Virus record (IMG/VR): IMGVR_UViG_3300030085_001744
Span: 565 to 27,410 of that record
Reading direction: 5' to 3' (one strand)
DNA: 26,846 nucleotides
Source of the DNA: a virus
The notes under the pieces are model-generated. The model ran no database searches. It saw nothing but the letters and a program-made list of their open reading frames with translations, and was not told the origin of the DNA. Below are positions 1 to 26,846 of the stretch, piece after piece. Numbering within the stretch: position 1 is the first letter of the stretch; each line of letters begins with the position of its first letter. The translations under genes were made by a program, and so were the position numbers.

Positions 1-353
1 TAATAACCAGCGGCATAAAGCGTTTTACTAGTTTCTGTCTTTGTATATACAGGTACTTGTTTTCCTTTTATGTCTTTCAGTACCGTATTAAACCCCTTGT
101 GTTTGCATGGGTAACCTAAGACTTCATCTATAGATTTCCCATACTCTACACTTTCAATGCGTTTGACAAGTTTTGGTTCTAATATCGATGAACCATATTT
201 TGTAGTAAGAGCATCAGTACTTAGGATTTCAACTCCTTCGTTTCTGATGATGACCTCAAAGTCTGAGTCATCTTTTTTTCTGATAGTACCCAACTTTACG
301 CCGGCATCTTCCAGTATCCAAAACTTGTCTTTTATAATCTCAGTTGTATACAT
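1..353 (-). CDS. Conserved-looking hypothetical protein, 3' end cut by window edge
   Basis: An open frame begins with ATG at 353-351 and runs without a stop to the window edge, giving 117 complete codons plus two bases (TA, which could be the start of a stop codon). The protein begins MYTTEIIKDKFWILEDAG and is mixed alpha/beta with no membrane segment or signal peptide. A later stretch, LGYPCKHKGF, stands out. I do not recognise the family. The ribosome site is weak (AGG about 6 nt upstream). A 10-bp hairpin and a weak promoter-like sequence lie just upstream, so it may have its own transcription start separate from the SbmA-like gene that precedes it. The long uninterrupted frame, its strand and its close spacing make it a real gene; its function is unknown. 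Confidence 0.75.
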   Translation of the reverse strand, partial: MYTTEIIKDKFWILEDAGVKLGTIRKKDDSDFEVIIRNEGVEILSTDALTTKYGSSILEPKLVKRIESVEYGKSIDEVLGYPCKHKGFNTVLKDIKGKQVPVYTKTETSKTLYAAGY

Positions 354-366
354 AGTTACCTAAAAT

Positions 367-393
367 TATTAGCACAATAATTATGTGCTAATA
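367..393 (-). other. 10-bp hairpin between the SbmA-like gene and the last gene; possible weak terminator or leader structure
   Basis: The inverted repeat TTAGCACA/TGTGCTAA plus two flanking A-T pairs forms a 10-bp stem around a 7-nt loop. On the minus strand it is followed by ATTTTA, a poor U-tract, so termination would be inefficient. It overlaps a candidate -10 element, much like the stronger terminator-promoter overlap upstream of dsbA. Confidence 0.5.
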
Positions 394-419
394 TTATTTA
401 TCCTTTCTTATTCTGTCAT
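391..419 (-). promoter_or_regulatory. Possible sigma70-type promoter for the truncated last gene
   Basis: On the minus strand ATGACA and TAATAT are separated by 17 nt. The -35 matches 5 of 6 consensus positions and the -10 matches 4 of 6. The same stretch also holds GATAAATA (395-402), one mismatch from the T4 late promoter core TATAAATA, so the site could be read as either class. It is the weakest of the promoter candidates in the window. Confidence 0.35.
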
Positions 420-460
420 TTACTGAAAATTCGTTAGAATGTAACAATAAATTGACACAG

Positions 461-1432
461 TTACTTTTCATTTATTTGACGCTCAAATTCTCTTAAACGT
501 TTATAAACACTCATTAGTTCGATAATAGTTGGCCATGCTTTTAATAGATACTGCATTGAACCTTCTACTCTACCGAATGCACGAATAATCTGTTGCATGA
601 CACCAAGTGTCACAACACCTGCCACAATAGCTGGTGCTAAGAATACATACGCACTCAAAACATTTGCTTGTAAGTATGTGATACGTCCAATATTAAAATA
701 CAAATAACGCAAATAAGATTTAAAGTGAATAGCACGAACACCTTCAAACAATTCATTGATTGTCTTTGGTCTTACAGTTTCATCATCTTCTGCGATAACA
801 AGTATCTTTCTATAAGCCGCTTCCTTTTTCTGCAAATCATATTCAACACCGACTAGTCTTAGTAACCAACCTAGTGCAATTAAGAATAATGTACCACCTA
901 CTGACCAAACAATAGCACCTGTAATCAATCCATATTGCCAATCACCAAAGAAGAAGATTGGAATACCAACTGATAATCCAAATAAGATAGGAACAAACTG
1001 AACAAGTACCATAATTGATTCAATGAAACTTGTACCAAGTCCTTCCATAATTCTTGAAAATTTAATTGTATCTTCTTGCACCCTTTGTGCGGCACCTTCA
1101 ATAGTTCTTGCTTTATCGTATACAGAATGATACCATTCTACCATTGCAGTACGCCATCTAAACAAAAAGTGTGCAGTAAAATAACTAACTGCAACTGCGA
1201 TACCAACATATATCATTGCTAGATATATAAATGATGCCAGACTTGACCAATACTCTCCGATTGTAATCGCATTTGGTTCTGCAAGTGCTTTCTGAATCAT
1301 ATCATAAAACTGACCGAACCATTCATTAATCTTAACATCGATTTCTACTTGAACCCAAAGCGATGATAAGATTATTGCTGACCCTAACCAAGCCCACAAA
1401 GCCCATTTCTTAGTTGTGAAAAATCTAAACAT
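461..1432 (-). CDS. SbmA/BacA-like peptide transporter, N-terminally short
   Basis: This 323-residue inner-membrane protein resembles SbmA/BacA, proton-driven importers of peptides such as microcins, bleomycin and host antimicrobial peptides. The family signature is clear: FRWRTAM near residue 90, then EGAAQRVQEDT at about 112-122, the FIESIMVLVQFVPILF helix, and a conserved C-terminal YKRLREFE. Several hydrophobic segments are visible (about 12-28, 66-90, 135-155, 165-200, 255-285). E. coli SbmA is about 406 residues; from memory of its sequence, this version lines up from about residue 84 onward, so the first one or two transmembrane helices are absent. The start is supported by an AGGAGG site about 6 nt upstream, which overlaps the previous stop, so the short form is genuine. 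It ends the operon begun by the 5' nuclease. Its role in infection is unknown; peptide uptake or membrane remodelling are possibilities. Confidence 0.88.
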   Translation of the reverse strand: MFRFFTTKKWALWAWLGSAIILSSLWVQVEIDVKINEWFGQFYDMIQKALAEPNAITIGEYWSSLASFIYLAMIYVGIAVAVSYFTAHFLFRWRTAMVEWYHSVYDKARTIEGAAQRVQEDTIKFSRIMEGLGTSFIESIMVLVQFVPILFGLSVGIPIFFFGDWQYGLITGAIVWSVGGTLFLIALGWLLRLVGVEYDLQKKEAAYRKILVIAEDDETVRPKTINELFEGVRAIHFKSYLRYLYFNIGRITYLQANVLSAYVFLAPAIVAGVVTLGVMQQIIRAFGRVEGSMQYLLKAWPTIIELMSVYKRLREFERQINEK

Positions 1433-1442
1433 GTTTATCCTC

Positions 1443-2477
1443 CTATGTTAGACCCCCTACCTTCAACCCATTAACACTGTAATAGTTCAAAAGATATTCT
1501 TTTATAACTAATGGGTCCTCTTCATATATACTTATACCTTTGTCTTCTATGTCTTTTTTATTCTTAATTTGCCATAATCTTACTTCATTTGTTCCTACAT
1601 TTATACCAATATCATTTTTTATTCTATTGAATACACTTTCATCATCACCGAAACACCAATCAAAAGCATCAATTAATCTTCTTTCTCTTGCTTTTGTATA
1701 ATCTTGTTCTCTACCTAAGTCACCAAAGTTACGATGCTTATGATTCCATACATCGATAAATGTTTCAAAGTCTGTATAAAATTCTTTACCTTGATAAAAG
1801 TTCTCTTTGTTTTTTAGTGCTATTTCTATCTGCCAAGAGTAATATCCATCATCTGATTTATACTTTTCTAGGAACCATTTGAACATTTCATCTCCTAGTA
1901 TTTGTTGTATACGTTCTTGTTCTAAATTCTTTCTATTAAGCCAACGTCTTAAAAACATACGTAATGTAAGAATTTGAGTATTCTTTAAAGGATATAGATA
2001 AAGACTATTCATGCCTTTAAGTTGTTCATAATCTCTTAATATATAATGAGTACGTAAAACTAAATTAGATTGTTCTCTATTGTTAGCAATAACTGAATGC
2101 TTTTCATCGTCAGATACAGGAGCGACATCTACGCCATTCTTAAGAAGGTCGCATTCTTTTCTATAATATCTTAGTAATTTTAAGTTTGATGCAAACTGAT
2201 GTACATCATGATTATCTGTTAACCCATCATATAACATGTAAGGTTTTGTATAATCAAAAATGTTAGGTTGTGTGTATTGATTGAAGAAACTATCTTCAAC
2301 ACCGTAGTTTGCAGTTCCTTCTTCACCGGATGTCCAATCTACATTAGATTGTGCATTAACAATACTTGCTATAGTTTCAGCAAGTTTCTCTCCGCCTGTA
2401 CCACCAGAATATTCTATGTGATATAAATTTGACCAATCGTAACCGTTGAGAGTTATAGAGTCTGTAGTATTCGCCAT
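1443..2477 (-). CDS. Hypothetical protein, 344 aa
   Basis: I do not recognise this protein. It is soluble, rich in aromatic and charged residues, with no signal peptide or membrane segment. The N-terminal stretch LYHIEYSGGTGGEKLAETIA has a glycine-rich turn between a strand and a helix that loosely recalls a nucleotide- or PAPS-binding loop, but it lacks a proper GxxxxGK[ST] Walker A. The middle is mostly predicted helix, with a basic segment near residues 175-190. It overlaps the preceding phosphomannomutase-like gene by 25 nt. The ATG is preceded by GGAAAG at normal spacing, and its stop sits inside the ribosome site of the SbmA-like gene, so translation is probably coupled. Its neighbours suggest sugar or surface chemistry, but that is only context. 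Confidence 0.8.
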   Translation of the reverse strand: MANTTDSITLNGYDWSNLYHIEYSGGTGGEKLAETIASIVNAQSNVDWTSGEEGTANYGVEDSFFNQYTQPNIFDYTKPYMLYDGLTDNHDVHQFASNLKLLRYYRKECDLLKNGVDVAPVSDDEKHSVIANNREQSNLVLRTHYILRDYEQLKGMNSLYLYPLKNTQILTLRMFLRRWLNRKNLEQERIQQILGDEMFKWFLEKYKSDDGYYSWQIEIALKNKENFYQGKEFYTDFETFIDVWNHKHRNFGDLGREQDYTKARERRLIDAFDWCFGDDESVFNRIKNDIGINVGTNEVRLWQIKNKKDIEDKGISIYEEDPLVIKEYLLNYYSVNGLKVGGLT

Positions 2478-3163
2478 GTTTCTTTCCAGTCCTCGACATG
2501 ATAAACTACACCATTTTCTCTTTGTCTCACTGCGTAGGCGATATCAAAATCATTTCCACCTTGTTGACATTTATCACCAAAGAAAACTATTTCTGCATCT
2601 GAGATAAAATCATCAAGTATTTGTTGTTTGCCTTTTCCTATAGGCATAATGTCCATACCAGTTTCACCTGCTACTTGGGCAACAACATTATACTCTTTAG
2701 AAAAGTTATTATTAAATTGTTTTGCTATATCAAATCTATCGTTGTTTGCTAAATCATACTCAACATATTTTTTACGTTGTTCTGTGTTTGCATTTCTACC
2801 AACAATACTATAGTTTAGTAAGCCAGGTCTTTCATCAAAATGTTTACCTGTCTTTGGTTCAAACGTGTGATGTATGAGTGTAGTTTCTAAAAAGTGCCAT
2901 GGGAGTTGTTCAAGTTTCCAATCATTATTATAAATGTTTACACCCTTTTCCCATACTGAATTGCCACTGCAATTATAAACACGTTGTACTTCTGCAAAAA
3001 CATCTTTGCCTATTTGTTCTACTGTCTTTGGAGCATCACTTCCTGTAGCAAGATACACAGGGTTCTCGCTATTGAATTTAAGAAACCATTTCTTAAATTC
3101 TGGATCCATTAGACCTCTACTAGGTGTCAGTGTTCCATCAACATCGAATATATAATATCTCAT
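2453..3163 (-). CDS. Phosphomannomutase-like HAD-family enzyme (eukaryotic/alpha-PMM type)
   Basis: This 236-residue HAD-fold enzyme opens with FDVDGTLTP, giving nucleophile Asp7 and acid/base Asp9. It continues with TGSDAPK (motif II-like), the substrate-cap strand RPGLLNYSIVGRNA, and the C-terminal metal site FFGDKCQQGGNDFDIA. The RPGLLNxSxxGR and FFGDKxxxGGND signatures are typical of eukaryotic-type phosphomannomutase (mannose-6-phosphate to mannose-1-phosphate), whose usual length is about 245 residues. The assignment is therefore to PMM rather than a generic HAD phosphatase. Its product would feed GDP-mannose for glycosylation. It overlaps the methyltransferase gene before it by 4 nt (ATGA) and the next gene by 25 nt. 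A glycosyltransferase lies elsewhere in the window, but no mannose-1-phosphate guanylyltransferase is visible. Sugar-phosphate specificity is not proven. Confidence 0.8.
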   Translation of the reverse strand: MRYYIFDVDGTLTPSRGLMDPEFKKWFLKFNSENPVYLATGSDAPKTVEQIGKDVFAEVQRVYNCSGNSVWEKGVNIYNNDWKLEQLPWHFLETTLIHHTFEPKTGKHFDERPGLLNYSIVGRNANTEQRKKYVEYDLANNDRFDIAKQFNNNFSKEYNVVAQVAGETGMDIMPIGKGKQQILDDFISDAEIVFFGDKCQQGGNDFDIAYAVRQRENGVVYHVEDWKETWRILQTL

Positions 3164-3816
3164 GATTTTAATACTATGCTTTTCTGTTTTTGTAATACAT
3201 ACCAGTCATATGTTTCAGTAAAAGTTTTATTACCCTGTTTTAAATCTTTCAAAACTATTTCGTCATAACCTTTTAACTCAAATCCTGCTCTTTGAAATAA
3301 ACTTTTATACATTGGATAACCCATGATGCTATAGTGATTCTTCCAATGTTCTAATCCACGTTCACTATTTTTAAGTCTTTCTATACTAGGTTGTGGCATT
3401 TCTACGTATAACCAACCACCAACTTTAAGCATTTTATTTAATTGATAGATTGTATAAAAAGGAAATGGAGAATGTTCTAGTACATGTCGCATCCACACTG
3501 CATCAAATTCTTCATTGAAACCTGTAAAATTGAAATCTAATTTATGTACCTTGAAACCATCTGCTTCACATTTTTCTACATCTTCCTTATCTAGTGTAAG
3601 ACCTTCAACATTTGTAAAGCCTAGTTCTCTCATTTTTCTCATGGCGTAACCAGCACCACAACCTAAATCTAATATCCTCATATTAGTTCTAAGTAACTGT
3701 AAAAAGCCTGGTAACATGGCATCAGTAACTTGTGATGTTAAAACACTATCAGGTTCGTGATATACCTCACTTAACAAGTCAGTGTAAAACGCATCAAAGT
3801 CTTTCCATTTATTCAT
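3160..3816 (-). CDS. Class I SAM-dependent methyltransferase
   Basis: This 218-residue protein has a Rossmann-type methyltransferase core: motif I ILDLGCGAGY at residues 48-57 binds S-adenosylmethionine, followed by an acidic residue after EGLTLD, and FDAVWMRHVLEH at about 104-115 corresponds to the motif of Methyltransf_11-type enzymes. A later LKVGGWLYVEMP matches the strand-5 region. The substrate cannot be read from the sequence; such enzymes act on sugars, small molecules, lipids or proteins, and it lacks the NPPY motif of DNA adenine methylases. It begins inside the last 8 nt of the 5' nuclease gene and ends by a 4-nt overlap with the phosphomannomutase-like gene, so the two are probably translationally coupled. 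Sugar methylation fits the neighbours but is a guess. Confidence 0.85.
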   Translation of the reverse strand: MNKWKDFDAFYTDLLSEVYHEPDSVLTSQVTDAMLPGFLQLLRTNMRILDLGCGAGYAMRKMRELGFTNVEGLTLDKEDVEKCEADGFKVHKLDFNFTGFNEEFDAVWMRHVLEHSPFPFYTIYQLNKMLKVGGWLYVEMPQPSIERLKNSERGLEHWKNHYSIMGYPMYKSLFQRAGFELKGYDEIVLKDLKQGNKTFTETYDWYVLQKQKSIVLKS

Positions 3817-4810
3817 GAGGATATGCTCTGTTTAGAATAGCCGCCATTTCATCTGGTGCTTTAGATAGATTTTGTAAGTCCCATTCACCGCACCATTTTA
3901 GAAAGTTGATACCTACACCTGGAACTTTCTTAGGCTTACTTGCATCTGCAATCGTTTGAACAAAGTCTACCTTTAGTTCTGTAGGCTGTGCATGTAAGTC
4001 AATCAAAATTTTATTACGTTCATAATCTTCACGTACTGTATGTTCATCACCGTTATGGTCTGTCCATCGTTGTAGCATAAAGTTATTCCAGTTGAAGCCA
4101 CCTGTTGCTTGGTCTTCAAATGCTTCAATCATACCAATTTTATTTTTAGTGCCTTTCTTTCTAGCACCTGGATATGCTGAAAAGATGTTATCACTTGTAT
4201 CACCACGAATACATTTCTCAAACAATAACCACTGAGGGTCTGGAGCAGGCATAACTTCTTTTGTCTTTTTATCTTTCATAGGTGTCATGTTCTTATCATC
4301 TTTAAAGAAACCATCTTTAGTAATGATACGATTTTGTACACCATCATAAATCTTTACGTTGTCTTGAATTAGTTGTAGATAATCACTGTCACTTGAAATA
4401 ACAATGTGTTCATCATTAGGATGTGATTCAATAAACATAGCAATCATATCATCTGCTTCTGCTTGTTTATTGTGTAGCAATGTTACATTAGTTTTCTTAT
4501 CTAAAAATTCAACCATGCTATCATAAGCATCAAACATGATTTGATTTTCTTCTTGTTCTCTAACTGATAATTGCTCACGTGCATCTTTACGATTGCGTTT
4601 GTAAGGCTCGTAGAAATCTTTACGCCATGAACGACCTTCTAAACAAAATACTGCATGGTCGGCATTGAATTTATTATAACACATTTTCACACTATTCATC
4701 ATAATATGAAAAGCCATGCCAATACGCATATCGACATTTGAGCCACGCATTGCTACGTGTTTTGCTCTGTGATACATGTTGAAACTATCAACAAGGATGA
4801 AAGTAGCCAT
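3809..4810 (-). CDS. rnh: 5'-3' exonuclease / flap nuclease, T4 RNase H type
   Basis: This 333-residue protein resembles T4 RNase H and the FEN-1/5'-nuclease superfamily, which removes RNA primers and 5' flaps during lagging-strand synthesis. Metal-binding carboxylates are visible in order: Asp8 (LVDSFN), Glu118-Ala-Asp120-Asp121, Asp141-Ser-Asp143 (ISSDSDYLQL), and Asp204/Asp207 in RGDTSDNI, which begins the helix-hairpin-helix region. A second GVGINF turn occurs near the C-terminus. The lysine-rich loop after residue 160 fits the helical arch area. T4 RNase H is about 305 residues, so the size is right. The gene has its own near-consensus promoter with an extended -10 immediately upstream and an AGAGG ribosome site. 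It works with the polymerase and clamp encoded further upstream. Confidence 0.92.
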   Translation of the reverse strand: MATFILVDSFNMYHRAKHVAMRGSNVDMRIGMAFHIMMNSVKMCYNKFNADHAVFCLEGRSWRKDFYEPYKRNRKDAREQLSVREQEENQIMFDAYDSMVEFLDKKTNVTLLHNKQAEADDMIAMFIESHPNDEHIVISSDSDYLQLIQDNVKIYDGVQNRIITKDGFFKDDKNMTPMKDKKTKEVMPAPDPQWLLFEKCIRGDTSDNIFSAYPGARKKGTKNKIGMIEAFEDQATGGFNWNNFMLQRWTDHNGDEHTVREDYERNKILIDLHAQPTELKVDFVQTIADASKPKKVPGVGINFLKWCGEWDLQNLSKAPDEMAAILNRAYPHE

Positions 4811-4839
4811 TATTACCTCTTTAAGTTATATACGTACTT

Positions 4840-4868
4840 AATGTAACACAGTTTACTGGAAATGTCAA
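4840..4868 (-). promoter_or_regulatory. Sigma70-type promoter upstream of the 5' nuclease gene
   Basis: On the minus strand TTGACA is followed after 17 nt by TACATT, preceded by TG at the extended -10 position (TGTTACATT). The -35 overlaps the stop of the 154-residue gene. A 6-bp inverted repeat TTAAGT/ACTTAA (4821-4841) lies right after the -10, so the transcript could start with a small hairpin. Confidence 0.7.
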
Positions 4869-5329
4869 GAGTATTCAGCGGTATCGTCACCAGTTTTTAA
4901 TCGCTGAACAATAAGTCCTTCTTTACTTTTAGTATCAACACTTTTTGCAACGCCTTCTTCGTCTTCAAGACCTTCCATTACAATGTTTTTACATAAGTCA
5001 TTGAACCAATTGTCTACGATTTTATCTGGCTCTGTGCCTTCGTATCCTGAGTTCGCAAGATATTCAACAAATTCTTCATTGAAATCTAATTCAAAGAAAC
5101 CCGAACCAGGCTTATCTTTGTCAAGTTCCATCTTAAGAACTTTGACCCAAGGTTCGCCTTTGATAGTTGCTAGTTTTTTATCATGTTCGATTTTAGATAT
5201 GTGTCCGTATTTAAAGTCTAGTTCGACCATACGTTTTTGCATAGCTTTATCGTCACTGATTTTTCTAGCATCTGCTCTTTCGTTTTCTTCACTTGTCTTG
5301 AACCATGTACTAGGTTTTAAAATATCCAT
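4865..5329 (-). CDS. Hypothetical protein, 154 aa
   Basis: I do not recognise this family. The protein is small, acidic and soluble: MDILKPSTWFKTSEEN at the start, a Lys/Asp-rich helical region to about residue 55, a central strand-rich part (WVKVLKMELD, GSGFFELDF), then helices around WFNDLCKNIVMEGLEDEEG. There is no cysteine cluster, signal peptide or membrane segment. The start has AAAGGA at good spacing. It is the last gene before the promoter of the 5' nuclease, 10 nt after the rhodanese gene. Its position beside replication genes would fit an accessory replication or transcription protein, but no motif supports a particular one. Confidence 0.75.
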   Translation of the reverse strand: MDILKPSTWFKTSEENERADARKISDDKAMQKRMVELDFKYGHISKIEHDKKLATIKGEPWVKVLKMELDKDKPGSGFFELDFNEEFVEYLANSGYEGTEPDKIVDNWFNDLCKNIVMEGLEDEEGVAKSVDTKSKEGLIVQRLKTGDDTAEYS

Positions 5330-5339
5330 TTTATTCCTT

Positions 5340-5687
5340 TCAGTTCACTTTTAATTCTGGCACTGCTTCTACTAGTTTATCAATGCCACCTTCGATATAA
5401 ATCATATTTTTATATCCATTATTTTTAATGTACTTTGTTACTTGTTCTGCTCTTGTACCATCTTGGCAAAGCATTAAACAAATAATATAAGTAGGAGCCA
5501 TGTCTATCTGGTCAGGTATCTCGTACATTGAAATATTAAATGTACCTTTAACAATACCTTTCTCAGTTCGTTCTTCTGGCTCTCGTATATCAACAAGCAT
5601 ATATTCTTGTTTATCATACCATTCATTTACGAATTCTTCTACTGTAATAGATAGACTATCATCGTTTGTTTTATAAAACTCACTCAT
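5340..5687 (-). CDS. Single-domain rhodanese-like protein
   Basis: This 115-residue protein is a complete single rhodanese domain of the kind that carries sulfur as a cysteine persulfide. The family landmarks are present: LVDIREPEE near residues 31-39, the strand before the active loop (YIICLML), and the catalytic loop CQDGTR at 74-79, which matches C-x-x-G-x-R with Cys74 as nucleophile. The tail YIEGGIDKLVEAVPEL corresponds to the usual GG-[IL]-x-x-W region, with Lys in place of Trp. The gene follows metK by 3 nt, its AGGATG ribosome site overlapping the metK stop. Sulfur transfer to a thiolated base, iron-sulfur upkeep for QueE, or methionine-related sulfur chemistry are all possible; the sequence does not distinguish them. 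Confidence 0.88.
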   Translation of the reverse strand: MSEFYKTNDDSLSITVEEFVNEWYDKQEYMLVDIREPEERTEKGIVKGTFNISMYEIPDQIDMAPTYIICLMLCQDGTRAEQVTKYIKNNGYKNMIYIEGGIDKLVEAVPELKVN

Positions 5688-5690
5688 TGT

Positions 5691-6839
5691 CTAACATCCT
5701 TCATTAATCTCTTTTTCCCATTCATCAGCATCAGCGAATTTTCGTTCCCAACCGATTTGTTCCCATGGAACATTCTTATCACCAAAGTGACCAAATATAC
5801 AGTTCTCACTATAGTTATGGAAATCAAACAGTTTAAATCTATCAATAATTCCTTTAGGTGTTAAGTCGATATTATCTCTAACAAACTTGTGAATTGAACG
5901 ATTATGTCCATTACTATCAATGTAAATACTTGTAGGTTCTTTTACACCAATAGCATATGACAACTGTACATTGCACCAATCTGCCATATCATCTGCTACA
6001 ATATTCTTTGCTAACCATCTTGCCATGTAAGCCGCTGACCTATCTACTTTGGTAGGATCTTTTCCGCTAAAAGCGCCACCACCGTGAGGAGCAAAACCAC
6101 CATAGGTATCCACGATAATTTTGCGTCCGGTGAGTCCTGTGTCACCATCAGGGCCACCAATAAGAAACTTACCAGTAGGGTTAAAATGATATACAGTATC
6201 TTTGTCAACTAAATCTCCTAACACTTCTTCTACTGCCGTGTTGATAGGCATTCTAATACTATGTTCCATACCTTCTGTATGTTGACATGATACAACTACC
6301 TGGTCTACACGTTTTACTTTACCGCCTTCATACTGAACACTGACTTGTGATTTAGAGTCAGGCTGTATGTATTTATAGCCTTCATCTACACGTAGACTTT
6401 TTAGTTTCTTTAGAATTTCATGTGAATAATGTATGGGTGCAGGCATCATGCTTGGAGTATCATTAGATGCATATCCAAACATAATACCTTGGTCACCCGC
6501 CCCAAAGTCATCAGTACCTAAACCGATGTCACCACTTTGTTTATGAATTTTTTGTACAACTTCTAAGTCTTTCCAGTGAAAGCCAGATTGTTCATATCCA
6601 ATTTCTTTAACTTTATCTCTAACGATTTGCTCTACTTCTTCTGTAGAAACGTTAAAGTTTTTTACTTCGCCCGCCAACGTTACATAGTTGGTAGTTACAA
6701 GTGTCTCTATCGCTACACGTGTAGTTTCATCACCGTTCTTAAGTCCGGCATCAACTAGTGCATCACTAATCTGATCCGCTACTTTATCTGGGTGACCGTC
6801 ACTAACACTTTCGCTAGTAAAAATATAATCGTTCATCAT
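5691..6839 (-). CDS. metK: S-adenosylmethionine synthetase
   Basis: This full-length MetK (382 residues; E. coli has 384) makes S-adenosylmethionine from ATP and methionine in the cytoplasm. Family signatures are intact: TSESVSDGHPDK at the start with His16, GAGDQGIMFGYA near residue 120, HFNPTGKFLIGGPDGDTGLTGRK near 220, and the phosphate-binding GGGAFSGKDPTKVDRS near 255. The C-terminal half (SYAIGVKEPTS) is also normal, so the enzyme is probably active. Two adjacent ATGs are possible starts; an AAGGATAAGGAT ribosome site precedes both. The gene is cotranscribed with folE and queE. QueE is a radical SAM enzyme and the phage also carries a methyltransferase, a methylase-like protein and a second radical SAM protein, so a SAM supply makes sense. 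A complete metK is unusual in a phage. Confidence 0.96.
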   Translation of the reverse strand: MMNDYIFTSESVSDGHPDKVADQISDALVDAGLKNGDETTRVAIETLVTTNYVTLAGEVKNFNVSTEEVEQIVRDKVKEIGYEQSGFHWKDLEVVQKIHKQSGDIGLGTDDFGAGDQGIMFGYASNDTPSMMPAPIHYSHEILKKLKSLRVDEGYKYIQPDSKSQVSVQYEGGKVKRVDQVVVSCQHTEGMEHSIRMPINTAVEEVLGDLVDKDTVYHFNPTGKFLIGGPDGDTGLTGRKIIVDTYGGFAPHGGGAFSGKDPTKVDRSAAYMARWLAKNIVADDMADWCNVQLSYAIGVKEPTSIYIDSNGHNRSIHKFVRDNIDLTPKGIIDRFKLFDFHNYSENCIFGHFGDKNVPWEQIGWERKFADADEWEKEINEGC

Positions 6840-6854
6840 AAGTTATCCTTATCC

Positions 6855-6977
6855 TTAATATCCGGCTTCCCGAATTCGTTTTTCTAAATCGTTATGGTTA
6901 ATATCTTTTTTCATAACGTCCTCTAAATGTTCATTTGTATAACGTGATGCAGTTCCATCATCAAGTACCCCAGGCAT
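6855..6977 (-). CDS. Possible small protein, 40 aa, between queE and metK
   Basis: This short frame starts with ATG at 6977-6975 inside the last 17 nt of queE and ends just before metK. The product (MPGVLDDGTASRYTN then a charged helix ending KRIREAGY) is acidic/basic and helical. It fills nearly all of a gap of about 104 nt in a genome where other gaps are shorter, which favours a real gene. The ribosome site is weak (CGGAA). The frame is open further upstream inside queE, but that part encodes an antisense-like hydrophobic string and is a shadow. I do not recognise it. Confidence 0.4.
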   Translation of the reverse strand: MPGVLDDGTASRYTNEHLEDVMKKDINHNDLEKRIREAGY

Positions 6978-7857
6978 TTCCGAAGAGGGATATGTGGAGT
7001 CTTGGCGTGAACCTCCACCCTTTCTCCATGCAAAGTTCTGCCACATCTTTGACTGTGAGATTATATTCCTCACTGCGTCCACCCAAAGGCATAAGATAGA
7101 CAGGTACATCAATATCTTTTTTGATATATTCTTTGACGGCTCTATCAACATCGTTAACATCTGTATCGTCAGATACAACAAATTTAAAATACATGCTACT
7201 ACCAGGAACAGAATAGTAATCGTAAGCAATATCAGGTTTGATAGCAGTGTCCCAAGGTTCTCCAGAAACCGGGAGTTTTGGAGAGCAACTAAATGTTGTC
7301 TTAAATCTTGCTTTGCTTGAGAGATATTCTTTAAACTCCGGGTGTAGACTTTGTGTAGTGTTTGTTTCAAATGTAACATTTTTTAAATCTTGCATCCTTT
7401 CATGTTCGAACAAATCAATATACAAACGTTGCCATGCTAACAAAGGTTCACCGCCAGTCATTATTAAGTGAATGTCTTGACCGTTATCTTGTGTCCACTT
7501 GCCATTAGGTGTAAGAGATAGTAAATGTTCTACTACTTCATCTACCGTAGCTTGTTTATTAAAGTGTTTAAATTCAGGATAGATACTTGCATAAGTATCA
7601 CACCCTGTATGTATAATAGGCAAATCCTCAAACTCCTTTGTAGTTTCATGTACACCATCGTCAATTAGTGCTTTCACTTCATCGTTATACCTATTACCTT
7701 GTTTGTGCTTTTCGTCACGCATTGGTTCACCTCTTGGTAATCCAAAGTTCATACAACGAAAATTACAACCAAATGTACGTAGGAATACACTAGGTACTCC
7801 TACATATTTGCCTTCTCCTTGCACACTATAAAATGCTTCTGAGTATCTCAGCTTCAC
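6961..7857 (-). CDS. queE: 7-carboxy-7-deazaguanine synthase QueE (radical SAM), with insertion in the cluster motif
   Basis: QueE converts 6-carboxytetrahydropterin to 7-carboxy-7-deazaguanine (CDG) using S-adenosylmethionine and a 4Fe-4S cluster. The N-terminus FYSVQGEGKYVGVPSVFLR, the MTGGEPLL segment near residue 134, the PKLP region and the C-terminal PRLHISLFGN are typical of QueE. The first two cluster cysteines are Cys31 and Cys35 (GCNFRC). The third appears to be Cys86 in TGCDTYAS, about 50 residues later, instead of two residues later as in canonical CX3CX2C. The insertion explains the length of 298 residues against about 225 for typical enzymes. The gene overlaps folE by 4 nt, so the two are translationally coupled. 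The product is the likely substrate for modification by the DpdA-like enzyme upstream. Confidence 0.93.
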   Translation of the reverse strand: MKLRYSEAFYSVQGEGKYVGVPSVFLRTFGCNFRCMNFGLPRGEPMRDEKHKQGNRYNDEVKALIDDGVHETTKEFEDLPIIHTGCDTYASIYPEFKHFNKQATVDEVVEHLLSLTPNGKWTQDNGQDIHLIMTGGEPLLAWQRLYIDLFEHERMQDLKNVTFETNTTQSLHPEFKEYLSSKARFKTTFSCSPKLPVSGEPWDTAIKPDIAYDYYSVPGSSMYFKFVVSDDTDVNDVDRAVKEYIKKDIDVPVYLMPLGGRSEEYNLTVKDVAELCMEKGWRFTPRLHISLFGNAWGT

Positions 7858-8534
7858 GCCTTGTGGCCTTTCATACTCAACATTAGATTATAGAATTCTT
7901 GCTTAAGATTAGGATCATCTCTAAACTTACCTAGCATTACCGCAGTAGTCATATCACTGTCATGTTCTTTAACACCTCTATGTGTCATGCAATGATGTTC
8001 AGCTTTGACAACAACTGCAACATTAGGTGTCTTTGCATATTGCACAAGTTTATCTGCAATCTGTGTTGTCATTTCTTCTTGAATCTGCGGACGTTCAGCA
8101 ATGTGATGTACTAGCCTATTAAACTTAGATAGACCAATAACTTCTTCTTCTGGAAAGATACCTACCCAACATTTACCTACAATATTTTGAAGATGATGGG
8201 CACAAGTACTACGAATAGTAATTGGACCTGTTGTATACAAGTTGTTATATCCCATGTTAGGAAAACTTGTTACTCTTGGTTCTGGTACATAACGCCCACC
8301 AAATGTTTCATTTAAAAACATTTTAGCTACACGTTTTGCAGTTTCTTTTGTGTTATGGTCGTGTTCTGTGTCTATAACTAGACTACTTAAAACCCTTTGC
8401 ATTTCGTTCTGTACTTCATTTTGAAGTAGTTCTAACTCACCGGGTTTTACAAACTCTGCTATGTTATCATTGGCATTGAATCTTGCTTTTGCCGTAACGA
8501 TACGTTCTTTGATTATATCGGAAGTCTTTCTCAT
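7854..8534 (-). CDS. folE: GTP cyclohydrolase I
   Basis: FolE converts GTP to 7,8-dihydroneopterin triphosphate, the first step to both folate and 7-deazaguanines. The 226-residue protein has the zinc ligands Cys111, His114 (TCAHHL) and Cys182 (HHCMTHRG), nearly the same positions as Cys110/His113/Cys181 of E. coli FolE. Other conserved parts are HNTKETAKRVAKMF, GIFPEEEVIGLSKFNRLV and a run of helices after it (ERPQIQEEMT). It is a complete type IA enzyme. It is the first gene after a perfect consensus promoter, with AAGGA about 11 nt before the ATG, and shares a 4-nt overlap with queE. This places pteridine synthesis under strong early host-polymerase transcription. The role in base modification rather than folate is inferred from its neighbours. 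Confidence 0.97.
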   Translation of the reverse strand: MRKTSDIIKERIVTAKARFNANDNIAEFVKPGELELLQNEVQNEMQRVLSSLVIDTEHDHNTKETAKRVAKMFLNETFGGRYVPEPRVTSFPNMGYNNLYTTGPITIRSTCAHHLQNIVGKCWVGIFPEEEVIGLSKFNRLVHHIAERPQIQEEMTTQIADKLVQYAKTPNVAVVVKAEHHCMTHRGVKEHDSDMTTAVMLGKFRDDPNLKQEFYNLMLSMKGHKA

Positions 8535-8558
8535 GTACTATGTTCCTTTTCATTATGT

Positions 8559-8584
8559 TATATGGCGGAAAAACCACTCATATA
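8559..8584 (-). other. Hairpin in the folE leader
   Basis: In the transcript from the promoter just upstream, TATATGAGTGG and CCGCCATATA pair through about 10 bp, with one bulged A and one G-U pair, around a TTTTT loop. No U-tract follows, so it is not an ordinary terminator. It begins only a few nucleotides after the expected start point and may stabilise the 5' end or regulate translation. Confidence 0.5.
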
Positions 8585-8591
8585 TCCTACT

Positions 8592-8620
8592 ATTATATAT
8601 GAATGGGTCTCCTATGTCAA
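8592..8620 (-). promoter_or_regulatory. Perfect consensus sigma70 promoter for the folE-queE-metK operon
   Basis: The minus strand reads TTGACA, then exactly 17 nt, then TATAAT: all 12 consensus positions match with optimal spacing. It sits in the 94-nt gap after the glycosyltransferase stop codon. Host RNA polymerase would transcribe the operon without phage factors, pointing to early expression. Confidence 0.92.
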
Positions 8621-8628
8621 TAGATAAT

Positions 8629-9717
8629 TTAAGCAAATTTAACCGGGTCCATGCTTTCAGTTAATCTTTCTATTAGTTTGTCTGCATAATAGAATTGCTT
8701 TACCTTATCTACCTCTTTATCCATAATATCTTGTAAATCTGTATTACTTTTCATAAGAATACGAATACGTGTTTTGATATTATCAATATTTTGTTTAGCT
8801 GATTCTAAATCTCTAGTCCATTCACTTGGATATTTGAATGTATCTGACCACATTTCAGAATAGCTTAATCTGTCAGGGACCAATGGGATAGCACCAACTA
8901 CAAGTCCTTCATAGACAGATATACCTAGAGTTTCTTGTAAGTTAGCACTAAACACCATTTTTGCCTTACCAAGCAATTTGTGGTAATCTCTTTTGGATAG
9001 ATTCAGTTCTTGACATTTAATAAACTTGTATTCAGGCATTTGCTCTGCAAGATAGTCAAAAACTTCTGGTTGCTTCTCAGGAGCAATTCTATGAGGAAAT
9101 AATATAATGTCCTCTTTTTCCATGTTCCTGTAAGGTGCTAAATCGCTTTCAATATACTCCATGGGCCAACCAACCTGTCTTATTGAGTGAAGTAGTTGCC
9201 GGTCGATATCCCTATCGTCCTCAAAAAATGTCTGGGTAAACATGTCAATATGAAATTTAGTTGCGAAAAAGTTATCATCGTAACAATCATACATTGACAT
9301 TTCAGCATTTCGAACCCACGATGCATTGCCAATCAGTCTTCCTAAAAAGTCATGAGGGTCATACGATCCGGCATGCCACATACCCCCAATACGGATTTTA
9401 ACACCCAACAGTTCAGCCATATATTTTAGCTGAATTACTGTTGGGTTCCAAGCATCAGTATATAAAAAATAGTCCCCGTCCTTCACTTTGCCATTGCAAA
9501 ATAGTTCCGCTATCTTTGATATCTGTGCCGCCTTGTAGATATTAGTACCACCAAAATTAAGAAAAGCACCGGGAGTAGTGGCTTCGGGAATGCCTGCACT
9601 AGGGCCGTCTATCACCGTCACATTCAACCCATTTTCTTTTAGTAAGGTCGGGAAATGTGTCTTCCATTGCTTTGTGTAGCGGGATTCAACACTTTCCAAA
9701 TCTACAAGATATATCAT
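8629..9717 (-). CDS. Glycosyltransferase, GT-B-like
   Basis: This 362-residue protein looks like a GT-B glycosyltransferase. The C-terminal half has the donor-site pattern: ILFPHRIAPEKQPEVF near residue 220 (compare 'vGRl..eKn'), KFIKCQELN, then FSANLQETLGISVYEG followed by VGAIPLVPDRLSYSEMW, matching the E-x(7)-E segment of GT1/GT4 families. The N-terminal half (LNFGGTNIYKAAQIS, YTDAWNP, GGMWHAGSYDPHDF) would be the acceptor domain. The PLVPDRLSYSEM end resembles, from memory, the corresponding segment of the queuosine mannosyltransferase family, though similar segments may occur in other phage glycosyltransferases. It is the last gene of the clamp-dpdA-permease operon, 2 nt from apt. Candidate acceptors are a modified base in DNA or a phage or host surface glycan. 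Confidence 0.75.
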   Translation of the reverse strand: MIYLVDLESVESRYTKQWKTHFPTLLKENGLNVTVIDGPSAGIPEATTPGAFLNFGGTNIYKAAQISKIAELFCNGKVKDGDYFLYTDAWNPTVIQLKYMAELLGVKIRIGGMWHAGSYDPHDFLGRLIGNASWVRNAEMSMYDCYDDNFFATKFHIDMFTQTFFEDDRDIDRQLLHSIRQVGWPMEYIESDLAPYRNMEKEDIILFPHRIAPEKQPEVFDYLAEQMPEYKFIKCQELNLSKRDYHKLLGKAKMVFSANLQETLGISVYEGLVVGAIPLVPDRLSYSEMWSDTFKYPSEWTRDLESAKQNIDNIKTRIRILMKSNTDLQDIMDKEVDKVKQFYYADKLIERLTESMDPVKFA

Positions 9718-9719
9718 AA

Positions 9720-10286
9720 TTATTCCTTTAGTATTGTATAAACGTTATAGCCTTGAGATTTCAGTTTATCAGAACCACCTAAGAAAGTCAAGTCCATAAT
9801 ACCTGCAATACCAATAACCTCGGCTTTAAATTCTTTCACCAACGATGTAGCCGCTTCTAGTGTTCCACCAGTTGCGATTACATCATCAATGATTAAAACA
9901 CGGTCGCCTTCTAACACTGAATCTGTTTGTAGGTGTAGTTCGTCCGTACCGTATTCCAATTCGTATTCTCTAAAAATAGTCTCGCCAGGAAGTTTACCTT
10001 TCTTTCTTGCCATAGCAAATGGTCTACCCATGTCTGCCGATAACGCACCAGCGAGAACAAATCCTCTTGCATCTAATCCTACAATACGATTGTACTTATA
10101 AGCAATCTCTGTCTCATACATCCAATCTTTAATCATCTGCATACATTTTCCAATACCCTGTTGCGTATTAAATATACTTGCCATATCCTGATACATAATA
10201 CCAGGCTTAGGATGGTCTGGAACTACTCTAATCATTTTTTGAATATCTTCTCTGAGATATTCTTTGTAATTAAACTCCGTACTCAA
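9720..10286 (-). CDS. apt: Adenine phosphoribosyltransferase
   Basis: Apt joins adenine to PRPP to give AMP and pyrophosphate. The 188-residue sequence carries the family features: an N-terminal helix then VPDHPKPGIMYQDM, ARGFVLAGALSADMGRPF near residues 73-90, and the PRPP-binding loop VLIIDDVIATGGT at about 130-142. The length is normal (E. coli Apt has 183). The start codon is TTG at 10286, inside the end of the QueD-like gene, preceded by GGAG at 6 nt; the first ATG (Met18) would remove the conserved N-terminal helix. Its neighbour is a purine permease of the AzgA type, so import and salvage of a purine base look linked. Whether it prefers adenine or another base, even a deazapurine, cannot be read from the sequence. 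Confidence 0.93.
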   Translation of the reverse strand: MSTEFNYKEYLREDIQKMIRVVPDHPKPGIMYQDMASIFNTQQGIGKCMQMIKDWMYETEIAYKYNRIVGLDARGFVLAGALSADMGRPFAMARKKGKLPGETIFREYELEYGTDELHLQTDSVLEGDRVLIIDDVIATGGTLEAATSLVKEFKAEVIGIAGIMDLTFLGGSDKLKSQGYNVYTILKE

Positions 10287-10722
10287 TTAATGCTCCATTC
10301 TCTCCATCTTCGGATACTTCAATTTTAACATCACGACCGGGATACTTTTCTGAGATTTTATCAAACAAATCGTCTGACATCATTTCACATGATTTGTAAT
10401 CAAGTTCTAAAGTCTTCTCCGCATATAACTTTTCTAACCAACGTTTGAATTGAATAAACTCAATATCACGGTCGTTATGTGTAACCATAATCGCTACACG
10501 AAAATGAAAGATATGTCTGTGAGGATATCCTAAAAAACTAACGTCATATTCATCACCTGTTGCAAGTGCTGGATCTTCTAATGCCGCTGGATACTTGTGA
10601 ATACCTTCTTTCTGAAACGTAACCCAAATCCAACGTTTCGCTTTATCTTTTTGTTGTCTGATATCATCTAACATATTAGCCTTTCTACTTTCGTTTAACA
10701 TATAGTTATAGTAACTTCCCAT
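10270..10722 (-). CDS. QueD / 6-pyruvoyltetrahydropterin synthase-like protein, divergent
   Basis: This 150-residue protein has the outline of the T-fold PTPS/QueD family, which makes 6-carboxytetrahydropterin from dihydroneopterin triphosphate. Possible zinc ligands are the His of EGIHKYP and the HxH of GYPHRHIFHF; FIQFKRWLEKLY matches the helix of QueD's DFxxLK; and the end VKIEVSEDGENGALIEY matches the family's Glu-containing VxExxxxxAxY segment. The usual catalytic Cys just before HGH is not present (the site reads FLGYPHRH), and the LDHxxL motif reads LDYKSCE. The fold call therefore rests on pattern and on context: FolE, QueE and DpdA are in the same region and the QueD step is otherwise missing. 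An N-terminal extension of about 25 residues is unusual. It overlaps the upstream gene by 17 nt and apt by 17 nt. Confidence 0.55.
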   Translation of the reverse strand: MGSYYNYMLNESRKANMLDDIRQQKDKAKRWIWVTFQKEGIHKYPAALEDPALATGDEYDVSFLGYPHRHIFHFRVAIMVTHNDRDIEFIQFKRWLEKLYAEKTLELDYKSCEMMSDDLFDKISEKYPGRDVKIEVSEDGENGALIEYGV

Positions 10723-10900
10723 CTTTTTCGACTTCTTTCTCTAGTTGTACTATTTGATCCTTAAGTTTCAGTTTTTCTATCTTCTGTGCTGAAACATCTT
10801 GAAGTCTATTATAATCTTTTTGTATTTCTTTGTCAAGATGTCTATGTACTTTTTTTAATCTTTCTAATCTGTTTAATTTTTTAGCAAAAGCCATTTCCAT
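10706..10900 (-). CDS. Small coiled-coil protein, YdcH/DUF465-like
   Basis: This 64-residue protein is almost entirely predicted coiled coil and strongly charged. The pattern HRHLDKEI, followed after about 15 residues by KIEKLKLKDQI, matches the H-x-x-LD-x-x-I ... LKxxKLxLKD layout of the YdcH/DUF465 family, small proteins common in proteobacteria whose function is unclear. A strong AAGGAGG site lies 6 nt before the first ATG (a second ATG is two codons in). It follows a GC-rich hairpin after the permease gene and overlaps the QueD-like gene by 17 nt. The call is from pattern memory only; a generic coiled coil is the alternative. Confidence 0.6.
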   Translation of the reverse strand: MEMAFAKKLNRLERLKKVHRHLDKEIQKDYNRLQDVSAQKIEKLKLKDQIVQLEKEVEKDGKLL

Positions 10901-10922
10901 AGTTCCTCCTTGTTTTAATATA

Positions 10923-10943
10923 GTAGGGGGATTGTCCCCCTAC
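10923..10943 (-). other. GC-rich intercistronic hairpin between permease and YdcH-like genes
   Basis: GTAGGGGG pairs perfectly with CCCCCTAC around the 5-nt loop, an 8-bp stem in otherwise AT-rich DNA. Neither strand has a U-tract directly after it, so it is not a standard Rho-independent terminator. It could stabilise the permease message, cause a pause, or serve as a processing site. Confidence 0.55.
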
Positions 10944-10954
10944 CATTTGTAATT

Positions 10955-12247
10955 TTATGCTACTGCAAAATATAGTACTGAAACAGCCGCAATAGCTAGA
11001 GAACCCATATTAAGTTCGCTATGTCTACCACTAGCCGCTTTAATTACTACATAAGCAATAAAGCCCAATGCAATACCGTATGCGATATTAAATGTCAAAG
11101 GCATCATAATCGCCGCCAATACTGCTGGAGCATATTCACTTACATCTTCCCAATCGATATCTTTAAGATTTCGTAAGAAGTATGTAGCGATAAAGACCAA
11201 TGCAGGAGCAGTTGCATATCCTGGAATGCTTTGTGCCAATGGTGCTAACACCAAACACAATGCAAACAAGATTGCTACGACAACCGCAGTTAGTCCTGTT
11301 TTACCGCCTTCTTTAATACCCGCACCAGACTCAATGTATGATGTAGTATTAGAAGTACCTGCTAATGCACCAATAGTTGTTGCAGTTGAATCAGCAAGTA
11401 AGGCTCTATCGATTCCTTCAACTTCACCTTTTTTATTGACTTTACCTGTTAAGTTGGCAACACTTGTTAGTGTACCAGCAGTATCAAAAAAGTCTACAAA
11501 AAGAAAAGCAAAAGCAACACCAATAAAACCGGCAGTCGCAATTAAACTAAAGTCTAGAGTAAATGCATGTGCTGGACTTGGAATAGAACCAACAACACCA
11601 CTTATTTCTGCAATCCCTGTTATCCAAGCAATAGCACTTACGGCTAAGATACCAATGATGATTGCTCCAGGTACTTTACGTTTATCCAAGATTGCCATGA
11701 TAGCAAATCCTAGACCAGCTAATAATACTGGCCAACTAGAAAGGTCTCCTAGTCCTACAAGAGTAGCTGGATTATCAACCACAACTCCTGCATTCTTCAA
11801 ACCAATAATAGCTAAGAACAAACCAATACCTGCTCCTATACCTAGTTTCATGCCTTTCGGAATACTGTTAATGATGTACTTCCTTGCTGGCGTCATACTT
11901 AAACCAAGAAACACAATACCTGCGATAAACACAGCCGCCAGTGCTTGTTGATAAGTGTAACCCATACCGAAGATAACACCGAATGCAAAAAAGGCATTCA
12001 GTCCCATTCCGGGTGCTAAACCAACGGGCCAGTTAGCCCATAGTCCCATAATTAAAGTACCAATTACTGCCGCAATAATTGTTGCAGTAAATACGGCACC
12101 AAAATCCATGCCAGTACCTTCAGTTGACAATATAGCAGGGTTGACTACCGTGATATATGCCATTGTAAGGAATGTCGCAAGACCGGCCATAACTTCCGTT
12201 CTGACCGTTGTTTTCTTTTTAGACAAACCAAAAAGTTTTTCTAACAT
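10955..12247 (-). CDS. AzgA/GhxP-type purine permease (NCS2/COG2252)
   Basis: This 430-residue membrane protein has about 12-14 hydrophobic segments and belongs to the adenine/guanine/hypoxanthine permease branch of the NCS2 superfamily. Recognisable parts are TEVMAGLATFLTMAYITVVNP at the start, PVGLAPGMGLNAFFAF near residue 74, FLFVDFFDTAGTL near 250, and the signature GTSNTTSYIESGAGI near 296. Length and motifs are complete, so proton-coupled import of a purine base is expected. The start has an AGGAGGAAAA ribosome site in a 31-nt gap after dpdA. It lies between dpdA and the QueD-like/apt genes. Substrate choice among guanine, hypoxanthine, adenine or a 7-deazapurine cannot be decided from the sequence. 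A full purine permease is very unusual in a phage. Confidence 0.93.
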   Translation of the reverse strand: MLEKLFGLSKKKTTVRTEVMAGLATFLTMAYITVVNPAILSTEGTGMDFGAVFTATIIAAVIGTLIMGLWANWPVGLAPGMGLNAFFAFGVIFGMGYTYQQALAAVFIAGIVFLGLSMTPARKYIINSIPKGMKLGIGAGIGLFLAIIGLKNAGVVVDNPATLVGLGDLSSWPVLLAGLGFAIMAILDKRKVPGAIIIGILAVSAIAWITGIAEISGVVGSIPSPAHAFTLDFSLIATAGFIGVAFAFLFVDFFDTAGTLTSVANLTGKVNKKGEVEGIDRALLADSTATTIGALAGTSNTTSYIESGAGIKEGGKTGLTAVVVAILFALCLVLAPLAQSIPGYATAPALVFIATYFLRNLKDIDWEDVSEYAPAVLAAIMMPLTFNIAYGIALGFIAYVVIKAASGRHSELNMGSLAIAAVSVLYFAVA

Positions 12248-12278
12248 TATTTTTCCTCCTGTTAGTTAACAATGTAAA

Positions 12279-13823
12279 TTACGCAAAAAGATCCTCTACA
12301 GTATCAGGTGTAGAGTATTCTTTTCTCTTACCTTTAACTGCTTCAACGAATTCTTCTGTTTTTACATTGGCTTCTTCAAACTCCATAAATTCAGGAGTTG
12401 TAGAAATATTTTGAACACGTGATCCTTCACACTTTCTTAAGAATGCTTTGAAATCACTTAACATGTCCATTGGATTATCTGATACAAATAGTTCTTCTAC
12501 AAACTTTGCAAAATACAATACTGTATCAGGAACAACATCACTTAGTACATTTGTTTTGCCTAAACTCATGTTGTGAATATCAATTTTGTCATGTAACATT
12601 TCATATTCATGGTCAAATCTACGCAATGCATCTTGCATACCTCTGATATGATATTCTGTGTTATGTGCTTGAATTAATATATAAGATAGACTATCCCAAC
12701 TTGACTTCGCCTCTTTTTTATTTCTATTCAGCATACCAGGTTGCATGTAGTTGATATCTCGCATGTTTAATCTTGAGCCGATTTCGCCTTCATACATCCA
12801 AGGTTGTGTTGGATTAGAAATGTCCTGACGCCAATTCAGTTTCTTAGTTTTGTAACTCCATGCATTGGCATTCAAGTCAGGATAGTCATATGCTAGTCCT
12901 TTTGATGCAGTTATATAGGGAGACGCCGCATCAAAAGAGATTGTGATATTTGGATTTACATGTTCTCTTAGTTGTCGTTGAATAGCCGTTAGATAACAGC
13001 CCCAAGGGAGAACACTAATGCCTAGAACATGAATCCAAACATCGTCACCTGCTAATAGACCATCATCACGCATTCTGATTAGTCTTCTTAACAAGAGTTC
13101 CGCATCACCGGCATGGTCGCCAGCCATTGCGTAACCTTCAAACGCCCTATCGCCATAGACTTTAGGGTCATTAAACTCTTTAACATTTTGATACCAGTTT
13201 TCGCTTGTTTCCCAATTAGCACCATGAAGTGTATTAAGAAACTTAGTCTTACCTGGTATTCTATTTTCAATGAAAAACTTGTGATTATAAATTGTTTTCT
13301 CTAAACAATCTTTAGGATCTTTTAATCCAGTTCTGTCACGGTACTGAGGGAGATATGCCCATAACGGGATATCTAAGGTCATAGAGTAGTCGCAATATTC
13401 CTCAAGCCAAGTCATAATTCCGCACCGTGTTTTTTGCCAGTCTGCACCGGTCTCAAAGTTACTCCAGTCTAGTTTCCAAGCACCAGAGCCTATCTGATAA
13501 CCACCCGAATCCCCAACAAGTACTGTGTCCTCACGGTTACGATTTACAACCATACCATCGTCAACTTTAGAACCATCTAAGTCTAGATTGGCATGACCTG
13601 CCGAATAAAGTCCATGTGAGTAATAAACATACCCTTTTTCTTTATCTAATATATTTAGTCCTTCTAGCCCATTTTCAAAGCCTTTTGGGATACGTTCTGG
13701 TGGAAACATGTCTGTAACACCTGCATAGTGTTGTGATATTTTTCTTACATAGAAATTAGAAATTGCAGGGAGAAAGACTGCGTACCCACTAGATTTATTA
13801 TTTTTGCTTAGGTCATTAACCAT
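12279..13823 (-). CDS. dpdA: DpdA-type 7-deazaguanine DNA transglycosylase (TGT-like)
   Basis: This 514-residue protein is related to tRNA-guanine transglycosylase. DpdA enzymes exchange guanine in DNA for a 7-deazaguanine base. The substrate-pocket motif is VLVGDSGGYQIGSG with Asp105, matching the DSGGFQ of TGT, and the probable nucleophile is Asp298 in ISFDAASPY. Between them come TLDIPLW and HVLGISVLPWG, which correspond to the barrel strands around the active site. I see no CxCxxC...H zinc site, which bacterial TGTs have. The size exceeds TGT (about 375) and fits a DpdA. It directly follows the clamp gene and has a strong AGGAGGA ribosome site. Genes for CDG synthesis lie in this and the next operon. 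The alternative is an archaeosine-type tRNA enzyme, but phage context and the surrounding genes favour DNA. Confidence 0.88.
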   Translation of the reverse strand: MVNDLSKNNKSSGYAVFLPAISNFYVRKISQHYAGVTDMFPPERIPKGFENGLEGLNILDKEKGYVYYSHGLYSAGHANLDLDGSKVDDGMVVNRNREDTVLVGDSGGYQIGSGAWKLDWSNFETGADWQKTRCGIMTWLEEYCDYSMTLDIPLWAYLPQYRDRTGLKDPKDCLEKTIYNHKFFIENRIPGKTKFLNTLHGANWETSENWYQNVKEFNDPKVYGDRAFEGYAMAGDHAGDAELLLRRLIRMRDDGLLAGDDVWIHVLGISVLPWGCYLTAIQRQLREHVNPNITISFDAASPYITASKGLAYDYPDLNANAWSYKTKKLNWRQDISNPTQPWMYEGEIGSRLNMRDINYMQPGMLNRNKKEAKSSWDSLSYILIQAHNTEYHIRGMQDALRRFDHEYEMLHDKIDIHNMSLGKTNVLSDVVPDTVLYFAKFVEELFVSDNPMDMLSDFKAFLRKCEGSRVQNISTTPEFMEFEEANVKTEEFVEAVKGKRKEYSTPDTVEDLFA

Positions 13824-13853
13824 ATTAAATATCCTCCTATGATATTATTTAGG

Positions 13854-14609
13854 TTAATTACCTGATTTAGCTGGTAAAATGTACTCATATAGGCCTAAAC
13901 CTGAGTCCACTTGAATCATCATAGCACCTTGGTCTGAGATTTTCACACTCATTGTGCTTGTGTCACCAAGTTTCAAGATTGTCAAAACAGTTGCTAGAGG
14001 AAAACTCCAACCTGTTTTTAGTTCTCCTGTTACATTACTTGCAAAAGGAAGTTCTACTCTATCAGTTGACCTATCACCAATAAAGAATTTTAAATCACCA
14101 TCTACTGTTTTAACAGTGAATAGAGGATCAAAAGCACCTAAGATACTTGCAAAGTATTGTAAATCTTTAACTGCTTTTTGTGTTGGCATAACTTCAACGT
14201 CCCATTTAGCACCTTTGAAGTTTGCAGTTTTGATTTGTGCATCAACAAGTTCACTTACGATTACACGATAAGTTGATTGCATTGCACCTGGAATAGAAAA
14301 TGAAAGTTGTGTTGGAACTGTTTCACCATTACGTTCTTCATGTCCTACTTCTACTGATGCTTTAACAGCCTTGCCTTCTCTGTCTTCACCTTCATAGTTT
14401 AGATAACCGTTTAGTACTCCAAGTCTACCTAAACCAAACTTACCTGAAAATTCAGAAACTGGTGTGTGAAGTTTACCACGTAGTACTACAGTTCGGTCGT
14501 CATCCATTGCATCAATAGATGTTCCACCATCATCTGTAGTCACTTTAGCCGCTTGAATAATACCAAGCGAGTGTGTATGCTTCACAATATCTTTTAATAT
14601 ATCTTGCAT
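13854..14609 (-). CDS. Sliding clamp, gp45-like
   Basis: This 251-residue protein resembles T4 gp45 (228 residues), the trimeric clamp that tethers DNA polymerase and, in T4, also activates late transcription. The N-terminus MQDILKDIVKHTHSLGI, the FGLGRLGVLNGYLN segment near residue 70, and the C-terminal ISDQGAMMIQVDSGLG ... YEYILPA match the family. The start chosen is the ATG at 14609, with AAGGAGA 9 nt upstream. An open frame extends 20 codons further to a TTG that is actually part of the promoter -35 box, so that longer form is rejected. The gene leads the operon containing dpdA, which couples replication and base modification. Confidence 0.9.
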   Translation of the reverse strand: MQDILKDIVKHTHSLGIIQAAKVTTDDGGTSIDAMDDDRTVVLRGKLHTPVSEFSGKFGLGRLGVLNGYLNYEGEDREGKAVKASVEVGHEERNGETVPTQLSFSIPGAMQSTYRVIVSELVDAQIKTANFKGAKWDVEVMPTQKAVKDLQYFASILGAFDPLFTVKTVDGDLKFFIGDRSTDRVELPFASNVTGELKTGWSFPLATVLTILKLGDTSTMSVKISDQGAMMIQVDSGLGLYEYILPAKSGN

Positions 14610-14640
14610 AGTTATGTTCTCCTTATGGTTCATTAATACT

Positions 14641-14669
14641 ATAATATCACTATTCAACACCAATGTCAA
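14641..14669 (-). promoter_or_regulatory. Sigma70-type promoter for the clamp-dpdA operon
   Basis: TTGACA and TATTAT are separated by exactly 17 nt on the minus strand (6/6 and 5/6 consensus matches). It overlaps the last codons of the methylase-like gene and lies about 30 nt upstream of the clamp start codon. It would drive the clamp, dpdA and the purine permease region. Confidence 0.85.
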
Positions 14670-15195
14670 TAGTCTTTTTTACTCTTCCAGATACTGGATT
14701 ATCTACCCAATGTATTTGATTTGGTGGCATAAAACCCCATATAAACCAAGCATTCCCAAATGTAGGTGATCCTTTTCCAGTAAAATCAATGCGAAAGTTA
14801 TACACAAGTGCAGACATTCCCTTGTCCATAAACATTTTCCCTCGTTTTGCACCCTGAAAACTTGTTACAGGAAGTAACAAAGCAAAGGGTTTATCTAAAG
14901 AATAGCAGTGTTCTATGAATTGGTCTTTCTTGCTATAAGGGGGATTAGTTATAACGCCATCATAGACATCATCCCGTGTACAATCAAAGAAATCCCTATC
15001 ATTAGACCCAACAATATTATAACCATATTTGTTGAATCCGGAAACAATGCTAGAACTTTTTCCACTAGTTGCTTCATAATAAGTCTTGTCCTTATCTAAG
15101 TATTTTAATAGAGGAAGTATTTGATCCTCTGGTGTATAGCATTCATCTGATGCTTCATTAGTTGCTCTACGATTTATTAGTTCAGTGTAAGACAC
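14650..15195 (-). CDS. DNA adenine methylase-like protein with degenerate SAM motif
   Basis: This 181-residue protein has the catalytic motif NPPYS at residues 84-88, typical of N6-adenine and other amino-methyltransferases, after DDVYDGVITNPPYSKKDQF. The N-terminal YTPEDQILPLLKYL and the Y-x-EATSGKSSSIVSGF stretch correspond to the region of motif I, but the usual glycine-rich (E/D)xxxGxG is replaced by SGKSS, so SAM binding is uncertain. DRDFFDC aligns with motif II/III. The size is small, with no target-recognition domain visible. Translation starts at GTG with AAAGG about 8 nt upstream; there is no other Met until residue 117. It overlaps the preceding gene by 14 nt. It may modify phage DNA or be a catalytically altered relative. 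Confidence 0.65.
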   Translation of the reverse strand: MSYTELINRRATNEASDECYTPEDQILPLLKYLDKDKTYYEATSGKSSSIVSGFNKYGYNIVGSNDRDFFDCTRDDVYDGVITNPPYSKKDQFIEHCYSLDKPFALLLPVTSFQGAKRGKMFMDKGMSALVYNFRIDFTGKGSPTFGNAWFIWGFMPPNQIHWVDNPVSGRVKKTIDIGVE

Positions 15196-15979
15196 GTGTA
15201 GACGCCTTTTTAATATTGATAATTTTCTTTACCTTTTCTAATTTAGGTGCAATGAAATCTCTTACCATTTCTTCATTTATACAATCATTAAAATGGTCAT
15301 GGTCACATAGAATTTTATCTGGGTCATTATATTTGTTTGAATAATACTGATGTGCATTTAGTCCTTCAAAGTCTACATGTAATGCTTTTTGTAACATAGA
15401 TTTAAATCCAGGTAAAGTATTAAAGTTCCAAGATTTTTGCCATGTAACTACTTCGATATTCAACATCTTACATAGTTTGATTGCTTGATAAATGTCCAAC
15501 ATACCCCAAAATTCCATTGCGTTATGCGTAGATGCAATATTCCACTGAACATCTTTCCACATTTCAAATGCTCTTACTGACGGAGCAAAAGTATGTTCTT
15601 GCATATCTTGTATCAATGCTCTCCAATACTCCCATGCTGATGCTGATGTTTTGTAAACATCTTCTTCTATATCTGCCATATCATTTGTTCTTTGTATCTT
15701 ACTGTATGAATCTGGAAGACATTTAAAATTTAACATAGACCTATTGTTAACTAATTCCATTAGTACTGCATCTACGTTATGTTTTTCTTTCAAATACACA
15801 ATCTTATTTAGGTAAAGTTCAGTACCTTTACCAGCACATGCTGAATTAAAAAACTTCATGTTAGTTGTATATTTTTCTAGCCATGTTTCAAATGGCAATG
15901 CTAAATCGTTTTCTCCAGTCTCTTTGTTATGATGTGATCCCACACTATAACTAGACCCTAATATTCCTACTTTACACAT
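15182..15979 (-). CDS. SGNH/GDSL hydrolase-like protein
   Basis: This 265-residue protein begins MCKVGILGSSYSVG, with the serine of the GxS block I of SGNH hydrolases. It continues with NSACAGKGTE (block II Gly region), ELVNNRSM (block III Asn) and CDHDHFND near the C-terminus, which supplies the D-x-x-H of block V. It therefore probably acts as an esterase-type or related hydrolase on an unknown ester. The start is the ATG at 15979, one base past the polymerase stop codon (TAATATG). A longer frame begins in the polymerase coding end but would give an unrelated Met/His/Asn-rich leader, so I reject it. There is no clear ribosome site, which suggests coupling to polymerase translation. Confidence 0.6.
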   Translation of the reverse strand: MCKVGILGSSYSVGSHHNKETGENDLALPFETWLEKYTTNMKFFNSACAGKGTELYLNKIVYLKEKHNVDAVLMELVNNRSMLNFKCLPDSYSKIQRTNDMADIEEDVYKTSASAWEYWRALIQDMQEHTFAPSVRAFEMWKDVQWNIASTHNAMEFWGMLDIYQAIKLCKMLNIEVVTWQKSWNFNTLPGFKSMLQKALHVDFEGLNAHQYYSNKYNDPDKILCDHDHFNDCINEEMVRDFIAPKLEKVKKIINIKKASTRVLH

Positions 15980-15980
15980 A

Positions 15981-18776
15981 TTAAAAATCAAACAAACTTT
16001 GAAATTGTTCTGATGCATCTGCATCACTTAGATCCCATTTGAGAACACCAATAAGATTGTCTAGTTTCTTATCAATAATTGTGTTCTCCATTAGTTCATG
16101 GTCAAAAGGAAGTTCTTGAAACCATTCTGGAATTCTGTTTTCATCAATCGGATATGCAACACTTGTCATTTTCAATGCATTAGGTCTGAGTTTACATACA
16201 ATAGTTTTCATACCATCTACAATCTCAATAGAATACTTGTCACCATTTAGTTCACGTAAAGTATTCCAGTTTAGAGCCGCACTAACATGACCCGGAAGAT
16301 GTACTTTATCTTTCTTGTTGTCTTCGCCTTCTAATTTAAAATCTCTGCCTTGTTGTTTTGTAATCTTTTGTATTTTATTTTTATACATAGTAAGATTGTT
16401 TACTCGTTTAGGAGTACCTTTCTCCCAACCAGGCTTTGCTCTGAATTCTTTCTTAAACTCTTTGACCATTTCAATTACGTCTTTTTCTGTACCGTCTGTT
16501 AGAATTTTAACAAGTACGTCCATCAAAAACTTTTGCATATAGTCTGGAGTATCACTTCTTTTCAAGTCAAGACCCATAGCTTTAATCTTACCAGGATTAC
16601 CATCTACGTCTTTTCTTACACCTTCATCGTCAAAGATAAGCATTGCATATCTTTTCTTTTTAATAAAGATGCCCATAGTTGCACAGTTCTCACGACCTGC
16701 CGCAATTATTTCACCTTGCTTACGAGGAGCATTGAAAAACTCTTTCATAAAGTCAGGGAAACTTGCATTGACTTGATTTGCAATTTCATCATACAGTTCG
16801 ATAACTTTTTCTTTAGACCATTCGATTTCACCGTTATCAATCTCTTCCTTGTATACAGGATACATAGAATAATAGATACTATCTGTATCACCATAGATAA
16901 CGCTTTCACCTTTATAGTCATACGTACCAGCGATTACTTCATTAGTTTTAGCACCCATATGTCTTGTGATACAACGACCAGATAGAGTTGTACTCTGACC
17001 AATACGTTTATCATAAAAACGACATCCTGGATTTAGAATCGCACCATACAATGAATTCAAGTTAATCTTTTTAACAAGTTGTCGTTTATCCCAGAATGCA
17101 ATCTTTTCTTTATCGCCTTCTTCAATAGCTTTCTTCTTGTTTGCTTGTAGCACTTTACGTTCAGCATACCAACGTTCTAGCAAACTTGGAATAATACCTT
17201 GAACGTCTTGTCTGAGAATTGTACCATTGGCAGTGATAGCCCATGGCAAGTCACTATGAAAGATAAGATTGTGTATCTCTGCACCAGTCATATCATTCTT
17301 TTTATCTTTGTTATCTTCTAGTACAAGATTAATCTTTTCTGTTTTATCTTTCTCGTTTACTAATCTGAATTCTTCTGCACTAAACGTGTCTTCCCAAGCC
17401 TGAGCCGCTCCGAAACCTTTACTGCCGCCACGTCTACCATTTGCAATTCTATCACCAATCATCTTTTCTGTTAGAGTTGGTTCCAGTTGTGCAACAATAG
17501 TTTCTGGACTCATGTTCAATGCACGAATGATTGAAGGATAAAGTGAGTTAATATCAATACCTGATACCCATCGTTGAATGCCTGTCTTTGGATTTGCCAC
17601 AAAAGCACCTGCGGCTTTTTGCTTTTCTGCTTCTTCTAGTTCTGCATCTGTAGGTTCAGCATCTTCTTCGCCCCAATCTTTGGCTTTTCTATCTGGAACA
17701 ACCATATCTCTGCGATGTGCTTCATTGATAATTGCTTGTTCTGTAACTGCAACCGCACCCATAGTTGTTTTGATATTAACTGTATTGTCATGTGCGATTT
17801 CATTTGCTAAGTCAATAAACTGTAGCTTTTTGTCTAAGTTACCTAATAGTGCAACGTCTTGTCTGTTATATTCAACAAACTTATAAAAATCTCTGTTATA
17901 TAATTGGTCTAGTGTACCATCATATGCAATCTTCTTTTCACCAAGTTCATATTCACCGATAGCATCAAGTGAGTATGAATGCATTTCATGATATGTATAC
18001 TTACGATATAGTTCAAGATAGTCAAGATGAATACGACCTGATAAGTCATATGTTACACTTTCTTTACCAAATCTAACTACTCGTCTTTCATGTGGAAACA
18101 AATCCCATAGACACAATTTACGTGTATGAGATTTACTCATAATACGTGTGATACGTCTAACTGTATATGGAATATCAAAACCTTCTGAGTTCCAACCAGA
18201 TACAACATCTGCATCATCAATCAATGCAATAAAGTCATTCATCATATCAACTTCATCAAGATATAAGAATGTATCTTCGAATTGACTACAGATACGTTCT
18301 GCTTCTTCTAGTCCTTCTCCCTCTTGCATATGCTTTGGAGGGATAACAAAAGTAACAAGTTTATCTAACCATTGTAGATAAACTGTAATTGCAGTGATAG
18401 GCATAAAGGGATCCTCTGGAGGAGCAAACCCTTTGTCTGCATCAAAGTCAACCTCGATATCGAAAAACGCAACATGAAGTTTAGGAGAGTCAACACCATT
18501 ATAGTTTTCACTAAGGCACCTGACTTCTGGTTTTAAGTCGCTCTCATAAAACTTCTTGCCTGCGTTTATTCGTCTTTCTTTATGTAAATCTTTTAGTCGC
18601 TTACATTTGATTTGACGTACCTTATCGCCATGTATACTTACATGGTCACCACGTGGATCTTTTACGTAAAAAGTACGCCATGCTGGAAAGTCGTTGTATA
18701 CACGTTTCCCATTGACACGTTCAACTACTTGAACAATATCTTTGTCTCTGTTATAAAATGCGTCAACATAACTCAT
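15981..18776 (-). CDS. DNA polymerase, family B, T4 gp43-like
   Basis: This 931-residue replicative polymerase has both activities intact. Exonuclease motifs are FFDIEVDFD (Asp106, Glu108), NSEGFD (Asn196-Asp201) and YNRQD (Tyr303-Asp307). Polymerase motifs are motif A DINSLYPS (Asp408), motif B KKINLNSLYG (around 569-578) and motif C YGDTDS (628-633). The length is close to T4 gp43 (898). There is no intein or split. The acidic Glu/Ala-rich insert at about 370-390 (EEDAEPTDAELEEAEKQ) lies just before motif A. The C-terminal end should bind the sliding clamp. The start shares one base with the dsbA stop (TAATG), so it is coupled to dsbA and driven by the upstream promoter. Confidence 0.97.
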   Translation of the reverse strand: MSYVDAFYNRDKDIVQVVERVNGKRVYNDFPAWRTFYVKDPRGDHVSIHGDKVRQIKCKRLKDLHKERRINAGKKFYESDLKPEVRCLSENYNGVDSPKLHVAFFDIEVDFDADKGFAPPEDPFMPITAITVYLQWLDKLVTFVIPPKHMQEGEGLEEAERICSQFEDTFLYLDEVDMMNDFIALIDDADVVSGWNSEGFDIPYTVRRITRIMSKSHTRKLCLWDLFPHERRVVRFGKESVTYDLSGRIHLDYLELYRKYTYHEMHSYSLDAIGEYELGEKKIAYDGTLDQLYNRDFYKFVEYNRQDVALLGNLDKKLQFIDLANEIAHDNTVNIKTTMGAVAVTEQAIINEAHRRDMVVPDRKAKDWGEEDAEPTDAELEEAEKQKAAGAFVANPKTGIQRWVSGIDINSLYPSIIRALNMSPETIVAQLEPTLTEKMIGDRIANGRRGGSKGFGAAQAWEDTFSAEEFRLVNEKDKTEKINLVLEDNKDKKNDMTGAEIHNLIFHSDLPWAITANGTILRQDVQGIIPSLLERWYAERKVLQANKKKAIEEGDKEKIAFWDKRQLVKKINLNSLYGAILNPGCRFYDKRIGQSTTLSGRCITRHMGAKTNEVIAGTYDYKGESVIYGDTDSIYYSMYPVYKEEIDNGEIEWSKEKVIELYDEIANQVNASFPDFMKEFFNAPRKQGEIIAAGRENCATMGIFIKKKRYAMLIFDDEGVRKDVDGNPGKIKAMGLDLKRSDTPDYMQKFLMDVLVKILTDGTEKDVIEMVKEFKKEFRAKPGWEKGTPKRVNNLTMYKNKIQKITKQQGRDFKLEGEDNKKDKVHLPGHVSAALNWNTLRELNGDKYSIEIVDGMKTIVCKLRPNALKMTSVAYPIDENRIPEWFQELPFDHELMENTIIDKKLDNLIGVLKWDLSDADASEQFQSLFDF

Positions 18777-19036
18777 TAAAGAGTTTTTCCTACAGTAGTT
18801 AAGACTTGTTCTACATCTTCGAACTCTTGTCTTGCTTCTGAGAGTTTGGCTTTATGAGCCAAGCTGATTGCTTTGTTTAGAACACTAGGTTTAATGTCCA
18901 TTTCATCTGCGATTGATTTGATTGTATCACGCAAACCACCTTTAAGGTCGTCTACTTCTTGAAGTACTTGCATTCCTTCATCAACTAACTGAGTTAGCTT
19001 TGCTTTGTCCTCTGAACTTAGATTGTCTACTGACAT
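18776..19036 (-). CDS. dsbA: DsbA-like double-stranded DNA-binding protein
   Basis: This 86-residue protein resembles T4 DsbA (89 residues), a dsDNA-binding protein that acts at late promoters. The pattern LTQLVDEGMQVLQEVDDLKGGLRDTIKSIADEMDIKP, followed by a second helix set (LNKAISLAHKAKLSEARQEFEDVEQVL), fits T4-like DsbA: a coiled helix, a turn, then helices. I chose the ATG at 19036, 8 nt after AGGAGG. A GTG three codons upstream overlaps that ribosome site and is unlikely. The gene sits behind a promoter embedded in a terminator and is cotranscribed with DNA polymerase, so replication and late-transcription functions share one operon. In T4, dsbA sits near rnh and genes 32/59; here it lies next to the polymerase. 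Confidence 0.8.
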   Translation of the reverse strand: MSVDNLSSEDKAKLTQLVDEGMQVLQEVDDLKGGLRDTIKSIADEMDIKPSVLNKAISLAHKAKLSEARQEFEDVEQVLTTVGKTL

Positions 19037-19059
19037 GTAATTCACCTCCTTAAATTAAA

Positions 19060-19091
19060 AAAAGAGTGCCTCATTTCTGAAACACTCTTTT
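19060..19091 (-). terminator. Rho-independent terminator interlocked with the dsbA promoter
   Basis: AAAAGAGTG pairs with CACTCTTTT. Inside it TTTCA and TGAGG continue the stem (two G-U pairs) and are capped by a GAAA tetraloop: a 14-bp stem followed by a run of Ts (19063-19057, partly in the stem). It would end transcripts from the 619-residue gene. The -10 of the next promoter abuts the 5' arm. Confidence 0.85.
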
Positions 19092-19120
19092 ATAATACAT
19101 TAAGTGACTACGAAAGTCAA
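19092..19120 (-). promoter_or_regulatory. Sigma70-type promoter for dsbA and DNA polymerase
   Basis: TTGACT-N17-TATTAT on the minus strand (5/6 and 5/6). The expected start point, about 7 nt after the -10, falls near 19085, inside the 5' arm of the terminator stem, so these transcripts lose roughly six bases of the stem. Confidence 0.8.
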
Positions 19121-19123
19121 TAC

Positions 19124-20983
19124 TTATTTTTGATTTAACTCGTAAATTCTTTGTGCTAAAGCATCAATTTTTTCTATATCAGAGTCTTTTAAATCAGACA
19201 TTTTCTTTGGATCTGACTTTAGCTTGATATTCTTACCACCAACTGTGATAGTATCACCAGCTTTTTTACCTGCTTTAGCCGCCTTGTCTAGTTCTTTGTA
19301 GAATTCATTGTACTCTGACATATTGATTTTAGCGGATCTATTTACTAATTCATTTGCATAATCATCTGAGTTGAATATCTTTTTCTTTGGTAAGCCTAGA
19401 TTAGGGTTTGCTTTGTTTAATTCATCTTTAGTAAAGTTTACACCGGCTTTAGCCGCTCCTGCTAAACCTTTACCAACTATTTTAGCACCCATTTTCATTG
19501 CTTTGCCTTTATCTGATTTTGAGAATTTATCATATTTCTTTTTCAGTTCCACGCCTTTTTTGACACCTTTACCGATTGCATCAGCGCCTTTTTTGACACC
19601 TTTACCGATTGCACCAGCTACTTTTAATAATAATGGATTTTCAACAACTAATTTGCCTTCTTTAATAGAACCCATGGCAAAGTCTGCAATCTTAAGCATA
19701 CCAGCTTTTGTTTTTAGCATGTTGTCAATTTTTTCTTTGTTAGCATCATTAACTTTATCGTAAACTTGTGTAACAGCCGATGCAGTAAATAAGTCTACTT
19801 TCATCTGACCATCATCAAATTTAACAGGCATGTTTTGTTTGTCTGCTACAATTTTCTTTAAAGTATCCATTGCGCCTTCACCAACAATAACTGGACCAGC
19901 TTCTGCCAAGTGTGCATCGATACCAGCAGTTGATTTCATCTTCCAATGTGCCGCCGCTTTTTTAGCCGCTTCGTAAGATGATTTAGCATGACATTCATGT
20001 TTGCCTTTATCAGCATGTACGCAAATGTATGGCTTATCTTCTGCTTCTGATACTTCACGCATTTCGTTTGTTGTTTCCATACTTGCTACGCCATCTTTTT
20101 GCATACCTTGTTCTGTGAAATCAACATTCATTTTAACCATTTTTGAAATTTCTTTTGCGAAACCTGAATCTGTATAGATAGTCCAAGGACCGTCGTGTGT
20201 TACATCTACTTTTCTGTAACCATCATCTTCGTCACCATGTAAAAATCCACCTGGCTCAAAAGGGTTTTCAACTTCAATCTTTGATACTTTAACAGACTTT
20301 GGATTTTCGCCTTCTTTATCCCAAATACTATCACCTGCTAATTGAACTTCTTTTGCAGGGATTGACATAGTTGTTTCTGGTTCTTCTTTGATACCCATTT
20401 TCTTAGCTTCATCTTCTAGTTCAGCTTTTCTACGCATAACTTCTTTTTTAAGTTTTTCGTCTTTGTGAGTATTTGGATCCATTTGAATATCTTGAAGTGC
20501 TTTCTTTTTCGCTTGGTAATCTTCTTTGTCCTTGAGAGATGTCGATGAAGATTCTTCTACGCTTTCTTCTGCTTCTTCTGGTTTGTTTGCCATCACTGCA
20601 TCATAGTCTGCCATTTCTTGTTCATCTGGCATTTCTTCTGCACCTGGTGTTTCCATATCCATTGCTGGTTCTTCTGGAGCCATGTCCATATCACTTGGTG
20701 CTTCTGCATCCATATCAGGATTATCCATTGCAGGAACTTCTGTTGCAGGTTGACCTAATTCTAATGTGTGCATTCTAGCCATTAAACTATCTGACATACG
20801 TTCATATGCTTCATATGATTTATTGTGTTGGCTAGAAAATGTTAGTGCTAAATCATGCACCGCATCACGGGCATTTTTACCACCTTCTAATTCTGTTTTG
20901 AGTTGTTCTGTAGAACGATTTAAATAATCTTCAAACTCATCATTTGAGATTACAAAGTTCTCTATAAGTTGTGTAAGTTTCAT
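19124..20983 (-). CDS. Large modular protein of unknown function with candidate capsid-targeting N-terminus
   Basis: This 619-residue protein starts MKLTQLIENF, a short Lys-Leu segment with L-I-E that resembles a T4 capsid-targeting peptide and prohead-protease site. After an N-terminal helical region comes an acidic Met/Pro/Glu-rich tract (about 80-148), a Lys/Glu helix, a beta-rich part (WTIYTDSGF), and a small Cys/His-containing domain at about 315-360 (KPYICVHADKG ... SYEAAKKAA ... STAGIDAHLAE). A module at about 371-438 (NMPVKFDDG ... KAGMLKIADF) also occurs in the gene at the right edge. Then follow Gly/Lys/Ala repeats (AIGKGVKKG twice). I cannot assign a function. Low complexity plus the likely targeting signal suggests a prohead core or internal head protein. 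Its ATG overlaps the previous stop by 4 nt. Confidence 0.7.
   Translation of the reverse strand: MKLTQLIENFVISNDEFEDYLNRSTEQLKTELEGGKNARDAVHDLALTFSSQHNKSYEAYERMSDSLMARMHTLELGQPATEVPAMDNPDMDAEAPSDMDMAPEEPAMDMETPGAEEMPDEQEMADYDAVMANKPEEAEESVEESSSTSLKDKEDYQAKKKALQDIQMDPNTHKDEKLKKEVMRRKAELEDEAKKMGIKEEPETTMSIPAKEVQLAGDSIWDKEGENPKSVKVSKIEVENPFEPGGFLHGDEDDGYRKVDVTHDGPWTIYTDSGFAKEISKMVKMNVDFTEQGMQKDGVASMETTNEMREVSEAEDKPYICVHADKGKHECHAKSSYEAAKKAAAHWKMKSTAGIDAHLAEAGPVIVGEGAMDTLKKIVADKQNMPVKFDDGQMKVDLFTASAVTQVYDKVNDANKEKIDNMLKTKAGMLKIADFAMGSIKEGKLVVENPLLLKVAGAIGKGVKKGADAIGKGVKKGVELKKKYDKFSKSDKGKAMKMGAKIVGKGLAGAAKAGVNFTKDELNKANPNLGLPKKKIFNSDDYANELVNRSAKINMSEYNEFYKELDKAAKAGKKAGDTITVGGKNIKLKSDPKKMSDLKDSDIEKIDALAQRIYELNQK
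19552..19617. repeat. 33-bp tandem repeat, two copies, inside the 619-residue gene
   Basis: Two adjacent 33-bp units (19552-19584 and 19585-19617) differ by one base and encode the repeated AIGKGVKKG segment (roughly residues 456-477). The in-frame length keeps the reading frame. This is a recent duplication in a Gly/Lys-rich region. Confidence 0.9.
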
Positions 20984-21216
20984 GTTGCATCTCTCTTTAT
21001 CATAGGACTTTTAACAGGTTTGTTATATACAAGATTACCTACATCTGAACTATAACCCATCTTATATTCCTTTTGTTTCTTTTTCTTAGGCGTAATATAT
21101 CCCATTGGATCAACTGCTTTTCTGGCATCTTTAGCCTTAGTTCCAGGCGTCATTGGAAATGACACACTCGCAAAACTACCAGCAAAATTTTCACCTAATA
21201 TATCACGTATTTTCAT
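20980..21216 (-). CDS. Small basic protein, 78 aa, possible internal head protein
   Basis: This 78-residue protein begins MKIRDILGENFAGSF and ends in a Lys-rich, Pro-containing tail (TPKKKKQKEY, KSPMIKRDAT). The N-terminal MKIRDILGE|N resembles the targeting peptides of T4 internal proteins, which are cleaved after L/I-x-E. Charge and size fit such proteins, but I do not recognise a family. The start is the ATG at 21216; an in-frame TTG five codons upstream belongs to GATAAATA and is less likely. There is no clear ribosome site. It overlaps the 619-residue gene by 4 nt, so the two are coupled. Confidence 0.65.
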   Translation of the reverse strand: MKIRDILGENFAGSFASVSFPMTPGTKAKDARKAVDPMGYITPKKKKQKEYKMGYSSDVGNLVYNKPVKSPMIKRDAT

Positions 21217-21221
21217 ATTAC

Positions 21222-21229
21222 TATTTATC
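21222..21229 (-). promoter_or_regulatory. Possible late-type promoter element
   Basis: GATAAATA on the minus strand has one mismatch to the T4 late core TATAAATA and sits in the 27-nt gap just upstream of the 78-residue gene. An identical octamer occurs at 395-402, and a related CTAAATAATAT lies upstream of dpdA. The start point would be almost at the ATG, so the leader would be very short. This is weak evidence from short AT-rich matches. Confidence 0.3.
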
Positions 21230-21243
21230 AAATAAATTCGTTT

Positions 21244-22566
21244 TTATATATTTACAAGTTCATCAAAATGAGGGAAATGTTCAGCAAAGGATATTTTACG
21301 TCTATCTTCTAGCATTTTAAATTGAAATTCAGCAGATTTCTTAGTATTATCTGGTACTTTACTCTCTACTAATGCCTTTATAGTAAGCAATGTTGAAACA
21401 TATTTTTGTTTATTTACAAACTTTCCTGGCATGTTTTTAAAGTACTCTATTTGTTCGTCTATTTTATCAGCATGTTTTGGATCCAATGCCGATACTGCTA
21501 AATGTTCTGGTTTATCTACCCAGTTTTGATGCATTATAATATCTTTGTCAAACTCAAATTTATTAATCTTATCATTCAAATGTACTAAAAAGTCTTTGAA
21601 ATAAGGTAGACTTAAGCTATTATGGGCACAACCAAATCCTAATATAAGATTATCTATTTCTTTTGCTTGTTTGAAGAATAGATTTAAGTTATCATCCCAT
21701 TTATTATAATCTAGTCCCCACCTAATTAATTCACTTTTACGACCTAATGCCTCACCTGATAATTGCATTTCATATCTGATGTTTGGAGTTCTCTTTACAA
21801 GTTCAATAAACTTATCAAACTTATGCTTAGGAAAATTAAGATTAGTTGTAACAGTTATAACTACAATTTGATCCTTTCTTTTTGTGTCATTGATGTTAAC
21901 CATAAAGTTTTCTATAAATCTATACATATGGTCTGTGAAGAATGGTTCACCACCGAGTAAACTAAAGTTAACATGATGCTTATCTTTTAATGCTTTTAAC
22001 CAATATTCATTTAATATAACTAATAACTTATCAAACATAGCATCATCTGTATCTGGAAATCTTTTACCAATTTCTTTTTGCCATCTTGTACTAGAACCTG
22101 CCCAACAGTATGCACATGCCATATTACATTTATTTGTAAGTTCTACTTCGATAAACTTAAAATTATCTAAAGCCATCATATCTTTGTGAAACTGTATTCT
22201 TCTCTTAGGGTGAGATTTTGATTTAACATATTGTTTATGTAAATGGTAGTCATAGTTCTTCATGTATTCAGTTCTTACACTATTACCACCTGCTTGTTCT
22301 GTTTTCCAACATTGTTCACAATCTTTGTTATGTGTGCCACCGCTTAAGTCATATTTTCTTTGTTGTAATATAGGGTGGTTGAATAAAAATTCTTCGGTTA
22401 ACGTGTCATAGTTAAATGTAAGTTGTTTTATTTGTTCGTCAGTGTATTCAGTTTTACAACACCACTTGACAGTTCTTTGAGGTAAGGATATAACAATGTC
22501 GTTCCAAGTTTTGAAACACATTGTATTATGTAAATTATGTAAGTTTGGATTTAGTTCTACTATCAT
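21244..22566 (-). CDS. Radical SAM protein with N-terminal cysteine-rich region
   Basis: This 440-residue protein has a canonical cluster motif CNMACAYC (Cys147, Cys151, Cys154) and a following LGGEPFF at about 204-210, the SAM-binding GGE. N-terminal cysteines (CC at 36-37; CEQC at 83-86) could bind an auxiliary cluster. The layout resembles phage proteins annotated as twitch-domain radical SAM enzymes, in which a cysteine-rich N-terminus precedes the barrel; I recall this type from marine T4-like phages but cannot confirm it here. The substrate is unknown; related enzymes modify peptides, proteins or nucleotides. It starts at an ATG that overlaps the stop of the 1117-residue gene by 4 nt and is followed by the 78-residue gene. 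Placement among possible capsid proteins raises the chance of a peptide or protein target. Confidence 0.85.
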   Translation of the reverse strand: MIVELNPNLHNLHNTMCFKTWNDIVISLPQRTVKWCCKTEYTDEQIKQLTFNYDTLTEEFLFNHPILQQRKYDLSGGTHNKDCEQCWKTEQAGGNSVRTEYMKNYDYHLHKQYVKSKSHPKRRIQFHKDMMALDNFKFIEVELTNKCNMACAYCWAGSSTRWQKEIGKRFPDTDDAMFDKLLVILNEYWLKALKDKHHVNFSLLGGEPFFTDHMYRFIENFMVNINDTKRKDQIVVITVTTNLNFPKHKFDKFIELVKRTPNIRYEMQLSGEALGRKSELIRWGLDYNKWDDNLNLFFKQAKEIDNLILGFGCAHNSLSLPYFKDFLVHLNDKINKFEFDKDIIMHQNWVDKPEHLAVSALDPKHADKIDEQIEYFKNMPGKFVNKQKYVSTLLTIKALVESKVPDNTKKSAEFQFKMLEDRRKISFAEHFPHFDELVNI

Positions 22567-25500
22567 TTTTTCTTTGTACGCAGTAATTTCTTAGGAAACC
22601 CATCTTTGTTTACATCATTGCCAAACTTTTTCGCTTGTTTAACAATCTCATTAGGTCCTACGTCAACTGTGGTATTTATGCCTGGTACAACACGACCAAC
22701 TCCACCAGTCTCATTTACTGTTTTTGAAAAAACTTTTTTGATAGCATTAACTGTATTGCTTGTAGTTGTAGTATGATGTTTAATTGCTATCCCACCAGCT
22801 GATTGCCATGCATTAACGTTCTTACCAAAATCATCAATTAGTAAGTTAGGCGAACCGTCTGGCTTCTTTGCATATTTTGATTTATTGTGGTCAATAATAA
22901 CTTTCTCTGGTTTGAAAAAACCTAGATGTTTTCTAACCCATTCACGTTTACCTGGATCAACATTAGGATCATTGGCAAGAGGTGAACTTAAAATTCTGTA
23001 CTTACCTTTTACTGCTTTAATTGTCTGTAGTAGTTCTTTATAACCAGACAATGTTGGTAAGTCTTCCCAAAAGTTTGGTGTATCAACAATCTTTTTTAGT
23101 GCTTTAGGTATATCTCTTTTTGATATGTCTCTATATGATTTAACACCAACTAATCTAGCCCATTCATTAAAGAAATCAACTAACACTCCGTCCATATCTA
23201 CATAAACGTCTGGTGTAGTTTCTTCTGCTTCTGACATTGCTCCCATATAATCAGGTATCTTTGTTTTAACCCATGGTCCTCTGTGCATAAATCTTGCACT
23301 CATCATCACGTTTGTACCAAATAATTCTTCTGGTGACATTATCATAACTTGATATTGTCTTTTCTCATTATCAACACCTACTACTTCTACTTCCATTTCA
23401 TCATACTTCTTACCTTTGTAAGTAATACCATGACCTGTCATAAATCTAGCAACTGCTTCAATTACAATACTTTCTTGTACTGGAACTTTCTTTAGTAGTT
23501 CTTCTTTATCTAGTTTATACCCCGATTTCATCCACTTGTCTTGTAAATCATTTAGCATCTTACCTAACTGAGGTCCTGCTCTATATCCCATAGCAAGTAA
23601 ATCTTTTCCATTGACTGGAAACTCTGGTGCTTCAAACTTGACCATTGCATTGTAAACATCTTTCTTATCATGCATGTTTGCCCATGCAAGTAGATGTGCT
23701 TTATCAATACCTTTAACTACCAAGTCTTGTGCTTTCTTAATATCGATATTATCATTCTTGTGCATGATTAAGAAATCTAACATATTCTTTTCTTCGTTAC
23801 TCATTTTCCATTCTGATGCAATGTCACTACTATCAAGTAGTTTTGCTAAAGCAATAATAGGTCCTGCTGAGTTAACAACATTAGCTGGATTAATATTATC
23901 AAGACCAATAACCTTTGCAACACCTGTTTTGACCATCCAAGTTAATGCTTCTTCGGCATTTGCACTAATTAAAAGTTTTGACATTTCTTGCCAAATTCTT
24001 TCAACTGATATTTGTCTTAGCCCACCAGCATTATCACTGATTGCTTTAATTGTGTTTTCATCCCATTTAGGACTATCTAGTTTTGCTTGGAATCTAAAGT
24101 ATCTTAAGATACGTAAGAAGTCTTCTTTAATTCTTTCTGAAGGATCACCTACAAACTTTGAAACTTTATCTTGTAAGTCATCCATGCCACCATTGTAATC
24201 ATAAATCTTACCATCAATATCCATTGACATTGCATTATATGTTAAGTCTCTACGTTTCGCATCTTCTTCCCATGAACGAACAAATTCAACATCTGCCCTT
24301 CTACCATCAGTTTCTTTATCTGCACGTAAAGTTGTAATCTCAAATGGTTCTTTGTCGATTATTGCAGTTAGTGTTCCGTGTTCTAAACCTGTAGGCTTAT
24401 GTTTGATGCCTGCTTTATCAAGCATAGTCATCATTTCAGTTGGTGTTGCATCTGTGGCAAAGTCAATATCTTTTGGTGTTTTGCCTAACGCAATGTCTCT
24501 TACTGCACCACCTACAATTCGTACTTCATGTTGATTATCTTTAAACACTTTATCTAATTTACGAATAGCAGGAGTAATTATTGATTTAATATTTAATGCT
24601 TCTTCATTTATACTTTCTGTTTTCTTTTTGCCTGCACAATGAGCCTTTTGTGAAAAGCCTTTTGGGTTTGAGCAATTAATACTTTTCTTATACTTTGCAC
24701 TCCACTTTTCAAATATATCACCTTCAAATAGTTCATTGCCGTATAGATTTAAATATTCAGCTTCAAGTTCACGCCAGTTGATTTTGTTGTTTGTTTGCAT
24801 TGCCAACATCATTGCATAATAACCAAGTGAGTGTCTAATTTTACCACCAGTCTCTTTATACTTTCTTTTAAGTATTTTATGCATCATCTGTGCCATATTG
24901 ATATATGCTTTTTTATGTATCAAATGGCCTGCCTTACGAGCAATTACACCGAACGGTGTTTCTTCATTTACAACAGATTTTAGTTCATCTGGTAATAATG
25001 CGATAGCTTGTTTTCTTAAATTCTGATTGCCCTTTGTCATAACTCTCAACAAGTCTGCCTTTTCAGCATGATATACTTTTGCAAACTTAGGATCGTTTTG
25101 TCCTATGTCTTTACCGTTACTGATTAAATCTGCATACTTGATTGTTTGTGCTTCTGCACTAACACCTGCTAGTTTGTCTCTGTCGATTGCTTTACGTGTT
25201 TTTCTATTACCATCTTCTGGCTTACTTACATCTGTAAGTTCAACAACTAGTTTAGCAATCTTAGGACCAAACTCTCTTGTTATATCCATTGGAGTAGTAT
25301 TTGTATCTTCAACTGTATCATGTAATAAAGCGGCCGCTTGTTGTTCTATGGTGCCGCCTGCTTGTTTTACAATGTTTCTAACTTCATCTAAATGAACATA
25401 ATAAGGATCACCAGTATACTTTCGCTTATGGTCTTTATGTGCCTCTTGAGCAAACTGTTCTGCTTTTGTTATTACGTCCATTTCTTCATTCTCTGTGTAT

Positions 25501-25916
25501 ATGTCTTTAAAGTATACACGAGGATATTTTAATGTCAATGATAATAATTCATTTCCGTCTGCATTTGCACGTAAAATTGAAACTTTGTGTCCACTATTAA
25601 GAGCCGCTAACCATCTGTGATGACCATCGATAATATAACTGTCGCTACTTGCTAATAATGGTTTAGGGTTTATGCCCTCACCCTTTTCTTTATTTCTTTG
25701 TAATTGCTTTTCTACACCTTGGTCAGAAAATTCTTTCTGCATAGGCTTTAAATCTTTTGCATCTACTATTTGTGGTCTTAGTGTTATGCCGTTATCTTTT
25801 AGATATTTCTTGTAATCTTCGTAATCATCTGATTTAACCTGAGGCATTTTGTCTCTTGTAATACCCATAGTATCACTAGCTTTTGGTTTATCTATTTTGA
25901 ATTCATCCAATCGCAT
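22563..25916 (-). CDS. Four-domain fusion: ParB-like, RelA/SpoT-type HD, CCA/poly(A) nucleotidyltransferase, HAD 5'-nucleotidase
   Basis: This 1117-residue protein joins several modules. Residues about 80-125 carry DGHHRWLAAL, a ParB/Srx-like fold. Residues about 150-315 look like a MESH1/SpoT (p)ppGpp hydrolase HD domain (YVHLDEV, AALLHDTVEDT with His199-Asp200, then IKYADLISN). Residues about 320-432 are an unassigned helical part ending in INCSNPKGFSQKAHC. Residues about 445-650 are a class II nucleotidyltransferase: GGAVRD (469-474), DIDFAT (483-488), RRDLTYNAM (555-563), EDFLRILRYFRFQAKL, as in CCA-adding enzymes or poly(A) polymerases. Residues about 902-1060 are a HAD nucleotidase (VYVDMDGVLVDF, LSSPL, LIDDF). 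Linkers carry SEAE and SINEE strings. The N-terminus MRLDEF is a possible capsid-targeting peptide (L-D-E). The frame has no interruption, so it is a true fusion or a polyprotein. It precedes the radical SAM gene with a 4-nt overlap. Confidence 0.85.
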   Translation of the reverse strand: MRLDEFKIDKPKASDTMGITRDKMPQVKSDDYEDYKKYLKDNGITLRPQIVDAKDLKPMQKEFSDQGVEKQLQRNKEKGEGINPKPLLASSDSYIIDGHHRWLAALNSGHKVSILRANADGNELLSLTLKYPRVYFKDIYTENEEMDVITKAEQFAQEAHKDHKRKYTGDPYYVHLDEVRNIVKQAGGTIEQQAAALLHDTVEDTNTTPMDITREFGPKIAKLVVELTDVSKPEDGNRKTRKAIDRDKLAGVSAEAQTIKYADLISNGKDIGQNDPKFAKVYHAEKADLLRVMTKGNQNLRKQAIALLPDELKSVVNEETPFGVIARKAGHLIHKKAYINMAQMMHKILKRKYKETGGKIRHSLGYYAMMLAMQTNNKINWRELEAEYLNLYGNELFEGDIFEKWSAKYKKSINCSNPKGFSQKAHCAGKKKTESINEEALNIKSIITPAIRKLDKVFKDNQHEVRIVGGAVRDIALGKTPKDIDFATDATPTEMMTMLDKAGIKHKPTGLEHGTLTAIIDKEPFEITTLRADKETDGRRADVEFVRSWEEDAKRRDLTYNAMSMDIDGKIYDYNGGMDDLQDKVSKFVGDPSERIKEDFLRILRYFRFQAKLDSPKWDENTIKAISDNAGGLRQISVERIWQEMSKLLISANAEEALTWMVKTGVAKVIGLDNINPANVVNSAGPIIALAKLLDSSDIASEWKMSNEEKNMLDFLIMHKNDNIDIKKAQDLVVKGIDKAHLLAWANMHDKKDVYNAMVKFEAPEFPVNGKDLLAMGYRAGPQLGKMLNDLQDKWMKSGYKLDKEELLKKVPVQESIVIEAVARFMTGHGITYKGKKYDEMEVEVVGVDNEKRQYQVMIMSPEELFGTNVMMSARFMHRGPWVKTKIPDYMGAMSEAEETTPDVYVDMDGVLVDFFNEWARLVGVKSYRDISKRDIPKALKKIVDTPNFWEDLPTLSGYKELLQTIKAVKGKYRILSSPLANDPNVDPGKREWVRKHLGFFKPEKVIIDHNKSKYAKKPDGSPNLLIDDFGKNVNAWQSAGGIAIKHHTTTTSNTVNAIKKVFSKTVNETGGVGRVVPGINTTVDVGPNEIVKQAKKFGNDVNKDGFPKKLLRTKKK

Positions 25917-25935
25917 TGAAACAATCCTAATCTAA

Positions 25936-26846
25936 TTATCTAACAAGGTCACTATCTCTAGACAAGCCGGCTAGATTTGCACCTGCCATTTTACCAAAGT
26001 CATCTTTCTTTAATTGCATTTGGTTTACAACTTTTTTAAAACCATCTTTAGTTCTAAGATATTTTTTAATTAAGTCTTTTTGTTCTGGTTTCGCAATATC
26101 ATGATATGCCATTGTAAATCTTTTTGCAAGTTCAGGTGTAACTTTGATTTCTTCATCGTTAGCAAACTTAATTGGGAAAGGCATATTATCTTTACGTGCC
26201 GCCAAGTTGTCTAGTACTCTCAAAGGATCAGATTGTCTAACTGGTTTACCTTTTTTGTATTCTACAACTAAGTAAAAATCTTCATCTTCTGATAGTCCAT
26301 CACCTACTGATGGTTGTTTCTTAGCAAGTTTCTTATCACCGTAACCACCTAAACTAGATAAAGGTTTCTTGCTACTAATCTTGTAACCTTCATCCATCTT
26401 ACTTATAGTATCTATTAAATCATCTGCATAGAATTTTGAATCATTCCATACTGCATAACGACCTAAGTCTGCACTATCGTTATCTGTTACAACTGTAGTT
26501 ACTGGTTTTCTTTCTGTTCCATCTTTATTCCATCTTTGACGTACTAAAACTTCTTGACCTTTGTATCCAAAAGTCATATCTCTGCCACCTGGCATTTCTT
26601 TGTAGTTCATTAATGAAGCACCCATGTGGTCAGCTACTTCTTGATAATACCACTGTTCTGTATCATCATCCATTTCTTTTACATCAACTTTAGGATATGT
26701 AACAGATGTTTGCATGTCAACTAGAGTAGCGGCCATGTCACCCATTGCTAGAGATATTTTATCGCCTCTTTTGTATAAGAAAAACTTCACACCAGCTGGA
26801 ATACCTTCTGCACTAATTTGTTGCATTGAAAATTTTGATAGATTGT
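25936..26846 (-). CDS. Hypothetical protein sharing a module with the 619-residue protein; 5' end cut by window edge
   Basis: The frame is open to the window edge. An ATG lies at 26826, but six more codons (NLSKFS) precede it without a stop, so the start is probably outside. At least 296 residues are visible. The N-terminal part (VKFFLYKRGDKISLAMGDM ... WNDSKFYADDLIDTI) is beta-rich. The C-terminal 70 residues (RKDNMPFPIKF ... YLRTKDGFKKVVNQM) match a module of the 619-residue protein (DKQNMPVKFDDG ... LKTKAGMLKIADFAM), with the same order of NMP, acidic turn, Tyr, Leu-x-Thr-Lys and Gly. SEDED lies before the module, like SEAE linkers in its neighbours. The function is unknown. It ends 19 nt before the fusion gene. 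Confidence 0.7.
   Translation of the reverse strand, partial: NLSKFSMQQISAEGIPAGVKFFLYKRGDKISLAMGDMAATLVDMQTSVTYPKVDVKEMDDDTEQWYYQEVADHMGASLMNYKEMPGGRDMTFGYKGQEVLVRQRWNKDGTERKPVTTVVTDNDSADLGRYAVWNDSKFYADDLIDTISKMDEGYKISSKKPLSSLGGYGDKKLAKKQPSVGDGLSEDEDFYLVVEYKKGKPVRQSDPLRVLDNLAARKDNMPFPIKFANDEEIKVTPELAKRFTMAYHDIAKPEQKDLIKKYLRTKDGFKKVVNQMQLKKDDFGKMAGANLAGLSRDSDLVR

What the first reader, a model, noticed from the sequence alone, without database searches (positions are those of the whole stretch)
22563..25916. 1117-residue fusion of alarmone-hydrolase-like, tRNA nucleotidyltransferase and HAD nucleotidase domains
Intact motifs for a SpoT-type HD domain, a CCA/poly(A) nucleotidyltransferase and a HAD 5'-nucleotidase occur in one open frame with a ParB-like module. 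I know of no cellular enzyme with this order. Such a protein could reset (p)ppGpp, repair or tail tRNA 3' ends damaged by host defence, and trim nucleotides, all in one delivered package.
Basis: partly seen in the sequence, partly recalled or inferred. Interest (0 to 1): 0.82.

Follow-up and report, generated by a model that had tools for sequence, protein, structure and literature searches.

The report
Phage polyprotein of cleavable enzyme cassettes
A marine T4-like phage encodes one long protein carrying an alarmone-hydrolase-like, a tRNA-end-repair and a nucleotidase domain separated by what look like cleavage sites for the phage's own head protease, so it is probably not one enzyme but a packaged polyprotein cut into separate enzymes and injected into the host.

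Summary
A 1117-codon frame lies on the minus strand at 22563-25916 and is conserved at full length in other marine viral contigs. Its order is ParB-like, small-alarmone-hydrolase (SAH) HD, a small helical module, full-length class II CCA nucleotidyltransferase, an unknown module, NT5C-type HAD and a C-terminal tail. Catalytic motifs are intact; the HD part folds confidently and matches human MESH1 (TM 0.84).

The likeliest reading is a capsid-cargo polyprotein rather than one multifunctional enzyme. Module starts are preceded by a Phi-x-E tripeptide (Phi = L, I, V, M or F), close to the T4 gp21 prohead-protease site L/I-x-E: 73 of 77 module starts, against about 17-19% of random windows. The same motif closes short N-terminal leaders when a module comes first. 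A relative genome encodes a T4-type prohead protease. In relatives the same modules are reordered, inserted, lost or free-standing at these sites. The operon starts with a late-type promoter and a cytidylyltransferase gene whose homologues were found in cyanophage virions.

Processing and packaging of this protein itself are inferred, not shown. The closest known kinds are polyvalent proteins (Iyer 2017) and T4 internal head proteins; this combines both and lacks the usual embedded metallopeptidase.

The parts
22563..25916 (-). Whole reading frame, 1117 aa plus stop
   Evidence: full-length relatives
25902..25916 (-). Predicted leader MRLDE (residues 1-5), ending in L-x-E
   Evidence: Aligned leaders MKLEE, MRLHE, MKLSE, MRLAE, MKKFRNFVTE and internal junctions SLEE, LVKE, ELDE precede the same ParB module
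25503..25901 (-). ParB-like module (residues 6-138), motif DGHHRW at 97
   Evidence: 34-39% identity to phage polyvalent/PLxRFG/DarB-like proteins; PHROG 2859
24981..25481 (-). SAH-type HD module (residues 146-312): R165, H175, H199-D200, E203-D204, D263, N267
   Evidence: Pfam HD_4; the catalytic set is invariant in 42 phage homologues; AF2 pLDDT 96.3; Foldseek to MESH1 TM 0.84
24963..24971 (-). Predicted cleavage site V-N-E (E318)
   Evidence: Relatives have other modules inserted exactly here
24708..24962 (-). Small helical module of unknown function (residues 319-403); Phi-x-E at E398 and E403
   Evidence: Same module elsewhere: N-terminal in L038, near the C-terminus in L106, inside L046-L062 polyproteins
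24621..24707 (-). Short Cys-containing segment with KSINCSNPKGFSQKAHCAGKKK (residues 404-432)
   Evidence: Present in L006, absent in L002-L005
24603..24611 (-). Predicted cleavage site I-N-E (E438)
   Evidence: Relatives INE, LNE, LRE, FNE; the stand-alone NT5C of phage Melnitz has leader MKSIVEVTSINEE
23481..24596 (-). CCA nucleotidyltransferase module, class II, full length (residues 441-812): GGAVRD 469, DxD 483/485, RRD 555, EDxxR 598
   Evidence: Human CCA enzyme TRNT1 264 bits over its length, 325 bits by profile; NCBIfam PRK13299 221 bits, below the curated cut-off 290
23457..23480 (-). Predicted cleavage sites V-Q-E (E815) and V-I-E (E820)
   Evidence: low model confidence at 814-821 and 823-830
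23238..23456 (-). FMTGHG module, mostly beta strands, function unknown (residues 821-893)
23229..23237 (-). Predicted cleavage site M-S-E (E896)
   Evidence: Relatives MTE, LKE, LLE, LFE at the same place; L003/L004 have T-T-E there; low confidence 874-899
22731..23213 (-). NT5C-type HAD nucleotidase module (residues 902-1062): DMDGVLVDF 907, SSP 977, K990, IDD 1027
   Evidence: Pfam NT5C above cut-off; motif positions; human deoxyribonucleotidase only weakly (0.0017)
22710..22718 (-). Predicted cleavage site V-N-E (E1069)
   Evidence: Relatives VSE, VKE; E1069 invariant even with the 46%-identical L038 protein
22566..22709 (-). C-terminal tail module GVGRVVPGINTT... (residues 1070-1117)
   Evidence: Recurs as the first module of the L106 polyprotein
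25936..26826 (-). Upstream gene of the same operon, cut by the contig end; carries LYKR and DNLA modules
   Evidence: The complete relative in L004 starts MRLDEVEQ and carries TRHF, LYKR and DNLA modules
19124..20983 (-). Second candidate cargo protein (619 aa), leader MKLTQLIE, with the DTLK module
   Evidence: the DTLK module is 58% identical to one in phage Melnitz

Best explanation
The protein is a late-expressed capsid-cargo polyprotein of a T4-like marine phage, host probably an alphaproteobacterium. A short N-terminal leader brings it into the prohead core. The gp21-type prohead protease cuts after Phi-x-E at module borders and frees ParB-HD, helical, CCA, FMTGHG, NT5C and tail pieces. 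These stay with the DNA and enter the next host. There the HD enzyme would remove alarmones (or the NADPH 2'-phosphate), the CCA enzyme would rebuild tRNA 3' ends trimmed by host nucleases or defence, and the nucleotidase would dephosphorylate (d)NMPs. Shown by computation: domain identities, motifs, conserved junctions, module exchange, the protease gene and the promoter motif. Inferred: packaging, cutting, injection and substrates.
For: Phi-x-E within 12 residues upstream of 73 of 77 module starts, against 17-19% of random windows and 33% of E-containing windows; 52 of 54 for six junction types, against a mean of 24.6 (maximum 39 in 2000) after shuffling. P1 is always E and P3 hydrophobic, while P2 varies freely (8 residues at the ParB start). 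T4 gp21 cuts after L/I-x-E, and short T4 leaders act as capsid-targeting sequences (PMC9026906). Relative G001 (342,607 b) has a Peptidase_S77 protease (4.6e-27; PHROG head maturation protease 1.3e-61) and a gp23-type capsid protein with LNE followed by S near the expected maturation site. Modules are reordered, inserted, lost or free-standing at these sites. The motif GATAAATA lies upstream of many structural genes and of the operon's first gene in G001, L006, L034 and L067. That gene's family was found in virions of S-SM1 (PMC3037559), S-SCSM1 (PMC9602691) and S-CREM2 (PMC10665884); the S-SCSM1 protein starts MKSFLQFLKE followed by A.
Against: No mass spectrum or N-terminal sequence exists for this protein. 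The motif is short, and V at P3 (several sites here) departs from strict T4 L/I-x-E. The 5-residue leader is shorter than T4's 10-19 residues. The ParB-HD junction has no site. Five of 14 Phi-x-E in the protein lie inside folded domains. The homologous sites are not independent, so the counts overstate significance. Virion detection concerns homologues of a neighbouring gene, and authors note possible carry-over. The operon lies beside the DNA polymerase gene, not the head genes. The AF2 model of the whole protein is poor (pLDDT 56), so its low-confidence linkers are weak support.
Confidence: 0.74

Rival explanations
1. It is packaged and injected but stays one uncut multidomain (polyvalent) protein, like N4 virion RNA polymerase; Phi-x-E is just a common linker motif.
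For: Polyvalent proteins are large multidomain injected proteins and some are packaged uncut (PMC5512222). The ParB-like domain is of the kind seen in them.
Against: Composition-matched shuffles of the junctions give half as many motifs. The same motif ends leaders of free-standing homologues. Module order is not conserved.
Confidence: 0.14
2. It is an ordinary cytoplasmic multifunctional enzyme made during infection, not packaged, tying alarmone removal to tRNA repair and nucleotide salvage.
For: All three enzymes are common as separate intracellular phage genes, and the operon lies next to DNA polymerase.
Against: Late-type promoter motif, leader-like N-termini shared along the operon, homologous operon members found in virions, and free shuffling of modules.
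Confidence: 0.09
3. The frame is a recent chance fusion or a decaying gene.
For: Such a domain order is otherwise unknown to me; no relative was found in 84,980 cellular genomes at that sensitivity.
Against: Conserved at full length with intact catalytic residues in divergent relatives; no internal stops; chance of the open frame 2e-41.
Confidence: 0.02

Closest known systems
Polyvalent proteins of phages and conjugative elements (Iyer et al. 2017, PMC5512222)
   Same: Phage-encoded, several unrelated enzyme domains in one chain, a ParB-like domain, rapid reshuffling, predicted injection with DNA; the same authors likened them to polyproteins.
   Different: Their processing was attributed to embedded zincin metallopeptidases; here there is no HExxH motif and the sites fit a prohead protease acting in trans. 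Their RelA/SpoT domains are synthetases; here it is a hydrolase. In their set the pol-beta NTase was seen only in conjugative elements.
T4 internal head proteins (IPI-III, Alt) with capsid-targeting sequences cut by gp21 (PMC9026906)
   Same: Short N-terminal leader ending in a gp21-like site, gp21-type protease in the genome, presumed delivery with DNA.
   Different: T4 cargo is one protein per gene with an N-terminal cut (Alt also a C-terminal one); here several modules sit in tandem with sites between them.
Ejection proteins of giant phages phiKZ and SPN3US (PMC10052503, PMC7411985)
   Same: Many packaged and ejected head proteins cut by a gp21-related protease after a short motif ending in E.
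   Different: Cuts mainly remove propeptides; I found no report there of release of several unrelated enzymes from one chain.
Small alarmone hydrolases / MESH1
   Same: Fold, full catalytic set, no synthetase domain.
   Different: Embedded in a polyprotein; substrate untested.
Class II CCA-adding enzymes (TRNT1 type)
   Same: All motifs and full length.
   Different: Embedded; CCA against poly(A) specificity untested.

Membership tests
Polyvalent proteins | At least two domains of disparate biochemical function in one chain | tested here: met
Polyvalent proteins | Encoded by a tailed phage or conjugative element | tested here: met
   Relative genome G001 has a gp23-type capsid protein and a prohead protease
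Polyvalent proteins | DdrB-like ParB domain of the phage type | tested here: inconclusive
   Matches PLxRFG/DarB-annotated proteins; no DdrB profile was available and P1 DdrB was not compared directly
Polyvalent proteins | Embedded zincin-like metallopeptidase (in about a third of known members, so not obligatory) | tested here: not met
   No HExxH or HExxxH; no peptidase profile
Polyvalent proteins | Packaged in the virion and injected | not testable with these tools
   Indirect only: virion detection of homologues of the neighbouring operon gene
T4-type internal head protein with capsid-targeting sequence | gp21-type protease encoded by the same phage | tested here: met
   Met in relative G001; the window's own record is a 27-kb fragment in which no head genes were seen
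T4-type internal head protein with capsid-targeting sequence | N-terminal leader ending in L/I-x-E | tested here: met
   MRLDE, with L and E conserved and the residue between varying; shorter than T4's
T4-type internal head protein with capsid-targeting sequence | Proteolytic cut at that site in the prohead | not testable with these tools
   Needs virion proteomics or a protease assay
Small alarmone hydrolase | Catalytic set R, H, HD, ED, D and N | tested here: met
   R165, H175, H199/D200, E203/D204, D263, N267; invariant in 42 sequences
Small alarmone hydrolase | SAH fold without synthetase domain | tested here: met
   RelA/SpoT profiles match only the hydrolase part
Small alarmone hydrolase | (p)ppGpp hydrolysis | not testable with these tools
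   Needs an assay; MESH1-type enzymes also use (p)ppApp and NADPH (PMC7644958, PMC9765508)
Class II CCA nucleotidyltransferase | Head motifs GG, DxD, RRD, EDxxR and full-length body | tested here: met
Class II CCA nucleotidyltransferase | CCA rather than A or poly(A) addition | tested here: inconclusive
   Closest to CCA enzymes (325 bits against 102 for poly(A) polymerase), but below NCBIfam's equivalog cut-off
NT5C nucleotidase | Profile above cut-off and HAD motifs I-IV | tested here: met
   no confident model, low similarity to solved enzymes

The most novel reading that the evidence does not exclude
T4-like marine phages use a general cargo system in which enzyme cassettes, each beginning just after a Phi-x-E prohead-protease site, are strung in any order behind a short capsid-targeting leader. 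The protease that matures the capsid therefore also dices the cargo, and cassettes can be swapped, added or freed without breaking function.
Probability: 0.6. Interest if true: 0.86.

Novelty: new variant of a known kind. Interest (0 to 1): 0.74.

Why it matters
If true, it explains why abundant ocean phages carry large 'hypothetical' proteins of seemingly random domain order. It would predict product boundaries from sequence and identify a family of injected enzymes (alarmone hydrolase, tRNA 3'-end repair, nucleotidase, NMN adenylyltransferase-like, ADP-ribosyltransferase-like) that act before any phage gene is expressed. It also offers a natural example of multi-enzyme delivery in a phage head, testable with one virion proteomics run.

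Tried and rejected
One fixed multifunctional enzyme: rejected because module order is not conserved. Embedded metallopeptidase processing: no HExxH. Phi-x-E as mere composition: shuffles and E-conditioned windows give far fewer. T4 late motif TATAAATA: not informative here; GATAAATA is the form that precedes structural genes. Its overall count is only 59 against 35 expected, so position rather than number carries the signal. CCA enzyme for maturing CCA-less phage tRNAs: all 10 tRNA genes of G001 encode CCA. Cellular relatives: two scans of 84,980 genomes found none, but their peptide patterns were few. Whole-protein AF2 with 7 sequences: too poor for active sites. A deeper HD search with peptide patterns gave only known loci; a DNA pattern for LHDTVEDT then worked. 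The suspected GNAT-like insert of L034 has no solved relative at that sensitivity, so that label is my reading only; the same holds for the ADP-ribosyltransferase-like inserts of L006 and L038. The ParB-HD junction has no site, so I predict those two stay joined.

Full report
WHAT IS THERE. The minus strand of 22563-25916 holds one open frame of 1117 codons. Pfam places an HD_4 domain at residues 152-237, a poly(A) polymerase/CCA head at 466-585 with its RNA-binding part at 619-670, and an NT5C nucleotidase at 904-1045, all above curated cut-offs. The first 140 residues are a ParB-like domain (DGHHRW at 97) of a kind found in phage PLxRFG and DarB-like proteins. The record is a 27-kb IMG/VR fragment. 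Relatives keep the full length: L002, L003-L005, L006, L034 and L067 encode 1145-1425 aa. Chance cannot explain the frame.

ARE THE ENZYMES INTACT? The HD part has every residue expected of a small alarmone hydrolase (R165, H175, H199-D200, E203-D204, D263, N267). These are invariant in 42 phage homologues gathered here. With that alignment AlphaFold2 gives pLDDT 96, and the best PDB matches are human MESH1 structures, TM 0.84. MESH1-type enzymes also hydrolyse (p)ppApp and NADPH (PMC7644958; PMC9765508), so the substrate is open. The CCA part aligns over its whole length to human TRNT1 (264 bits; 325 bits as a profile, against 102 for poly(A) polymerase) and keeps GGAVRD, DxD, RRD and EDxxR. 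The NT5C part keeps the HAD motifs but resembles solved enzymes only weakly.

WHY A POLYPROTEIN. Aligning relatives shows that length changes fall at a few places, and nearly all carry the same short pattern: a hydrophobic residue, any residue, then Glu. I cut the protein and its neighbours into modules and located each module in all fetched loci. Directly before the ParB module stand the leaders MRLDE, MKLEE, MRLHE, MKLSE, MRLAE and MKKFRNFVTE, or, inside longer proteins, SLEE, LVKE and ELDE. L or V and E are constant and the residue between them is free. Other module starts behave alike. Counted over nine module types, leaving out HD (which has no site in this lineage), 73 of 77 distinct upstream stretches hold the pattern, against 17-19% of random windows and 33% of windows containing E. 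For six junction types it is 52 of 54, against 24.6 on average after shuffling each stretch. Relatedness inflates these counts, but the junction types are separate cases. L068 and L069, two contigs with distant ParB modules, lack the pattern at the module start; the hits the script lists for them lie 8 residues upstream and are probably chance.

THE PROTEASE. T4 gp21 cuts after L/I-x-E, and 10-19-residue leaders removed by it target internal proteins into the head (PMC9026906). G001, the 342,607-base contig of L003, encodes a gp21-type protease (4.6e-27) and a gp23-type capsid protein that has LNE followed by S close to the region where mature T4 gp23 begins.

MODULES MOVE. In L034 the helical module is replaced by a second ParB-like (DGNHR) and a possibly GNAT-like segment. 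In L006 an extra segment sits at the E318 junction. In L038 the HD is missing and the helical module is N-terminal. L106 encodes 1270 aa in the order tail, HD (79% identical), TRHF, CCA, helical, TPMG, mixing modules that are spread over three separate genes in G001. Stand-alone versions have leaders: NT5C in phage Melnitz (MKSIVEVTSINEE) and HD in L120 and L141 (MKRFKDYVTDLAE, MKRFKDYVTE). Free order makes little sense for one enzyme and good sense for a product that is cut up.

LATE AND VIRION CONTEXT. In G001, GATAAATA lies close before many structural genes (for example baseplate, tail tube and neck genes, named by position and resemblance, not by profile) and 37 bases before the cytidylyltransferase gene that heads this operon; L006, L034 and L067 share this. 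Members of that cytidylyltransferase family were found in purified virions of S-SM1 (PMC3037559), S-SCSM1 (PMC9602691) and S-CREM2 (PMC10665884). In S-SCSM1 the flanking genes are annotated as virion proteins too, and the cytidylyltransferase begins MKSFLQFLKE followed by A. The S-CREM2 and S-SCSM1 authors caution that carry-over is possible.

HOST AND ROLE. G001 carries an alphaproteobacterial-type tmRNA (122.6 bits) and ten tRNA genes, all with encoded CCA. The host is therefore probably an alphaproteobacterium, and the CCA enzyme is more useful for repair than for maturation. A jumbo-phage survey already lists CCA enzymes among RNA-repair functions against host nucleases (PMC7824862). My proposed sequence (leader entry, cutting in the prohead, injection, early action) is inference from anatomy.

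LIMITS. No peptide evidence exists for this protein. The pattern is short; several sites have V at P3; the leader is very short; ParB-HD lacks a site; 5 of 14 occurrences are inside domains. The whole-protein model is poor, although its low-confidence stretches 397-440, 814-830, 874-899 and 1065-1117 do include predicted sites.

COMPARISON. It works like T4 internal proteins and is built like a polyvalent protein (PMC5512222). It differs from the former by tandem enzymes with sites between them, and from the latter by lacking the embedded metallopeptidase and by a different enzyme set. I found no paper describing prohead-protease-released enzyme arrays, but only open-licence papers were searchable. 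I therefore call it a new variant of a known kind.

Noticed in passing
19124-20983 (-): 619-aa neighbour with leader MKLTQLIE and the DTLK module; looks like a second cargo polyprotein. The small ORF before it (20980-21231) contains MKIRDILGE, with GATAAATA just upstream of that Met.
   Followed up: partly
21244-22566 (-): Radical SAM protein (PF04055, 3.9e-7) overlapping the stop of the polyprotein by 4 bases, so probably translationally coupled.
   Followed up: no
6961-8534 and 12279-13823 (-): GTP cyclohydrolase I (3e-47) beside a QueE-like frame and, 4 kb away, a 514-aa frame reminiscent of DpdA (no Pfam hit; recalled, not tested): possibly 7-deazaguanine DNA modification.
   Followed up: no
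461-1432, 5691-6839, 10955-12247 (-): Host-like genes in a phage: SbmA/BacA transporter (2.9e-140), SAM synthetase (9.5e-57) and NCS2 purine/uracil permease (3.4e-52).
   Followed up: no
6855-7379 and 6961-7857 (-): Two overlapping minus-strand ORFs in different frames; which is real, or whether there is a frameshift, was not resolved.
   Followed up: no
L024:1167-1489 (+): Relative phage genome encodes a permuted alphaproteobacterial tmRNA (RF01849) and a manA RNA element at 4861-5059.
   Followed up: partly
L091:4492-6222 (-): HD module followed by a weak match to ART-PolyVal (2.6e-5, below cut-off), again with Phi-x-E between them: more of the same cargo theme.
   Followed up: no
L039:2272-7644 (+): 1790-aa polyprotein starting with tandem repeats, one of them matching DUF6934, the first three each followed by NELFN/NELLD-type linkers, then TRHF, cytidylyltransferase and ParB modules.
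   Followed up: partly
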